From a bacterium (GTDB lineage: Bacteria > SZUA-79 > Acidulodesulfobacterales > Acidulodesulfobacteraceae): a stretch of 64,000 nucleotides of DNA. The translations under genes were made by a program, and so were the position numbers. Under the pieces are notes generated by a model. That model ran no database searches and was not told where the DNA came from. It saw nothing but the letters and a program-made list of their open reading frames with translations. The stretch covers positions 1 to 64,000 of the forward strand of contig JAJYJI010000002.1 of NCBI GenBank assembly GCA_021789605.1. Direction: 5' to 3'. Below are positions 1 to 64,000 of the stretch, piece after piece (the stretch's first letter is position 1; each line of letters begins with the position of its first letter).

Positions 1-425
1 CCGGAATATTAACGGAAATGAGCACCCAAAATATGAACATAGAATATATGGTAGTGGGGATTGGTATGAATGTTAACGCAACCGGCAAAGATATGGACGA
101 AAATATAAAAAATATCGCGACGTCGCTCTTGATAGAATCAGAAAAAGAAAACGGCTCAAGCGTCTTTTTGGACAGAAACAGGCTGATTGCGTCTATTTTA
201 AATAAATTCGATAAATATTATGAAATGTTTTTATCAACAGGCTTATCGTCCGTTCTCGTTTATTATCAAAAATATTTTGGAATGATGGGGAAAACCGTCG
301 AAATAAATGTTAACGGCAAAAGGGTCGGGGGACAGGTCGTCGGCATAGATTCTAAAGGAGCGCTTCTTTTAAAAACAGGCGAAAACGAACTTGAAAGAGT
401 CGTATCCGGCGAAATATATTTTTAA
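1..425 (+). CDS. birA: Biotin--[acetyl-CoA-carboxylase] ligase, C-terminal part (5' end outside window)
   Basis: This enzyme activates biotin as biotinyl-AMP and transfers it to the carboxyl carrier protein of biotin-dependent carboxylases in the cytoplasm. The frame is open to the left edge, where GILTEM is read just before the first ATG at 18, so that ATG is internal. GILxE followed by VVGIGMNVN is the typical end of the biotin ligase catalytic domain. The last 50 or so residues (GKTVEINVNGKRVGG to the end) form the small SH3-like C-terminal domain. Whether an N-terminal DNA-binding domain exists cannot be seen. coaX follows 26 bp later on the same strand, so two cofactor genes are probably co-transcribed. 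Confidence 0.9.
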   Translation, partial: GILTEMSTQNMNIEYMVVGIGMNVNATGKDMDENIKNIATSLLIESEKENGSSVFLDRNRLIASILNKFDKYYEMFLSTGLSSVLVYYQKYFGMMGKTVEINVNGKRVGGQVVGIDSKGALLLKTGENELERVVSGEIYF

Positions 426-451
426 ATTTCATTATAATTATATATTATCTT

Positions 452-1231
452 ATGATACTATCTTGCGATATCGGTAACTCCTCTTCTTCTTTCGGATTAT
501 TTAATAAAAATGGTTACGATTTAATTAAAAGTTTTAGGATTGACACCGCAAAGATATCGTCTTTACAGGATTTAAAGAAACATATATCTAAAAATATCGC
601 GTTAAAAGACTTGCGCGCAGTTTCCATTTCATCAGTTGTGCCATCCGCAAATCTCCTTTATAAAGAATTTTTTGTAAAAGGAAAGTTGGAACCGTTTTTT
701 ATTTCTCCAGACGTAAAACTAAATATAAGAATATGCATCGAAAACAAGGGAAAATTAGGAACCGATAGGATAGCAAACATTAGTTACGCCCATTTTTCAA
801 ACAATAAGTTTCAAATAGTAGTCGACTTAGGAACGGCTTTGACGATAGACGTAGTTAACAAAAACGGGGATTTTTTAGGCGGAATTATCTATCCGGGATT
901 ATCTACGCTTGCCAACAGCCTTTACGAATATACAGAAAAACTTCCATTAGTGAAAATATCGAAACCAAAAACATTGATAGGAACAAATACCGAATCGGCA
1001 ATTCTGTCGGGAATATACCACGGTATTTTGTTTTTAATAAAAGGGTTCATCGACAATATCTGCCGCTTTTATAATATTTGCGGCGCGGATAATTTAGCCG
1101 TAATTTTTACCGGCGGACAATCAAACCTTGTTTTTGAAGAAATAGACGTAAACGCGGAAAAAATCCTCGACGAACATTTTACGCTAAAAGGAATAAAATA
1201 TCTATACGACATTAACAATCCGGCAAACTAA
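452..1231 (+). CDS. coaX: Type III pantothenate kinase
   Basis: CoaX phosphorylates pantothenate, the first step of coenzyme A synthesis, and belongs to the ASKHA fold. The N-terminal phosphate loop CDIGNSSSSFGLF (residues 5-17), the GTDR motif at 103-106 with the catalytic Asp 105, and DLGTALTID at 125-133 match the family. The length of 259 residues is normal. The ATG at 452 places the phosphate loop at the usual distance from the N-terminus, although no strong ribosome binding site is visible. It lies 26 bp after birA, a common pairing, and converges on ahcY with only 14 bp between the two stop codons. Confidence 0.95.
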   Translation: MILSCDIGNSSSSFGLFNKNGYDLIKSFRIDTAKISSLQDLKKHISKNIALKDLRAVSISSVVPSANLLYKEFFVKGKLEPFFISPDVKLNIRICIENKGKLGTDRIANISYAHFSNNKFQIVVDLGTALTIDVVNKNGDFLGGIIYPGLSTLANSLYEYTEKLPLVKISKPKTLIGTNTESAILSGIYHGILFLIKGFIDNICRFYNICGADNLAVIFTGGQSNLVFEEIDVNAEKILDEHFTLKGIKYLYDINNPAN

Positions 1232-1245
1232 GCGCTTTACTTCTC

Positions 1246-2499
1246 TTACGTTCCTTCCTGCCAAGACTTTAAATACTTTATCTGCTCTTTCGTAAGGGTA
1301 TCTATCTCTATATTCATAGACTTAAGCTTCAGGGAAGCTATTCGCTCGTCTATTTCTTTTGGCACGTTGTAAACTCCTGGGGACATAACGGTCCTTCCCA
1401 TTACGGCAAACTCCGCCGAAAGCGCTTGAACTGAGAAACTCATATCCATTACGCTTGCGGGATGCCCGTGCGCGCTTGCAAGGTTTATAAGCCTCCCTTC
1501 GGCAAGCAGATATATTCTTTTGCCGTCTTTTAAAGTATATTCTTCTACGAAATCTTTAACTATTCTTACTTTCTTTGCAATTTTCTTCAGTTTTTTTATG
1601 TTTATTTCAACGTCAAAATGCCCGGAGTTAGAAACTATCGCGCCGTCCTTCATGTTTTCAAAATGTTCGCCGTCTATAACATTGATATCTCCGGTAACGG
1701 TGCAAAAAATATCGCCTATTTTTGCCGCGTCGGTACCTTTCATAACCCTAAAGCCGTCCATTACCGCTTCTAATGCCTTAACGGGGTCTATTTCCGTAAC
1801 TATAACGTTAGAGCCGATGCCTCTCGCCCTGGAGGCAAGTCCCTTGCCGCACCAGCCGTAACCCATAACCACGAAATTTTTACCCGCTAGGAGCATATCG
1901 GTGGCTCTTATTATTCCGTCGATAGTGGATTGCCCCGTACCGTACCTGTTGTCGAAAAGATGCTTTGCATCGGCATCGTTTACCGCAATAACCGGTATTT
2001 TAAGCTCTCCGGCTGCTTCCATGGAACGCAGCCTTATTACGCCGGTAGTCGTTTCCTCCATAGATGCTTTTATGTTTTTAATTAGTTTTTTATGCTTTTT
2101 GTGTATAACGGATATCAGGTCAGCGCCGTCATCCATGGTTACATTAGGCTCGTGGCTTAATATGCTTTCTATATGTTTATAATAAGTGTCGGAATCTTCT
2201 CCTTTTATCGCATAAACGTCTATTCCGAAATCCTTTGTAAGAGAAGCGGCAACATCGTCCTGAGTAGAAAGCGGGTTAGAAGCGCACAAATACACGTTTG
2301 CGCCGCCTTCTTTCAGCGTTCTGGCAAGATTAGCGGTTTCTGCGGTAACATGAAGGCAAAGTCCCATATTTAGACCTTTAAAAGGTTTTTTATCGGAAAA
2401 CTGCTCTTTTATTAATCCTAATACCGGCATATCCTGTTCTGCCCATAAAATTCTTTCTTTTCCCTGCTTCGCAAGTTTAACGTCTTTTATATCCGCCAT
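1246..2499 (-). CDS. ahcY: Adenosylhomocysteinase
   Basis: SAH hydrolase splits S-adenosylhomocysteine into adenosine and homocysteine, removing the product inhibitor of methyltransferases. The 417 residues contain the NAD-binding stretch GYGWCGKG. They end in the family C-terminus, here YLKSWQEGT rather than the more usual Lys-Tyr end. The length fits the short bacterial and archaeal form, which lacks the insertion found in some proteobacterial enzymes. An AGGGGTG ribosome binding site sits 5 nt before the ATG. It is downstream of metK in the same orientation, so SAM synthesis and SAH recycling form one unit. Confidence 0.95.
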
Positions 2500-2572
2500 T
2501 CAAACACCCCTGTTATTTTAAAATCAACTAAACGTTAATTTATTTAAATTCTATATTTATATACCCGTATAA

Positions 2573-3766
2573 TTATACAAATTCTTTTGTCTTGCCGATA
2601 CTTGACGCTTCTTTCTTAATTTCTTCAATTTTAATAAGTTTTTCCCAAGCAAAATCCTCGTCGAACCTGCCGAAGTGACCATAGTTAGAAGTCTTTGCAT
2701 AAATAGGCCTTAAAAGATCAAGGGATTTCACTATATTATACGGTTTCAAGCTAAAAACTTTACAAATAGCGTCCGCGATTACTTCGTCAGGATAAATTCC
2801 GGTACCGAATGTATTAGCCATTATGGAAACCGGTTCTGCTACGCCGATTGCATAAGCTATTTGAACTTCGCATTTTTTAGCTACGCCGCTTCCGACCACG
2901 TTTTTAGCTATAAATCTTGCCATATAAGAACCGCTCCTGTCAACCTTGGAAGGGTCTTTTCCAGAAAAAGCTCCGCCTCCGTGCCTGCCCATTCCACCGT
3001 AAGTATCGACTATTATCTTTCTTCCGGTGAGTCCGGTATCCCCGTTAGGACCGCCTATAACGAAGCGCCCGGTCGGGTTTATAAAAAATTTAGTATCTTT
3101 ATCCATAAGTCCGGCAGGTATAGTTTTTTCTATAACCTCCGAAATTACAGCGTCTTTAAGTTTTTCCTGCGATACGGACTCCGTATGTTGCGTGGAAAGG
3201 ACTATAGAAGTAACTTTGTCAGGTTCCCCGTTTACGTATCTGACGGAAACCTGAGATTTGCCGTCCGGTCTGATAAAATCTAAAATGCCGGTTTTTCTGA
3301 CTTCGGCAAGCCTTTTGGTTAATTTATGCGCATAATAAATAGGGGTAGGCATAAAATCTTCCGTTTCATCCGTTGCATAACCAAACATAAGCCCCTGGTC
3401 GCCGGCACCCTGATCTTCGTCCTTTTCTCTTTCGACGCCCATTCTTATATCGGAAGACTGTTTGCCGACAGCCGCTATTATGCCGCAGCTTTTATAATCG
3501 AAGCCTATGGAGGAATCGTCGTACCCTATTTCTTTTATAACGTTTCTTATTATGTCCTGATAGTTTACCGAACCGTTAGACGAAACTTCGCCGGCTACAG
3601 CTACCAGACCAGTAGTTACCATTGTTTCTAAGGCAACTTTTGAATATTTATCCTGCGATACAAAAGCATCCAGGATAGAATCCGATATTTTGTCGCAAAT
3701 TTTATCGGGATGCCCTTCGGTTACCGATTCAGACGTAAAAATAAAACTTGGTTTATTATTGTTCAT
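2573..3766 (-). CDS. metK: S-adenosylmethionine synthetase
   Basis: MetK makes SAM from methionine and ATP. The N-terminal GHPDKICDKISDSILD, the GAGDQGLMFGYA hexapeptide region and the GGGAFSGKDPSKVDRSG segment are all present in 397 residues, a normal length. A ribosome binding site AAGGTGG precedes the ATG. Its own promoter is predicted at 3834-3862, with a leader of about 60 nt holding a small stem-loop (3789-3814). ahcY follows, which completes two steps of the activated-methyl cycle. No known SAM riboswitch was recognised in the leader. Confidence 0.97.
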   Translation of the reverse strand: MNNNKPSFIFTSESVTEGHPDKICDKISDSILDAFVSQDKYSKVALETMVTTGLVAVAGEVSSNGSVNYQDIIRNVIKEIGYDDSSIGFDYKSCGIIAAVGKQSSDIRMGVEREKDEDQGAGDQGLMFGYATDETEDFMPTPIYYAHKLTKRLAEVRKTGILDFIRPDGKSQVSVRYVNGEPDKVTSIVLSTQHTESVSQEKLKDAVISEVIEKTIPAGLMDKDTKFFINPTGRFVIGGPNGDTGLTGRKIIVDTYGGMGRHGGGAFSGKDPSKVDRSGSYMARFIAKNVVGSGVAKKCEVQIAYAIGVAEPVSIMANTFGTGIYPDEVIADAICKVFSLKPYNIVKSLDLLRPIYAKTSNYGHFGRFDEDFAWEKLIKIEEIKKEASSIGKTKEFV

Positions 3767-3833
3767 GATTAACCACCTTTTTTAACGGAATAGGTTTGAA
3801 GCCTTTTTCCTATTTATATTTATATAAATATAT

Positions 3834-3862
3834 ATAATATAATAAATAAGCGGCAAGGTCAA
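3834..3862 (-). promoter_or_regulatory. Predicted sigma70 promoter of metK
   Basis: Read on the minus strand, TTGACC is followed after exactly 17 bp by TATTAT, about 70 bp before the metK ATG. It lies between rapZ and metK, so metK-ahcY can be transcribed independently of the long upstream operon. The leader contains an inverted repeat, AATAGG paired with CCTATT at 3789-3814, of unknown role. Confidence 0.6.
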
Positions 3863-3870
3863 TTTATTTC

Positions 3871-3898
3871 CGTCATTCCCGCGTAGGCGGGAATCCAG
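3871..3898. repeat. 28-bp dispersed palindromic repeat, copy 1
   Basis: The unit contains ATTCCCGC, a 4-base loop GTAG, and GCGGGAAT, a perfect 8-bp stem-loop. An identical 28-bp copy lies at 62032-62059. Both copies stand just after the stop codon of a minus-strand gene (rapZ here, mtnA there). The core resembles REP/dRS3-like intergenic repeats known from many proteobacteria. It may stabilise or terminate transcripts, but no T-run follows it. Confidence 0.85.
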
Positions 3899-3928
3899 TA
3901 GCGGTAATATTTAGTAGCTATAAGGAAT

Positions 3929-4804
3929 TTATCGTTTTTGAATATCTCTGTGGAAATAAGATATTCCGTATTCGCCGTTAATGCCGGCTAGTTTCTTTTT
4001 TAATTCTTCCACCACGAAAACAGACCTGTGGACGCCTCCGGTACAGCCTATACCGGCTGTAAAATAAGATTTGTTTTCCCTCTTGTAAAGAGGCACGGAA
4101 AAAACTAAGAAATCGGCTATGCGGCTAATAAATTCTTTAGATTCTTCAAAAGAAAGCATATAATTTGCCACTTCGGTATCCGCCCCCGTAAAATTTTTTA
4201 AAGACTCTATGAAAAATGGGTTCGGCAGAAACCTTGCGTCAAAGACAGTATCGGCTTCCATAGGCAGTCCGTATTTGAATCCGAAAGAAATGATTTTAAC
4301 GGAAAATGAAACCGGAAATATCAGCCCTTCTAAATGCGAAGATAAAATACTTTCAAGTTCGTGAACTTTAATGTCTGAAGTATCGATAACGGCGTCAGCC
4401 GCAGCTTTTGCGTTTTTAAGAAGCATACGCTCCCTTTTAACGGACGCGGTTATATCGCTTCCCGAAAGAGGATGTTTCCTGCGGGTTTCCGAATATCTCC
4501 TGATAACGGCGTCGTCTCTTGCGTCAAAAAAAATAAACTTAAAGAATCCGGATTGGCGCTTTAAAAATTTAATATAATTTTCTAACTCGCTTAAAAATCT
4601 TTTTTCTCTTATGTCTATGACAAAGAGTATATTTTTGAGCCTTGCCGACAAACCTAATTCAAAAAATTTAGGCAAAAGAAGCATAGGCATATTATCAACG
4701 CAAAAAAAATCTTTGTCTTCAAGAATTTTTAATGCGGAAGACTTGCCTGAGCCTGAAATTCCGCTAATTAATATTATATTTGGTTTCCCAGTGTTTTCTT
4801 CCAA
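3929..4804 (-). CDS. rapZ: RapZ / YvcJ-type nucleotide-binding RNase adapter
   Basis: RapZ-family P-loop proteins bind nucleotides or small RNAs. In enterobacteria RapZ directs RNase E to the GlmZ sRNA, which controls hexosamine supply. The Walker A motif GISGSGKS is at residues 15-22 and the C-terminal CTGGVHRSVF block is typical of the family. The start is TTG at 4804: the frame closes at a stop only 15 bp upstream, and a GGAG sequence lies 10 nt before the TTG. It stands in the rpoN-hpf-rapZ cluster, but the ptsN gene that usually lies in such clusters is missing. Confidence 0.9.
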   Translation of the reverse strand: MEENTGKPNIILISGISGSGKSSALKILEDKDFFCVDNMPMLLLPKFFELGLSARLKNILFVIDIREKRFLSELENYIKFLKRQSGFFKFIFFDARDDAVIRRYSETRRKHPLSGSDITASVKRERMLLKNAKAAADAVIDTSDIKVHELESILSSHLEGLIFPVSFSVKIISFGFKYGLPMEADTVFDARFLPNPFFIESLKNFTGADTEVANYMLSFEESKEFISRIADFLVFSVPLYKRENKSYFTAGIGCTGGVHRSVFVVEELKKKLAGINGEYGISYFHRDIQKR

Positions 4805-4861
4805 TTTAACGCCGCTCCGCTATTAAAGCGCCACACCGCAATCAATCTTTATAAAGAACAG

Positions 4862-5386
4862 TTATAATTCCGGCGTAATTAACGAAAGCCCTCCGTCCTC
4901 CCCTCTAAAAATAAAAGATATCTTAGAAGATTCTTTGTCTTTAAAAATTATAAAGTCTTTATTCCTTTTCTCAAGCTTGCGCACGGCTTCTTTAACGTCC
5001 AACGGCTGCCTCTCATAATCGTCCTTAACTTCTAAATTAGCAATCTCCTCATCCGCATCGGATATTCCGGCGCTTTCCTCTGTATGTTCTTTTCTTCTCA
5101 TTTTTTCTTTATGTTTTTTAATCTGCGCTTCTACTTTTTCCAATAAGAGGTCTATGGCGCTGTATATATCGGAAGACTTTTCCTCCGCGTTAACGATAAG
5201 ATTTTTTGCCGAAAGCTTAATCTGCGCGATACCCGATTCCTTATGGTCCACGCGCTCGATGCTTAAAGTAACGTGCGCCTCAAGAATATTATTTAAATAC
5301 TTGTCCAGTTTCGAAACTTTAGATTCGGCATATTGTTTTATCGCGTCGCTCGAATCGATATGCTTAAAAGTGACCGCAATGTTCAT
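4862..5386 (-). CDS. hpf: Ribosome hibernation promoting factor, long form
   Basis: HPF binds the 30S decoding region in stationary phase and silences ribosomes. Residues 1 to about 100 form the conserved beta-alpha-beta domain (MNIAVTFKHIDSSDAIKQYA). A charged linker follows. The last 50 residues (RQPLDVKEAVRKLEKRNKDF onward, with FIFRGEDGGLSLI) match the dimerisation domain of long HPF, which forms 100S ribosomes without a separate RMF. At 174 residues it has the long-form length. The ribosome binding site AGGAG is 9 nt before the ATG. It sits directly downstream of rpoN. Confidence 0.93.
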   Translation of the reverse strand: MNIAVTFKHIDSSDAIKQYAESKVSKLDKYLNNILEAHVTLSIERVDHKESGIAQIKLSAKNLIVNAEEKSSDIYSAIDLLLEKVEAQIKKHKEKMRRKEHTEESAGISDADEEIANLEVKDDYERQPLDVKEAVRKLEKRNKDFIIFKDKESSKISFIFRGEDGGLSLITPEL

Positions 5387-5440
5387 CTCTTAGTTCTCCT
5401 TTTAGTTAATTAAACCATTAAATTTGTTTAGTGTATATTA

Positions 5441-6928
5441 TTAAATATGCTTTAATTTATTATTTCTTATATTCGACGGGGGTATATTCATAATTTCCCT
5501 ATACTTGGCGATAGTTCTTCGGGCTATGTCTATTCCTTGTTTTTTTAGTATTTCGGCTATCTCGTTGTCCTTAAAAATTCTGCCGGCGGAATTTTCGGAA
5601 TCTACAATAGCCTTTATTCTAGTCATAACATTTTCCGAAGAAGATTCCCCGTAAGAGGCTCCGGTAAAAAAATCCTTAAGCTCAAAAACTCCGATATGCG
5701 TGCTTAAATATTTATTGGCGGTAGCCCTTGATACCGTAGATTCATGAATATTCAACTCGCCGGCTATATCTTTTAAAATTAAAGGCTTTAAACTGCCCGC
5801 GCCCTTGCTGAAATATTCCGTTTGTTTATCTACTATTTTTTGCGCTATATTTAAAATAGTTTCCTTTCTCGTGTCTATGCTTTTTATAAGCCATAAAGCC
5901 GACTTAAATCTCTCCTCGGCATAATTTTTCATATCGCTTGATGCTTCAATCTCGCCGCTAAGAATTTTCTTATAATAAGCGCTAATTTTAATCTGGGGAA
6001 TAGAATTATCGTCCATAAACACCACGTAGCGCCCGCCCTGTATTTTTAAAAAAAGGTCTGGGACTATATAGCGCGGTTCGTCTCTGCTAAAATTAGCCGC
6101 AGGGTTTGGCGTAAGTTTTTTTAAATTTTCTATGGAGCTCAAAACTTCGTCGATATTTTTTCCTGTTTCTTTGCATATTTTTTGATAATTTTTGCTTGCT
6201 ATCTCTTTTAAATATTTTTCTATTATTTTTTTAAGCAGAACGTCTTTACCGAAGTAATAATCCGCCTGAATCATAAGGCTCGACAATATATTTTCAGCGG
6301 CTAACCCTACCGGTTCAAGCCTGTTTATTTTATATAGAGTTTTCTCGACTAACGGTTTAACGTTATTTTTTACTCCAATATTTGCCGCAAAATCTTCCAG
6401 ATCCTGTTTTGAAACGGCAAGCAGTCCTTTCGAGTTTAAATTGCCGGCGATATACGCGGCAAGCGGAATCTCTTCGCCGGAAAAGTCTCCCGTCCTAACC
6501 TGTTCCATTATGTGTTCGTAAAGGGTTTCGCCGCTGTAAAAACTGTTTTCCAACTTATATTCTAAATAATTTTTATCTGCTCCGCCGTAACTGTCCCCGT
6601 CTTTTGACAAATCTACGAACTGCTCGTTGTAGTTAACTAAGTATTGAGCGATTTCATTAAAACCGTCTTCGGCTTCATAAGCTGGAGGCGCACCGTTATC
6701 CGATATTTCTTCGCCGGAAGTTTTAAGATTTTCAATTCCGGCATCTTCTTCGCTTTTTACACCTGTAGTTTCGGCATCCAATATCGGATTTTCCAATATT
6801 TCCTGCTTTATCATATCGGAAAGCTCGATATTGTTTAACGCAAGCATCTTTATGGCAAGCTGCAGCCTCGGCGTCATTACCAACTGTTGGGAAAGCTTAA
6901 GATTTTGCCTTAATTCCATGCCGGTCAT
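5441..6928 (-). CDS. rpoN: RNA polymerase sigma-54 factor
   Basis: RpoN directs RNA polymerase to -24/-12 promoters and needs AAA+ enhancer-binding activators. The glutamine- and leucine-rich region I (LRQNLKLSQQLVMTPRLQLA) is at the N-terminus. The core-binding region follows, and the diagnostic RpoN box ARRTIAKYRE lies at residues 469-478 of 495. GCGGAG is placed 8 nt before the ATG. A second ATG three codons later is also possible. An AT-rich inverted repeat (6965-6991) separates it from lptB. The cluster lptC-lptA-lptB-rpoN-hpf-rapZ is widespread in proteobacteria. Confidence 0.97.
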   Translation of the reverse strand: MTGMELRQNLKLSQQLVMTPRLQLAIKMLALNNIELSDMIKQEILENPILDAETTGVKSEEDAGIENLKTSGEEISDNGAPPAYEAEDGFNEIAQYLVNYNEQFVDLSKDGDSYGGADKNYLEYKLENSFYSGETLYEHIMEQVRTGDFSGEEIPLAAYIAGNLNSKGLLAVSKQDLEDFAANIGVKNNVKPLVEKTLYKINRLEPVGLAAENILSSLMIQADYYFGKDVLLKKIIEKYLKEIASKNYQKICKETGKNIDEVLSSIENLKKLTPNPAANFSRDEPRYIVPDLFLKIQGGRYVVFMDDNSIPQIKISAYYKKILSGEIEASSDMKNYAEERFKSALWLIKSIDTRKETILNIAQKIVDKQTEYFSKGAGSLKPLILKDIAGELNIHESTVSRATANKYLSTHIGVFELKDFFTGASYGESSSENVMTRIKAIVDSENSAGRIFKDNEIAEILKKQGIDIARRTIAKYREIMNIPPSNIRNNKLKHI

Positions 6929-6998
6929 ACAAAAAACTCCGCAAAAAAAATAAACTAAAAAATTGTTATATATTAAATATTATTATATAACATTCGGC

Positions 6999-7721
6999 TC
7001 AGATACCCAAATTAAACTTTTCTCCTAAGAAAAATCTTTTTACGATGGAACTGGAAATAATGTTGGAAGGAATACCTTTTTCTATAATCTTTCCGTCGTT
7101 GATTATATAGGCGCTGTTACATATCCTTAAAGCTTCTCTTACGTTATGGTCGGTTATAAGGATTCCTATGGAATCGTTTTTTAAGCCGGTAAGGATATCC
7201 TGCATATCTTCCACGGCTATAGGGTCTATTCCCGAAAACGGCTCGTCGAGTAAAATGAACTTTGGAGAAAGTATGAGCGACCTTGCAACCTCTACTCTCC
7301 TTCTTTCCCCTCCGGATAAGCTCATTACTGGCGATTTCCTGACTTTTCCAAGTCCAAACTTTTCTACCAGTTCGTCGAGTCTCAAATTCTTTTCCTTGGC
7401 TGGTATTTTTAATAATTCGAAAATTGCCGTAAGATTTTCTTCCGTAGTAAGTTTTCTAAAGACCGAAGTTTCCTGAGGAAGATAACCTATGCCGAGCCTT
7501 GCCCTTTTATACATCGGCAATCCGGTAATTTCGGCGTCGTCTAAAAATATCGAGCCTCCGTCAGGCTTCAACATACCGGAAATCATATTAAAAGTAGTTG
7601 TTTTACCCGCGCCGTTAGGTCCAAGAAGACCCGTTATTTCGCCGGGCTTAATCTCAAGCGAAACCCCGTTTACGACTGCCCTTTTCTTAAATCTTTTTAC
7701 CAAGTCTAGCGCTTTTATCAT
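6999..7721 (-). CDS. lptB: LPS export ABC transporter ATP-binding protein
   Basis: LptB is the cytoplasmic ATPase of the LptB2FGC complex that extracts LPS from the inner membrane. Walker A GPNGAGKT is at residues 34-41, the signature LSGGE at 135-139 and Walker B FILLDEP at 155-161. At 240 residues it has the family length. The gene starts 5 nt after the lptA stop without a clear ribosome binding site, so translation is probably coupled. lptF and lptG are not in this window. Confidence 0.96.
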   Translation of the reverse strand: MIKALDLVKRFKKRAVVNGVSLEIKPGEITGLLGPNGAGKTTTFNMISGMLKPDGGSIFLDDAEITGLPMYKRARLGIGYLPQETSVFRKLTTEENLTAIFELLKIPAKEKNLRLDELVEKFGLGKVRKSPVMSLSGGERRRVEVARSLILSPKFILLDEPFSGIDPIAVEDMQDILTGLKNDSIGILITDHNVREALRICNSAYIINDGKIIEKGIPSNIISSSIVKRFFLGEKFNLGI

Positions 7722-7726
7722 TTTTT

Positions 7727-8242
7727 TTATTTATTTATTTTTTTAACCGGAGATTTTTTAACGGTTAAGGATTTATCGGAATAGACCACGGCGTCAACTC
7801 TTTTTTTACCGCCTATGACCGTAGATACCCCTGTCTTAAAATTAATCATTATTTCTTTTCCGGCTATTTTATTTTTACCTTCGTAAGCTATGGGATTTAT
7901 GGTTATCACCGCAATCTTTCTTTTATTGTAGTAAACCGCCTTTCCTCCAGTAATATTATCCTTTCCTTTAATTATATGAACGTTTCCGGTGGCGACAAGC
8001 ATTTTTATTTTATTTTTTTTTGTGTATATGACGTTCAGCACCGACGACAAAATTTTCAGGCTGCCTTTTATGGCGACTACATGCCCCGTAAATACGGCGA
8101 TATTTTTTTTATTGTTTACCATTAAAGAGTCGGAGGTAATATCTGTTTTGTTTTGGGTCGTAATAGCGCAATAACCCATGCCCTGAAATAAAGAAAAGAA
8201 ACATAAGAAAACGACGGCAATTAAAAAATATTTTATTCTCAC
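7727..8242 (-). CDS. lptA: LPS transport periplasmic protein LptA
   Basis: LptA-type proteins form the beta-jellyroll bridge that carries LPS across the periplasm. An N-terminal signal peptide (about residues 1-26) precedes an OstA-like domain with repeated strands (TSDSLMVNNKKNIAVFTGHV, then ILSSVLNVIYTKK). The start is a GTG in a GTGA overlap with the lptC stop, which indicates translational coupling. The 171 residues are within the family range and end in a lysine-rich tail. Sequence similarity in this family is low, so the call rests strongly on position between lptC and lptB. Confidence 0.85.
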   Translation of the reverse strand: MRIKYFLIAVVFLCFFSLFQGMGYCAITTQNKTDITSDSLMVNNKKNIAVFTGHVVAIKGSLKILSSVLNVIYTKKNKIKMLVATGNVHIIKGKDNITGGKAVYYNKRKIAVITINPIAYEGKNKIAGKEIMINFKTGVSTVIGGKKRVDAVVYSDKSLTVKKSPVKKINK

Positions 8243-8820
8243 TTAGTCACCTCTTTAACATTATTAGATAAAAAATGAACGTCTTTTTGCAGGATAAAAA
8301 TATTTTTTTTAATGTAAAAAACCAGTCCCCTTCCAGAAATAAAATAATTTTTACCTTTAATTTTCATATAATCTGGAGCCACGATTTTGTCGTCCTTCGC
8401 AAAATAATAAATTATAGGGGTTTTCATGGAAGCTCCCCTGACGTTTTTTATTATGACGCCGCCCGAAATTATCACGTTTTTTGAAACCGAATTTAATCTT
8501 CCGGATTTTCCGGTAATAATAAATGCCGGTTTTTTATTTTTTCCGTAAATATAGGCTTTAACGCCGTTTAACCTGATAATATTCTTTTTTTGAGAGCGGT
8601 AATTTAAGCTGCCGGCAAAGATTTCATAGGCAAGCATTCCTTTTTTAAAATACTTATAATCAATCTTCTTAAGGCTTATATAACCTTTGGATATTTTAAA
8701 GCTTAACAGCCCTTTATCGTTATGCAAATAATGGAGGAACAAAAAAAAAGCAAGAACTGCAAGAAAAGCTATGCCTAAAACCAGCGCCGTTCTCCTTAAA
8801 ATTTTACGATTGAGCGGCAT
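8239..8820 (-). CDS. lptC: LPS export protein LptC
   Basis: LptC is a bitopic inner-membrane protein that receives LPS from LptBFG and passes it to LptA. One hydrophobic segment (about residues 9-29) is followed by a periplasmic jellyroll-like region with short repeated strands. The 193 residues fit the family. It begins 3 nt after the kdsC stop and overlaps lptA by 3 bp (GTGA). The primary sequence is divergent, so position in the kdsC-lptC-lptA-lptB order is the main support. Confidence 0.8.
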   Translation of the reverse strand: MPLNRKILRRTALVLGIAFLAVLAFFLFLHYLHNDKGLLSFKISKGYISLKKIDYKYFKKGMLAYEIFAGSLNYRSQKKNIIRLNGVKAYIYGKNKKPAFIITGKSGRLNSVSKNVIISGGVIIKNVRGASMKTPIIYYFAKDDKIVAPDYMKIKGKNYFISGRGLVFYIKKNIFILQKDVHFLSNNVKEVTK

Positions 8821-8823
8821 AAT

Positions 8824-9345
8824 TTATAATTTATTTAAAAAATTTGTAAGGAATCCCTTTTCCTGTAGAATTATATCGCAAACTTCCCTTACCGCGCCGC
8901 ATCCGCCGGTTTTAGAGGTTACGATATCCGCGCATACCTTGACGTATTCAGGCGCGTTAGGGACCGTGGCGGAGATAGCCGCGACTTTCAAGAGTTCGAT
9001 ATCTACTATATCGTCTCCCATATAAAATAAATTTTTAACGCCTATTTTATGTTTTTCCAATATTGGCTTTAAAGCATTATATTTATCCTTGCATCCTTCT
9101 ATATAAAAATCGACGCCTAACTCTTTTGACCTGATAGAAGCGGCGTTGCTAGTTCTTGCAGAAATCATACCCGTCTTAAGCCCGAATTTTTTGGCAAGTT
9201 TCATACCCGCCCCGTCATGCGCGAAAAACGTCTTTGTTTCTATACCGTTTTCGGATAAATATATTTTACCGTCGGTTAATATTCCGTCAACGTCGAAAAC
9301 TAAAATTTCTATATCTTTAAAATCGAGTTTTTTGGATAAATTCAT
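8824..9345 (-). CDS. kdsC: 3-deoxy-D-manno-octulosonate 8-phosphate phosphatase
   Basis: KdsC removes phosphate from Kdo-8-phosphate to give Kdo. It is a cap-less HAD phosphatase of 173 residues. The nucleophile motif FDVDGILTDG carries Asp 18 and Asp 20, and the acid motif YMGDDIVDIELL and the HDGAGMKLAKK segment are typical of KdsC. The genes kdsA-kdsD-kdsC run consecutively, so three of the four enzymes from arabinose-5-phosphate formation to CMP-Kdo are encoded together. kdsB is not seen here. Confidence 0.95.
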   Translation of the reverse strand: MNLSKKLDFKDIEILVFDVDGILTDGKIYLSENGIETKTFFAHDGAGMKLAKKFGLKTGMISARTSNAASIRSKELGVDFYIEGCKDKYNALKPILEKHKIGVKNLFYMGDDIVDIELLKVAAISATVPNAPEYVKVCADIVTSKTGGCGAVREVCDIILQEKGFLTNFLNKL

Positions 9346-9355
9346 AAATTTAATT

Positions 9356-10330
9356 TCAGATTATTCCGGCTTTCACTATGTCGTGTATGTGTATTACCCC
9401 TGCGGGCCTGTTGTCATTTTCCGATTCTACCGCGAAAAGCGAAGTAATTTTTAATTCTTCCATCTTTTGAAGGGCTACCGCGGCAAGAGCGTCTTTAAGA
9501 ATAATTTTAGGATTTTTTGTCATCACTTCGCTGACCGGCTTGTCTATTATATTTAACGAGTAGGTCAGCGCCCTTCTTAAATCGCCGTCCACTACTATGC
9601 CGCAAAGATTCATATTTTCATCTACTACGCCGGTAAGCCCCAGTCTTTTAAAGTTCATTTCTATAATTGCGTCTTTTAGCAAAGCTGAATCTTTTACTAA
9701 AGGTACTTCTTCCCCTTTGTGCATTATATCGGCTACTTTCAAAAATTTTTTACCTATCGAGCCGCCGGGATGAAGTTTCGCAAAGTCCTCTTCTAAAAAA
9801 TTCCGCTCTTTCAGTAAACAAACCGCAAGGGCGTCGCCTATCGCAAGCTGGACGGTAGTACTGGCGGTAGGAGCAATATTATAAGGGCATGCTTCCTGAG
9901 CGACCGATACGTCGAAAAAATAATCCGAAAGCATAGCAAGCTGGGAGTTCTTGTTTCCGGAAAATCCTATTATTTTAGCTCCTATCAGTTTTATTGCGGG
10001 CAGTATTGAAACTATTTCTTTAGTATTGCCGCTGTTGGAAAGCACTATTACGGCATCTTCGGGAGATATAACTCCTAAATCGCCGTGGGATGCCTCCGCC
10101 GGATGCATAAAAAAAGACGGCGTACCGGTACTAGCGAGCGTGGAAGATATTTTTCTTGCGATAATTCCGGATTTTCCCATTCCGGTTAATATCACCTTGC
10201 CTTTAATCCCGATAAGACAGGCAACCGTTTTTTCAAAATTTTCGTCCAGCCTGTTAATAAGCGCGGATATAGAATCTGCTTCTATTCTTAATACATTTTC
10301 GGCTGTTTCCAATATATTATGTTTTTTCAT
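9356..10330 (-). CDS. kdsD: Arabinose-5-phosphate isomerase
   Basis: KdsD converts ribulose-5-phosphate to arabinose-5-phosphate, the precursor of Kdo. The N-terminal SIS domain contains GMGKSGIIARKISSTLAS and HPAEASHGDLG. Two CBS motifs make up the last 120 residues (from VADIMHKGEE and from VSEVMTKNPK). The length of 324 residues is standard. It starts 2 nt after the kdsA stop. Confidence 0.95.
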   Translation of the reverse strand: MKKHNILETAENVLRIEADSISALINRLDENFEKTVACLIGIKGKVILTGMGKSGIIARKISSTLASTGTPSFFMHPAEASHGDLGVISPEDAVIVLSNSGNTKEIVSILPAIKLIGAKIIGFSGNKNSQLAMLSDYFFDVSVAQEACPYNIAPTASTTVQLAIGDALAVCLLKERNFLEEDFAKLHPGGSIGKKFLKVADIMHKGEEVPLVKDSALLKDAIIEMNFKRLGLTGVVDENMNLCGIVVDGDLRRALTYSLNIIDKPVSEVMTKNPKIILKDALAAVALQKMEELKITSLFAVESENDNRPAGVIHIHDIVKAGII

Positions 10331-10332
10331 AT

Positions 10333-11190
10333 TTATTCTTTAGCATCTATTTCTTTACTAAATTTCGATATCTCTAAAATATTTTTTAAATTATCTTTAA
10401 ACGAATTTAAATAGACTGAATTTGCGGAGTCGCTCAAGGCTTGCGGAGGATTGGGGTGAACCTCGAAAAATAAGCCGTCTGTTCCTACCGCTGCCGCCGC
10501 TCTGGCAAGCGGCATAACGTATTCCCTGTTTCCAGATGAAACAGAACCTGAACCGCCGGGAATCTGGACGCTGTGGGTGGCGTCGAAAACAACGAGAGCA
10601 CCCGTTTCTTTCATTATCGGAAGAGCCCTGAAATCGGCTACAAGATTATTATAGCCGAAGCTTGCGCCTCTTTCGGTTAATATTATTTTATTGTTTCCGG
10701 CAGACCTGATTTTTTCCGCGATAAATTTTGTGTCCCATGGAGCTAGAAACTGACCTTTTTTAACGTTCACTACCTTTCCGGTTTTTGCCGCCTCTAAAAG
10801 CATATCTGTTTGACGGCATAAAAAAGCCGGTATCTGTATAACGTCTAAAACGGCTTTCACTTTTTCCATTTCGTTAACGCCATGCACGTCGCTTAATACC
10901 GGAATGTTATATTTTGCCTTAATATCGTTTAATATTTCTAATCCTTTATCTATACCAGGACCCCTGAAAGAATTAACCGAAGTCCTGTTGGCTTTATCGT
11001 AGGAAGCTTTAAATATAAGGTTAAAACTAAGTTCTTCGGAGTAGCCTTTAAGCGTTTTTGCTATATCTTCCGCGGCGGCGGCGCTCTCTATAACGCATGG
11101 TCCGGCGATAACAAAAGGATATTCGTTATTAAATTTAAATTTTAACGCGGATGCTAAATCTTCTTTTCTGAAACCGTTTATTTTTTCCAT
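10333..11190 (-). CDS. kdsA: 3-deoxy-8-phosphooctulonate synthase
   Basis: KdsA condenses phosphoenolpyruvate with arabinose-5-phosphate to Kdo-8-phosphate. The motif KASYDKANRTSVNSFRGPG is diagnostic. The N-terminal motif AGPCVIES has Cys 32 at the position that separates metal-dependent enzymes (Cys) from metal-independent ones (Asn), so a metal-dependent enzyme is inferred. The 285 residues match the family. It follows pyrG by 18 bp, an association also seen in other Gram-negative genomes. Confidence 0.96.
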   Translation of the reverse strand: MEKINGFRKEDLASALKFKFNNEYPFVIAGPCVIESAAAAEDIAKTLKGYSEELSFNLIFKASYDKANRTSVNSFRGPGIDKGLEILNDIKAKYNIPVLSDVHGVNEMEKVKAVLDVIQIPAFLCRQTDMLLEAAKTGKVVNVKKGQFLAPWDTKFIAEKIRSAGNNKIILTERGASFGYNNLVADFRALPIMKETGALVVFDATHSVQIPGGSGSVSSGNREYVMPLARAAAAVGTDGLFFEVHPNPPQALSDSANSVYLNSFKDNLKNILEISKFSKEIDAKE

Positions 11191-11208
11191 TATTTTTTAC
11201 TTTATAAA

Positions 11209-12954
11209 CTATGCGGCGGCGGTTTTCTTTTTTTTGTATTTAACCTTGTTTTTAGCTTTAACTTTAGACTGAGCAGGAACTGAAATATTAGAATATTTAA
11301 CTGATGCCGCGATAAATTCTTTGAATAGCGGGTGGGGATACAGCGGGGTTGATTTGAATTCAGGATGAAACTGGCATCCTATATACCATGGATGGTCTTT
11401 GAGTTCGCAAATTTCAATAAGCTTGCCGTCGGGGGACAAACCCGAAAAAATAAAACCGGCTGCTTTAAATTTTTCCCTGTATTTATTGTTAAATTCAAAT
11501 CTGTGCCTGTGCCTTTCGCTAATAGAAATATTTCCGTCTGACTTTATTTTTATGCCGTTCTTTTTGTCGGCGGAATATTTTTTACTATTTTTATAGTATA
11601 TTTGATACGCAAGGGTATTCTTTGAGATTACGCATGGATATGCGCCAAGCCTCATTGTTCCGCCCAGATTTCCTATGTCTCTCTGGTCGTCCATAATGCT
11701 TATTACGGGGTCCGGCGTAATCTCGTCGAACTCGTAAGAATTAGCTTCTTTTAAGCCCAGTACATTTCTGGCATATTCTACCGTCATAAGCTGCATACCC
11801 AAACATATTCCGAAATAAGGGATGCCGTTTGTTCTCGAGTAGCTAATCGCTTTAAGCATGCCGTTAATGCCGCGTGAACCGAATCCGCCAGGGACTAAAA
11901 TACCCGAACAGCCTTCCAATTCTTTAAGGCGCTCCCTCCAGTCGTCCGCTTCAAAATCTTCGGAATTAATGTATTTTATGTTAACGCCTACGTTATTGGC
12001 AAGCCCTCCGTGAATCAGGCTTTCGTTTAGGCTTTTGTACGATTCCTTAAGATTGACGTATTTTCCTACGACCGCGATGGTAACTAAATTTTTCATCATT
12101 TTTAACGTCTGGGATATATTAGTCCATTCGCTTAAATCCGGAGATTTTGCCCATATGTTTAAATATTCTATAATCTTTGAATCAAGGTTTTCTTCGTGCA
12201 GGGAAAGAGGAACATCATAAATGCTTTCTTCGTCTTTGGCTGTTATGACGCCGCTTTTTTCGACGTTGCAAAAAAGTGCTATTTTTTCTCTTATATCCTG
12301 CGGCAGTACCCTGTCAGCCCTGCATATTATAATAGAAGGCTCAATCCCTATTGCCCTAAGTTCTTTTACCGAGTGCTGAGTAGGTTTGGTTTTCAGCTCG
12401 TCGGCGGTTTTTATAAAAGGAACTAAAGTTAAATGTATATAAAGAACGTTATCTTTTCCTTTGTCTAATTTAAACTGCCTTATGGCTTCTAGAAAAGGCA
12501 GGCTTTCTATGTCGCCTACGGTTCCGCCTATTTCTATAATTGCTACGTCCTTATCCTCGGAAGCTTCAATTATTTTCTTTTTTATCTCGTCTGTTATGTG
12601 TGGTATTACCTGAACTGTTTTCCCGAGGTAAGCGCCTTTTCTTTCGTTATTAATAACGGAGTCGTAAACCTGACCGCTTGTTAAATTGTTCTTTTTCGTA
12701 AGCGAAAGCGAGGTAAATCTTTCGTAATGACCGAGATCTAAATCTGTTTCCGCGCCGTCGTCGGTAACGAAAACCTCCCCGTGCTGAAAAGGGTTCATTG
12801 TTCCCGGGTCAACGTTTATATAAGGGTCGAGCTTCTGCATGGTAATGTTAAGTCCCCTTGCTTCCAACAACGCGCCAATAGAAGAAGCCGCTATACCCTT
12901 TCCAAGACTTGAAACGACGCCGCCTGTTATAAAAATATACTTTGTCTTATTCAT
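11209..12954 (-). CDS. pyrG: CTP synthase
   Basis: PyrG aminates UTP to CTP using glutamine. The N-terminal synthetase domain begins [17 protein letters not shown], and the C-terminal class I glutamine amidotransferase domain has the nucleophile motif GICLGMQL and the HPEFKSTP end block. The body is normal. The protein is 581 residues long because of an extra basic C-terminal tail of about 25 residues ending KKKKTAAA. It overlaps the dapB stop by 8 bp, which suggests coupled translation. Confidence 0.97.
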
Positions 12955-13768
12955 ATTTGTTTAACCCCAGAACATCCCTCATATCGTAAAATCCTTTATT
13001 TTTACCGCTCAACCATACGGCGGCTTTTACCGCGCCTCTGGCAAAATTATTTCTTGATACGGCTTTATGTGAAATTTCTATTATTTCTTCGTTTCCTGCG
13101 AATATTACTTTATGCTCGCCGATGATATCGCCCGCCCTGACAGAGAAAATGCCTATTTCGTCCTTTTCCCTTTCTCCAATATTTCCGCACCTGCCATAAA
13201 CGGCTTTTTCGCCCAAGTCTATATGCCTTTGATTAGCTACGGATTGCGCAAGCATTTTAGCCGTCCCGCTAGGAGCGTCTTTTTTCTTATTATGATGCGT
13301 TTCTATTATTTCGCAATCGTAATCGGGGCCTAAATATTTGGAAGCATCATAGATTATATTAAGCAAAACGTTAATTCCCAGACTCATGTTACCGGACAAT
13401 ACAACCGGAATATGCTTTCCGTAAGCTTCCGCCGCTTTTAGTTCGTCTTCGGAAAACCCCGTGGAACCAATCACTATAGGAACGTTATAAAGCGCCGCTT
13501 CTTCTATATGTATCAAGGAAGCGCTTTTCGAAGTAAAGTCTATTATTACTTTATTCTTAATCGCGGCAGTTAAATGAAGGGCTTCTTTTAAAGTTAAAAA
13601 TTTGCCGGGGAGAACTTTTTTAGAATCTATTTCGGATAATTCTTCAGTGGTATGGTTTGAATCGACCCCGCCTATAAACAGCAGGTTATCGTAACCGGCA
13701 ATAACGGATATTATCGCGCAACCCATCCTCCCCTTACTGCCGCATACTATTATTCCTGTTTTTTCCAT
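12947..13768 (-). CDS. dapB: 4-hydroxy-tetrahydrodipicolinate reductase
   Basis: DapB reduces the product of DapA in lysine and diaminopimelate synthesis, using NAD(P)H. The Rossmann start [12 protein letters not shown] and the signature [16 protein letters not shown] are present in 273 residues. It lies between dapA (20 bp upstream) and pyrG (8-bp overlap). lysA, dapA and dapB in one direction give a lysine module. Confidence 0.96.
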
Positions 13769-13788
13769 AATTACTTATTTTATAGTTT

Positions 13789-14664
13789 TTATTGTAATAT
13801 TCCGCAATCTTTCAGGGCGGCTTTTATTTTGGAGATACTAACGCCAGATGCTTCCGATAAAGGCAGCCTTATTTCGTTTTCTATAAATCCCATTAAATTA
13901 AGCGCTTTTTTTATCGGAATAGGATTTGTTTCTATAAACATCGCGTGTATCAATGGAAGAATCTTAAAATTAAGTTTTCTGGCTGATTTCAAATCACCCT
14001 TTAACGCATAATCTGTCATAAGCGCCATATCTTTGGGCGCTACGTTTGAAACAGTGGAAATAACGCCGTGTCCGCCGACGGCAATCAGGGGAAGCGTAAG
14101 AGCGTCGTCACCGGACAAAACGCAGAATTTTTCATTTGCTTTTCTTAAAATGGCCGTAATTTGGTCCAAAGAGCCGCTTGCTTCTTTTATTCCGGCGATA
14201 TTATCTATTTCGGCAAGTCTTAACACCGTCTCGGGAAGAATATTAACTGCGGTTCTTGACGGTACGTTGTAGAGTATTACGGGCATGGAACAGTTTTCGG
14301 CAACGGTTTTAAAGTGCAAAAAAAGCCCTTCCTGCGTAGGCTTGTTATAGTAAGGGGTAATCTGCAGATGTCCGTCTATTTTATATTTTTCTGCGGATTT
14401 CGCAAGATGGACTGCTTCGACCGTATTGTTAGAGCCGGTGCCTGCAATAACTTTAATCCTGCCAGAAACTGCTTCGGCGGTAATTCTTATAACGTCTATA
14501 TGTTCCTCGAACGACAAAGTCGCCGATTCTCCGGTGCTTCCGCACGCAACGATTCCGGATGTTCCATTTTCTATTTGAAATTCTATTAATTTACGAAGCG
14601 CTTTTTCGTCTATTTTGCCGTTTTTAAAAGGCGTAACGATAGCTGTAAACACTCCCTTAAACAT
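13789..14664 (-). CDS. dapA: 4-hydroxy-tetrahydrodipicolinate synthase
   Basis: DapA condenses pyruvate with aspartate semialdehyde, the committed step to diaminopimelate and lysine. The TIM-barrel motifs GSTGESATL (substrate binding), ILYNVPSRT with the catalytic Tyr, and GIKEASG with the Schiff-base Lys are all visible. The 291 residues are normal. A 91-bp gap separates it from lysA upstream; it may hold a weak promoter (TTGTAA-17-TTAATT on the minus strand), but this is uncertain. Confidence 0.97.
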   Translation of the reverse strand: MFKGVFTAIVTPFKNGKIDEKALRKLIEFQIENGTSGIVACGSTGESATLSFEEHIDVIRITAEAVSGRIKVIAGTGSNNTVEAVHLAKSAEKYKIDGHLQITPYYNKPTQEGLFLHFKTVAENCSMPVILYNVPSRTAVNILPETVLRLAEIDNIAGIKEASGSLDQITAILRKANEKFCVLSGDDALTLPLIAVGGHGVISTVSNVAPKDMALMTDYALKGDLKSARKLNFKILPLIHAMFIETNPIPIKKALNLMGFIENEIRLPLSEASGVSISKIKAALKDCGILQ

Positions 14665-14755
14665 TTCTTACCCCATTGATTTAGTTAATTAAAGTTGCCT
14701 TGTTTTACGTTACAATCCGGATTTGCACAACGTTTATAATTTTTATAATTCAAAA

Positions 14756-16018
14756 TTAACCTAGATATAAATTTTCCGGTATAGTTTCTTTTTCTATTAA
14801 ATCGCCGTAAGTTTCACGCTGCCTAATAATATAAAACTTATCTCTGTCTACTAATACCTCTGCGGCCCTAGGTCTTGAGTTATAGTTCGAAGACATGGAA
14901 AAACCGTATGCGCCTGCGCTGAATACCGCAAGCAAGTCGCCTTCCTCAACGGAATTAATAACCCTGTCTTTCCCGAGGAAATCCGCGGATTCGCATATCG
15001 GACCGACTACGTCGGCTTTCAGCCTGTGACCGTCCTTTTTAATTACAGGCACTATTTCATGATAGGCTTCATATAATGCCGGCCTGATTAGGTCGTTCAT
15101 ACCGCCGTCGACTATAATGAAATTTTTACTGCCGGTATCTTTGTTGTATATAACTTTCGTGATAAATATGCCGCTGTTTCCGACTATAAGCCTTCCGGGT
15201 TCGAATATTACAAGTCCTTCATAACCCTTTAATATTTTTTTTATCGAGTTCATATAAGTAGAGGGATGCGGAGGCATCTCATTCTCGTAAGTTATGCCTA
15301 GCCCGCCTCCTAAATCTAAATATTTAATATTAAATCCCTTCGATATAATTTTATCCAAAAGCTCTTTTATAATTGCCACAGCATCGTTAAACGGCGATAT
15401 TTCGGTCAACTGCGAGCCTATGTGGCAGTCAAGCCCGACTATATCGATATTAGGAAGTTCCCTCGCAGTTTCATAAGCAGAAAGAGCATGTTTTATGCTT
15501 ATTCCAAATTTGTTTTTCTTAAGACCCGTGGATATATAAGGATGGGTTTTAGGGTCGACGTTTGGATTTATCCTGAAAGATATTCTTGCCTTTGAATTAA
15601 GCCTGCCCGCGACTTTGTCTATGAGAAAAACCTCTGGCAGCGATTCCACGTTAAACATAAGAATATTCGACTTAATTGCGAATTCTATTTCGCTTTCCGT
15701 TTTCCCGACGCCGGAATATACCACTTTGCCGGTATCTACTCCTGCTTTAATAGCCCTGAAAAGCTCTCCTCCAGACACTATATCCGCGCCCCACCCCATC
15801 TTAAACAAAAAATTAAGCACGGCTATATTAGAATTAGCCTTGACGCTGTAACATATTAAAGAGTTTAAAACTTTAGAGCTTTCGTTAAAAACGCTGGAAT
15901 GTCTCCTGAGGGTGGCAAGAGAGTACAAATAAAAAGGCGTGCCTGCCTTGGAAGCAATTTCTTTAACGGGAACGTCTTCGCAATAAAGCTCGTTTTCTTT
16001 AAAAATAAAATCGTTCAT
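14756..16018 (-). CDS. lysA: Diaminopimelate decarboxylase
   Basis: LysA decarboxylates meso-diaminopimelate to lysine with PLP. The PLP-lysine motif YSVKANSN, the HIGSQ motif and the C-terminal GPICESADFLG and GAYGFSMSSNYN motifs are present in 420 residues. The gene lies 3 bp after the polyprenyl synthase stop and leads into dapA-dapB. Confidence 0.97.
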   Translation of the reverse strand: MNDFIFKENELYCEDVPVKEIASKAGTPFYLYSLATLRRHSSVFNESSKVLNSLICYSVKANSNIAVLNFLFKMGWGADIVSGGELFRAIKAGVDTGKVVYSGVGKTESEIEFAIKSNILMFNVESLPEVFLIDKVAGRLNSKARISFRINPNVDPKTHPYISTGLKKNKFGISIKHALSAYETARELPNIDIVGLDCHIGSQLTEISPFNDAVAIIKELLDKIISKGFNIKYLDLGGGLGITYENEMPPHPSTYMNSIKKILKGYEGLVIFEPGRLIVGNSGIFITKVIYNKDTGSKNFIIVDGGMNDLIRPALYEAYHEIVPVIKKDGHRLKADVVGPICESADFLGKDRVINSVEEGDLLAVFSAGAYGFSMSSNYNSRPRAAEVLVDRDKFYIIRQRETYGDLIEKETIPENLYLG

Positions 16019-16021
16019 GGC

Positions 16022-16990
16022 TTATAATTTCCTTTCAATTATATAATTTGCAATGTCTATTAAGCTTGTCTTATATTCCGAATCAGGAAATATGTCTAAA
16101 TTTTTCTTTGCTTTTTCTACGGATTCTTTCGCTTTTGAAACGGTATGTTCTATCGACCCGTATTTTTTGACCAGATTAAGTACCGTCTTTAGGTCCTTTG
16201 CCGTAAGCTTTTTCTTATAAATTATTTCGGATATAATATCTTTCTCTTTTTTATCCGCCCTTTCAATCGCATGTATAAGGGGCATGGTTAACTTCCCTTC
16301 TTTCAGGTCGTTGCCGATAAACTTGCCGAACTCCTCATTAGAAATATAATCCAGGGCATCGTCCATGAGCTGGAACGCAATTCCTATATTGAGTCCATAG
16401 TCATAGAGATTACTTATACAGCTGCCGTTTTCACCGGCTATTATAGCTCCCGCCCGGGACGCGCAGGCAAAAAGAACCGCCGTTTTTTTTATTATTATAT
16501 CGAGATAATCTTCTTCGGTAGTTTTTACGTCGGCGGTTTTCACCAGCTCCTTAACTTCTCCCTCCGCCATAAGCGTAGTCGCGTCCGAATATGCTTTTAT
16601 AATTTCAGAATTGTTAAGCTCCGATAAAATCTTAAAAGATTTAGCAAATAAATAATCTCCTACAAGGACTGACGCTTCGCTTCCAAAAACTATATTGGCG
16701 GACGATTTACCCCTTCTTAACGGCGCGTTGTCAACCACGTCGTCGTGAAGCAGCGTTGCCGTATGGATAAATTCTATGACTACCGCTAACGGTATATGGC
16801 TGTCGCCAGTATATCCGCATATTTTTGCCGATACTATTAACAGTATGGGGCGTATCCTTTTTCCGCCGCTAGAAATAACATATTTTGCGACTTTATGGAT
16901 TAACGGGGTCTCCGTTATAAGATGGGACTCAAACTGCTCTTCCACTCTCTTAAGCTCGTTTTCTACTCCGTTGAAAGAAATGTTCCGCAA
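16022..16990 (-). CDS. Polyprenyl diphosphate synthase (octaprenyl/heptaprenyl type)
   Basis: This trans-prenyltransferase elongates farnesyl diphosphate with isopentenyl units, usually to make the side chain of menaquinone or ubiquinone. The first Asp-rich motif DDVVD and the second DDALD flank the usual GKRIRP, LLHDD and GDYLF motifs. The 322 residues are normal. The start is TTG at 16990, as no ATG or GTG precedes the conserved region. Chain length cannot be told from sequence alone. A reductase of the geranylgeranyl-reductase family lies three genes upstream, so a partly saturated quinone chain is a possibility. Confidence 0.9.
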   Translation of the reverse strand: MRNISFNGVENELKRVEEQFESHLITETPLIHKVAKYVISSGGKRIRPILLIVSAKICGYTGDSHIPLAVVIEFIHTATLLHDDVVDNAPLRRGKSSANIVFGSEASVLVGDYLFAKSFKILSELNNSEIIKAYSDATTLMAEGEVKELVKTADVKTTEEDYLDIIIKKTAVLFACASRAGAIIAGENGSCISNLYDYGLNIGIAFQLMDDALDYISNEEFGKFIGNDLKEGKLTMPLIHAIERADKKEKDIISEIIYKKKLTAKDLKTVLNLVKKYGSIEHTVSKAKESVEKAKKNLDIFPDSEYKTSLIDIANYIIERKL

Positions 16991-17054
16991 ATTTTAATCT
17001 CTTTTTAAAGTTTATTAATTTTGTTAATTGTAACCATTGTTTATTTTATTTTAG

Positions 17055-18413
17055 TTAGACTAAATATTCAATAATTTTTTTTAGTTTTGAAACCGGATGC
17101 AGGTTTATAGCGGAAATACCCTTTAAGCCTTTAACGTCGTTATAGTTCGACTGCGGAAGCAAAATGTCCCCAAAACCCATATTGGCGGCTTCCCTTATTC
17201 TCGCGGCAGGATTAGACACGCCTCTTATTTCGCCAGTAAGCCCGATTTCTCCAAACGCGGTAAAATTGGGCGGCAAAGGCTTGTCCATATAGCTAGAGGT
17301 TATAGAAAGCGCTACCGGCAAATCTACCGCGGGTTCCTGTATGCTTATCCCTCCGAATATTTTAACATAAATTTCCTTAGACGAAAGCTTTATTCCTTCT
17401 TTTTTTTCCAGTACGGCGGATATGATAGAAACCCTGCCGCCGTCTATTCCCAAACATACTCTTTTAGGAACCGGCATATAAGAAGGAACGACGAGCGCCT
17501 GAACTTCTACGAGCATGGCGCGGGTCCCTTCAAGGCATGGGGTAACTACGGAACCCGACGAGCCTTCCTGCCGCTCGGAAGTAAAATATGCGGAAGGATT
17601 TTTTACGCCTCTTAACCCGTTTTCGGACATTTCATAAATGCCCGTTTCGTCCGTAGAGCCGAACCTGTTTTTATAACATCTTAATATCCGGTACGAGTCT
17701 TTTTTGCTTGAATCGAAATATAAAACCGTATCTACTATGTGCTCTAATGTTTTTGGACCGGCAAGACCGCCTTCTTTATTAACATGGCAAACAAGAAACA
17801 CTCCGCAGTTTTTCTTGAGGCATAAAGAAGTTATCTCATGGGCGGTTTCCCTTAAACCGTTAATACTGCCGTATGCCGAACCGGCTTCAGGAACCGTTAG
17901 CCTTTGAATTGAATCTATAATTATAAAACCGTAATTACCGTTTTCTACCGAGTATAAAACCTCGTTTATATCGTTCAAAGCCTGAAAAAATAAAGTCTTT
18001 GACTCTATTTTAAGCCTTTTTGCCCTTAAAATAATCTGATTTAAGGATTCTTCGGTAGAAATATACAGGGTTTTAATGCCGGCTGCTCCCAGCTTTTCAG
18101 CCACCTGCAGCATTAGGGTAGATTTTCCTATTCCAGGCTCTCCGCCTATAAGTATGCTCTGACCGGCAACTAGTCCGGAGCCTAACGATACGTCGAATTC
18201 TTTAATGCCGGTCGCAATCCTTTTGAGCCCTTCCGCGTTTTGAACGTCCAAGGTGGTCACCGGCGCGGCGGATGGCGCTTTCTTTCTGAATTTTACTACC
18301 CTGACCGATTCCGTTTCAGGCACGACTTCTTCCATAGTATTAAAACTATGACATTCGGGACATCTTCCCACCCATTTTAAAGAAGCGGCGCCGCAATTTA
18401 TACATTTATACAT
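17055..18413 (-). CDS. radA: DNA repair protein RadA
   Basis: RadA is a RecA-like helicase that drives branch migration in recombination repair. The four-cysteine zinc motif CINCG...CPEC starts the protein. Walker A GEPGIGKST follows, then the RadA-specific KNRFGSTDETGIYEM, and a C-terminal Lon-like S5 domain. At 452 residues it is full length. It overlaps the end of the RpiB-like gene by 8 bp. Confidence 0.96.
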   Translation of the reverse strand: MYKCINCGAASLKWVGRCPECHSFNTMEEVVPETESVRVVKFRKKAPSAAPVTTLDVQNAEGLKRIATGIKEFDVSLGSGLVAGQSILIGGEPGIGKSTLMLQVAEKLGAAGIKTLYISTEESLNQIILRAKRLKIESKTLFFQALNDINEVLYSVENGNYGFIIIDSIQRLTVPEAGSAYGSINGLRETAHEITSLCLKKNCGVFLVCHVNKEGGLAGPKTLEHIVDTVLYFDSSKKDSYRILRCYKNRFGSTDETGIYEMSENGLRGVKNPSAYFTSERQEGSSGSVVTPCLEGTRAMLVEVQALVVPSYMPVPKRVCLGIDGGRVSIISAVLEKKEGIKLSSKEIYVKIFGGISIQEPAVDLPVALSITSSYMDKPLPPNFTAFGEIGLTGEIRGVSNPAARIREAANMGFGDILLPQSNYNDVKGLKGISAINLHPVSKLKKIIEYLV

Positions 18414-18933
18414 TTATATTTTCGGTTTTGTTTATAAAATCAAGTATATGCCTGTTTTCTTCGTCAAAAGCGGTTTCGAGAAACAAGGAAACCTCTTTTT
18501 CGCTATTTTTTGTATCTATCGTAACGCCTTTATTTTTGACGATTATGACGTTCGCGTCGAACCTTTTTCTGGAATTTTTTATATAACTTTCGTCAACCGA
18601 AAATACCGCCCTTACGTTTTTAAATTTATTAAGCAAAACGGCAACGGCTTCGCAATCTTCGGTTAGTAAGGCTATGCCGAATTCCAGCTTGCGCTCTTCT
18701 ATTGCTTTTCCTAGTTTTGAAGCCATTTTAAATATGTCTTTCGGCTGGTCTATTCTGGAAGGTCCGATATCGTATAAACTTGTCCACTTTGTATCTAAAT
18801 ATATCCCGACTTTTTCCTTAAAGAAAAAACTTTCCCTATCGGAAAATATCCCGACTTTTAAGGCTCTTTTTTCAGTCTTTAACGAAGTATTTACCCAGTC
18901 TTTAAGTCGCATATCTATATTATTATTATACAC
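18406..18933 (-). CDS. Degenerate RpiB/LacAB-family protein, probably not catalytic
   Basis: The fold pattern follows ribose-5-phosphate isomerase B. KVGIFSDRESFFFKE stands where KIAIGSDHAGFELKE is usual, DIGPSRIDQP where the VDVGP segment is, VRAVFSVDESYIKNSRKRFD replaces the IRAALCHD block, DANVIIV matches DANVLxLG, and FLETAFDEENRHILDFI matches FLxTxFxGGRHxxRV. The catalytic CGTGIG loop is replaced by LTEDCEA, and the SDHAG His is changed to Arg. The protein therefore looks like a binding or regulatory relic. The annotated start is GTG at 18933; an ATG at 18912 is equally possible. It overlaps radA by 8 bp. Confidence 0.6.
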   Translation of the reverse strand: MYNNNIDMRLKDWVNTSLKTEKRALKVGIFSDRESFFFKEKVGIYLDTKWTSLYDIGPSRIDQPKDIFKMASKLGKAIEERKLEFGIALLTEDCEAVAVLLNKFKNVRAVFSVDESYIKNSRKRFDANVIIVKNKGVTIDTKNSEKEVSLFLETAFDEENRHILDFINKTENINV

Positions 18934-18968
18934 TATTAATACGAAAAATGGCAGGTTTTTTTCTTACG

Positions 18969-20024
18969 TTAATTATAATACTCTTCGAACGACGGCCATA
19001 ATTGTTTTATTTTTTCATCTATGCCGCCGCGGTCTTTCATTAACGGATATAATTCAGACCTTTTTTTTGAAGCTTTTAGAAGGGAATTTTTGAAAACGGA
19101 CTCCAGTTCTTCTTTATAATCTTCAAATAAATTTCTGGAAGTTTTAATGCTTTCGGCGGCATAATCTCCGGCTAAACCTCCTGATATTACCGCACTTAAA
19201 ATACCGGCGCCGGTAATCGGATGCGTAAGTCCGGCGGCATCGCCGCACAAAGCAATGTTGCCGCAAGTTATTCCGTTCAAGCCGGAAACCGGAACAAGAC
19301 CCGATGTCTTTTCGAGGGTTTTAAAACCTATAAGTCCGGCATCTCTCATCTCCTTCAGGAACCTGCTTAAAGATACCGACAATGGAACGCTTGACACAGG
19401 TTTTTCAATACCGATTCCTACATTCGCAAACCCGCCTTTAGGAAAAACCCATCCGTAACCGTAAGGAATATATGACCTGAAATAGCATATAACTGAATCC
19501 AGCTCTTTTAAGAGGTCGGTTTTAATCTGCGTTGCATAAATATATGCTCTATTTTTATGGCAGTCGAACTCGTTTTTTGGTCCGGTTGCTACGATTAAAT
19601 AATCATAAAAGATTTCATATGATATTTTATCTTCCGAGCTTAAAACATCGACGCTGTTTTTTTGAGAGTTGATTTTATATGCCCTCGTAGCCGTCAGCAA
19701 TCTTGAGCCGAGCTTAACGGCTTCTCCGGCAAGATACAGGTCAAAAACCGCCCTGTTCAAAATATACCCCTGTCCGTCTAATTTGTACAAATTTTCACCG
19801 GTATCGACTTCGATATAATTAATTTTTTGATTTATCGCGGAGGGTATGTTGTTTATATTTACATAAGCGTTAATGTTTAATCCGACAAACTCGGCGCATT
19901 GAACCGGAATTCCGACAACGGCTCTCTTATCTATTAAAATATTCGGTATTCCTTTTTTAGACAAGGCTATCGCCGCCGCCGAACCTGCCGGACCGGCTCC
20001 TATGATGGCAACTTTAGTTTTCAT
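18969..20024 (-). CDS. Geranylgeranyl reductase family FAD-dependent oxidoreductase
   Basis: The N-terminal FAD-binding motif is GAGPAGSAAA. A second FAD motif, CGDAAGLTHPITGAGI, lies in the last third. The PVQCAEFVG and GYGWVFPKG segments match the geranylgeranyl reductase family of the p-hydroxybenzoate hydroxylase fold. Members saturate isoprenoid double bonds in lipids, chlorophyll side chains or quinones. The 351 residues are standard. With the polyprenyl synthase three genes downstream, reduction of a prenyl chain is the likely task; the exact substrate is unknown. Confidence 0.8.
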   Translation of the reverse strand: MKTKVAIIGAGPAGSAAAIALSKKGIPNILIDKRAVVGIPVQCAEFVGLNINAYVNINNIPSAINQKINYIEVDTGENLYKLDGQGYILNRAVFDLYLAGEAVKLGSRLLTATRAYKINSQKNSVDVLSSEDKISYEIFYDYLIVATGPKNEFDCHKNRAYIYATQIKTDLLKELDSVICYFRSYIPYGYGWVFPKGGFANVGIGIEKPVSSVPLSVSLSRFLKEMRDAGLIGFKTLEKTSGLVPVSGLNGITCGNIALCGDAAGLTHPITGAGILSAVISGGLAGDYAAESIKTSRNLFEDYKEELESVFKNSLLKASKKRSELYPLMKDRGGIDEKIKQLWPSFEEYYN

Positions 20025-20029
20025 CGATT

Positions 20030-21196
20030 TTATTTCGCACCGAATATACGGTATATCAAAACTCTGTTGTTGTTTGTGTCTGCTACGGCAAGATATTTCC
20101 CGTTTAAGGAAATAGATATATTAGATTCATGGTTAAAATTATCCCTTCCTACCCCTGGCGTGCCGAAATTATAGGTTTTTAATACGTTGTAGCCGTTATC
20201 CAGTTTGAAAACCGTCAAAATACTCCTGCCGTAGTTCGCCACGTAAAGATAACCGTTTTTATAAACAATTCCAACAGGATGATAAAGCTGGTAACCTGCT
20301 TCCCCTGGCGTGCCTATGGAACCTATATAATCGAACTGCCTGTTAAAAACAAGTATTTCGGAAAGGCTGTAGTCTGAAATATAAATATATTTTTTAGAAA
20401 AGGCTATGCCGACAGGTTTTTTAAACTGAACCTGCGAAGCTGCCTGCACCGCCGGCGCAGGAGCTTTGCCGCCCTGCGAAGCGCCTGCAGGAGTCCCGTT
20501 CTTAGGACTATTATTACCTGCGTTGGCTCCGGTATTATTAGAACTATTTCCGTTAGGCTGGTTTGCGTTAGAATTATTTGGCGCGACGGGGGAACTGACG
20601 GCGCCTGCGCCTCCCTGAATCGAGGAATTTCCTTTTCTTTCGTAAAATTGCCCGTTTTTTAAATATATCATTATGTTGTCGGAACCGGAATTAGCCACAT
20701 ATATTTTATCGTACGCAAAACCTATGAAAGTCGGCTCTATTAAAATTCTTTTAGAATTTTTAGAAATTCCGAATTGCGAAACGAAACTGCCGTCCGGTTG
20801 AAACACCTGTATTCTGGAATTGCCTGAATCTACAATATATATATTTCCAGATTTTTTGGAAACCGCGGCAAAAAGCGGCACCATAAATTCGCCCGTGGCT
20901 TTTCCTTCTATGCCCCACTGCCTTAGATACGCGCCTTTAATATTAAATTTTATAATTCTGGAGTTGCCGGAATCTACTACATAAACATTGTTTCTTTTTC
21001 CGAAAGCTACGCCCGCGGGACCTTTAAGCTTATCTGTCGAACCTATAATCCTTACTAATTTTAACGAAAAGGGGGATTTTTTAAAATAAAGATGGAATCT
21101 TTTTTGAAAAAGAAGGATTGCTAGTATTGCTATAATAATTATGCTTAATAAAAAAAACGCTTTATTCAGCTTTTCCTTTTTAATGGGCAATGCCAT
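20030..21196 (-). CDS. Membrane-anchored NHL-repeat protein with low-complexity linker
   Basis: A basic N-terminus precedes one membrane segment (about residues 13-30), so the rest should face the periplasm. NHL repeats of beta-propeller type follow, for example NVYVVDSGNSRIIKFN, NIYIVDSGNSRIQVF and NKIYVANSGSDNIMIY-like strands. Two sets of repeats are separated by a Gly/Asn/Ser/Pro/Ala-rich linker (about residues 193-258). Function is unknown; NHL propellers usually bind proteins or sugars. It lies 5 bp upstream of the flavoprotein gene and 21 bp downstream of a lipoprotein gene, so it belongs to the same operon. Confidence 0.8.
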   Translation of the reverse strand: MALPIKKEKLNKAFFLLSIIIIAILAILLFQKRFHLYFKKSPFSLKLVRIIGSTDKLKGPAGVAFGKRNNVYVVDSGNSRIIKFNIKGAYLRQWGIEGKATGEFMVPLFAAVSKKSGNIYIVDSGNSRIQVFQPDGSFVSQFGISKNSKRILIEPTFIGFAYDKIYVANSGSDNIMIYLKNGQFYERKGNSSIQGGAGAVSSPVAPNNSNANQPNGNSSNNTGANAGNNSPKNGTPAGASQGGKAPAPAVQAASQVQFKKPVGIAFSKKYIYISDYSLSEILVFNRQFDYIGSIGTPGEAGYQLYHPVGIVYKNGYLYVANYGRSILTVFKLDNGYNVLKTYNFGTPGVGRDNFNHESNISISLNGKYLAVADTNNNRVLIYRIFGAK

Positions 21197-21217
21197 GTTT
21201 TCGCCCTCCGGATTTTT

Positions 21218-21727
21218 TTATTTTAACATTATAATTTTAACGATTATATAATTGGAATAAGCGGATTTTATATCGTAATATCCTACGCTTTTTATGCAAA
21301 ATATATAATAGCCGTCTTTTAAATTCTTCTTATTTACATTATAAAAAAATTTATCATATTGCAAGCTAAATCTTTTTTTAAACTTTAAGTTTTGGAAAAC
21401 AAAGGGTTTAGAATTGCCGCAGGAATATTTTATAGATTTTTTATCTTTATAACGCTTGTTAAAAATTAAAAATCCTTTAACTTTATTTATGTTTCCGCTA
21501 TATTTATAAATTACGCGGACGGTACCCGCAATCTTTTTGGCGGAAAGAATAACAGGCGGTTTAGGGGGGCTGACTTTAGGCGGTTGAGGATATCCTGTTT
21601 TCGCGCATCCGGAAAGATAAAACGTCTGGAAGAAGAGTGCCAGCGTCAAAAGAACAGGAAAAATATAACTTCTTTTTTTATTTAAGCGCCTGTATAGCTT
21701 TTTTATTATTTTCAATTTCTTTTTCAT
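21218..21727 (-). CDS. Predicted lipoprotein, fibronectin-III-like
   Basis: After a very basic N-terminus and a hydrophobic stretch comes the lipobox LSGC, then KTGYPQPPKVSPPKPP and an apparently beta-rich domain of about 115 residues. Small lipoproteins with a C-K-x-G-x-P start behind argH and before lysA are recalled from deltaproteobacteria. Its start overlaps the argH 3' end by 50 bp. No strong ribosome binding site is visible, and a TTG at codon 5 is an alternative start. Function is unknown. Confidence 0.65.
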   Translation of the reverse strand: MKKKLKIIKKLYRRLNKKRSYIFPVLLTLALFFQTFYLSGCAKTGYPQPPKVSPPKPPVILSAKKIAGTVRVIYKYSGNINKVKGFLIFNKRYKDKKSIKYSCGNSKPFVFQNLKFKKRFSLQYDKFFYNVNKKNLKDGYYIFCIKSVGYYDIKSAYSNYIIVKIIMLK

Positions 21728-23108
21728 ATTCTTTGAGTACCATTGCTATTTCTTTAAAAGCGGTTCCGCCTGTTGTCTTTTTTGAATTAACGGATGATTC
21801 TGGATTAAAAATACTGAATATGTCTTCGTCTATATAGCCTGTTATTTTTTTATATTCTTTTAGGGAAAGCGCGGAAAGTGTTTTGCCCGTATTTTCCGCA
21901 TAACTTACTATTTTACCGGCTATTTCATGGGATTTTCTGAAAGGCACGCCTTTTTTAACCAGGTAAGTCGCTACGTCGGTAGCGTAAATAGAATCGTCTT
22001 TAAGACCCGACCTCATTTTTTCTTTATCAAATTCTAATGTTTTTATAATTTCTTTAAATATCGATAAAGAATTATAAACTGTATCCGCGCTTTCCATAAC
22101 CGGTTTTTTATCTTCCTGCATATCCCTGTTATAAGCAAGAGGCAGCGATTTCATCATTATAAACAATGACAAAAGATTTGAGATAACGCCGCCGGTTTTG
22201 CCTCTTATAAGTTCAAGAACGTCCGGATTTTTCTTTTGGGGCATAATGCTAGAGCCGGTGGTAAATTCATCTTTTATTTTTATAAATCCGAATTCAAAAC
22301 TGTTCCATATTATAAGTTCTTCGCAAAATCTCGAAAGATGCAGCGCCGTCATTGAAAGGGCAAAGTTGAATTCCAGAGCAAAATCCCTGTCTGAAACTGC
22401 GTCCATACTGTTTCTGGAAATATTCCCAAAACCAAGAATATCCGCCTCCAAGCGTCTGTCTATATCAAAATCGACGCCGGCAAGCGCCCCGCTCCCGAGA
22501 GTCAAAACGTCGGCTGCCTTATACGCGTTCATCATTCTTTCAAAATCCCGCGTAAACATTTCGTAATACGCCAAAAAGTGATGTGCCAGCGATACGGGTT
22601 GCGCATGCTGAAAATGGGTATATCCCGGGATAACAGCCTTAATATTTGACTTCGCGACAGACGCAAGAACGGCTCTTAAGTCGGTTAACGCCTTAGCGAT
22701 TAGCTTTATCCGGCTTCTTACGTAGAGCCTGAAATCCACGGAAACCTGGTCGTTTCTTGACCTTCCGGTATGCAGTTTTGCGCCTGATTCGGGAACTAGT
22801 TCGATTAATCTCTTTTCCACATTCATATGAATGTCTTCATATTTTTTATTAAGTTCTAATTCGCCGCTTTCTATTTCTGATTTTATTTTCAGAAGAGCTT
22901 TTTCTAAAGCTTTTTTTTCTTTTTTGCCTACTATGCCCGCTTTTTCTATCGCGTAAAGATGGGCAATAGAACCGTCTATGTCAAAGTCCGCGAGCCTCCT
23001 GTCGATATCCAGCGACGCGGTAAAGTCCGCGGTAATTTGCGATATATCGTCTTTAAAGCGGCCCCTGACGAAATTATTATGGGATATAATTTTCTTTTTT
23101 AATGCCAT
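21678..23108 (-). CDS. argH: Argininosuccinate lyase
   Basis: ArgH splits argininosuccinate into arginine and fumarate, the last step of arginine synthesis. The fumarase/aspartase signature SSIMPQKKNPD, the HTGRSRNDQV block and the GYTHFQHAQPVS block are present in 476 residues. Its ATG overlaps the argG stop (TAATG). Confidence 0.97.
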   Translation of the reverse strand: MALKKKIISHNNFVRGRFKDDISQITADFTASLDIDRRLADFDIDGSIAHLYAIEKAGIVGKKEKKALEKALLKIKSEIESGELELNKKYEDIHMNVEKRLIELVPESGAKLHTGRSRNDQVSVDFRLYVRSRIKLIAKALTDLRAVLASVAKSNIKAVIPGYTHFQHAQPVSLAHHFLAYYEMFTRDFERMMNAYKAADVLTLGSGALAGVDFDIDRRLEADILGFGNISRNSMDAVSDRDFALEFNFALSMTALHLSRFCEELIIWNSFEFGFIKIKDEFTTGSSIMPQKKNPDVLELIRGKTGGVISNLLSLFIMMKSLPLAYNRDMQEDKKPVMESADTVYNSLSIFKEIIKTLEFDKEKMRSGLKDDSIYATDVATYLVKKGVPFRKSHEIAGKIVSYAENTGKTLSALSLKEYKKITGYIDEDIFSIFNPESSVNSKKTTGGTAFKEIAMVLKEYEKEIENNKKAIQALK

Positions 23109-24295
23109 TATTTATGCCTAAGCTTATAACGCAGCGATTTTAAATGAATAAACCCTGTCGCGTCGTTCTGGGAATATGCTCCCTTGTCGTCTTCAAAAGT
23201 TACGATATTCTTGGAATAAAGACTTCCTTCCGATTTTCTGTATAAAACTTTCATATTGCCTTTATATAGCTCTAATCCTATTTTACCGTTGACCGATACT
23301 TGAGTGCTGTCTATAAGGGCTTGAATTGCTTTTAACTCTGGGCTGAACCAGCTGCCTTCGTATATTAACTTTGAATATTGCGGCGCAAGGCTGTTTTTAA
23401 GCTCTATTTCTTCTCCGGTCAAAGTAATAGACTCCATAAGCTTATGGGCAAAACTTAAAACAGTACCCGCCGGAGTTTCATAAACGCCCCTCGATTTCAT
23501 TCCGGTAATCCTCGTTTCCACTATATCCGCCCTTCCAATACCGTTTCTGCCCGCAATTAAATTAAGGTTTTCAACAATTTGCAGGGGCGTCATTTTTTTT
23601 CCGCTTAAAGATACGGGGTTTCCGTTATTATATTCTATTTCTATAGACTCTGGCTTATCCTGAGCATTTTGAGGAGACGAAGTAATCTCGAACATGGATT
23701 CGTCAGGAGCATTTTCTAAATCTTCCAGTATGCCGCCCTCATAGCTTATATGAAAAAGGTTCTTGTCGCTTGAATATGGTTTTTCCTTGGTAACGGGAAC
23801 CGAAATTCCGTTATCTTCCGCATATTTAATAAGCTCGTTTCTTGAAACTATGTCCCATTCCCTCCACGGAGCTATTACTTTAATCGAAGGATTTACCGCT
23901 GCGTATGCAAGCTCGAATCTTACCTGGTCGTTTCCTTTGCCGGTAGCGCCGTGGGCAACGTATTTTGCGCCTTTTTCCGCGGCTATTTCTATCTGCCTTT
24001 TTGCTATCAAAGGTCTGGCTATAGACGTTCCCAAAAGATAAGAACCTTCATAAAGCGCGTTTCCTCTTAATACCGGAAATATATAATTTGTCGCGAACTC
24101 GTCCCGCATATCTTCGACTATCGCTGAAACAGCGCCGGTCTTCAAGGCTTTTTCCTTCACGGCGGCAAGGTCTTCTTTTTGCCCTACGTCGCAGCAATAT
24201 GCTATAACGTCAGCTTTATAAGTATTTATGAGCCACTTTAAGATTACTGAGGTATCCAGCCCTCCTGAATACGCCAAAACAATTTTTTCCGCCAT
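23108..24295 (-). CDS. argG: Argininosuccinate synthase
   Basis: ArgG joins citrulline and aspartate using ATP. The PP-loop start VLAYSGGLDTSV and the segments AHGATGKGNDQVRFE and ITGMKSRGVYETP are diagnostic. The 395 residues match the family. It lies between argF (33 bp upstream) and argH (1-bp overlap). Confidence 0.97.
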   Translation of the reverse strand: MAEKIVLAYSGGLDTSVILKWLINTYKADVIAYCCDVGQKEDLAAVKEKALKTGAVSAIVEDMRDEFATNYIFPVLRGNALYEGSYLLGTSIARPLIAKRQIEIAAEKGAKYVAHGATGKGNDQVRFELAYAAVNPSIKVIAPWREWDIVSRNELIKYAEDNGISVPVTKEKPYSSDKNLFHISYEGGILEDLENAPDESMFEITSSPQNAQDKPESIEIEYNNGNPVSLSGKKMTPLQIVENLNLIAGRNGIGRADIVETRITGMKSRGVYETPAGTVLSFAHKLMESITLTGEEIELKNSLAPQYSKLIYEGSWFSPELKAIQALIDSTQVSVNGKIGLELYKGNMKVLYRKSEGSLYSKNIVTFEDDKGAYSQNDATGFIHLKSLRYKLRHK

Positions 24296-24328
24296 AACTA
24301 ATAAATTCTCCTTAAACTTATTATTTTA

Positions 24329-25288
24329 TTAAAAAATTTTTTCCATTATAGCTTTCTGAACGTGAAGCCTGTTTTCCGCCTCTTCGAAAACTACCGCAGA
24401 AAATCTGTCGAACACATCTTCCGCTACTTCTTCGTTCCTATGAACAGGAAGGCAGTGTAAAAAAATAACGTCTTTTTTAGCATTTTCAACGGTATGCCCG
24501 TCTATAATAAACGGTCTTAATTTATCTATTTTTTCTTTTTCCTCGTCCTGACCCATGCTTATAAAAACATCGGTCGTAATGACGTCGGCATTTTTTGCAG
24601 CAGAAATTTTATCATGGGAAATAAGGAATTTGCCGCCTCTTTTTTCAGATTCATTCCTGACCGTCCCGTCTATATCGAACCCTTCCGGCATCGCAAGCAC
24701 AAGTTCAAAGCCTAGCATAGCCTGAAGGCTGACCCATGAATTTGCCATATTGTTTGCGTCGCCGAAATAAACTATTTTTAATTTTTTAAGGGTATCCCCG
24801 ATAATATCATTTAAGGCACGTGCGCCGTTATGCTTGGCTTCCGGCTTTCTTTTAATCTCATAAACCGTAAATATATCTGCTAATATCTGCGCCGGATGAT
24901 ATAAATCGGTAAGCCCGTTAATCACGGGTTTTTCGAAATAACGCGCAAAAGTTTCTATTCTTTCCTGTCCAAACGTCCTTATTATAACCCCGTCTAAATA
25001 CCTGCTTAAGACCATAGCGGTATCTTTTACAGGCTCACCGCGTCCGAGCTGAAGGTCTCTGGACGACATAAAAACAGGATGGCCGCCTAATTCCACTATG
25101 CCTACTTCAAAAGAAACTCTGGTTCTGGTGGAAGATTTTTCAAATATAAGGCCGATTTTTTTACCGGCGAGGGAGGCGCTTTGACTTTTCCTCCTTTCCT
25201 CTTTTAAAACGGCAGACCTTAAAAGGGTGTCATATATCTCGTCGGCGCTAAAATCGTAAACAGATAAAAAATTTCTTACGTGATTCAT
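24329..25288 (-). CDS. argF: Ornithine carbamoyltransferase
   Basis: ArgF makes citrulline from ornithine and carbamoyl phosphate. The carbamoyl-phosphate motif EKSSTRTRVSFE and the ornithine-side motif HCLPVHRNEEV are intact in 319 residues. It lies 18 bp after argD in the arginine block. Confidence 0.97.
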   Translation of the reverse strand: MNHVRNFLSVYDFSADEIYDTLLRSAVLKEERRKSQSASLAGKKIGLIFEKSSTRTRVSFEVGIVELGGHPVFMSSRDLQLGRGEPVKDTAMVLSRYLDGVIIRTFGQERIETFARYFEKPVINGLTDLYHPAQILADIFTVYEIKRKPEAKHNGARALNDIIGDTLKKLKIVYFGDANNMANSWVSLQAMLGFELVLAMPEGFDIDGTVRNESEKRGGKFLISHDKISAAKNADVITTDVFISMGQDEEKEKIDKLRPFIIDGHTVENAKKDVIFLHCLPVHRNEEVAEDVFDRFSAVVFEEAENRLHVQKAIMEKIF

Positions 25289-25306
25289 AATGTTAGTTTA
25301 AATATA

Positions 25307-26512
25307 TTATTTATTATAATTTCTGTTAAAAACCTTCACTAAAGATTCTATTAATAAATCTACGTCGTTTTTTTTGATAATTAATGGCGGGGTAAGCCTT
25401 AGAATTTTATCCTGAACCGTAGTGGTTAAAAAACCTTCGCTTATCAATTCCACCGAAATATCTTTCGCCTTAATCTCGTAAAACTCTATGGCGCTGATTA
25501 GCCCTATGCTTCTGACTTCCTTGATGAATTCCGGAAAATCTATTTTTAATTCGTCTAATTTTGATTTTATGTAATCGCCTGTTTTTAAAACTTCTTTAAG
25601 AAAACCTTTTTTGTTTATTTCGTCGAAAAAAGCATTGGCGGCGGCGGTTATTACCGGTCCCCCTCCGAAAGTAGAGGCATGGTTGCCGGGTTCAAACGCC
25701 TTGGCTACGGTGTCTTTCGCAAGCACGGCTCCTATGGGAAGCCCGCCCGCTAAAGGTTTAGCAAGAGTCATAATATCCGGTTCGACGTCGAAATTCATAT
25801 AGGCAAAAAGTTTTCCGGTTCTTCCTAAACCGACTTGAACTTCGTCGAAGATTAAAACCAAGTCATTTTTCGCCGTTAAATCCCTTAACGATTTAATGTA
25901 TTCTTTATCGGCGATATTGACGCCGCCTTCTCCCTGCACCGGTTCTACTATTAAGGCGCAATAGTCTTTCCCGCCGGCGCCGTTAATCAATTTCTCTACC
26001 GCGGAAAAATCGTTAAATTTTACATGGGTAAAGCCTTCGAGCAGAGGCTCGAAACCTTTATGATACTTATCCTGTCCGGTTGCCGAAAGCGCCCCGAAAG
26101 TTCTTCCGTGAAAAGAATTCTGCATCGCTATTATGCCGTGCCCCCTTTTTGAAAATTTTTGGGCATAAATTCTGGCGAGCTTAATTGCGCCCTCGACGCT
26201 TTCGGCTCCGCTGTTGCAGAAAAAAACCTTATCCGCAAACGAATTCACGCACAGTTTCTCTGCAAGAAGAGCCTGGGGTTCGGTATAAAAATAGTTGGAT
26301 ACATGAATTAATTTTTTTATCTGGTTCATTACGGCTGAATTTATCTCATGATTATCGTATCCTAAGTTATTGACCGCAATCCCGGAAGCAAAATCAGTAT
26401 ATCGCTTTCCGTTTTCATCGTACAGGAAACAGCCTTCTCCTTTTACCAGCGTCAAGTCGAACCTGCCGTACGTATTCATTATATATTTATTCGTAAGTTC
26501 TTTCGCGTTCAT
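25307..26512 (-). CDS. argD: Acetylornithine aminotransferase
   Basis: This class III PLP aminotransferase makes N-acetylornithine. It may also act as succinyl-diaminopimelate aminotransferase, as many ArgD proteins do. The CNSGAESVEGAIKLAR segment, the DEVQVGLGRTGK block and the PLP lysine in TLAKPLAGGLPIG are visible in 401 residues. The position between argB and argF supports the arginine role. Confidence 0.95.
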   Translation of the reverse strand: MNAKELTNKYIMNTYGRFDLTLVKGEGCFLYDENGKRYTDFASGIAVNNLGYDNHEINSAVMNQIKKLIHVSNYFYTEPQALLAEKLCVNSFADKVFFCNSGAESVEGAIKLARIYAQKFSKRGHGIIAMQNSFHGRTFGALSATGQDKYHKGFEPLLEGFTHVKFNDFSAVEKLINGAGGKDYCALIVEPVQGEGGVNIADKEYIKSLRDLTAKNDLVLIFDEVQVGLGRTGKLFAYMNFDVEPDIMTLAKPLAGGLPIGAVLAKDTVAKAFEPGNHASTFGGGPVITAAANAFFDEINKKGFLKEVLKTGDYIKSKLDELKIDFPEFIKEVRSIGLISAIEFYEIKAKDISVELISEGFLTTTVQDKILRLTPPLIIKKNDVDLLIESLVKVFNRNYNK

Positions 26513-26545
26513 ATTGAGCCTCTTTCTATAAATATGCGTAAATAA

Positions 26546-27394
26546 TTAATTTGAAATCTGCGTTCCTATGCCTTTTTTTGTAAATATTTCCAATAAAACG
26601 GCGTGAGGGATAGAACCGTTTATTATATGGACTTTTTTAACGCCAAGCTTAACCGCGTCTATACAGGAATTCGCTTTTGGTATCATTCCTCCATAAATAA
26701 CTCCCTCTTTAATCATATTCTTTATATCTCCAGTTTTAACCGAAGATATAAGCTCGCTGTCAGCGTTTAAAAGACCGTCCTGGTCGGATAAAATTATAAG
26801 TTTTTCAGCCTCCAGCTCCGCGGCTATCGAAGACGCTACAAGGTCTGCGTTAATATTAAGCGTCCTGCCTTCGTTGTCCATGCTTACCGGCGCTATAACC
26901 GGAATAAAGGAGGGGTCCAGCGTAAGCAGTATTTTTTTATCGACGTGCTTGACTTCGCCGACAAAGCCAAGGTCGACTTTTTCGGATTTCAGCTTTTTTG
27001 CCGTTATAAGATTTCCGTCTTTACCGGACAATCCGCAGGCGCGACCGCCGAATTTATTTATTAGCGCGACAAGGTCTTTATTTATCTTTCCCGATAAAAC
27101 CATTTCGACTACTTTCATTGTATTTTCATCGGTAATGCGTTGTCCTTCATGAAAATTTACGCCTATGTTTAATTTTTTTAAAAGACCGTCTATCTCCTTG
27201 CCGCCTCCGTGAACGATAATTATATTTATTCCTATGAGCTTTAAAAGGATTATGTCTTTAATAAAGTTCTCTTTTAATTCGTTATCGGCTGCTATCGAAC
27301 CGCCGAATTTTATCACGAAAGTTTTTGAAGCAAACTTCTGTATATAAGGCAGCGCCTCCAGCAGAACTTTAGCCTTTTTTATGTACTCTTCCAT
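26546..27394 (-). CDS. argB: Acetylglutamate kinase
   Basis: ArgB phosphorylates N-acetylglutamate, often the arginine-inhibited step. The amino-acid kinase motifs FVIKFGGS and IIVHGGGKEID, and the C-terminal GGMIPKANSCIDAVKLG, are present in 282 residues. The N-terminal helix before FVIKFGG (about 24 residues) is of the kind linked to arginine-sensitive hexamers. The ATG overlaps the hslU stop (TAATG). Confidence 0.96.
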   Translation of the reverse strand: MEEYIKKAKVLLEALPYIQKFASKTFVIKFGGSIAADNELKENFIKDIILLKLIGINIIIVHGGGKEIDGLLKKLNIGVNFHEGQRITDENTMKVVEMVLSGKINKDLVALINKFGGRACGLSGKDGNLITAKKLKSEKVDLGFVGEVKHVDKKILLTLDPSFIPVIAPVSMDNEGRTLNINADLVASSIAAELEAEKLIILSDQDGLLNADSELISSVKTGDIKNMIKEGVIYGGMIPKANSCIDAVKLGVKKVHIINGSIPHAVLLEIFTKKGIGTQISN

Positions 27395-28821
27395 TAAAGT
27401 ATATACCTTGAAAGGTCTTCGTCTTTGATTATATCCTTAAGTCTATCGTCTATATAATCCTTATTTATTAAAACTTTTTTAGCGGTCTTGTAAGGAGCCT
27501 CGAAAGAAACGTCCTCCATAACCCTTTCTAAAATCGTATGAAGCCTTCTCGCGCCGATATTTTCGGTTTTAAGATTGACTTCTTCCGCAATTTCGGCAAT
27601 TCTTTCGATGCCGTCGTCAGCAAAGTTTAAATTTACGTTTTCGGTTTTAAGAAGCTCGTAATACTGTTTAATTAATGCGCCCTTAGGTTCTTTTAATATT
27701 CTTACGAATTCTTTTTTTGATAAAGAATCCATTTCTACCCTGATAGGAAACCTTCCTTGAAGCTCCGGAATTAAATCCGACGGCTTGGAAACGTGAAAAG
27801 CGCCCGCGGCGATAAATAAAATATGGTCGGTTTTTACTATTCCATACTTTGTCATAACGTTAGAGCCTTCTATTATCGGCAGTAAATCCCTCTGAACTCC
27901 TTCCCTGGAAACATCGGGACCGTAAGACTTTTCCCTCGAAGCTATTTTGTCTATTTCGTCCACGAATATAAGCCCCGAATTTTCGACTTTTTGAATCGCG
28001 TTCTGAACGACCTTATCGCTGTCTACAAGCCTTTCGCTTTCTTCGCGGACCAGTATTTCGTAAGCCTCGGAAACTCTGACCTTTTCTATTTTTTTCTGCT
28101 TGGGGAAAATATTTGAAAATATATCCTTAAAATCCTGCCCTATATCGTCTATACCGGATTGAGAAAATATTTCTATTACGGGAATAGCAGGTTTCGCCGA
28201 CGATTTAACTTCCATTTCGACGAACCTGTCATCTAATTTTCCTTCTAAAAACATTTTCCTGAATTTTTCACGCGTATTGGCATAACTGTTTTTTTCCGCG
28301 CCTTCCTCTAACACCTTCCCGGAGCTTTTTTTAGAGGCTTTTGGCGGAGGCGCTACAAGCAGGTCCAAAAGCAGTTCCTCGGCGTTCTGTTTGGCTTTAT
28401 CTATAACCTGGTCCGTTTCTTTGGCTTTTTCATTTATAAAAGCGGTTTCGACAAGGTCTCTGACCATTGATTCGACGTCCCGCCCCATATAGCCGACTTC
28501 GGTAAATTTTGAAGCTTCAACCTTTATGAACGGGGAATCGGAAAGCTTGGCGATTCTTCTTGCTATTTCCGTTTTACCAACGCCGGTAGGTCCTATTAAC
28601 AAGATATTTTTAGGAACTATGTCTTCCCTTATTTCTTCAGGTACGTTATTTCTCCTGAAACGCGTCCTTAACGCGACGGCAACCGATTTCTTAGCCTTAT
28701 CCTGTCCTATAACGTATTTATCTAGCTCCTTAATTATTTCTTTAGGCGTAAGAAAATCTATTTTGCCGGCATTAACAGCCGGATTAGCTTTAACATTGCC
28801 GCTTGACGTTTTATTTGCCAT
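27394..28821 (-). CDS. hslU: ATP-dependent protease ATPase subunit HslU
   Basis: HslU is the AAA+ unfoldase that feeds the HslV peptidase. The Walker A motif GPTGVGKTEIARR, the Walker B region IFVDEIDKIA, the pore and sensor region DVSREGVQRDLLPIIEGS, and the C-terminal EDLSRYIL that docks into HslV are all present. The inserted I-domain carries a Lys/Ser-rich stretch. At 475 residues it is slightly longer than usual. It is 8 bp downstream of hslV. Confidence 0.97.
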   Translation of the reverse strand: MANKTSSGNVKANPAVNAGKIDFLTPKEIIKELDKYVIGQDKAKKSVAVALRTRFRRNNVPEEIREDIVPKNILLIGPTGVGKTEIARRIAKLSDSPFIKVEASKFTEVGYMGRDVESMVRDLVETAFINEKAKETDQVIDKAKQNAEELLLDLLVAPPPKASKKSSGKVLEEGAEKNSYANTREKFRKMFLEGKLDDRFVEMEVKSSAKPAIPVIEIFSQSGIDDIGQDFKDIFSNIFPKQKKIEKVRVSEAYEILVREESERLVDSDKVVQNAIQKVENSGLIFVDEIDKIASREKSYGPDVSREGVQRDLLPIIEGSNVMTKYGIVKTDHILFIAAGAFHVSKPSDLIPELQGRFPIRVEMDSLSKKEFVRILKEPKGALIKQYYELLKTENVNLNFADDGIERIAEIAEEVNLKTENIGARRLHTILERVMEDVSFEAPYKTAKKVLINKDYIDDRLKDIIKDEDLSRYIL

Positions 28822-28829
28822 ATTTATTA

Positions 28830-29384
28830 TTATATCTCCTCTATTATTATATTTTCGTTAGTATAAATACATATGCGGGCCGCCGTCTTCATGGAATATT
28901 CCGCTATTTCCTTTGCGCCCAAATCAGTTTTTTCAAGAAGTCCCAGCGCGCATGCCAGTGCATAAGGGGCTCCCGAACCTATTGAAAGGGCATCTTCGTC
29001 GGGTTCTATAACGTCGCCCGCACCGGATAAAACAAAAGAATCGGTTTTATCGACTACTATCATCATTGCTTCCAGCCGCCTTAATATTTTATCGGTCCGC
29101 CAGTCTTTCGCAAGTTCTACGCTTGCCCTTTTAACGCTGCCGTTATATTTGGAAAGTTTTTCTTCCATCTTTTCAAAAAGGGTAAAAGCGTCGGCGGTCG
29201 CTCCCGCAAACCCTGCTATTACCTTGTCGTTGTAAAGCCGCCTTACTTTTCTTGCGTTATGTTTCATAATCGTATTTCCGAGGGTAACCTGACCGTCTCC
29301 GGCTACAACGACCCGTCCTTTGCGCCTGACGCTTATTATAGTCGTCCCTAAAAGTTTTATGCCTTCGTCATTGCCGTAATCCAT
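28830..29384 (-). CDS. hslV: ATP-dependent protease subunit HslV
   Basis: HslV is a threonine peptidase related to proteasome beta subunits. The mature start [20 protein letters not shown] follows a predicted 13-residue propeptide, so Thr 14 would be the nucleophile after processing. The propeptide is longer than the single methionine of many HslV proteins. The length of 184 residues fits. It forms a unit with hslU and lies downstream of the tyrosine recombinase, an order recalled from codV-clpQ-clpY in Bacillus. Confidence 0.96.
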
Positions 29385-29433
29385 TAATTTATATCTCCCG
29401 TATTTAATTAACAGTATAATCTATATGCCCGTT

Positions 29434-30423
29434 TTATTTTCCAGACAGCGGATGCGCCTTATTGTAAACGTCTATAAGTTTTTTAATGCTTAAATGCGTA
29501 TATTTCTCCGTAGTCGCCAGATTAGAATGACCGAGCATATCCTGAATAGACCTTAAATCTGCTCCGTTGTCTAAAAGATTGGTCGCAAAAGAATGCCTTA
29601 AGCTGTGCGGGGAAATATTCTTGAACTGACCCGTTATTATCATCGATTCCTTAACTATCCTGTGGACCGTCCTTCTTGTAAGACGCAGTCCTTTTTTGTT
29701 AATAATAATATAACCTTCTCTTGAAATTAAACCTATAGCGGATAAATAACCCGACCACGCTTTAATCTTTTTGGCGGTAATTTCCGTGAGCGGGACAATC
29801 CGCTGTTTAGACCCTTTTCCTGAAATCCTGACGTAACCGCCGCCTTTTTCAAGTTCCAAATCCGTTTTTTTAACTGAAACCAGTTCGCTGACCCTCAACC
29901 CGCTTCCGTATAAAAATTCCAAGATAAGGTCGTTTCTTAGCGACTCGAAATATTTAAACGGTTCGGCGGACATCCTTAGCCGCATTGAATCATAATTATC
30001 GGACGGATAACCTTCAATCGCGTCCAATTTATCTTTTTTTAATTTTAAATCTAAATAATTATTCAATAAGAAATCGGCTTCATTAGACGTAAGAAAGAAA
30101 GGCAGCTTCCTTTCGGTCTTGGGTATGTCTATCAAAAAAGCCGGATTTAGTTTTAATATGCGTTTTTTTTCCAGAAAATCGAAAAACGATTTAATTGATT
30201 CTATTTTTCTTGCAAGGCTAGTTTTTTTTACTTTTTCATAAATCCTGCTCAAATACCCCTTAATCTCGAATTCAGTAACGTCTTCCAAGGAATTAACGGA
30301 CGTTTCTTCTCTAAGGTATGCGATAAAAGCCTTGACGTCCGAAACGTACGCAAGGACGGTATTGTAAGAATGATTTTTTTCCAGTTTAATATTTTTTGCA
30401 AAATCTTCTAAAAAATCTTCCAT
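29434..30423 (-). CDS. xerC: Tyrosine recombinase XerC/XerD family
   Basis: Xer recombinases resolve chromosome dimers at dif. The SAM-like N-terminal domain is followed by the catalytic domain. Its residues are Arg 177 (GLRVSEL), Lys 203 (GKGSKQR), His 273 and Arg 276 (HSLRH), His 299 (GHSN) and the nucleophile Tyr 308 (KYTHL), all intact. At 329 residues it is about 30 longer than typical Xer proteins. The excess lies at about residues 123-161, between the two domains. Position next to hslVU supports a chromosomal Xer rather than a mobile integrase. XerC versus XerD cannot be decided here. Confidence 0.85.
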   Translation of the reverse strand: MEDFLEDFAKNIKLEKNHSYNTVLAYVSDVKAFIAYLREETSVNSLEDVTEFEIKGYLSRIYEKVKKTSLARKIESIKSFFDFLEKKRILKLNPAFLIDIPKTERKLPFFLTSNEADFLLNNYLDLKLKKDKLDAIEGYPSDNYDSMRLRMSAEPFKYFESLRNDLILEFLYGSGLRVSELVSVKKTDLELEKGGGYVRISGKGSKQRIVPLTEITAKKIKAWSGYLSAIGLISREGYIIINKKGLRLTRRTVHRIVKESMIITGQFKNISPHSLRHSFATNLLDNGADLRSIQDMLGHSNLATTEKYTHLSIKKLIDVYNKAHPLSGK

Positions 30424-30492
30424 AAATATAATATAAAATAATAAGATTTTAAAATTTTTATTATATCATAAATTAAAATATAAATTAATTTT

Positions 30493-31338
30493 TTAAATAA
30501 ACCTGTAGGTCAGAACGAAAGCGCCAAAAATTATGCAGTAAAAAGCGAATGGATAAAGTGCGTTTATTTCGTATTTGTTAAAATATTTCATTAAGGCGTA
30601 AACGCTAAGATATGCGGCTATGCCGGCGACCAAGCCGCTGATTAAAGAAACCGCGTCGAAATGGAACATATGCAGTTTAATCATCTTGGGGACTTCAAGC
30701 AGTCCCGCGGCAAGAATAATCGGCGTTGCCAAAAGAAAGGAAAATCTGGCGGCATATTCGTGCTTAAAGCCTAAGTAAAGCGCGGCGACCATGGTTATAG
30801 CGGAGCGGGATATTCCCGGAATTAAGGCAAAAGACTGGAATACGCCGATAATAAGCGCGGCGGTAATAGTCATATCTGAAATCTTGGCTATGCCTTGTTT
30901 TCTTCTGCGTTTCTCTCCCAAATATAGTATTATGCCGTTCGCCATAAGAAAGACTCCGGCTATCGACGTAATGCCGAACAGTTTTTTAAGCTTATGGACG
31001 AACAGAAGCCCTATCAGTCCCGCCGGAATAGTGGCTAGCGCAAGCAGATACAAAGTTTTTGAATCTTCGTTAGCGTTAAGGTTTTTATTTTTTAAACCGG
31101 CAAAAAATCCTTTAAATAAATTGAGCCAGTCTTTGTAAAAATATACAAGAAGGGCAAACGCGGTTCCAAGATGAAGTACTACCAAAAAAGGCAGGAAACC
31201 TTCAGCCTGCCGGTTTATTTTCCATCCTAAAATATCCGGTATTATAACGCCGTGGGCAAGGCTTGAAACTGGAAAAAGCTCGGTAACGCCCTGAATAATT
31301 GCAAGAATTAAAGCGTGAAATAGGGAAAGATGAATCAT
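30493..31338 (-). CDS. uppP: Undecaprenyl-diphosphatase
   Basis: UppP (BacA) dephosphorylates undecaprenyl diphosphate at the inner membrane, recycling the lipid carrier for peptidoglycan and O-antigen and giving bacitracin tolerance. The motifs ELFPVSSLAHG (variant of E-x-L-P-I-S-S-x-x-H) and GISRSAITMVAALYLG are present among several hydrophobic segments in 281 residues. A GGAG ribosome binding site precedes the ATG. It is the first gene of the long minus-strand run and has a predicted promoter at 31389-31417. Confidence 0.92.
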   Translation of the reverse strand: MIHLSLFHALILAIIQGVTELFPVSSLAHGVIIPDILGWKINRQAEGFLPFLVVLHLGTAFALLVYFYKDWLNLFKGFFAGLKNKNLNANEDSKTLYLLALATIPAGLIGLLFVHKLKKLFGITSIAGVFLMANGIILYLGEKRRRKQGIAKISDMTITAALIIGVFQSFALIPGISRSAITMVAALYLGFKHEYAARFSFLLATPIILAAGLLEVPKMIKLHMFHFDAVSLISGLVAGIAAYLSVYALMKYFNKYEINALYPFAFYCIIFGAFVLTYRFI

Positions 31339-31388
31339 TACTGTGGTCTCCTATGGGATTTTTTAATTCGCAGCTATTTTTGATATTA

Positions 31389-31417
31389 ATTTAAATATAA
31401 TTTAATCGAAATGTCAA
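31389..31417 (-). promoter_or_regulatory. Predicted sigma70 promoter of uppP
   Basis: On the minus strand a perfect TTGACA is followed after 17 bp by TTAAAT (4 of 6 matches to the -10 consensus), about 50 bp before the uppP ATG. It would drive the start of the 30-gene minus-strand run. Confidence 0.5.
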
Positions 31418-31595
31418 GAAAACAACTATCCGCAAGATTGCCGGCGGAATCTTCAACGTGTCTTAAAAATTAGATGAACGCCGGATTTACGCTTTCGCGA
31501 TATTTATGTCTGCGTTTGTCTATGCATATTTTTTATGCGGATTAAAAATGTCGGAAAATGAATTTTTATATTGCAAAAAAGGAATAATGATAAAT

Positions 31596-31625
31596 TTGAC
31601 GGGATACAAGATAATAGTTTATAAT
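31596..31625 (+). promoter_or_regulatory. Predicted sigma70 promoter of the FAH-MFS unit
   Basis: TTGACG at 31596-31601 and a perfect TATAAT at 31620-31625 are separated by 18 bp. The start codon of the FAH-family gene lies about 60 bp downstream. It probably also serves the MFS gene 20 bp after the FAH gene. Confidence 0.65.
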
Positions 31626-31686
31626 AAAGCTAAAATAAAGGCATGGATTCATAAATAAAACGTTCATTTATTTAAGGACGGCATTA

Positions 31687-32472
31687 ATGAAATTCGGAAG
31701 ATTCAGGCATAAATCGGGAGAAATGAGGGAATATTACGGAACGCTTTCTACCGATAAAGAAAAGTCGTTTGTCAATATTATCGAAAAATTTGACTTTAAC
31801 GAAGATTTAAAATACCAATATACCGGAAAACAGTACCAGTTAGACGAACTTGAATTTTTGCCTCCGGTTAATCCCTCAAAAATAGTCGCCGTCGGCTTGA
31901 ACTATAAAGACCATGCCGCCGAAATGCAGAAGAAACTGCCGGAAGAGCCTCTGCTTTTTATAAAACCAAATTCGTGCGTTATTCCGCATCTTGGAACTAT
32001 AATAAGACCCGATGCCTCGCAAAGAGTGGATTATGAGTCCGAGCTAGCGGTCGTCATAAGAAAAACCGCAAAAAACGTCGGGAAGGAAACGGCGGACGAT
32101 TATATATTCGGCTATACCTGTTTAAACGACGTAACGGCTAGAGATTTGCAGATGAAAGATGTTCAATATACCAGAGCCAAGGGTTTTGATACCTTTGCGC
32201 CCATAGGTCCGTTCATAGAAACTGAAATAGAAAACCCTTCTAATTTAAAAATTCAAGGCAGGCTTAACGGAGAATTAAAGCAGTCGTCCAATACTTCAAA
32301 TCTTATCTTTAATCCTTTTGAATTAGTGGAATTTATTTCCGGAATAATGACCCTTTTTCCGGGCGATATAATTTCTACCGGAACTCCTTCCGGCGTAGGA
32401 AGCTTAAAAAAAGACGATATTTTTGAGATAGAAATAGAAAATATCGGAAAGTTAAAAAACTTCGTCGAATAG
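31687..32472 (+). CDS. Fumarylacetoacetate hydrolase (FAH) family protein
   Basis: FAH-family enzymes act on C-C bonds of beta-diketo acids, for example as acylpyruvases, oxaloacetate decarboxylases or oxaloacetate tautomerases. The start of the FAH domain, KIVAVGLNYKDHAAEM, the metal-binding E-x-E in YESELAVVI, and the ending GDIISTGTPSGVG are typical. The 261 residues include a short N-terminal domain. The substrate is not deducible. An AAGGA ribosome binding site precedes the ATG. An efflux permease follows on the same transcript. Confidence 0.88.
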   Translation: MKFGRFRHKSGEMREYYGTLSTDKEKSFVNIIEKFDFNEDLKYQYTGKQYQLDELEFLPPVNPSKIVAVGLNYKDHAAEMQKKLPEEPLLFIKPNSCVIPHLGTIIRPDASQRVDYESELAVVIRKTAKNVGKETADDYIFGYTCLNDVTARDLQMKDVQYTRAKGFDTFAPIGPFIETEIENPSNLKIQGRLNGELKQSSNTSNLIFNPFELVEFISGIMTLFPGDIISTGTPSGVGSLKKDDIFEIEIENIGKLKNFVE

Positions 32473-32492
32473 CAAATTCATATATAAACGTT

Positions 32493-34034
32493 ATGAATCA
32501 TAAGATATCGGAGCACAGGCTTTACAAATGGCTCGTTCTTGCGATAGCCGTTACCGCGTCATTTATGGCGGTGCTAGACATAAATATCGTCATAGTGGCG
32601 CTTCCCAAGATGATGTCGCATTTCGGGGTCAACGTTATAACGATAGACTGGGTGATTATCGCTTATACCATAACGTACTCCATTATTATTCTTCTTACGA
32701 GTTTTTCAAGTAAAAAATACGGGCTTAAGATGCCTTTCGCGGTATCTATAATATTTTTTTTAATAGGCTCGGCATTCTGCGGATTTGCCCCTACTTACAG
32801 GATAATGATAATATTCAGGATAATTCAGGCGGTAGGAGGCGCAGGGTTAATTCCAATTTCGGTTAACCTGATAGCAAAATATTTCAAGGCTAACGAAAGG
32901 GGAACCGCTATGGGCATCTGGACTATCGGCATAATGGTAGCTCCCGCCTTAGGGCCTATAATAGGCGGTTACTTTGTGGATTACGTGGACTGGAGGATGA
33001 TATTTTATTTTAACGTACCGGTAGGCATAATACTTTTTCTCGGCACTTTAATTTTGCTTGAAAACGATACCCCGTCGAAACCTTTTGAAAAAAAATTCGA
33101 CTTTGCTGGCTTCACCCTGATTGCAATATGCCTGGGAACATTACTTTACGTCCTTAACGAAGGGCAGACGCTTGAATGGGATTCATCCGTAATACGCCTG
33201 AATGAATTAATTTGCGCGGCGTCTTTTATACTTTTCCTGATAACCGAAATATTTTCCAAAAGGCACCTTATGGATTATTCCCTTTTTAAAAGTAGGAATT
33301 TCGTCGCAGGAAATTTAGTAAATATGATAAGGGCGGGCGCTATTTTCAGCACTATGTTCTTGCTTCCCATATTCATAGAAAATATCTTAAATTATAATGC
33401 AATGCACGCGGGTTTTTTAATGGCGCCGTTTGCCATAGCCGTCGCCCTGGCTTCTCCGATTGCCGGAAAAATCTCCGATAAATACGGACCAAAATACCTA
33501 ATGCTGTCCGGTATGTTGTTATTCGCTATATCTAATTTTTCTCTGGGAAGCATTTCCTTGCAGACTTCCATTCCTTTTTTAATATATAACCAGTTTTTAA
33601 GGGGTGCGGGAGTAGGCTTAATTAACGCGCCGGTTATGATGACCGTTATAAACTCGGCTAAATTCGAGCAAATACCCGACGCTTCGGCATTATACAATGT
33701 TTTATTCCAGATAGGGGCGTCGTTCGGAATAGCATGGTCGGGAGAAGAACTAGCGGTCAGGCAGATTTATCACCTTAACCAGTATTCGAGGGACATAAAA
33801 TATAATTTTTATAATTTTAACAGCGTCGTTAATTTTTTGCACAGCGATTTAGTAAAAAACGGCAGCTCATTCGTAAGGTCTATGCTTTATCCTTCAAATT
33901 CCGCAAAAGTTTTCGATTACATAATAAATGAATTTTCGCTGATAGGAGCATACGGCGACGTATTCGCCGCATTGGGCTACCTTTGCCTCATAGGCGGCAT
34001 AGCGGCACTTGCCGTTAAAAATGTTAAAAAATAG
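32493..34034 (+). CDS. DHA2-family MFS drug efflux permease (EmrB/QacA type)
   Basis: The protein of 513 residues is almost wholly hydrophobic and fits a 14-helix DHA2 drug:proton antiporter. The N-terminal DINIVIVALPKM motif (the D-x-x-I/V-V-N-V-A-L-P type), the GGAGLIPISVNLIAKYF segment and the GPIIGGYFVDYVDWRMIFYFN motif C region are clear. No membrane-fusion protein is adjacent, unlike the second DHA2 gene at 44718-46265. It lies 20 bp after the FAH-family gene. The substrate is unknown. Confidence 0.88.
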   Translation: MNHKISEHRLYKWLVLAIAVTASFMAVLDINIVIVALPKMMSHFGVNVITIDWVIIAYTITYSIIILLTSFSSKKYGLKMPFAVSIIFFLIGSAFCGFAPTYRIMIIFRIIQAVGGAGLIPISVNLIAKYFKANERGTAMGIWTIGIMVAPALGPIIGGYFVDYVDWRMIFYFNVPVGIILFLGTLILLENDTPSKPFEKKFDFAGFTLIAICLGTLLYVLNEGQTLEWDSSVIRLNELICAASFILFLITEIFSKRHLMDYSLFKSRNFVAGNLVNMIRAGAIFSTMFLLPIFIENILNYNAMHAGFLMAPFAIAVALASPIAGKISDKYGPKYLMLSGMLLFAISNFSLGSISLQTSIPFLIYNQFLRGAGVGLINAPVMMTVINSAKFEQIPDASALYNVLFQIGASFGIAWSGEELAVRQIYHLNQYSRDIKYNFYNFNSVVNFLHSDLVKNGSSFVRSMLYPSNSAKVFDYIINEFSLIGAYGDVFAALGYLCLIGGIAALAVKNVKK

Positions 34035-34119
34035 CTGATTGATTTATTAGGATAATTATAATAATATAATTTAAAATATTTATAATCGTAATGTTTATTA
34101 TACTGGGAGAAAACGCCTT

Positions 34120-35844
34120 ATGATAGCCTATTTCGTTATGGAATGCGCCGTTGACAGCAGAATTCCAACATACAGCGGAGGACTAGGAATTCTTGCAGGC
34201 GACACGATTCAAAGTTTTGCCGACCTCGAAGTTCCTGCCGTAGGGATATCCTTATTATGGAAAAACGGATTTACCAGGCAAAAAATATCCAACGACGGTT
34301 CGCAGATTGATTCGGTTCAGGAATGGGATATAGAAAAGTATATGCAGCCTACCAACATTAAAATAAAACTACCGATTGGCGGCAAAGATGTTACGATAAC
34401 GGCATATAAATACGTGGTAGAATCGACCGCGGGGGACAACGAAATCGACGTATATTTCCTTACTCCTGACGTTCCCGAAAACGACCCTGAAACTAGAAAA
34501 ATCTGCGACAGGCTTTACATAGAAGGCGGTTTAACGCGCCTTAAGCAGGAAATAATTTTAGGAATAGGCGGCTACGAAATGTTAAAAGCCTTAAATTACA
34601 GGCCGTTTCTTTATCATATAAACGAAAGCCATTCCGCCCTTTTAATAGCCTCCCTCATGAAAGATATGGACGATTTAAACAGGGTAAAGTCAAGGGTGGT
34701 TTTTACGACCCATACTCCTATTCCGGCGGCATTCGACAAATTTGAAATAAAAGACGTGAAGAATTTGCTTTCCGGATACTGCGGCGAAAAAGTGTTTAAC
34801 GATATTTATATGGAAAAATTAGAAGACAAAGACGAATTAAATCTTTCATGGCTTGCCATAAAAAATGCAAAAAACGTGGTTGCCGTTTCCAGAAAGCATA
34901 AATTCGTTTCGGAACATATATTTGAAGGCTATAAACTTAAATACGTAACAAACGGCATACATCACGTCAAGTGGACGTCTCCTCATCACAAAATGTTATT
35001 TACGAAATATATAAAAGGATGGGAGGAAGACCCCGACCTTCTAAGGGGAGTATCCTGCATACCGGACGGCGATTTCGTAGAAGCGCATATTCTATGCAAA
35101 GAAACCCTTATCGAAACTATTAATTCCGAAACCGATTCTTCTTTCATCGCTTCAGATTTTACTATCGGTATGGCTAAAAGGATAACCCATTATAAACGAA
35201 ATAATCTTATACTTACTAATCCTGATAAATTAATGGATATTGCCGAAAGAAAAGGCAACATCCAAATAGTTTTTGCCGGAAAAACCCATCCCGCCGACAC
35301 CGACGGACTCGCTATGATAAAATCTATCCACGATACCGCGAAGTATATTTCCTCTAAAACTAAAAAAGTTAAAATAGCTTTTTTAGAAAACTACAATATT
35401 CATAAGGCTAATATAATACTTTCCGGCGTAGATTTATGGCTCAACAATCCCACAAGACCGCTTGAAGCTTCAGGCACCAGCGGAATGAAGGCTTCCCTTA
35501 ACGGCGTTCCTAATTTCAGCGTTTTGGACGGCTGGTGGCTCGAGGCATGCCTTGAAGGAATTAACGGATGGGGAATAGGACCGAGACCCGCTTGGACAGA
35601 TTTAAGCTATTCTGACGACATACAGGATTTAAACGATATATACGGAAAATTGGAATTTAATATACTGGATTTATACTATAAAAACTATTCGGATTACATA
35701 AAAATAATGAAAATGGCGGCGTCTTCCATTGCTCCGCACTTCAACACGCACAGAATGGTTTCCGAATACGTTACGGATTTATATCTTACCGGCATAATAA
35801 TGTGCTATCTGGAAAAAGAAAAAGGCGGCGTCTGCGATTTATAG
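34120..35844 (+). CDS. glgP: Alpha-glucan (glycogen/starch) phosphorylase, short form
   Basis: GT35 phosphorylases release glucose-1-phosphate from alpha-1,4-glucans using PLP. The N-terminal YSGGLGILAGDT, the HINESHSA histidine region and EASGTSGMKASLNG with the PLP Lys 457 are all present. At 574 residues it is the compact type rather than the 800-residue animal or E. coli type, as in the TIGR02094-like group. A GGGAG ribosome binding site precedes the ATG by 11 nt. It ends exactly where the convergent alcohol dehydrogenase ends. No other glycogen gene is nearby. Confidence 0.92.
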   Translation: MIAYFVMECAVDSRIPTYSGGLGILAGDTIQSFADLEVPAVGISLLWKNGFTRQKISNDGSQIDSVQEWDIEKYMQPTNIKIKLPIGGKDVTITAYKYVVESTAGDNEIDVYFLTPDVPENDPETRKICDRLYIEGGLTRLKQEIILGIGGYEMLKALNYRPFLYHINESHSALLIASLMKDMDDLNRVKSRVVFTTHTPIPAAFDKFEIKDVKNLLSGYCGEKVFNDIYMEKLEDKDELNLSWLAIKNAKNVVAVSRKHKFVSEHIFEGYKLKYVTNGIHHVKWTSPHHKMLFTKYIKGWEEDPDLLRGVSCIPDGDFVEAHILCKETLIETINSETDSSFIASDFTIGMAKRITHYKRNNLILTNPDKLMDIAERKGNIQIVFAGKTHPADTDGLAMIKSIHDTAKYISSKTKKVKIAFLENYNIHKANIILSGVDLWLNNPTRPLEASGTSGMKASLNGVPNFSVLDGWWLEACLEGINGWGIGPRPAWTDLSYSDDIQDLNDIYGKLEFNILDLYYKNYSDYIKIMKMAASSIAPHFNTHRMVSEYVTDLYLTGIIMCYLEKEKGGVCDL

Positions 35845-36972
35845 TTAAGGATTGATTATAATTTTTAAAGAATCCTGCGCTTTTGCAGTAAGTTCAAATC
35901 CTTTTTCTATATCTTTAAGCGCCAGCCTGTCGGTTATCATGTCCTTCACGTTAATCCTGCCGGACCTTATAAGTTCGAGAGCCGTTCCGTGGTCGAGAAT
36001 AGAACCCGCGTAGGAGCTTAACAGCGTAATTTCGGTTCTCCAGAATATATCGTTAATCGAAAGTGGCAGTTTTGCCCCCTCGTTTGCCGCGCCAAAAAAT
36101 AAAACAGTCCCGCCGCGCCTCACGGATTTAAGTCCCTGCAAAATCGCGCTGTCCGCGCCTGTCGATAAAATTACTACATCAGCCAAAAAACCGCCGTTAA
36201 AATCCTTAACGGCTTCCGGCAGACTCAAGCCGCCACTGACCGCGCCGGTCGCGCTCTGTAAAACGCTTTCGCCGTCGCCGGTCCTACTGCTTTCCATTTT
36301 TTTGCCGCCGTCTGAACCCGCCGTATTAAAGTCTTCCATGTTAAGCGTATAATCCGCTCCGAATTTTTTTGCGTATTCCAGACGTTTATCGTTAATATCA
36401 ACGGCTATAATCCTGCTTGCGCCGGCAGCCCTCAAAAGGCTTATATGCAGAAGACCTGAAAGTCCGCTGCCGAAGACTATTGCCGTATCGGCGGGTTTTA
36501 CTCCCGCAAGCCTCTGCCCCCTTACGACGCATGCAAGAGGCTCTATAAACGTGCCTTCTTCAAAACTCACGCTGTCCGGCAAAAGATAAATTCCGTTTTT
36601 GACGTTTATTTCCGGAAGCCTTAAATACTCCGAAAATCCGCCCGGGTCGAAATTAGTCGTCCTTATGGTTTCGCAGACGGTCTGGTGTCCGCTCAGGCAG
36701 TATTTGCATATGTTGCACGGAACATGGTGCGCGGCGCAAATCCTGTCCCCCGTTTTGTATTTTTTGACGTTATTTCCGGTTTCGACTATTACGCCGGTAA
36801 CTTCGTGTCCTAAAACAAGCGGGACCTTGTCCCTTCTGTACCATTCTATTACGTCGCTGCCGCAAATTCCGCTCGCTTCGACCTTCATAAGGACTTCATC
36901 GCCGCTTATTTTAGGAATGTCCTTTTCTATTATTCTTATATCCTTATTGCTATAATAAAGAGCGCATTTCAT
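35845..36972 (-). CDS. Zinc-dependent medium-chain alcohol/polyol dehydrogenase
   Basis: This MDR-family NAD(P)-dependent dehydrogenase has catalytic zinc ligands Cys 37 (GICGSD) and His 56-Glu 57 (GHE), and structural zinc cysteines 86, 89, 92 and 100. The Rossmann motif is GSGLSGLL at about 168-175. It resembles sorbitol or threonine dehydrogenases, but the substrate is not fixed by sequence. Residues of about 217-250 form an unusual Gly/Ser-rich insertion inside the cofactor domain. The start codon follows the ClC gene stop by 2 bp, so the two genes are co-transcribed. Confidence 0.88.
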   Translation of the reverse strand: MKCALYYSNKDIRIIEKDIPKISGDEVLMKVEASGICGSDVIEWYRRDKVPLVLGHEVTGVIVETGNNVKKYKTGDRICAAHHVPCNICKYCLSGHQTVCETIRTTNFDPGGFSEYLRLPEINVKNGIYLLPDSVSFEEGTFIEPLACVVRGQRLAGVKPADTAIVFGSGLSGLLHISLLRAAGASRIIAVDINDKRLEYAKKFGADYTLNMEDFNTAGSDGGKKMESSRTGDGESVLQSATGAVSGGLSLPEAVKDFNGGFLADVVILSTGADSAILQGLKSVRRGGTVLFFGAANEGAKLPLSINDIFWRTEITLLSSYAGSILDHGTALELIRSGRINVKDMITDRLALKDIEKGFELTAKAQDSLKIIINP

Positions 36973-36974
36973 AG

Positions 36975-38873
36975 TTATATATCCTCCTTCTTAATACTTA
37001 CGTTTCCGTTGTTTTCGGCGTCTGCGGCAATTACGGTCTGCCCTTTTGAAGTCGGCTTCTGCCCTTCTTCTATCGCGAGCACGACGTCCCTTTTTCTTAA
37101 AATGCCTTTATAGCCGCCATCTTTATCTATTACTATAAGTTCGTCGGTATTTTTTCTAAAAAAATTATGGACCGCAATATCTAAGGTATCGGTTATTCTA
37201 ATCTTAGGCACATTGGACGAATCCATCAAGTCTTTAGCCGTTCTATAATCGTCCGGCGAGGTCATAATCAAATTTTTTATTTTATCGTATTTAACGGCGC
37301 CGATGATTTTACCGGTTTTATCTATTACCGGATGCATAAAATAATTTGAATTAAAAAAGATTTTAACCATAGCGTATAAAGGCATATCGGGGTCTACGGG
37401 CTCGGCTGGAGCGGCACCGCCGGCTTTCATAACGTCGCCTGCCGAATATCTCTGAAGCGGTTGAATTAAATAATCTTTAAAATGAGCAGGGGATTCCATT
37501 CTGTTTTTCTTTTGGCTGCGGTATATGCTTTTTTTTCCGCTTACTATAAACGTTATTGCAGAAACAAGCATTAACGGCGGAAGAAGACCGTAGCTTCCCG
37601 TCATTTCGGAAACCATGAGAAGTGACGAAATAGGGGTTTTTGCGGCTCCTGCGAAAAAACCCCCCATGCCGATTAAAACAAACGGGGCTATATCGGAAGC
37701 ATATATTAAATGAGGTAATAAAATATGAAAAATGCCGCCTATTGCCCCTCCCAACGCTCCGCCTATAACTAAAGACGGTGCGTAAACTCCGGCGGAACCG
37801 CCCGAACTTATGGTAAAAGAGGTAGCGACTATCTTAAAAAATCCCAGAAGTATAAGGGTAATTATAGTCAGTTTGCCTAGCACCGCCAATTGCAGCCAGC
37901 CGTAACCCACGCCAGTAATTTCCGGAAAAAAATAGGCGATTGCGCCTACGAAAGCCGCGCCTAACATAGGCTTAAAATGCGGCTTTATTTTTATTTTTTT
38001 AAAAATATCATGAATAAAATAAAAAAACCTGACGTAAAAATTTCCCGCGAACGCCAAAAAAATGCCTAGTATCGCATAAAAAATCAGGATTATCGGCCTT
38101 GAAAACATAAAAACAGGGGTTCTGACAACCGGATTAAAACCTGCGTAAAAATATGCGTACACTGAATATCCGACGATGGAAGCAATAATTGCAAGCATTA
38201 ACGCGCCGCCCTCAAAATCCATTTCGGAATACAAAACTTCCACGCCGAACATTGCTCCCGCAAGCGGGGATTTAAATATAGCGCCTATGCCGGCGCCTAT
38301 GCCGGCGACAAGCATCGTCCGCCTGTCAGGTACCGGTAATCCTAAATACGTAGCCAAAACGGAACCGAATCCGGCGCCAATCTGGGCAACCGGACCTTCC
38401 CTTCCGCCCGAACCGCCCGAACCCAGCGTAACGGAAGAAGCAATCGTTTTTATTATCGGCACTCTTCCCCTTATATATCCGTCTTTATTGTGAAAAGCGT
38501 CTATCGCGGCATCGGTTCCGTGCCCCTCTGCCTCAGGCGCAAACGTATATACTAAAATACCGGATATAAGACCGCCCAGCATAATTACCAAAGGTATGGC
38601 CCAGCGGATAGGATGAGAGTCCGGAGGCGCGCCGGTCTGTCCCATAAGTTCCGGTCTGGGAGAATAATAATGCGCTAAACTTACCTGAAATATGAACCTG
38701 AAAAATCTGATTAACCCGTTAAAAACTATAGCTCCTACTCCGGCAAATATGCCTATTAAAACGCCGAAAAAAATCCATCTGGAAAAATAAAATATCGAAT
38801 TATCCTGAAATATTATTATTTTTCTTTTAAGATTGGTTCTTAATCTTATAAACGAATTTTTTATGGAAGGCAT
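36975..38873 (-). CDS. ClC-family chloride channel/transporter with C-terminal CBS pair
   Basis: A membrane domain of about 440 residues is followed by two cytoplasmic CBS motifs (from about residue 475). The anion filter motif GSGGSGGREGP (151-161) has the gating Glu 159, and GGSAGVYAPSLVIGG is the second filter loop. At the position of the inner proton glutamate of E. coli ClC the sequence has Val 213 (GVEVLYSE), as in true channels, so channel-like behaviour is inferred. It may help with acid or osmotic stress. It is upstream of and tightly linked to the dehydrogenase gene. Confidence 0.92.
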   Translation of the reverse strand: MPSIKNSFIRLRTNLKRKIIIFQDNSIFYFSRWIFFGVLIGIFAGVGAIVFNGLIRFFRFIFQVSLAHYYSPRPELMGQTGAPPDSHPIRWAIPLVIMLGGLISGILVYTFAPEAEGHGTDAAIDAFHNKDGYIRGRVPIIKTIASSVTLGSGGSGGREGPVAQIGAGFGSVLATYLGLPVPDRRTMLVAGIGAGIGAIFKSPLAGAMFGVEVLYSEMDFEGGALMLAIIASIVGYSVYAYFYAGFNPVVRTPVFMFSRPIILIFYAILGIFLAFAGNFYVRFFYFIHDIFKKIKIKPHFKPMLGAAFVGAIAYFFPEITGVGYGWLQLAVLGKLTIITLILLGFFKIVATSFTISSGGSAGVYAPSLVIGGALGGAIGGIFHILLPHLIYASDIAPFVLIGMGGFFAGAAKTPISSLLMVSEMTGSYGLLPPLMLVSAITFIVSGKKSIYRSQKKNRMESPAHFKDYLIQPLQRYSAGDVMKAGGAAPAEPVDPDMPLYAMVKIFFNSNYFMHPVIDKTGKIIGAVKYDKIKNLIMTSPDDYRTAKDLMDSSNVPKIRITDTLDIAVHNFFRKNTDELIVIDKDGGYKGILRKRDVVLAIEEGQKPTSKGQTVIAADAENNGNVSIKKEDI

Positions 38874-38951
38874 ATATTGCTTTTTCTTTTATTTTTCTTT
38901 TATTTTTAAATATCTTTAAAGCGCCTTATCATATTTTAACCGCCCGCCGTT

Positions 38952-40037
38952 TCAGCGGGTTATTTTGGTAAAATATCCGTCGTCGTTAAGTACTATTACG
39001 TCGCCCTTGTTATCTACGGCTATGCCTGCCGGTTTTTTAATATTGCCGGCAAACCCTATAAATTCGCCTTTTTCGTTAAATTCCGAAACCGTATCGTTAT
39101 TGAAATTCGCGACAAAAATATTGCCCGCATTATCTAAAGCCGCCCCGTAAGGATAATTTATGCCGGAAGTTATACTTTTAATAACCTTGCCTTCAGGCGT
39201 ATATTTAACTATGCTTCCGTTAACCCCTCCGTCGTTGATTACCCATATATTTCCTTTTTTGCCCGATACGACAAGGAATGGATAGCTTATGTCTTTATAC
39301 GAACTCCATAAAATTTTACCTGCTTCCGATAAACATACGATATTTCCTTTATCGTAATTAACCGCATAAATATTCCCGTTTTTTCCGGTAATAACAGAAT
39401 ACGGATTTTCTATGCCTGCCTTAAATTTCCTCAAAAATACGCCTTTAGGATTATATTCCGACAAATACCCGTCAAATCCGTTGCCGTAATTAGCGGCGAT
39501 AATATCTCCATTTTTGGTAAAGGCAATGGAATAAGGAAAATTAATACCTTTAGTTATTTTCGACAGAACTTTGCCATTCGGAGAAATTTTTGATATAAAA
39601 CCTTTTTTCCCTCCCTCGTTTGCAACCCATAAATTGCCTTTTTTTCCGGCAAAAATACTCCACGGTTTTACGACGCCATTATTATTGAAAATTTTAACGT
39701 TTTTTAAACCCTTCTTGCCGCTTTCATAGCCGCCCGCAGGCTTAACTTCGCGAAATATAAAAGTTTCAAGCCTCTTGCCGTAACTATTGAAAACGGCAAT
39801 TTCATAGCGATTTTTTTTGCCGCCGGCGATAAATATTAAGCCTTTGGAATTTACGGCTAGAGCCGCAGGATTTTTGATGGCCCTATATTTAAAAATTCGA
39901 TGCGGTTTAGTTTTTTGAACGGCTTGAACGGATTTAATAAGTGGATTATTTAAGGAAGTGTTTTCTTTTGCAAATGCGTTGGCGCATGAAACCGACAAGA
40001 ACAATACAGATAAAAATATGATTTTTTTTAAATTCAT
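38952..40037 (-). CDS. Secreted NHL-repeat (beta-propeller) protein
   Basis: A signal peptide is clear (MNLKKIIFLSVLFLSVSCANAFA). About six NHL-like blades follow, such as GNLWVANEGG, GDIIAANYG, GNIWVINDGG and GNIFVANFNNDTV, with a period near 40 residues. The true start is the ATG at 40037. The frame runs 20 codons further upstream, but there it reads through the antisense of tRNA-Glu, which is not protein coding. The leader to the tRNA 3' end is only 11 nt and has no ribosome binding site. A short GC-rich stem overlaps the stop codon. Function is unknown. Confidence 0.82.
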   Translation of the reverse strand: MNLKKIIFLSVLFLSVSCANAFAKENTSLNNPLIKSVQAVQKTKPHRIFKYRAIKNPAALAVNSKGLIFIAGGKKNRYEIAVFNSYGKRLETFIFREVKPAGGYESGKKGLKNVKIFNNNGVVKPWSIFAGKKGNLWVANEGGKKGFISKISPNGKVLSKITKGINFPYSIAFTKNGDIIAANYGNGFDGYLSEYNPKGVFLRKFKAGIENPYSVITGKNGNIYAVNYDKGNIVCLSEAGKILWSSYKDISYPFLVVSGKKGNIWVINDGGVNGSIVKYTPEGKVIKSITSGINYPYGAALDNAGNIFVANFNNDTVSEFNEKGEFIGFAGNIKKPAGIAVDNKGDVIVLNDDGYFTKITR

Positions 40038-40048
40038 AACTAAAAAAA

Positions 40049-40123
40049 TGGCAGCCCCAACGGGATTCGAACCCGTGTTACTGCCTTGAGAGGGCAACGT
40101 CCTAACCGCTAGACTATGGGGCC
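40049..40123 (-). tRNA. tRNA-Glu (anticodon CTC)
   Basis: On the minus strand the sequence folds as a complete cloverleaf. The acceptor arm GGCCCCA pairs with TGGGGCT, with one G-U at the first pair. The D-arm contains AGTCTAGCGGTTAGGAC, the anticodon loop is CTCTCAA with CTC at 34-36, and the T-loop has GGTTCGAATCC. The CCA end is encoded. A run of seven T follows, then the NHL gene ATG 11 nt after the CCA. Confidence 0.95.
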
Positions 40124-40139
40124 GTTTTAAAATATATTT

Positions 40140-40168
40140 ATTATACTATAAATCCGGTGAAATATGAA
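40140..40168 (-). promoter_or_regulatory. Predicted promoter of tRNA-Glu
   Basis: On the minus strand TTCATA and a perfect TATAAT are spaced 17 bp. The -10 box ends 16 bp before the tRNA 5' end, which suits a short precursor leader. The NHL gene likely shares this transcript. Confidence 0.55.
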
Positions 40169-40179
40169 ACGGTTAAAAA

Positions 40180-40404
40180 CTACTTTTTTATATAGCCTCT
40201 CGCATATATCAAAATCAAAATCAGGTTTAGCGCCGTAAGACCGGACAATCCGGAATGGATTCCTATGGCTACCCATATTATGGAAGCGAAAGTGTTTATG
40301 GCGAAACCGGACTTTTTGTGCGAACTTAACTGCCATACTCCCGTTAAAGTCAACCCAAAAGCAAGCCAGTCAGCTAAGCTCCAGAAACCCAGGTTTATCT
40401 GCAT
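40180..40404 (-). CDS. Small integral membrane protein, PnuC/SWEET-like fragment size
   Basis: About 74 residues with three hydrophobic segments (WSLADWLAFGLTLTGVW, FAINTFASIIWVAIGI, LTALNLILILIYARGY). Small bacterial proteins with this pattern resemble one repeat of PnuC or SemiSWEET transporters; this is inference. The ATG at 40404 has GGCGG 8 nt upstream. An in-frame TTG at 40419 would add five residues and overlap the lipoprotein gene by 11 bp. Confidence 0.6.
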   Translation of the reverse strand: MQINLGFWSLADWLAFGLTLTGVWQLSSHKKSGFAINTFASIIWVAIGIHSGLSGLTALNLILILIYARGYIKK

Positions 40405-40408
40405 AAAG

Positions 40409-40642
40409 TCAGCCGCCAATCGTTATAGGAACGGAATTATAATGCTTAATACCGACCGCTTTATTGAAGCCTGAGGCTTTTTTATTAGTTTTATTATAGC
40501 ATGTAATAAAACAGCCGCCGTTCATAATATGCTCGTTTTGCAAAGAGCTGTTTACGCCGGAACATCCCGACAACATAAGCCCCGAACCTAACCCTAGCAT
40601 GCCAGCTAACAGGACTGCCGCAAAGACCTTTTTAATTTTCAT
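40409..40642 (-). CDS. Small predicted lipoprotein
   Basis: A signal peptide with basic start (MKIKKVFAAVLLAGMLGLG) leads to the lipobox LSGC near residue 27. The mature part is only about 50 residues, polar, with two further Cys (GGCFITC). I do not recognise a family. The gene directly precedes the small membrane protein and follows rfbA by 19 bp in the same direction. Confidence 0.6.
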   Translation of the reverse strand: MKIKKVFAAVLLAGMLGLGSGLMLSGCSGVNSSLQNEHIMNGGCFITCYNKTNKKASGFNKAVGIKHYNSVPITIGG

Positions 40643-40661
40643 GTATTTTTAACCTTCAGAA

Positions 40662-41552
40662 TTATTTTTTATTCTCGTTGATTATTCTTAAGATGTACTT
40701 TCCGTAACCGCTTTTAGCATACTTATTATAAAGCTTTGTCAGCCCTTCTTCGGAAATATAGTTCATTTTATAAGCGATTTCCTCTATGCAGCCTATCTTA
40801 AGCCCCTGCCTTTTTTCCGTCATTTCGATAAATTTTGAAGCGTCTAACAGGCTTTCCGGCGTTCCGGTATCAAGCCACGCGTAGCCCCTGCCGAGCGTTA
40901 CCGAGTTAAGTCTGCCCCGCTTTAAATATATATTATTTACGTCGGTAATCTCAAGCTCTCCCCTTTCGGACGGCTTTAAACCCATTGCTATGTCTATTAC
41001 TTCGTTATCGTAAAAATAAACTCCCGTAACCGCATAATTAGATTTAGGTTCTTTAGGTTTTTCCTCTATGGACAAGACTTTTCCGCTTCCGTCGTTTTTA
41101 AATTCTATGACTCCGTATCTTTGAGGGTCTTCGACGTAATAAGTAAAAATTACCCCGCCGCCGTTTTGCTTTACGATATTCTTTGCATAGTCGAACTTTT
41201 CGGGAATGCCGTGTCCGTAAAAGATATTGTCGCCCAGAATTAAGCAGACGTTTTCTTTGCCTATAAAATCCTTTCCTATTATGAAAGCCTCTGCCAGACC
41301 GTTGGGAGCTGGCTGTTCCTTATACGTTATATTAATTCCTAAGTCGTTTCCGTTGCCGAATATAGCTTTAAATTTGTCTGAATCCGACGGCGCCGTTATT
41401 ATAAGGATATCTCTAATCCCTGCAAGCATCAGGCTCGACAGCGGATAATAAATCATTGGTTTGTCGTAAACCGGCAGAAGCTGTTTGCAGACGCTTAAAG
41501 TTATCGGATAAAGCCTTGTCCCGCTTCCTCCTGCAAGAATAATACCTTTCAT
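40662..41552 (-). CDS. rfbA: Glucose-1-phosphate thymidylyltransferase
   Basis: RmlA/RfbA makes dTDP-glucose, the first step of dTDP-rhamnose and related sugars for surface polysaccharide. The nucleotidyltransferase motif GGSGTRLYPIT and the segments KQLLPVYDKPMIYYPLS and GDNIFYGHG are diagnostic. The 296 residues are normal. The rmlB, rmlC and rmlD genes are absent from the window. It is divergent from the methyltransferase gene, with 84 bp between. Confidence 0.95.
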   Translation of the reverse strand: MKGIILAGGSGTRLYPITLSVCKQLLPVYDKPMIYYPLSSLMLAGIRDILIITAPSDSDKFKAIFGNGNDLGINITYKEQPAPNGLAEAFIIGKDFIGKENVCLILGDNIFYGHGIPEKFDYAKNIVKQNGGGVIFTYYVEDPQRYGVIEFKNDGSGKVLSIEEKPKEPKSNYAVTGVYFYDNEVIDIAMGLKPSERGELEITDVNNIYLKRGRLNSVTLGRGYAWLDTGTPESLLDASKFIEMTEKRQGLKIGCIEEIAYKMNYISEEGLTKLYNKYAKSGYGKYILRIINENKK

Positions 41553-41636
41553 ATTCCCTTAAAGTTTAATTATTTTTCCATTTAAAGCCTTATAAATAAT
41601 ATAATATAATAATTTAAAAAACAAGGGGGCGCGATT

Positions 41637-42992
41637 TTGCCTGAAACAGAAACAATACATATAGATTCCCTCGCGTACGGAGGCTGGGGCGTAGGAAGGA
41701 TTAATTCCAAGGTCGTGTTCGTCGGCTATGCGGTTCCGGAGGACGTCCTTAAAATAGAAATATCCGACGAACATAAAAGCTATGCTTTCGCCAGGATAGT
41801 CGAAATTACCGAGCCGTCCCCGAAAAGGATTCCGGCGGTCTGCCCGCATTTCGGCGTCTGCGGCGGATGCGGCTACCTGAATATGCCTTACGAAGAAGAA
41901 ATTTACTGGAAAACGGAAATATTTAAAAAAGAATTCAAGAAAATTTTTACTCCTAAAGGGGAAAACATTAATTCTTTCTCCGAAAAACAGGAAATAGATA
42001 TAAAAATATGCTCGTCCGGAGATAATTACCTGAATTACAGGCAGAAAATCGGACTAAAAATATACCCGCCTCATATAGGGTTCTATAAAAAACTAACCCA
42101 CCACGTAACAGATATTGAATATTGCTATCTCGCGAAAGAAAGCATTAACGGAATGTTAAGGGAAATTAGGAGCCTTTTATCTAAAAAACCTTGGAAAGAC
42201 GCCGTCCTTAATTCGCTGTCTTCGATAACTTTAACAGACGCCGGATTGAAAAACATAATTTTTGGCGTTAAAAATAATCCTCCCGAATTAAATAATTTTT
42301 CCAAGGAAGTTATGAAAATAAAAGCCGCCGATAATATTTTCTTTGAATTTCCCGATAAAAAAATAGTTACGGCGCAAAATACGGTCAAACGCGACAACAA
42401 TTATTTTACCGTTAATGATAAAAAATTTTCTTACGACCTTCCGACATTCATTCAGGTAAACAAAAAACAGAATGAAAACATTATTGCCGCGGTTACGGAA
42501 TATTTAAAAGACGTTACCGCTGAAAGAGGGCAAAATTTCCTTAACGCACTCGATTTATACTGCGGATACGGAAATATTACCCTTTTTTTAACGCGGTTTG
42601 CGGCAAATATTACAGGAGTCGAATCGAGCGGTTTTTCGGTAAAACTTGGAGAAAAAAATCTGGCTTTAAACGGTATTGATAATATTAAATTTATAAAATC
42701 GGACGTTGCGGAATTTGTAAGCGCGGCAAATATAACGCGGAACAAAAAAACTTACGACCTTATAGTCCTTGACCCGCCTAGAGCCGGCGTTAAAGGACTA
42801 GTGCCTAAAATAGCGGGGCTTTGCCCCGAGTACGTTATATATGTATCCTGCGATACGATGACGCTTCTGAGGGACTTAAAAATATTCGTGGAAACGGGAT
42901 ATATAGTCGAAAAAATAAATCTCGTCGATATGTTTCCGAGGACTTTTCATCTTGAGCATATAGCGTTTTTAAAGAAGTCTCCAAATAAATAA
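41637..42992 (+). CDS. rlmD: 23S rRNA (uracil-5-)-methyltransferase, RlmD/RumA family
   Basis: This TrmA/RumA-type enzyme makes 5-methyluridine in RNA with SAM. A TRAM-like N-terminal domain precedes the iron-sulfur cysteines CPHFGVCGGCGYL. The SAM motif is LDLYCGYGNITLFL, and the catalytic Cys lies in YVSCDTMTL near the end. The 451 residues fit. The start is TTG at 41637 behind a GGGGG ribosome binding site. RlmD and RlmC cannot be separated confidently. A bidirectional terminator follows. Confidence 0.88.
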   Translation: MPETETIHIDSLAYGGWGVGRINSKVVFVGYAVPEDVLKIEISDEHKSYAFARIVEITEPSPKRIPAVCPHFGVCGGCGYLNMPYEEEIYWKTEIFKKEFKKIFTPKGENINSFSEKQEIDIKICSSGDNYLNYRQKIGLKIYPPHIGFYKKLTHHVTDIEYCYLAKESINGMLREIRSLLSKKPWKDAVLNSLSSITLTDAGLKNIIFGVKNNPPELNNFSKEVMKIKAADNIFFEFPDKKIVTAQNTVKRDNNYFTVNDKKFSYDLPTFIQVNKKQNENIIAAVTEYLKDVTAERGQNFLNALDLYCGYGNITLFLTRFAANITGVESSGFSVKLGEKNLALNGIDNIKFIKSDVAEFVSAANITRNKKTYDLIVLDPPRAGVKGLVPKIAGLCPEYVIYVSCDTMTLLRDLKIFVETGYIVEKINLVDMFPRTFHLEHIAFLKKSPNK

Positions 42993-43024
42993 AACTCATG
43001 CTCAGTTCGGGCTTGATTTTATTT
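42992..43024. terminator. Bidirectional rho-independent terminator between rlmD and rpmB
   Basis: A hairpin has arms TCATGCTC and GGGCTTGA with a 5-base loop and one mismatch. It is flanked by AAAA on the left and TTTTATTT on the right, so both converging transcripts would end with a U-run. It lies between the stop codons of rlmD (+) and rpmB (-). Confidence 0.6.
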
Positions 43025-43057
43025 AACGGTATAAAAACGCGCGGAAAGATTATTGGT

Positions 43058-43255
43058 TTATCTAACGGCTTTAACGACTTTGCCGGCTTTAAGGCATTTT
43101 GAACAGACTTTTATCCTTTTGTTTCCTCCTGAAGGAACAACCGCTTTAACGGTATGCAAATTTGGAAGCGAAACTTTTTTTGTTTTGTTATTAGCATGAG
43201 ATACGTTATTGCCGTACTGTATGCCTTTTCCGCAAATACTGCAAACTCTGGACAT
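43058..43255 (-). CDS. rpmB: 50S ribosomal protein L28
   Basis: L28 is a small protein of the large ribosomal subunit. The 65 residues begin [11 protein letters not shown] and end in a second CSKC pair, giving the four-cysteine zinc-binding form. A GAGGGG ribosome binding site and a near-perfect promoter (43335-43363) precede it. It is a single-gene unit. Confidence 0.96.
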
Positions 43256-43334
43256 TTAAATTTTCCCCTCTTAATGGACTTGCAAATCTGATTATTATTA
43301 TATAAAAATAAGCGTAATTCTTATTAACTTAAAG

Positions 43335-43363
43335 ATTATATTATTTAATACTTATTTTGTCAA
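43335..43363 (-). promoter_or_regulatory. Consensus sigma70 promoter of rpmB
   Basis: TTGACA and TATAAT match the consensus perfectly, with the ideal 17-bp spacer, about 80 bp before the L28 start. This fits a strong housekeeping promoter. Confidence 0.85.
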
Positions 43364-43482
43364 CCACCCATTGTCGCCCAAAATTACCGAATGTACTTTT
43401 AATTTATGAATCTGCCTACGCTACGGGATTTATCCGGTTTCTGGAAATATTATAACATTATAAGTGAAATTAAAGTTTATTT

Positions 43483-44589
43483 CTAAATATTTAAGATGTA
43501 ATGTGTGTTCCTGCCTGAACCTTTTTTTATAAGCATATTTTTTTCAAGCAAATACGAAATATCTCTATTGGCTGAATCCTGCGAAGATTTTGAGATTTTA
43601 GCCCATTTAGAAGAAGTAAGGTTGCCTTCGAATCCGTCAAGAAATCTGTTCAACACTTTTTTCTGCCTGTCGTTTAAAATTACTTCTGAATATTTCTGCC
43701 AAAAATGAGCCTTATCAAGCACGGTGGAAAGAGTTTCTTCCGCATTTTCTATCGCCTTGCGTAAACATTTTAAAAACCAGACAAGCCAGCCGGTTATATC
43801 CACGTCTTTTTTTTGCGTTTTTTCCAAAATATCGTAATAAGCATTTCTTTCTTTCATTATTTGAGCCGACATACTGTAAAATCTTTGAGACGTCCTTTCG
43901 GATTCAGCTAAAAGCATATCGGTAATAGCCCTGGCAATGCGGCCGTTACCGTCGTCAAAAGGATGAATAGTCACGAACCATAAATGAGCAATTCCTGCGG
44001 ATAAAACGTCGTGATTATCTTTCCTGTTAATCCAGTCTAAAAAACGCGTTAACTCTATATCTAAAACAGAAGCGTCCGGAGCTTGATAATGTATTTTCTT
44101 TTTTCCGACGGGACCTGAAACCACCTGCATTGAACCATTTTTATCATCCCTGAAACGACCTACTTCAATTTTATACATGCCGCTATAGCCGGTAGGAAAT
44201 AAAGACGCATGCCATCCAAAGAGCCTGTCTTTCGTTAAAGGTCTGTCGTAATGTTGAGTTGCGTCGAGCATCATTTCTACTATGCCCTCTACATCACGGT
44301 CGATATTAATTAATCCTTTCGTATATATACCTCCCGCATTAATACCAAGACGACGTGCGACGGAGGAACGCACCTGCTCTTTATTTAGAATTTCCCCTTC
44401 TACTTCGCTTGATTTTAAAATATCTTGTGTTAAAACATCGAGGACAGCTTCTTCTTTAAGGTTAAAGCCAAGGCTTTCCATTTTCCCGAGTAATAAACCT
44501 TGTAAAAACTTAACTTCCAAAAGAGGCTTTAAGACCTTTTCTCGATTCCATGTAAATTTAGGCCAGTTTGACCGCAGGTAGATGTACAT
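43483..44589 (-). CDS. Fic-domain AMPylase-type protein with winged-helix C-terminus
   Basis: Fic enzymes transfer AMP (or other nucleotides) to proteins. The core motif HPFDDGNGRIAR is at residues 209-220, with catalytic His 209. An N-terminal inhibitory motif SSEVEG at 60-65 with Glu 64 marks class II, self-inhibited by its own N-terminal helix. The last 60 or so residues look like a winged helix (SSKWAKISKSSQDSANRDI), suggesting DNA binding and autoregulation. The ribosome binding site GGAG is 7 nt before the ATG. The promoter carries a large palindrome (44591-44619). Confidence 0.9.
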   Translation of the reverse strand: MYIYLRSNWPKFTWNREKVLKPLLEVKFLQGLLLGKMESLGFNLKEEAVLDVLTQDILKSSEVEGEILNKEQVRSSVARRLGINAGGIYTKGLINIDRDVEGIVEMMLDATQHYDRPLTKDRLFGWHASLFPTGYSGMYKIEVGRFRDDKNGSMQVVSGPVGKKKIHYQAPDASVLDIELTRFLDWINRKDNHDVLSAGIAHLWFVTIHPFDDGNGRIARAITDMLLAESERTSQRFYSMSAQIMKERNAYYDILEKTQKKDVDITGWLVWFLKCLRKAIENAEETLSTVLDKAHFWQKYSEVILNDRQKKVLNRFLDGFEGNLTSSKWAKISKSSQDSANRDISYLLEKNMLIKKGSGRNTHYILNI

Positions 44590-44590
44590 A

Positions 44591-44619
44591 ATAATCTCCG
44601 CACTTTATGCGTAGATTAT
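44591..44619. promoter_or_regulatory. Palindromic operator candidate over the Fic gene start
   Basis: Two 12-bp arms, ATAATCTCCGCA and TGCGTAGATTAT, match as an inverted repeat at 11 of 12 positions around a 5-bp spacer. The palindrome covers most of the -10 box, the start site and the ribosome binding site of the Fic gene. A bound repressor would block transcription; the Fic protein itself is a candidate because of its winged-helix end. Confidence 0.6.
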
Positions 44620-44643
44620 AGCTCTTTTTCTCCGCAAAGTCAA
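44615..44643 (-). promoter_or_regulatory. Predicted sigma70 promoter of the Fic gene
   Basis: TTGACT and a perfect TATAAT with a 17-bp spacer lie 26 bp before the ATG. The leader would be about 20 nt. The -10 box overlaps the palindrome at 44591-44619. Confidence 0.75.
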
Positions 44644-44717
44644 ATTCAAAAATTTATTATGTTTTAATTGTGTAATAGGAAATATTTAAACCTTGGGGAT
44701 TCAGGCATTTAACTCCA

Positions 44718-46265
44718 TTACTCCATATTTAAACTGGGAGGCTCTCCTTCATCTTTTGCACCTTTAGAGCCTTTTAAAAGAAAAATAACCGGTATCGTAA
44801 CGGCAAAACAAACCGCCATAAAAATAAAGGCTAAATTAAACGCTATCATGGTAGATTGTTTAGTAATTATTCCGTTTATTAAAGCAAGTACTTTATGGAC
44901 GGGGGGATAAAATACGGGAGAATGGATTATTCCCGCGGCGCGTCTTAACGAGAGCACTGTTTGGGTATTATCGCTGATGTTCTGCGCCAGGACGGAATGA
45001 ACCGCCTGAGTATTATTATCTATCATGGTCGCCAATATCGCAATCCCGATAGACCCGGCAACCTGCCGGATTAAATTAAACAATCCCGCGCCGTCTATTT
45101 TATACTTATTTTCTAACGTTATAAGGGAAGACGTCATAAGCGAAACTATTATAAATCCAAAACCTATCCCCTGCGTAAACTGCGGCCAAAATACGTTCCA
45201 TAAACCAATGTTTAAACTCATAGAGCCTATCTGCACCGACGATATAACCGACAAAATAAATCCCGTAAATACTAAAATTTTAGGTCCGACTTTATTGAAC
45301 AGCCTCCCCGCTAGAGGCATGCTTATAACCATAGCAAGCCCTCTGGACATTATGGCAATCCCCGCGTCGTAAGCCGAATATCCCATTATTTTTTGTAAAA
45401 ACATAGGCAAAAGGAAAAGGCTTCCGAATATGCCGAGGCTGAACACCATCGAAAGAAAAGAGTTCGCGGATAAATTTATATCTCTTAAAACCTTAATGTT
45501 AACGGCGGGATTTTCTGTTATAAGTTCCGTTACTATAAAAAGGATAGATGCTATTACCGATATTATAGTCAGGTTAACTATATAGCTCGAAGAAAACCAG
45601 TCTTTATACTGCCCGTCCGTTAATACTATCTGCATAGCGCCTAAACCTACGGTTAAGAAAATTATACCGAGCCAGTCAACGCTGCCCTTTATCCTTTGCA
45701 TTAGGGGATGATCCTCTATTATAAGATAAATTAATATGAGATTTAGCAATCCTATGGGAAGGTTGACGTAAAACACCCATGGCCATGAATAGTTTGTTAC
45801 TATCCAGCCGCCTATATATGGTCCGATAGCCGGACCTAAGACTATCGCAAGGCTGAATATTGCCATAGCTTTGCCCTGCTCTTTTTTTTCGAAATTTTCG
45901 GCAAGATATGTTTGCGACAGAGGAATAAGCGCCCCGCCGCCTACTCCCTGCAACAGGCGAAAAAGCACAATGGAGTCTAAATTCCATGAAATACCGCATA
46001 ATAAGGAACTTAAAGTAAATAAAAAAACGGAAGCTACATAATAATTTTTCCTTCCGAACCGTGAACTGAAAAAGCTGACGAGGGGCATTAATATAACTCC
46101 GGAAAGCATATATCCCGTAACGACCCATGTAACCTGCTCTATCGAAGCATCCATCGCGCCCTGTATATATGGAAGGGCTACGTTTACGACGCTCATATCC
46201 ATACTGTAAAGCGTGGTGCTGGGAATTACTGCCAAAACTATAAGCCATTTATTTTTAATATCCAT
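44718..46265 (-). CDS. emrB: DHA2-family MFS efflux pump (EmrB type)
   Basis: An integral membrane drug:proton antiporter of 515 residues with a 14-helix pattern. DMSVVNVALPYI near the N-terminus and GPAIGPYIGGWIVTNYSWPWVFYVN are the DHA2 motifs. It works with the adjacent EmrA-type fusion protein and the TolC-type channel to expel substrates across both membranes. It is the last gene of the arsR-tolC-emrA-emrB operon, 8 bp after emrA. The substrate is not deducible. Confidence 0.92.
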   Translation of the reverse strand: MDIKNKWLIVLAVIPSTTLYSMDMSVVNVALPYIQGAMDASIEQVTWVVTGYMLSGVILMPLVSFFSSRFGRKNYYVASVFLFTLSSLLCGISWNLDSIVLFRLLQGVGGGALIPLSQTYLAENFEKKEQGKAMAIFSLAIVLGPAIGPYIGGWIVTNYSWPWVFYVNLPIGLLNLILIYLIIEDHPLMQRIKGSVDWLGIIFLTVGLGAMQIVLTDGQYKDWFSSSYIVNLTIISVIASILFIVTELITENPAVNIKVLRDINLSANSFLSMVFSLGIFGSLFLLPMFLQKIMGYSAYDAGIAIMSRGLAMVISMPLAGRLFNKVGPKILVFTGFILSVISSVQIGSMSLNIGLWNVFWPQFTQGIGFGFIIVSLMTSSLITLENKYKIDGAGLFNLIRQVAGSIGIAILATMIDNNTQAVHSVLAQNISDNTQTVLSLRRAAGIIHSPVFYPPVHKVLALINGIITKQSTMIAFNLAFIFMAVCFAVTIPVIFLLKGSKGAKDEGEPPSLNME

Positions 46266-46273
46266 GATTGATA

Positions 46274-47398
46274 TTATTTTGCTTTTTTCTCTATCTTAAC
46301 GTAAGGCTCCACGGATAGCCCCGGATACAGAGGAGTTTTATTAAAAACAGCTTTGGACAAATTAATTTTTACCGGAACTCTCTGAACTACTTTTATGTAA
46401 TTTCCGGTTGCGTTTTCCGGCGGCAAAAGGCTGAAAACCGAGCCGGTTCCCGTTTGAAAACTTGAAACGATGCCGTGGAAAGTTGCATCGGGATAAGAAT
46501 CCACCTTAATAATAACCGGAGCGCCTATTTTTATTTTATCGACGTCCGATTCTTTAAAATTTGCGACTATCCATATTTTTTTAAGATTTACGATATTTAA
46601 ATACGGAATACCGGGCATAACGTAGCTTCCTACGTTTACATTCTTTTTCGCTACATATCCGTCGCACGGCGCATAAATTATAGTCCTGCGTAAATTAATT
46701 TTTGCCAGTTTATACGAGGCAAGCTGGGTCTTGGCAAATAATGCTTTTGATTTCAAAGCAGTTTTTAATTCCGATATGCTCGCGGCAATCTGCGTAAGGT
46801 TTGCTTCGTCGGCGCCTACTTTTGCCAGAGTCATTTTGTATTTTGTAGCCATTTCATCAAACATAAGCTTTGAAGCGGCTTTGCCTTCATAAAGATTTTT
46901 ATATCTTATATAGTTCTGCCGGTCCAATTCTTCCAGGGCTTCATCGGCTTTTAATCCGTATCTTGCCTTTGCTAGCGCCGCTTTCTGCATCTGAATAGTC
47001 AACGATATCTGTTCAACCTGTTTACTGCCGCCCATAAAAGCAGCCCGCGATTTATTAACTTCCTGAACGTAATCGGATTGGTCTATCTTAAACAGGGGCT
47101 GACCTTTTCTGACATACTGGTTCTGCCTTATATAAACTTTTACCGCCTTGCCTTTAACCTGGGGAGCTATGGGGACTATGGCGCTATTGCCGTCTACGAA
47201 AGCGTCGCTTGTAGTTACGTGGGTAAAAGCAAATTCCACGTTGTGAAGCTCTAAAATAACTACTATTACTATAACGGCTAATACCGCTATTAAAACATAT
47301 TTCTTTTTTATCCGGCTTTTTTTATTTTTGTTATTGTCCTGAACGTCTTTAGTTGCGTTTTTATTTCCGGCAAATTCATTCGCTTCATTATCTTCCAT
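46274..47398 (-). CDS. emrA: HlyD/EmrA-family membrane fusion protein
   Basis: EmrA proteins link the inner-membrane pump to the outer-membrane channel. A cytoplasmic charged start and one membrane helix (about residues 32-50) precede a biotinyl-lipoyl-like domain (VPIAPQVKGKAVKVYIRQNQ), a long alpha-hairpin and the second lipoyl half (YAPCDGYVAKKNVNVGSYV). The 374 residues fit. It overlaps the end of the tolC-like gene by 11 bp. Confidence 0.92.
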   Translation of the reverse strand: MEDNEANEFAGNKNATKDVQDNNKNKKSRIKKKYVLIAVLAVIVIVVILELHNVEFAFTHVTTSDAFVDGNSAIVPIAPQVKGKAVKVYIRQNQYVRKGQPLFKIDQSDYVQEVNKSRAAFMGGSKQVEQISLTIQMQKAALAKARYGLKADEALEELDRQNYIRYKNLYEGKAASKLMFDEMATKYKMTLAKVGADEANLTQIAASISELKTALKSKALFAKTQLASYKLAKINLRRTIIYAPCDGYVAKKNVNVGSYVMPGIPYLNIVNLKKIWIVANFKESDVDKIKIGAPVIIKVDSYPDATFHGIVSSFQTGTGSVFSLLPPENATGNYIKVVQRVPVKINLSKAVFNKTPLYPGLSVEPYVKIEKKAK

Positions 47399-48863
47399 AA
47401 CTATTCCTCCCTATGACCCTCTGAAGTTTTGCTAAATATACGTCGTATTCGTAAAGCGAGTCGTAATAATTTAATTCTGCGTGCTTAAGATATGTTTCAG
47501 CGTCAAGAACTTCCGTTGAGGTAGTAGTCTCCTGCATATACTGCATATTTGTAATTTTAAGGTTTTCTTCTGCCTGAATTACCGATAATTTTGCCGTTTT
47601 GATATTTTTGAAGGCAGTCCGTAGATTTAACAAATTGCTTTTAACCTGCAGCAGGACGTCGTTTATGTAAGATTTAAGCTGATATTTCAAAGCTGCCTCG
47701 TTATGTTTCTCTTTCTGGTAATTATCGGAAGTTTTAAACCAGTTAAACAAAGTCCATTCAGCGCTAAGTCCTATTAATTTATTTGCCTGATTGGAAAACT
47801 CGTTGCTTGAAGCAAGCCAGTTCTGGCCTGACTGGGAGTATGCGGCAAATACCATTATATGAGGATAATATTCGCTATTCGCGATGCCTTTCTTCAAAGA
47901 AACCTGCCTTATTCTAAGTTTAAAAATTTTAAGTCCGGGTCTGTGTTTCAAGGCATATTTAAAAAGACCGCTGAGCACGTATTTTTTAAAATTAACGCGG
48001 TTTATGTTCTTAAACCTGTCGTTTGCGTTTATATTTTGGTTAAGGGCGGTATTAAAAGCCGATACGGCGATATTCAGCGATGTTTTTGAAATAGCCTTAA
48101 ACTGCAGCGCATCTGCCATGGCTACTCTGGATTTTAATAAATCGTTATAAGGAATTACCCCCTGCTTGTACATAAGAGCAGCCTGTATTTCATGGGATTT
48201 TAGAGATTTTGCCTGTTCGTCCGCGACTCTTAGCTGCTCCTGTGCCCTTAAAACATTATAATAGGCTATTTTTACCCTTTCGATTATATTTAAGACTGCC
48301 TCATGTTCTTGAACGCTAGATATATTTACGCCTATTCCGGCAAGCTCCCTTTTGTCCATAAGTGCAAAACCGGTAAATACCGGCTGCGTTATTTCCGCTT
48401 CCCAGTTGAAATTAGCGGTCGAATTCATATATATTCTCGGCGGGAAGTACATATATCCGTTTTTTGCTCCAAGATTATTAAAGACGGGTATTTGATTGCG
48501 AGGCGTTGCTAGAAAAGGCTGATACTCCAATTTTGAAGCGTTATAATTAAAAGTTAATTTGGGCAGCATTTCAGCCGTAGATGCTTTAAAAGCGTAATCG
48601 GAAGATTTTATTTTTTCAAGCGCGCTTTTTATGAGGTCGTTGTTTTTTAAAGCTATTTTTACCGCGCTGCCGACGTTAAAAACGTTAGCCGCATGTTCAA
48701 CGCTTTTTGCCCGGGACGGAACGGCTCCGGACAGGCAGAAAAATATAAAAAACAATATAGCGCAAAAAGCAGGGGTATTTTGCCGCACACCTTTTAAACT
48801 ACTGCCGGATATTTTGTAAAAACCGCCTTTAAAATGAGTTGACTTTAGTGTTGTCGTTAGCAT
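47388..48863 (-). CDS. tolC: TolC-family outer membrane efflux protein
   Basis: TolC-like proteins form trimeric outer-membrane and periplasmic channels. Two repeated helical-barrel regions follow the signal peptide, with typical long amphipathic helices such as RVKIAYYNVLRAQEQLRVAD. The protein ends without a lipobox. The open frame starts with ATG at 48863, overlapping arsR by 35 bp. The hydrophobic signal segment begins near a GTG at 48788, which would give a more normal signal peptide; the start is therefore unsettled. Confidence 0.85.
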   Translation of the reverse strand: MLTTTLKSTHFKGGFYKISGSSLKGVRQNTPAFCAILFFIFFCLSGAVPSRAKSVEHAANVFNVGSAVKIALKNNDLIKSALEKIKSSDYAFKASTAEMLPKLTFNYNASKLEYQPFLATPRNQIPVFNNLGAKNGYMYFPPRIYMNSTANFNWEAEITQPVFTGFALMDKRELAGIGVNISSVQEHEAVLNIIERVKIAYYNVLRAQEQLRVADEQAKSLKSHEIQAALMYKQGVIPYNDLLKSRVAMADALQFKAISKTSLNIAVSAFNTALNQNINANDRFKNINRVNFKKYVLSGLFKYALKHRPGLKIFKLRIRQVSLKKGIANSEYYPHIMVFAAYSQSGQNWLASSNEFSNQANKLIGLSAEWTLFNWFKTSDNYQKEKHNEAALKYQLKSYINDVLLQVKSNLLNLRTAFKNIKTAKLSVIQAEENLKITNMQYMQETTTSTEVLDAETYLKHAELNYYDSLYEYDVYLAKLQRVIGRNSYGR

Positions 48864-49230
48864 TTTCCAATTTTTTTTTTAAAATCGGAATAAGGGTTTG
48901 CATAAGTATATTATCGTAATTTATACTGTAATTCATCCATGTCCCTTTTCTCCGCGTTTTAACTATATCGGCGTTTCTTAGTATTTTTAAATGAAAAGAA
49001 AGATTCGGCTGCGAAATTTTAAAAATATCGGTGAATTTGCATGCGCACATCTCTTCGTTGTCTATTAAAAGCCTCACGATTTCAAGTCTTACCGCATCCG
49101 ATAAGGCATAAAAGCCCAGCCTTAATAAATCCACCGAAGGCGTCACGCCTTCTTCATTTTTTTGTACCTCTACGGCAGACTGCGCGCCGTATAGGTAGCC
49201 GCATCCGCAGCCTTTATTATTTTTACTCAT
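48829..49230 (-). CDS. ArsR-family metalloregulator
   Basis: ArsR proteins repress their operon and release DNA on binding a metal or metalloid. The winged-helix core contains SQPNLSFHLKILRNADIV. Cys 62 and Cys 64 (MCAC) sit in the helix position of the arsenic-sensing ELCVC motif, and another pair, Cys 8 and Cys 10 (CGCG), lies in the N-terminal extension. As the first gene before tolC-emrA-emrB it is likely their regulator. An arsenical or soft-metal inducer is inferred, not shown. Confidence 0.85.
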   Translation of the reverse strand: MSKNNKGCGCGYLYGAQSAVEVQKNEEGVTPSVDLLRLGFYALSDAVRLEIVRLLIDNEEMCACKFTDIFKISQPNLSFHLKILRNADIVKTRRKGTWMNYSINYDNILMQTLIPILKKKLENANDNTKVNSF

Positions 49231-49250
49231 ATAAAATTATGTTTATAAAA

Positions 49251-49331
49251 TTAGCAGCATTTAGAGTCTTTCTGGTTTTTTACGGCTTTCTGCATTGCTT
49301 CTTCTATCTCTTTTTTATCTATGTCCCATAT
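49251..49331 (-). other. Coding-like open tail without start codon, upstream of arsR
   Basis: The frame reads 26 codons of protein-like sequence (for example DKKEIEEAMQKAV) ending in SKCC and a TAA, 20 bp before the arsR ATG. No ATG, GTG or TTG lies between the preceding in-frame stop and these codons, except an internal ATG that would leave only 14 residues. It may be a gene remnant, or a leader read from an unusual start. Confidence 0.3.
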
Positions 49332-49344
49332 ATAAAATATTTTT

Positions 49345-49374
49345 TATATATTATTAAAACGCTAACAATATCAA
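49345..49374 (-). promoter_or_regulatory. Possible promoter of the arsR-tolC-emrA-emrB operon
   Basis: TTGATA and TATATA with an 18-bp spacer lie about 115 bp before arsR. The area is very AT-rich, so chance matches are likely. If used, the transcript would carry the SKCC-ending open tail in its leader. Confidence 0.35.
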
Positions 49375-49423
49375 ACTATGAGCTTTCTTTCACGGCTTTT
49401 AATATTATAAAAAGGCTGATAAT

Positions 49424-49477
49424 GTCCGGCGGCGCGGCGGTATGGTTAATCAAGGTTTCTTGCCGCCGCGGCGGACC
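49424..49477. other. GC-rich imperfect stem-loop
   Basis: In an otherwise AT-rich gap, two GC-rich arms (49424-49440 and 49463-49476) pair over 5 bp, then 8 bp after a small bulge. A nested CAAG/CTTG hairpin lies in the loop. On the minus strand it follows the DUF2892 stop by about 40 nt and is followed by a short T-run 10 nt later. It could be the terminator of that gene or an operator for arsR. Confidence 0.45.
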
Positions 49478-49518
49478 TAAAATACGATACATAATAAAGC
49501 TGAAGATATTTCTTGATA

Positions 49519-49734
49519 CTATTTCTTATCGCAGGTAGAACAAGTGGAAATTCCCAGCAGGGAATACAACGCGCAAAATCCCGTGATGCCAGTAATTAAA
49601 GCTACTATTCCAACTATTATGAGGATTACACCGAGTACCTCGCTGGAACCTAAAAGCAAATATCCTACTATTAAGAGGATTATGCCTAAAATTGCCCTTA
49701 TAACCCTGTCGGTCGTTCCTTCGTTAGTTTTCAC
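49519..49734 (-). CDS. DUF2892 (YgaP-type) small membrane protein
   Basis: About 71 residues: TTDRVIRAILGIILL, two hydrophobic helices, and TGFCALYSLLGISTC, the classic DUF2892 pattern also fused to rhodaneses as in YgaP. The open frame reaches a GTG at 49743, but the strong GGAGGT ribosome binding site touches that codon. The second GTG at 49734 is 9 nt from it and gives the usual short N-terminus, so 49734 is chosen. Function is unknown; a link to sulfur or thiol chemistry is known only for the fused forms. Confidence 0.85.
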   Translation of the reverse strand: MKTNEGTTDRVIRAILGIILLIVGYLLLGSSEVLGVILIIVGIVALITGITGFCALYSLLGISTCSTCDKK

Positions 49735-49859
49735 AAATATCACCTCCGTTTTTTATGACATTAATATTACAGTATATAAAATATCTACGTTATTATATAT
49801 ATGAATAATTATATATTATTAAGATTATAACCTAATTTTTTAAAAATGCAACTTTTACT

Positions 49860-52121
49860 TTAAACCACCCTGTTTACTTTTATTACGCCTTTAACTGATT
49901 TTATGCCGCCTATGATTGCGTCGGACTGCTTGATGTCCCTTACTTCTATATCGAACAGATGGACGGCCCTTCCGTCTTTAATTGTCCTGACTTGGGCTTT
50001 GGATATGTTCGCCCCTTTTGCGGAAATTAAAGAGGCTATGTCCCCTAAAATACCTTTCTTATCATCGGTTATAATCCTTATCTTTGTTTCAAAAAATTCC
50101 GCAGCGTTCGAGTTCTGCCTGCCGGTTGTTTCTTTCCAGTCAACTTTTATAAGCCTGCTTTTATCCATGCCGATAATGTTCTTGCAATCGGACTTATGGA
50201 CGATAACGCCCCTTCCTCTCGAAATAAACCCGACTATATCGTCCCCCGGTATGGGATGGCAGCATCCGGCAAGTTTATAAAGCAAATCTCCGCCGAAAGG
50301 AGATACGATGGCATCGCTTCTGCTTGAACCGGGCTTAATTTTCTGAAGGATTTTACTGATTACGTTGCCTGTGGTTTTTGTTATCAGGGATAATTTATCG
50401 GTTTTTTTATAACCGGGCATTACCAAAGAGAATAAATACTGCGGTGAATACTTTCCATACCCTATGCCGGCGAAAAGGTCATCCTCGCCCTTAAGGGAAA
50501 GCTTTTGAACGGACTGGACGATTAATTCTTTGAAATCGGCTGTTTTATTTTCAATTTTTTTAAATTCCCTGTCCAGTGTTTCTTTTCCGGCTTCGATGCT
50601 TTCGTCTCTTTCCGTCTGCCTTATATAATTCCTTATTTTAGAAATGGCTTTCGACGATTTTACGTACCTCAGCCAGTCTTTTGAAGGATGGTGCCCTTCT
50701 TTGGTTATAATTTCAACTATATCTCCGTTTGAAAGCTTTTGCCTTAAAGGCGCCATAATTCCGTTTACAACGGCTCCGGTAGTTTTATCCCCTACTTCCG
50801 TATGTATATAGTACGCGAAATCGACGGGCGTGGAATCTTTTGGAAGAGCTATTACCTTGCCTTTTGGTGTAAAAACATAAACTTCTTCCTGAAAAAGGTC
50901 TATTTTTACGCTGTCTAAAAATTCGTGCGGGTCTTTAAGCTCTTTCTGGTATTCGACAAGCTGCCTTAACCAATTAAACTGCTCTACGTCCTGTTTTTCG
51001 GCAGGCATATTTTCTTTATATTTCCAATGGGCGGCTATGCCGAATTCGTCTATAAAGTGCATCTCTTTAGTTCTTATCTGAATTTCTACTCTCATGCCTT
51101 CCGGTCCTATTACGGTAGTATGCAGGGAACGGTATAAATTTGCCTTGGGCATGGCAATATAATCTTTAATTCTTCCGGAAATCGGCTTCCAAATGGAATG
51201 TACTATTCCAAGAGCTTCATAACATTCCGTTTCGGTATCTACTATAATCCTTAAAGCCAGCAGGTCGTAAATATCTTCGAAACTTACGTGCTGTTCTATC
51301 ATTTTTTTATAGATGCTGTAAAAATGTTTCGGTCTTCCGTATATTTCCGCCCTCAAGTTATGTTTTTCTAAATTTTCTTTTAAAATACCGGTAATTTTTT
51401 CTATATATTTTTCTCTTTCGGTCTTTTTTTTATTAATTCTTGAGGATAAATCCTTATAGTTTTCGGAATTCAAATATTTAAACGACAGGTCTTCCAGCTC
51501 GCTTTTTATAAAAAATATTCCCAGCCTGTTTGCAAGAGGGGCGTATATATCAAGCGTTTCCTGCGCTATCCTAACCTGTTTTTCCCTGGGAAGAACGTCT
51601 AGCGTCCTTAAGTTATGAAGCCTGTCGGCTAATTTTATAATTATGACCCTTATATCCTTAGCCATTGCGACTATCATCTTTCTTATGTTTTCTGCTTCGA
51701 GTTCTTCGGAACTCTTAAAAGTAAGTTTTCCTAATTTTGTAAGCCCGTCGACTATAAAGGCTACTTCCTCTCCGAATTCCCGCTTTATGTCTTCCAGCGT
51801 AGTCAAAGTATCTTCCACGGTATCGTGAAGGAGGGCGGCGACTATAGAAGCGCAGTCCATTCTCAAGCCGGCTACGATAGCCGCGACTTCTATGGGATGC
51901 GTAAGATAAGGTTCTCCCGACACTCTTTTTTGACCCTGATGGACTCTTTTGGAAAAATTGTAGGCTTTTTTAAACAGCTTGAACTTTTCGCCGTGTATTT
52001 CTTCCATACCGACGTCGTCGATGCTGTTTATATTGTTTCTGAATAGCTCTATGAGGTTATTAAGCGAACTAAAATCGCCGGAGGGATTAACGGTAACTAG
52101 ATTTTCTCCTAAAGGACTCAT
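49860..52121 (-). CDS. spoT: Bifunctional (p)ppGpp synthetase/hydrolase
   Basis: RSH proteins make and destroy the alarmone (p)ppGpp. The HD hydrolase domain has the intact HDTVED motif (from His 99), the synthetase domain contains YGRPKHFYSIYKKM, the TGS domain begins VYVFTPKGKVIALP, the CCHPIPGDDI zinc-type motif follows, and an ACT domain ends the protein. At 753 residues with an intact HD site, a bifunctional enzyme is inferred. It lies downstream of rpoZ, gmk and remA, a familiar order. Confidence 0.95.
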   Translation of the reverse strand: MSPLGENLVTVNPSGDFSSLNNLIELFRNNINSIDDVGMEEIHGEKFKLFKKAYNFSKRVHQGQKRVSGEPYLTHPIEVAAIVAGLRMDCASIVAALLHDTVEDTLTTLEDIKREFGEEVAFIVDGLTKLGKLTFKSSEELEAENIRKMIVAMAKDIRVIIIKLADRLHNLRTLDVLPREKQVRIAQETLDIYAPLANRLGIFFIKSELEDLSFKYLNSENYKDLSSRINKKKTEREKYIEKITGILKENLEKHNLRAEIYGRPKHFYSIYKKMIEQHVSFEDIYDLLALRIIVDTETECYEALGIVHSIWKPISGRIKDYIAMPKANLYRSLHTTVIGPEGMRVEIQIRTKEMHFIDEFGIAAHWKYKENMPAEKQDVEQFNWLRQLVEYQKELKDPHEFLDSVKIDLFQEEVYVFTPKGKVIALPKDSTPVDFAYYIHTEVGDKTTGAVVNGIMAPLRQKLSNGDIVEIITKEGHHPSKDWLRYVKSSKAISKIRNYIRQTERDESIEAGKETLDREFKKIENKTADFKELIVQSVQKLSLKGEDDLFAGIGYGKYSPQYLFSLVMPGYKKTDKLSLITKTTGNVISKILQKIKPGSSRSDAIVSPFGGDLLYKLAGCCHPIPGDDIVGFISRGRGVIVHKSDCKNIIGMDKSRLIKVDWKETTGRQNSNAAEFFETKIRIITDDKKGILGDIASLISAKGANISKAQVRTIKDGRAVHLFDIEVRDIKQSDAIIGGIKSVKGVIKVNRVV

Positions 52122-52188
52122 AGTTTAATTTTTACCAACATATTTATCTAATCGCATAATATTAAAACAAATTTTTTAAATATGGAGG

Positions 52189-52377
52189 TTATTTCTGTTT
52201 TACGCCGATATAGCCTTTTGCAATCTCTCTCAGCGCGACGACTATAGGCTTATTTTTGGAAACTACTTTTGCCTGCGCGCCTTCCATAAGCTGCCTTGCC
52301 CTTTTTGCGGCTATTATTACCAGCGCGAACCTGTTTTCCACGTTAACCAAGCAATCTTCGATAGTTACTCTTGCCAT
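52189..52377 (-). CDS. rpoZ: RNA polymerase omega subunit
   Basis: Omega aids RNA polymerase assembly and, in proteobacteria, forms a ppGpp site. The 62 residues start [10 protein letters not shown] and contain [16 protein letters not shown], the core omega motif. It directly follows gmk and precedes spoT, so GTP synthesis, the alarmone enzyme and its polymerase partner are encoded together. Confidence 0.95.
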
Positions 52378-53127
52378 TTAATATTCCTCCGAATTATTAT
52401 TATTTATTAAGGATAAATTTTTACATCTTTCGGCGATTACGATAGACTTTAATTTTAAGTATGCCCCGTTCAAATCGTCGTTCGTAACGATGTAATCGTA
52501 AAAAGTACTTTTCTTAATTTCTTCGTAAGCTGTATTCAACCTTTTATTTAATTCAGCGTCGTCCATGCCGCCCCTTTTTTTAAGCCTTTCGCAAAGTTCG
52601 TCGTAAGACGGCGGAGTTATGAATATGCTGACCAGCCGTTTTCTTTTATTCCGGATGTTGCCGTTGTCGGCTACGGCTCCCGCTCCGGCGCTTTCCGCGC
52701 CGTCTGAACCGTTAAGCCTGTTTAATTTTGCCGAGTTTCCGTATATTTTTAAAAGCTTCCCGACCCCTTGGACGTCTATCTCCAATAATACGTCGGATAA
52801 GGAATTTGAATTAAAAACCGATTTATAAGCCGTACCGTATCTTTTTCCGAAAACGTTAGCCCATTCGATAAATTCATCATCTTTTATCATTCTATCAAAT
52901 TCGGAATCATTAATAAAATTATAACTTATACCGTCTTCTTCACCCTGCCTTTTAGTTCTTGTAGTATAAGAAACGCTGAGTTTTATATCTTTAAATTCCT
53001 GCAAAAGCATATTGCATAAAGTTGTCTTGCCTGTTCCCGAGGGTGCGGAAACGGCGAATATTAACCCTCCGGGTTCTCCGTCGCGATGCAGCGCTTTATC
53101 GTCTAATTTTATGTTTTTTCCGTCCAT
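52378..53127 (-). CDS. gmk: Guanylate kinase with low-complexity insertion
   Basis: Gmk phosphorylates GMP to GDP. The P-loop SAPSGTGKTTL, the GMP-binding VSYTTRTKRQGEEDG and the LLEIDVQG motif are intact. Between QGVGKLLKIY and RLVSIFITPP there is an extra Gly/Ala/Asn-rich stretch of about 35 residues (nucleotides about 52636-52740), making the enzyme longer than the usual 200-210. The ATG at 53127 is chosen, with AGGCGG upstream; the frame extends to a TTG at 53160, which would overlap remA by 17 bp. Confidence 0.9.
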   Translation of the reverse strand: MDGKNIKLDDKALHRDGEPGGLIFAVSAPSGTGKTTLCNMLLQEFKDIKLSVSYTTRTKRQGEEDGISYNFINDSEFDRMIKDDEFIEWANVFGKRYGTAYKSVFNSNSLSDVLLEIDVQGVGKLLKIYGNSAKLNRLNGSDGAESAGAGAVADNGNIRNKRKRLVSIFITPPSYDELCERLKKRGGMDDAELNKRLNTAYEEIKKSTFYDYIVTNDDLNGAYLKLKSIVIAERCKNLSLINNNNSEEY

Positions 53128-53143
53128 TATAAATATGTACCGC

Positions 53144-53386
53144 CTAATCTTTGTCTTCAAGCCTTGCGATAATAGTGGAAGTATTAAGCGCCGAAAGTAT
53201 AATATGTCCGGAATCCGTAATTATAACAGACCTTGTTTTTCTTCCTTCCGTCGCGTCGACTAAGTTATTGCCGTCTTTTGCGCTGTCCCTCAGCCTTTTC
53301 ATAGGCGAAGAACCTGGTGAAACTACGGCTACAACCCTGCTCTGCAAAACGACGTTTCCAAATCCTACGTTAATTAGTTTTTGCAT
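53144..53386 (-). CDS. remA: RemA/DUF370 family regulator
   Basis: The 80-residue protein starts LINVGFGNVVLQSRVVAVVSP, the conserved DUF370 core. RemA in Bacillus is a DNA-binding activator of matrix genes. In many bacteria the gene precedes gmk and rpoZ, as here. Its role in Gram-negatives is unknown. Confidence 0.9.
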   Translation of the reverse strand: MQKLINVGFGNVVLQSRVVAVVSPGSSPMKRLRDSAKDGNNLVDATEGRKTRSVIITDSGHIILSALNTSTIIARLEDKD

Positions 53387-53407
53387 TTAAAAATACTGTA
53401 AAATATG

Positions 53408-54400
53408 TTAATTAAAAGACAGCATCTGCGTCAGTTCGTCCGCTCCTACTGCGTAAGTGCCCAGTTGCGATACGGCAATGCTTGCCGCCGCGTTAGCTAT
53501 ATAGCAGGCGTCTGAAATGCTTGCCCCAACGCTTCTTGCTACGGTAAGGGTAGAAATAACGGTGTCTCCGGCTCCTGTAACGTCGTAAACTTCTTTTGCC
53601 CTTGCCGGCAAATGCAAAGGCTTATCTCCGCCAAAAAGCGACATTCCGGCTTCGCCCCGCGTTACCAGCAGGTAATCCGGCTTTACTCTTTTCATTATTA
53701 CCCTGCCGGCTTTTTCCAAAGTCTTTTCGTCGTGAATTCTTATTCCTGAACCGCCCGAAGTTTCATTAATATTTGGCGTCAGGATAGAAACATTTTTATA
53801 AAATTTAAAATTCTCTACTTTAGGGTCGAGCGCGACGAATTTGTTCTTTTCCCTTAAAAAACTTACCACGGAAGAAAAAAATTTTCTTTCTATCAGACCT
53901 TTGCCATAGTCGGAAATTATAACGGCGTCAATATCGCCTTCTATTTTTCTAATCCCTTCCATAATCCTGCCGTAAACCTTTTCGGTAAATTTTCCGTTAT
54001 CTTCCCTGTCGAACCTGACTATCTGCTGATTGTGGGCTATAACCCTGGTTTTAATTATAGTTTGAAAATTTTTTAAAGTCAAAATAAGCGAGGAATCTAC
54101 CCTGCCCCTGCTTTCTTCGCCGTATTTATCAACCAGCCGCTTTAATATTTCCCCGTTGTAATCGTCTCCCACTACGCCCGCCACGTAAACTTTGGCGCCT
54201 AGTTTAACCGCGTTGCTTACCACGTTTGCCGCTCCGCCGGGCATCAGTTTTTCCGACTTTACGTTAACGACCGGAACGGGGGCTTCGGGGGATATCCTGT
54301 TTACCGTTCCGTAAACGAAATGGTCAACCATAATATCGCCGACGACAAGTATTCTCGCCCTGTCAAATTTTTTTATTATATCGATGATATTCTTAGGCAT
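53408..54400 (-). CDS. rfaE1: D-glycero-beta-D-manno-heptose-7-phosphate kinase (HldE N-domain/RfaE1)
   Basis: This PfkB-family sugar kinase makes heptose-1,7-bisphosphate on the way to ADP-heptose for the LPS inner core. The segments GDIMVDHFVYGTVNRISPEAPVP (shown only in part as the family start) and the catalytic DVTGAGDTV are diagnostic. At 330 residues it has only the kinase domain; the nucleotidyltransferase half must be encoded elsewhere. It overlaps the upstream GT4 gene by 8 bp. Confidence 0.93.
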   Translation of the reverse strand: MPKNIIDIIKKFDRARILVVGDIMVDHFVYGTVNRISPEAPVPVVNVKSEKLMPGGAANVVSNAVKLGAKVYVAGVVGDDYNGEILKRLVDKYGEESRGRVDSSLILTLKNFQTIIKTRVIAHNQQIVRFDREDNGKFTEKVYGRIMEGIRKIEGDIDAVIISDYGKGLIERKFFSSVVSFLREKNKFVALDPKVENFKFYKNVSILTPNINETSGGSGIRIHDEKTLEKAGRVIMKRVKPDYLLVTRGEAGMSLFGGDKPLHLPARAKEVYDVTGAGDTVISTLTVARSVGASISDACYIANAAASIAVSQLGTYAVGADELTQMLSFN

Positions 54401-55496
54401 ATCTTGAAAATAAATCCAGCGTTTTATCGGCGCAATCGCTTATATTAAATTTTTCCACAATAGTTTTTCTGGCTTCCTTGGCTATTTCCTTTACGTCGTC
54501 TTTGTTATTATACACGAAAACCAACTTTTGATAAATAGCGTTTATATCTCCTTTCTTCGTTACAAAACCGTTTTTGCCGTCGATGACGACTTCGGGCATG
54601 CCTCCGGCGTCGGAAGTTATCACGATATTTTCCATTGCCATAGATTCCAGCAGAGCAAGAGGAAGACCTTCCTTTAAAGACGGAAAAACTACCGCGTCTA
54701 ATTCATTAAGGAAAGAAACAAGATTGCCGCCGACGAATCCAAGAAAATAAGTTGAATTATAAATAGACAAATCGTTAGCTTTTTTAATAAGCCCGTCTTT
54801 TAAAACTCCGGTTCCCGCAATGAAAAACTTAGCTTCTGGTATTTCCGCAAGAACTGATTTTGCCGCGTCCAAAAATAAATCGACCCCTTTTTCGCGCGAA
54901 AGCCTTGCGATTATTCCAACGTTGAAAGATTTGCCGCCGCCGGTTTCATCAGAACCCGCTGCTGAACGGTCTATTTTTTTAGAAAGTCCTTCCGCTTCGG
55001 GGTTGAATTTTTGCGTATCTATTCCGTTGTAAATAACGGAGAGCTTTCCACCGTCCATTCCTTGCGAAATAAGATTTTCCCTGACTGCGTTAGACACGCA
55101 TATTACGTAATCCGCGTATTTATACTGCGATTTCCTGTTAAGCCCGTGCGCCGTCGAAACCGATTTTATTCCGGCAATCTTCGCCGCCAATGCCCCGATA
55201 AAATTTGCCTTGGACAAATGGGTATGAATTATATCGAATTTATTTTTTTTTATAAAATACGCTATTCTTAATATCGTAAGCGGGTTATATTTAAAGCCCG
55301 CGGTTATTATTTTAAAAGGTAGTCCGCTTTTATTCAAAAATTGGGAAATTGATAAAACGGAATTTTTACCGTTTTCGGTCATAGAGGACAATATATAAAC
55401 CTCGTGCCCTCTTTCCACGAACTTTTTAGACAGGTTGGCTATATAGTTTTCAGCGCCGCCTATGTTTGACGGCGTTATAAATTCTAAAATCTTCAT
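54393..55496 (-). CDS. Glycosyltransferase family 4 (GT-B fold)
   Basis: The N-terminal ITPSNIGGAENYIANLS acceptor loop and the C-terminal donor-site motif FPSLKEGLPLALLESMA with the E-x7-E pattern are typical of GT4 retaining transferases. The 367 residues are normal apart from a short Ser/Gly-rich insertion near the domain junction (RSAAGSDETGGGKS). It most likely adds a sugar to the LPS core or O-chain, judging by its neighbours; the sugar is unknown. Confidence 0.85.
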   Translation of the reverse strand: MKILEFITPSNIGGAENYIANLSKKFVERGHEVYILSSMTENGKNSVLSISQFLNKSGLPFKIITAGFKYNPLTILRIAYFIKKNKFDIIHTHLSKANFIGALAAKIAGIKSVSTAHGLNRKSQYKYADYVICVSNAVRENLISQGMDGGKLSVIYNGIDTQKFNPEAEGLSKKIDRSAAGSDETGGGKSFNVGIIARLSREKGVDLFLDAAKSVLAEIPEAKFFIAGTGVLKDGLIKKANDLSIYNSTYFLGFVGGNLVSFLNELDAVVFPSLKEGLPLALLESMAMENIVITSDAGGMPEVVIDGKNGFVTKKGDINAIYQKLVFVYNNKDDVKEIAKEARKTIVEKFNISDCADKTLDLFSRYA

Positions 55497-55499
55497 TTA

Positions 55500-56441
55500 T
55501 TATTTATTTTTTATTTTTTTTACCGCGTTAGACGTTTCGTTTATCAAATCTTTTACCAGCCTGTATATCAGCATTTTAAAAAACTGCGCCGCCCCTTTTT
55601 TTTCTTTCATAAAAGTCTTAAAATCGTCTATATTCCAGTCTTGCGCCGATGCAAGCCCCCTGAAAGGCGCGGGGTGAAAATCAAGATTTTTTTTATCTAT
55701 CCTTTCGAGCCAGCTGAAATCGGAATATATATATTTATCTATTCTGGGGTCGTAATTAGAAACCCAGTTTCTCAGCCTGTTTATTATCCTAAAATTATAA
55801 AGCCTTTCCATTTCCTTGTCTTTTTTATACATATCCGCCGGATTTTTTGCCCTGCCGTAATGAAACATACTGGCGTTTAGCGGCACCGCGTTTTTGTTTT
55901 CCATATTTATCTTAACGCCGTTTATATCTTTAAAACCCATGGCGTCCCCCCATGAAAAAACCGTCCCGTCGTTTCTAATTACTCTTACCTCTTTATCGTA
56001 AAAAAATTTCTTTTCGGATTTCTTAGCGTATGAAAAATAGCCTCCGAAAAAATGGATATAATCGAAAACAAATCCTTTTACGTCCTTGTTGCCAAGATTT
56101 TCCTCCAGAACGCTTAAAATTTTTTCATAATCTTTTTCGTGTATCCCTTCGTCGCACTGGACGTAAAGCCCGTAATCGCCGGTTATGTTTTTTATGGCTA
56201 TGTTGGTCTTTTCGGACATGATACTGCCGCTTTTTTTAGTAATATTCCAATCAGAATAAATTAATTTAATTTTTGTGTTTTCATCTCTTAGCTTTTCGAG
56301 CTCTTTTTTCGTATCGTCCGCGCTTTCGCATACGACGACTATGAATTCGTCCACCAAAGGAAGAGCCGACATAATGGATTCCTTAAAGGGATATCCCATT
56401 AAAATGCCGTTTCTGACAAATGTAAAACCCGAAATTTTCAT
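55500..56441 (-). CDS. Glycosyltransferase family 2-like protein
   Basis: The start ISGFTFVRNGILMGYPFKES followed by DEFIVVVCESADDT and YGLYVQCDEGIHEKDY is typical of a GT-A glycosyltransferase. The acidic motif is the less usual QCDEG instead of D-x-D. The 313 residues lack membrane helices. It overlaps the GT9 gene by 4 bp and precedes the GT4 gene by 3 bp, so it probably acts on the LPS core. Confidence 0.75.
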   Translation of the reverse strand: MKISGFTFVRNGILMGYPFKESIMSALPLVDEFIVVVCESADDTKKELEKLRDENTKIKLIYSDWNITKKSGSIMSEKTNIAIKNITGDYGLYVQCDEGIHEKDYEKILSVLEENLGNKDVKGFVFDYIHFFGGYFSYAKKSEKKFFYDKEVRVIRNDGTVFSWGDAMGFKDINGVKINMENKNAVPLNASMFHYGRAKNPADMYKKDKEMERLYNFRIINRLRNWVSNYDPRIDKYIYSDFSWLERIDKKNLDFHPAPFRGLASAQDWNIDDFKTFMKEKKGAAQFFKMLIYRLVKDLINETSNAVKKIKNK

Positions 56442-57538
56442 TTTGAATTTAATAAAAAGTTAAATCCGGTTATTAAGTCTTCGAGCGTGATATTTCCCAT
56501 ACAGTCTGAATAACCGTTTATTTTGAAGCCTTCCTTAATACAGTCCTTATAAAAACAGTGATAACAGTTTGTTTTTTTGTCTATTATATAAATATTGTCC
56601 GCAGCGGGAGCGCAAACAGCCGGGTCGGTTGAGCCGAAAAGGGCTATTACGGGAGTCTTTACGGCCGACGATAAGTGCATGGTTCCGTTATCCACGCTAA
56701 CTACCATAAACGATTTTTTAATCAGCCCTCCGAGCGTTCCAATATCCGTCAAACCCGTTAAATCGGCATTTAAACGTTTGTCGCCTATCCTGCCGTAAAT
56801 TTCTTTGGAAACCTGCCTGTCGTTCCTGCTTCCGGTAATAACGGTATAGAAGCCGTTTTTATTCAAATAGTCCGCAAAAATAGAAAACAGTTGAGGATCG
56901 GCTTCTTTTGATTTTCTTGTAGAGCCGGGGGACAGCAAAACAAATTTGAGATTTTTAGCGTCTATGTTTGTCCCATAGCCGTTAAAGGAATTTTCTAAAA
57001 AATTTTCCGCATTTTTAATATCTGCTTCCTCGACGTTATAAACGCAACTCCTGTCGAAGTATCTTTCGCCGCCGTTTATATAAAACGGTTCGATAAACTT
57101 TAAAGATTTATCTACATTGTTTAAATTTTTATCGAAAATTATGCGGTCGTGCAAAAAAAAATCGTTTAAAGCCTTCCCCTGCCCCACCTGTCTTTTGGCA
57201 AGCAAAAAACCCAAAACAGAAAATTTAAAGGAAGTTAAAAAATTAACGCAGGCGTAAAATTTATGCCCGTTATTTTTTTTTATGCCGTTAAGCGTCGCGA
57301 ATAACTTTAAAATACCGACAATTCCGCGGACGCCGTTAATTTTTTCCGTTTCGACTATATTGCATATGTCGGGATTTTTCCTTAATACGTACGACGAGTT
57401 CTTAGATACGACAGCCGTAATCCTGCTTTCCGGAAACTTTAGCTTTAAAGCCCTTATTGCTGGAGTAAGGGTTAAGACGTCGCCTATGTAATTATGCCCG
57501 AATATCAGGAAGTCTTTTACATTGCTTGAATTTTTCAT
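56438..57538 (-). CDS. GT9-family heptosyltransferase-like protein (1)
   Basis: GT9 enzymes transfer heptose from ADP-heptose to the LPS core. The N-terminal FGHNYIGDVLTLTPAIRALK, the LLSPGSTRKSKE region and the donor-site block VSVDNGTMHLSSAVKTPVIALFGSTDP fit the WaaF/WaaC group. The last 50 residues carry several Cys (NCYHCFYKDC), a pattern shared with its neighbour. It starts 2 bp after the second GT9 gene. Which heptose it adds is unknown. Confidence 0.85.
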   Translation of the reverse strand: MKNSSNVKDFLIFGHNYIGDVLTLTPAIRALKLKFPESRITAVVSKNSSYVLRKNPDICNIVETEKINGVRGIVGILKLFATLNGIKKNNGHKFYACVNFLTSFKFSVLGFLLAKRQVGQGKALNDFFLHDRIIFDKNLNNVDKSLKFIEPFYINGGERYFDRSCVYNVEEADIKNAENFLENSFNGYGTNIDAKNLKFVLLSPGSTRKSKEADPQLFSIFADYLNKNGFYTVITGSRNDRQVSKEIYGRIGDKRLNADLTGLTDIGTLGGLIKKSFMVVSVDNGTMHLSSAVKTPVIALFGSTDPAVCAPAADNIYIIDKKTNCYHCFYKDCIKEGFKINGYSDCMGNITLEDLITGFNFLLNSK

Positions 57539-57540
57539 AT

Positions 57541-58617
57541 TTAAAATCGGGCTGCTTTATTTTTTATTTCCAAATCATGCTTTATTACTTTAAAAACGGC
57601 ATCGGGAGTAATTCTTTTCATGCACAAAACGCACTCTTTCAGGTTGTTTTTTTCTATTTTATTAAGCGGGCACTCCTTCTTAAAACACGGGATACATATC
57701 AGGCTGTCCCTTAATACGGCATGATTTTTTCCAGCCGGACCTGTAAGTTTGGGGTCTGTAGGTCCGAACAGGGCAATGGTTTTCAGGTCGTCTATAACGG
57801 AGGATATGTGCATAAGCCCCGAGTCCGGAGTTATAAAATAGTCCATTTTAGCAAGCAGTTCTTTTGCCTGCTTAAGAGTCGTTTTTCCAGACGCGTCCGC
57901 GATGTTGGCAATATTGCCGCCCAAAGCATTCGTTATCTCTTCGGACAGGTATTCCTCTCCTTTGCCTCCGAATATTACTATTTTAGCGTTAAAAGAATTT
58001 ATCAGTTTTTTGGAAAGTTCTATAAAATACTTGACGGGCCATCTTTTTGTTTTCCATGCTCCGGTAGGATTTATCCCGACAATTATATCTTTTTCCCCTG
58101 ATTTCGCAAAATTTTTCTCCAAAAAATTTGAGGCGAATTTTTTATCTTCTTCAGAAGTAATTAAGGCGGGTTTTGGTTCTTCTATTTTTTTGCCGCCGCT
58201 TTTTTCGGCAAGAAAAAGATAAAAATTAACGGCGTGCTCGGGCGGTCTTCCTTTTCTTGCGATTTTTCTGTTGCTCAAAAAACCCAGGTCGGCGTATTCC
58301 TCGACATATCTGTGACGCGCCCCGCTTAAAAACGAAAAAATAGAAGTCCTGTCCACTCCCTGTAAATCTATGGATAAATCGTAACGCCTGCTTCTTAATT
58401 TTCTGATTAACGATAAATAGTCTTTAATTTTAAATTTTTTTTTATCTATAATTATAACCTCGTCGATATGCGGATTTAAAAGTGCGATATCTTCGGCTTT
58501 GTCTTCCACTAGCCACGTTATAAAGCTGTCCGGATATCCTTTCCTAATCGATTCTATAGCCGGCGTGGCAAGCAGGCAGTCGCCTATCGAGCTTAATTTT
58601 ATGATTAAAATATTCAT
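57541..58617 (-). CDS. GT9-family heptosyltransferase-like protein (2)
   Basis: The protein starts MNILIIKLSSIGDCLLATPA, the hallmark of WaaC/WaaF/WaaQ. It contains GINPTGAWKTKRWP and the donor motif TPDSGLMHISSVIDDLKTIALFG (quoted as the site only). The ATG at 58617 is chosen: it is 2 bp after the deacetylase stop and begins the conserved sequence. The frame runs on to a TTG at 58644, which would overlap the upstream gene. The pair of GT9 genes likely arose by duplication. Confidence 0.87.
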   Translation of the reverse strand: MNILIIKLSSIGDCLLATPAIESIRKGYPDSFITWLVEDKAEDIALLNPHIDEVIIIDKKKFKIKDYLSLIRKLRSRRYDLSIDLQGVDRTSIFSFLSGARHRYVEEYADLGFLSNRKIARKGRPPEHAVNFYLFLAEKSGGKKIEEPKPALITSEEDKKFASNFLEKNFAKSGEKDIIVGINPTGAWKTKRWPVKYFIELSKKLINSFNAKIVIFGGKGEEYLSEEITNALGGNIANIADASGKTTLKQAKELLAKMDYFITPDSGLMHISSVIDDLKTIALFGPTDPKLTGPAGKNHAVLRDSLICIPCFKKECPLNKIEKNNLKECVLCMKRITPDAVFKVIKHDLEIKNKAARF

Positions 58618-58619
58618 TT

Positions 58620-59420
58620 TTAATAAAAAAGTCCGACTTTCCAAATTTTTCTTTTGAATTTAAAAAAATCCGTATTGTGTCTTATTGCCACCCTTCTTAA
58701 CGCAAAAAAATCGGCTCCTTTTTTTACTATGCCGGTTTTAGTAACGCAGGCGCCGTAAAAACCTGCTTTTTCGGCTAGCTTTTCAGTTGCCGCGTCATAA
58801 TCCCCGTAAGGATAGGCAAAAAAATTTACGCTCCCGCCAAGCAAATCCTCAAGGCTTTTTTTGGAAAGCGAAATCTCCTTAAAGGCTTCTTCCGGCGCAA
58901 TTTCGGTAAGACGAGGGTGCGTCAGGGTATGCGCGCCTATTTCTATGCCGTATTCGGACATTTCTTTAAGGTCTTGCAGGCTTAACATTTCGTCGCTATT
59001 TTCCCCGTTTTTTACGTCCCATTCGTTAATTCCGCCTACAAGCCCTGAAACCATGAAAACCGTAGCCTTGACGCCGTTTTCCCGCATAATTTTAAATCCG
59101 CCCGTATAAACCGACTTTGAACCGTCGTCGAATGTAATAGATACGTATTTCCCGCTTTCATTGATTAACCCATGCGCCGCGTCAGGCGCGGCAGCGGCGG
59201 CTGAATCGCCAGCCTTGTCTTTATTGTTATAATTATAATAGTAATCGTAAAGCGTTTTTAAATCGGACAGCGTTAAAAAAGAATAACCGGAATTTTTTAA
59301 ATATTTAATCTGCCTGTCGAAGTCGTCCTCCGCAACATAAAGACCCGGAAATTTAGCGTTATTAGGATATTTTCCTATTTTATGGTATAAAAGAATCGTG
59401 AATTTAGGATTTTTAGCCAT
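58620..59420 (-). CDS. Polysaccharide deacetylase (NodB/CE4 family)
   Basis: CE4 enzymes remove N- or O-acetyl groups from polysaccharides. The metal-site Asp-Asp is in VSITFDDGSK, the two histidines in GAHTLTHPRL, and FFAYPYGDY is the third CE4 motif. No signal peptide is seen, so it may act on lipid-linked sugars in the cytoplasm or be exported otherwise. A low-complexity Ala/Asp/Asn-rich stretch (about residues 63-90) interrupts the region before the first motif. It is the first gene of the LPS-to-spoT operon. Confidence 0.88.
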   Translation of the reverse strand: MAKNPKFTILLYHKIGKYPNNAKFPGLYVAEDDFDRQIKYLKNSGYSFLTLSDLKTLYDYYYNYNNKDKAGDSAAAAAPDAAHGLINESGKYVSITFDDGSKSVYTGGFKIMRENGVKATVFMVSGLVGGINEWDVKNGENSDEMLSLQDLKEMSEYGIEIGAHTLTHPRLTEIAPEEAFKEISLSKKSLEDLLGGSVNFFAYPYGDYDAATEKLAEKAGFYGACVTKTGIVKKGADFFALRRVAIRHNTDFFKFKRKIWKVGLFY

Positions 59421-59510
59421 ATTAAATATATATTATACTATAAATATAAATTTTTTAAATTGTATATTGATTAAAAACATTATAATATATTTATAAGGAA
59501 TAAAAAATAT

Positions 59511-60242
59511 ATGACTAACTCCAAAACGTCTTTATCTATTATCATCCCTGCTTATAACGAGGAAAAAAGAATCAGGCAGACGATAATCTCTTTAAGGTCT
59601 TACCTGAAATCAAAAAAATATACTTACGAAATTATAGCCGTGGACGACGGAAGCACGGACGGAACCATTAATGTCCTGAAAGATATTCTTTCCGCCGATT
59701 TAAGAATCATAACCATTACAAAAAGCGGTAAGGGTACGGCTGTAAAGGAAGGTATGCTTTCGGCAAACAACGATTACGAATACGCTTTCTTTATGGATGC
59801 GGACTTATCAACTGGTGTAGAGGAAATAGAATCGTTTATAAATATTTTTAAAAGCGAACCTGAAACCGAAGTTATAATAGGCTCTCGCTATCTGCCGGAA
59901 GGGGCGGTCATCGTGCAGCCTCCTTTCAGGAATCTTGTAGGCAAAACTTTCAGCCTTATAAAATCTAAACTCCTGGGTATCAATTTCTATGATTCCCAGT
60001 GCGGATTTAAAGCGTTTAGAATGAAAACCGCAAAAAAGATTTTTGCTAAATCCGAAATCAAAGGCTTTTCGTTCGACGTCGAAGTGCTTTATATCGCGCT
60101 TTTAAACGGCATTAAAATAAATGAATCCAGCGTTGACTGGAAACATCAGCCCGGCGGACACGTCAACATAATAGCCGACTCCGTGCCTATGCTGATAGAG
60201 CTTATAGAAATATTTTTAAACAAAAATAAATATATTAGTTAA
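59511..60242 (+). CDS. GT2 glycosyltransferase, Alg5/dolichyl-phosphate glucosyltransferase-like
   Basis: The enzyme likely transfers a sugar from a nucleotide to a polyprenyl phosphate on the membrane face. SIIIPAYNEEKRI, VDDGSTDGT, the MDADLST metal motif, the GSRYLPEG block and the QCGFKAFR motif match the Alg5/DPM1-type GT-A family. The 243 residues have no long membrane tail. An AAGGA ribosome binding site lies 9 nt before the ATG. It overlaps the glycosylase gene by 1 bp. Confidence 0.87.
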   Translation: MTNSKTSLSIIIPAYNEEKRIRQTIISLRSYLKSKKYTYEIIAVDDGSTDGTINVLKDILSADLRIITITKSGKGTAVKEGMLSANNDYEYAFFMDADLSTGVEEIESFINIFKSEPETEVIIGSRYLPEGAVIVQPPFRNLVGKTFSLIKSKLLGINFYDSQCGFKAFRMKTAKKIFAKSEIKGFSFDVEVLYIALLNGIKINESSVDWKHQPGGHVNIIADSVPMLIELIEIFLNKNKYIS

Positions 60243-60958
60243 TGGTTTTTAAAAAATTAGAAAAATCTTTTTACGTTAGGGAAGATACCGCAAAAATAGC
60301 CAAGGAACTTCTTGGAAAATACCTGATAACGTATATAGGCAAAGAAGGACTGACTGGCGGCAAAATAGTCGAAACGGAAGCATACCTCGGTGCGACAGAC
60401 AAAGCGTCTCACGGATATATGAACCGGAAAACCGAAAGAAATAAAAATTTATACAAAAGCGGCGGAAATGCCTACGTATATTTTATTTACGGAATGTACT
60501 ATCTTTTTAACGTCGTAACCGGAAAGGAAAATACTGCGGACGCCGTGCTTATAAGGGCAATAGAACCAGAAATAGGCTTGGACGCGATGTTTGAAAGAAG
60601 GAATAAAAACCTGAAATTAAAATCCGATAAAAACAGGCTTGCCTCGGGACCCGGACTTTTAACGATAGCGCTGGGCATAGATTTAAGGCATAACGGAATT
60701 CCGGTATGCGAAAACAGGGCTGGCGGCGAACGGAACTCGGACAAAAACGGCAACGAATACGGAAATAAATACGGAAATGAAAGCTTAAAAGACGCGAAAA
60801 AAAATGAAACGCTGGAAATCTGGCTTGAAGACAGGAATGTAAATCCCGGCGAAAAAGATATTGTTGAAACCGCAAGGATAGGCGTAGGCTATGCAGGGGA
60901 ACACGCCTTACTGCCGCTGCGGTTTAAGATTAAAGACAGTAAATGGGTCAGCAGATAA
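60242..60958 (+). CDS. 3-methyladenine DNA glycosylase (AAG/Mpg family)
   Basis: AAG enzymes remove alkylated purines from DNA. The catalytic motif VETEAYLG, the segment NAYVYFIYGMYYLFNVV and ASGPGLLTIALGI are diagnostic. At about residues 157-189 there is a hydrophilic insertion with imperfect 12-bp tandem repeats (NEYG, NKYG, NESL). The start overlaps the previous stop by 1 bp (TAATG), so its translation is coupled to the glycosyltransferase gene, an odd functional pairing. Confidence 0.92.
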   Translation: MVFKKLEKSFYVREDTAKIAKELLGKYLITYIGKEGLTGGKIVETEAYLGATDKASHGYMNRKTERNKNLYKSGGNAYVYFIYGMYYLFNVVTGKENTADAVLIRAIEPEIGLDAMFERRNKNLKLKSDKNRLASGPGLLTIALGIDLRHNGIPVCENRAGGERNSDKNGNEYGNKYGNESLKDAKKNETLEIWLEDRNVNPGEKDIVETARIGVGYAGEHALLPLRFKIKDSKWVSR

Positions 60959-61013
60959 TAATCATATATTTAGGCTTAGACTGCGGCGGCAGAAAAATAA
61001 AAATCCATTAACG

Positions 61014-61070
61014 TTATTTCTTTTTTGTCGACGGTTTTTTTGTTTCTTTTTTAATCGGCTTATTTGCCAT
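61014..61070 (-). CDS. Tiny lysine-rich basic peptide (18 aa)
   Basis: The frame reads MANKPIKKETKKPSTKKK then TAA. A perfect GGAGGTGA ribosome binding site, overlapping the galE stop, lies 7 nt before the ATG. The spacing and strength are better than for most genes here. Half of the residues are Lys. No family is recognised; it could be a nucleic-acid-binding peptide or simply a translated tail. Confidence 0.5.
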   Translation of the reverse strand: MANKPIKKETKKPSTKKK

Positions 61071-61077
61071 TTCGTCT

Positions 61078-62013
61078 TCACCTCCGGTTTTTATTGAGTA
61101 GAAACCATTCGTATGTTTTTTTGATTCCCTCGCTAAAAGCCGTTTCAGGCTTAAAACCAAGCTCTTTTTCGATTTTCTCGTAACTTAAGCAGCTTGTTTT
61201 TTGCTCGCCTATTTTAGCGGGTCCATGAACCTCTTTATATTTATTATCGAAATTTTTATTGATTTCTTTAAATAAATCGTTCACGCTGATTTCTAAGGAA
61301 GTTCCTACGTTGTAAATTCCGGTTTTATCTGTGTTATCCAAAGCCAAAATATTCGCTTTTACCACGTCCGCCACATAGACGTAATCGCGGGTTTGCCCGC
61401 CGTCGCCGTTAATGACGGGCTGTTCGCCCTTAAGCATCCTGTTTAAAAATATCGCTACGACTCCGGCTTCGCCGTGAGGATTCTGCCTCGGTCCGTAAAC
61501 GTTCCCGTAGCGGAGGGAAATATATTTCAGCCCTAATATTTCGCTGTAGTAATTTAAAAATTTGTCCGCGGCAAGCTTCGCTATGCCGTAAGGGGATAAA
61601 GGCCATTCCGGGTGGTTTTCGGGGGTGGGTCTTAAGTCGGTGTCGCCGTATATGGCGCCGCCCGTGGAAGAAAAAATAAATTTTTTAATTTTAAACGCCG
61701 CCGAAAGCTTAATCAAGTTTAACGTTCCCATTATGTTGGTTTCGGCGTCGAACATTGGGTCGGAAACGGATTTCCTGACGTCTATCTGTGCCGCAAAATG
61801 ATAAACTATTTCGGGCTTTTCTTCCTCAAAAATTCTTTCTATATTTTTAAAATCGGTAATATCGGCTTTTATAAATTTTGCGTCGGGATTGATATTATAC
61901 TCGAAACCGGTCGAAAGGTTGTCGAGTATTATTACTTCGTTTCCCTTGGCGATAAGTACGTCTGCGGCTTGGCTGCCGATAAATCCGGCTCCTCCGGTAA
62001 TCAGTATTTTCAT
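61078..62013 (-). CDS. galE: UDP-glucose 4-epimerase-like NAD-dependent epimerase
   Basis: This extended short-chain dehydrogenase acts on nucleotide sugars. The NAD motif GGAGFIGSQ, SSTGGAIYGD, and Tyr 142 with Lys 146 (YGIAK) are present in 311 residues. The NHPEWPLSPYG and RQNPHGEAGVVAIF segments match the GalE-like group that makes UDP-galactose or UDP-uronic acids. The exact sugar is uncertain. It lies 49 bp after mtnA, with the repeat copy 2 in the gap. Confidence 0.88.
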   Translation of the reverse strand: MKILITGGAGFIGSQAADVLIAKGNEVIILDNLSTGFEYNINPDAKFIKADITDFKNIERIFEEEKPEIVYHFAAQIDVRKSVSDPMFDAETNIMGTLNLIKLSAAFKIKKFIFSSTGGAIYGDTDLRPTPENHPEWPLSPYGIAKLAADKFLNYYSEILGLKYISLRYGNVYGPRQNPHGEAGVVAIFLNRMLKGEQPVINGDGGQTRDYVYVADVVKANILALDNTDKTGIYNVGTSLEISVNDLFKEINKNFDNKYKEVHGPAKIGEQKTSCLSYEKIEKELGFKPETAFSEGIKKTYEWFLLNKNRR

Positions 62014-62031
62014 TTTATTTTATTTTTAAGG

Positions 62032-62059
62032 CGTCATTCCCGCGTAGGCGGGAATCCAG
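62032..62059. repeat. 28-bp dispersed palindromic repeat, copy 2
   Basis: Identical to 3871-3898 over all 28 bp. It begins 3 nt after the mtnA stop on the minus strand and ends 18 bp before the galE ATG. The stem ATTCCCGC / GCGGGAAT would form in RNA from this transcript. Confidence 0.85.
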
Positions 62060-62062
62060 AAT

Positions 62063-63160
62063 TTATATTTTTGGTTTAAAAACCTCGCTTATCGATTTAA
62101 TATAATCGGGATAAAGAACTCCCTTTTCGGTTATTATAGCAGTAACGTATTTGTTAGGAGTCACGTCGAAAGCAAAATTTAAAGCGGCGGCGTTTTCCGG
62201 CGCGATTCTTTTGCCCATAACCGAAACGACCTCGCTAATATCGCGTTCTTCTATCGGTATTTCGTCGCCGGACGCGATGTTTAAATCTATCGTGGAAAGA
62301 GGCGCGGCAACGTAAAAAGGAATATTATTTTCTTTAGCTAGGACCGCGACCTGATAAGTGCCTATTTTATTAGCGACGTCGCCGTTGGACGCTATCCTGT
62401 CGGCGCCTACGATTACTGCGTTTATTTTGCCGCGTCGCATTAAAAGCCCGGCGGAGTTATCCGCAATAAGCGTAACCGGAATTCCGTCCTCCATAAGTTC
62501 CCACGCTGTAAGTCTCGCGCCTTGAAGAAAAGGTCTGGTTTCGTCTGAAATTACCGATATTTTTTTGTTTTCGGCGACTGCCGCCCTTATGACGCCGAGC
62601 GCCGTTCCGTAACCTGCGGTGGCAAGCGCGCCCGCGTTGCAGTGGGTTAAAACCGAAAATCCGTCGTTTAAAAGCGCGGCGCCGTAACGTCCCATATTTT
62701 TGTTTATTTCTATGTCTTCATCGTATATTTTTAAGGATTCGGTTCTTATAAGGCTGATTAGTTCCTCTAACATTAACGGCTTGGAGCCTCCCGAACCTTT
62801 GCCTTCGTCTTTTTCCCCCGCGCTCTCGACGAGCTTCCTTATCCTGCCTACAGCCCAGCCGAGATTGACGGCGGTCGGTCTTGCCGAAAACATGAAATCG
62901 CATATTTCAAAGAATTTATTTTTAAAAGTTTCGTAATTATTTGCTCCATTATTTTCAAGAAGCGATTTTGCGCCCAGATACAGCCCGAAAGCGGCGGAAA
63001 CGCCTATCGCCGGCGCGCCCCTGACTATCATGTCTTTTATCGCGCGGTAAACGTCTTTATATGTCTTTAATTCGACGTAATCGACCTCCAGCGGCAGTTT
63101 TCTTTGGTCTATCATTTCGACGACGTCGTCGTCTCTCAGTTTTAAGGTATAAAATGACAT
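62063..63160 (-). CDS. mtnA: S-methyl-5-thioribose-1-phosphate isomerase
   Basis: MtnA isomerises methylthioribose-1-phosphate in methionine salvage, recovering methylthioadenosine derived from SAM. The segment THCNAGALATAGYGTALG holds the catalytic Cys and VGADRIASNGDVANKIGTY the catalytic Asp. The 365 residues include a short Gly/Ser-rich insertion (GEKDEGKGSGGSK). A perfect TATAAT lies only 10 bp before the ATG (63171-63176), which would give a nearly leaderless mRNA, but the -35 box is weak. The rest of the salvage pathway is not in the window. Confidence 0.95.
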   Translation of the reverse strand: MSFYTLKLRDDDVVEMIDQRKLPLEVDYVELKTYKDVYRAIKDMIVRGAPAIGVSAAFGLYLGAKSLLENNGANNYETFKNKFFEICDFMFSARPTAVNLGWAVGRIRKLVESAGEKDEGKGSGGSKPLMLEELISLIRTESLKIYDEDIEINKNMGRYGAALLNDGFSVLTHCNAGALATAGYGTALGVIRAAVAENKKISVISDETRPFLQGARLTAWELMEDGIPVTLIADNSAGLLMRRGKINAVIVGADRIASNGDVANKIGTYQVAVLAKENNIPFYVAAPLSTIDLNIASGDEIPIEERDISEVVSVMGKRIAPENAAALNFAFDVTPNKYVTAIITEKGVLYPDYIKSISEVFKPKI

Positions 63161-63213
63161 AGCGATACAGATTATAACATAATTTTTTAAAAAAAGAAGA
63201 AAACTATCTCTTC

Positions 63214-64000
63214 TTAAGACGCAATAACCACATGATTCGATGTCAATGTGTTATTTATAGTATGCGGTCCCGATGATGTTCCGACAAGTTTGATTATAGT
63301 ATCGCTAGTGCTATAAGTATTAGGAGTTGAAGTGTTAATTTCAATAAGATAGACGTCGTTTGTGCCGCTGTCATTATATGTAAATGGTATTATCTCGTGG
63401 TCTGCTGCGCCGTTTAGTACGGTATTGGCAACAGTAGTGACATTAGAAGAATTTACGGTTATAAGACTGCCGAGAGTAAGGGAACTGCTATCGCTGGAAA
63501 ATACTATTTGATCGCTTGCGGCAACTCCGCTTATTATTGCGTTAATCATTAAACTAGCTACTGACCCGTTATTGGCTGCTACGCTTATAGAGTCGTAATT
63601 ACTTGATGATGTTGACGTATGGCTATTAAGAGTAATATTGACTTCATTTGAATTAGTATCGGTAATACTAAGCCCTCCGGTACTATTACCTAAACTGCTA
63701 ATATTGATCTGGCTTGTGCCGGCTAGATTTAATTGCGTTAGGCTGCCGTCGTTAATAGCGTTAATGCCAACTTGAGCACTACTGCTATTTTGTATGCCGA
63801 AGGTTGTATTGCTTTCGCTTAGCGTCGTTATTATAAAGGCAGCGGTATCAGTACCTTGAAATATCAATTTATCGGAAGTACCGGCGCTATTTCCTAAAGT
63901 TAACGTGCCGATACTGTCTGAACCCGCGCTAGCAACGGTGTTATTAGTGATAGTTAAATAATTACCGCTAGTAGAACTAATATCATCCAAATTATTAATT
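63214..64000 (-). CDS. Large Ser/Thr/Asn-rich beta-repeat surface protein, C-terminal part
   Basis: The frame is open to the right edge (it reads INNLDDIS before the TTG at 63990), so only the last 260 or so residues are visible. The sequence is rich in Ser, Thr, Asn and Gly with short repeated strands such as ITNNTVASAG, LTLGNSAGTSDKLIF and NSSNVTTVANTVL, and has almost no Lys or Cys. This fits an S-layer or type I-secreted adhesin-like beta-strand repeat protein. The C-terminus (DTIIKLVGTSS to VVIAS) is hydrophobic and Asp-poor, as in some type I substrates. Family and length are unknown. Confidence 0.6.
   Translation of the reverse strand, partial: INNLDDISSTSGNYLTITNNTVASAGSDSIGTLTLGNSAGTSDKLIFQGTDTAAFIITTLSESNTTFGIQNSSSAQVGINAINDGSLTQLNLAGTSQINISSLGNSTGGLSITDTNSNEVNITLNSHTSTSSSNYDSISVAANNGSVASLMINAIISGVAASDQIVFSSDSSSLTLGSLITVNSSNVTTVANTVLNGAADHEIIPFTYNDSGTNDVYLIEINTSTPNTYSTSDTIIKLVGTSSGPHTINNTLTSNHVVIAS

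Follow-up and report, generated by a model that had tools for sequence, protein, structure and literature searches.

The Fic protein encoded in the window (the whole stretch of 64,000 nucleotides that was analysed) probably represses its own gene by directly binding an operator in its promoter, and we put the probability of this reading at about 0.88. The candidate operator is an array of three half-sites that is conserved in front of related fic genes, is restricted to fic promoters and varies in its letters together with residues of the recognition helix of the Fic protein. The preliminary description of this DNA had suggested, from a single palindrome, that the protein may repress its own gene. 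Both the conservation of the array in relatives and the covariation strongly support this suggestion. The features of the gene, promoter and protein are listed below, where L002 and L003 denote two closely related loci.

43483..44589, minus strand: fic gene, 368 aa, with the ATG at 44589
44591..44602, minus strand: half-site 3, TGCGGAGATTAT, over the GGAG ribosome-binding site (repeat search and PWM scan)
44596..44599, minus strand: GGAG ribosome-binding site, inside half-site 3 (sequence)
44608..44619, plus strand: half-site 2, TGCGTAGATTAT, from the -10 box to about the transcription start (repeat search and PWM scan)
44615..44620, minus strand: -10 box TATAAT, 17-bp spacer, nearly all within half-site 2 (identical in L002 and L003)
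44625..44636, minus strand: half-site 1, TGCGGAGAAAAA (third copy TGCGGAGA), in the -35/-10 spacer (PWM scan)
44638..44643, minus strand: -35 box TTGACT (sequence; identical in L002 and L003)
44608..44636, minus strand: 29-bp inverted dyad formed by half-sites 1 and 2, with half-site centres 21 bp apart
44591..44619, no strand: 12-5-12 palindrome formed by half-sites 2 and 3, with a 5-bp spacer (repeat search)
Fic protein residues 2-83: DUF4172 (Pfam)
Fic protein residues 60-65: class II inhibitory motif SSEVEG (sequence motif)
Fic protein residues 209-217: Fic motif HPFDDGNGR (sequence motif)
Fic protein, about residues 307-366: winged HTH (modelled structure)
Fic protein residues 337-349: recognition helix of the winged HTH (modelled structure)

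The palindrome was found as it had first been described, with two 12-nt arms (44591-44602 and 44608-44619) that lie 5 nt apart and are complementary at 11 of 12 positions (92%), and it overlaps both the GGAG site and the -10 box of the minus-strand gene. Taken alone it is not above chance, as there are eight such repeats in the 64-kb window compared to one to seven in six shuffles. Because an isolated palindrome is within chance for the window, the case rests on comparison. Together with half-site 1, the palindrome makes up a promoter array of the form -> <- ->, whose 12-mers start at -47, -30 and -13 relative to the ATG. No other match to the array, allowing up to two mismatches, was found in its own genome.

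A further palindrome of 24 nt, with one mismatch and no spacer, is located at 49328-49351 in the window, upstream of an ArsR-type gene (48829-49230). It adjoins an efflux operon with MFS, HlyD-like and outer-membrane genes and may be the operator of the ArsR-type regulator.

According to Pfam, PDB sequence search, AlphaFold and Foldseek, the protein has the domain order DUF4172, Fic and winged HTH over its full length, and both the SSEVEG motif and the winged helix at the C-terminus were correctly recognised in the preliminary description. The class II motif ([S/T]xxxE[G/N], N-terminal to the Fic core and in the same chain) is present in 196 of 198 relatives and the catalytic motif HPFx[D/E]GNGR in 188 of them. 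The closest solved relative is CbFic2 of Coxiella burnetii (8CIL), which has the same DUF4172-Fic-winged helix architecture and about 40% identity (phmmer E 9.5e-97; TM 0.88 for the model).

The alignment of upstream regions of related fic genes, which had been named as a check on the palindrome, clearly shows that the array is kept. L002 and L003, one from the same genus and the other from another genus within the family, encode proteins with 78-79% identity to the window Fic and retain the promoter along with each of the three half-sites; farther upstream their DNA is unrelated. The first comparison set consisted of 84 loci, namely the window, the three closest loci and 80 loci from many phyla with 57-61% protein identity, which were obtained by scanning a genome collection. 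In these 84 loci the mean number of TGCGGAGAWTA half-sites per 140 bp is 4.3 versus 0.03 in shuffles, 12-mer starts lie exactly 17 bp apart 113 times in the (+,-) and 75 times in the (-,+) orientation, and many of the loci have two triplets. The half-sites are concentrated in the promoters, with a density of 27.8 per kb in the region from -150 to 0 before the start codon versus about 0.2 per kb in the remaining sequence within 4 kb. Searching 297 genomes of one phylum with the triplet pattern gave eight matches, seven of them directly preceding a fic gene (protein identity 53-59%), and a control pattern gave none.

We then considered an expanded family of 198 unique DUF4172-Fic-winged-helix proteins, which are 31-100% identical to the window protein. 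The 29-bp inverted dyad (at least 8 of 11 positions) was found upstream of 172 of the 198 genes versus 0.8% of shuffled regions; among the 26 loci with no clear dyad there are some with uncertain start codons or contigs. More distant Fic-domain genes have a comparable dyad in only 2 of 26 cases. At L019, a 29-bp dyad of TGTATACA (10 of 11) precedes one of the more distant Fic genes, which suggests that the 29-bp geometry may be shared by further Fic subfamilies whose HTH is C-terminal. One operator array (L117:1501-1590) has no adjacent fic gene, and an antitoxin-like/PIN-like small gene pair is found there on the opposite strand. L002 and L003 have a second -> <- -> triplet (TGCGGAGATTAGCTTATTTATTCTCCGCAGATTATGCGGAAG) just 3' of the fic stop codon, which is absent from the window and may be an auxiliary operator or what is left of a second fic promoter.

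The distribution of the sites bears on two readings in which the repeats are no protein-binding operator of fic. The repeats could be the ends at which a mobile cassette recombines or transposes, as the gene is scattered over phyla, relatives of it were found on 356 plasmid records at the thresholds used and L002 and L003 have the triplet past the stop codon. However, at nearly all loci the sites cluster in the promoter and have no counterpart set on the 3' side, and the half-site letters covary with the HTH, so that we regard this reading as extremely improbable. No phage record with a fic relative was found at the same thresholds. The palindrome could also work in RNA, as a hairpin that conceals the ribosome-binding site, since the GGAG lies within one arm. 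The other arm, however, holds the -10 box and is mostly upstream of the expected transcription start, and conserved half-sites are also found far upstream of the promoter. We rejected the hairpin, which has next to no chance of being correct, since no transcription of the -10 arm is expected.

The family has two main branches, distinguished by residue 338 of the winged HTH, a D338 branch of 136 genes with the half-site TGCGnnGAATA and an A338 branch of 56 genes with the half-site TGAGnnnAATA and variants thereof. At base 3, C accompanies D338 without exception (123 of 123 loci), and A accompanies A338 in 52 of 53. Within the D branch, T or A stands at base 5 whenever residue 337, the first residue of the recognition helix in the modelled structure, is H or K (10 of 10 loci), compared to 0 of 102 otherwise. 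Records for the three H337 proteins are from Nitrospira, Acidobacteriota and Chitinophagaceae, and the window protein has Q337. Within the A branch, G7 accompanies K337 in 18 of 18 loci and is absent from 22 of 23 with R337. When all columns are ranked, residue 337 comes top among 292 for base 5 (D branch) and among 323 for base 7 (A branch). On a tree from which the HTH was left out, independent changes went in the expected direction in 4 of 4, about 2.7 of 3 and about 2.3 of 3 cases, and almost none went against it (none in three tests). The sign tests give p values of 0.125, 0.25 and 0.5 singly and 0.06 when pooled; the single tests miss 0.05 because independent evolutionary changes are few. 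Two further candidate pairings were rejected, base 6 with residue 337, which has strong counts but just two supported independent pairs, and wing residues 359-360 with bases 8 and 10, which are confounded with ancestry.

There are also fic paralogues within one genome that have different recognition helices and matching different half-sites (L134/L162, L135/L163, L182/L236, L178/L227, L217/L218 and L150/L166). Such paralogues, together with the covariation, bear on the question whether a separate host regulator binds the sites and represses fic among other genes. TG...CA dyads are bound by many regulators, and the one operator at L117 exists with no fic gene beside it. Against a host regulator, the site accompanies fic across phyla with no conserved neighbour, is essentially unique in its own genome, follows the recognition helix of Fic in its letters and differs between the paralogous fic genes of one genome. 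We consider a host regulator very improbable.

The three half-sites of the D branch can be paired in two ways, as the -> <- dyad of half-sites 1 and 2 or as the <- -> palindrome of half-sites 2 and 3. An outer length of 29 bp is found more often than any other in the A338 branch (44 of 56) and is one of the most frequent in the D338 branch (90 of 136). In the A branch there are two successive dyads with a pitch of either 44 or 34 bp, which often end in the start codon; the gap between them is 5 or 15 bp, i.e. differs by one helical turn, and some loci have one -> <- dyad alone. The 29-bp -> <- dyad of half-sites 1 and 2 is most likely the binding unit, as predicted from these lengths; since the 29-bp length is kept in both branches, the <- -> palindrome is best understood as the place where a dyad meets an additional half-site. 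Because both spacings are fixed in the D branch, this preference depends on the A branch. The alternative that the 12-5-12 palindrome is the true dimer site and the half-site in the spacer is secondary, with autorepression otherwise unchanged, finds some support in the fixed spacing of the <- -> pair in the D branch (75 cases) and in its position across the -10 box and the ribosome-binding site. We find it unlikely, because only the -> <- length holds at 29 bp family-wide, whereas the <- -> gap in the A branch is either 5 or 15 bp and is missing in loci with a single dyad. The palindrome originally proposed as the operator is thus part of the conserved array, but with its variable spacing it is probably not the unit that is bound.

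From the array and its geometry we infer binding and repression, as well as their stoichiometry and the order in which the sites are filled. Fic would be produced from the TTGACT/TATAAT promoter, and a dimer joined via DUF4172 would set its two C-terminal winged helices on the 29-bp dyad, which covers the -10 box and the spacer between it and the -35 box. The third half-site, over the ribosome-binding site, would take another subunit or dimer and be filled at a higher protein level. Occupancy of the operator would exclude RNA polymerase, so that the self-inhibited AMP-transferase would stay scarce.

CccR of Yersinia pseudotuberculosis, likewise a class II Fic protein with a C-terminal HTH and inverted repeats in its own promoter, represses its own gene through these palindromes, which lie at the -35 and -10 boxes, and has to dimerise for DNA binding (PMC9755527). 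Its DNA-binding helices are 70.2 Å apart (PMC9755527), close to the 21 bp between half-site centres found here, which are two helical turns or about 71 Å of B-DNA. The footprint of CccR, which is a T6SS effector, consists of two 10-bp repeats 26 bp apart, AGATAATCAT-N26-ATGATAATCT (PMC9755527). The family described here differs from this 10-26-10 geometry, taken from the published description, in its 29-bp dyads, its 21-bp centre spacing and its third half-site.

Dimerisation of CbFic2 is driven by DNA of 20 bp and not of 10 bp (PMC10628234), a length close to the 21-bp half-site spacing. CbFic2 has been studied as a histone-modifying enzyme and binds random DNA sequences with high affinity, so that its sequence preference is unproven and a specific DNA site was left open by its authors (PMC10628234). 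DNA sets the enzyme activity of CbFic2, which suggests a link to the AMPylation state (PMC10628234). The preliminary description had raised such sensing for the window protein, and by analogy a coupling of operator occupancy to the AMPylation/deAMPylation state is only a possibility. A doubtful extension would make the operator DNA itself the 'antitoxin', such that binding to the dyads shuts the gene and also, by forcing dimerisation, keeps the enzyme in its inhibited or de-AMPylating state.

The Fic fold is common to the toxin-antitoxin pairs VbhT-VbhA, FicT-FicA and Doc-Phd, in which the inhibitory helix and/or the DNA binding reside on a second protein, with negative autoregulation in Doc-Phd. 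In the window protein, in contrast, the inhibitory helix and the HTH are both in one chain. The SoFic anti-phage system EcSofic-AS1 is likewise a single-protein Fic of class II and carries a C-terminal domain (PMC12249575). The PADLOC SoFic profile, which has no curated cut-off, matches the window Fic with 147 bits (E 1.9e-43), and its score with the NCBIfam SoFic equivalog NF046030 (50.3 bits) is far below the cut-off of 550. EcSofic-AS1 has a partner, AS1, of 47 residues. Here, the ORFs of at least 90 aa flanking fic were compared at 140 loci, and none of their families was shared by more than 4 of them; an AS1-like antitoxin of 47 residues would fall below this length threshold. A two-gene Fic toxin-antitoxin pair with a conserved partner of at least 90 aa was rejected on these 140 loci, which supports the single-protein switch that had been proposed instead of such a pair.

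Autorepression by a Fic-HTH protein has already been shown in kind through CccR (PMC9755527), and CccR was the only case that the open-access literature searched yielded, either for the motif or for a Fic operator. The 29-bp operator design, the triplet, the breadth and the residue-base code appear to be undescribed in that literature. Winged-helix Fic proteins are widespread, and the family offers a shared operator design together with a first residue-to-base code, both of which natural sequences from many phyla make readable. As the design and the code are readable, DNA binding, self-repression and the orthogonality of paralogues are directly testable. If the operator did act as antitoxin, one gene and its promoter would form a complete switch, and diverged specificity would let several switches coexist in one genome with no cross-talk. 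The family also illustrates how a single mobile gene can bring its control with it into any host.
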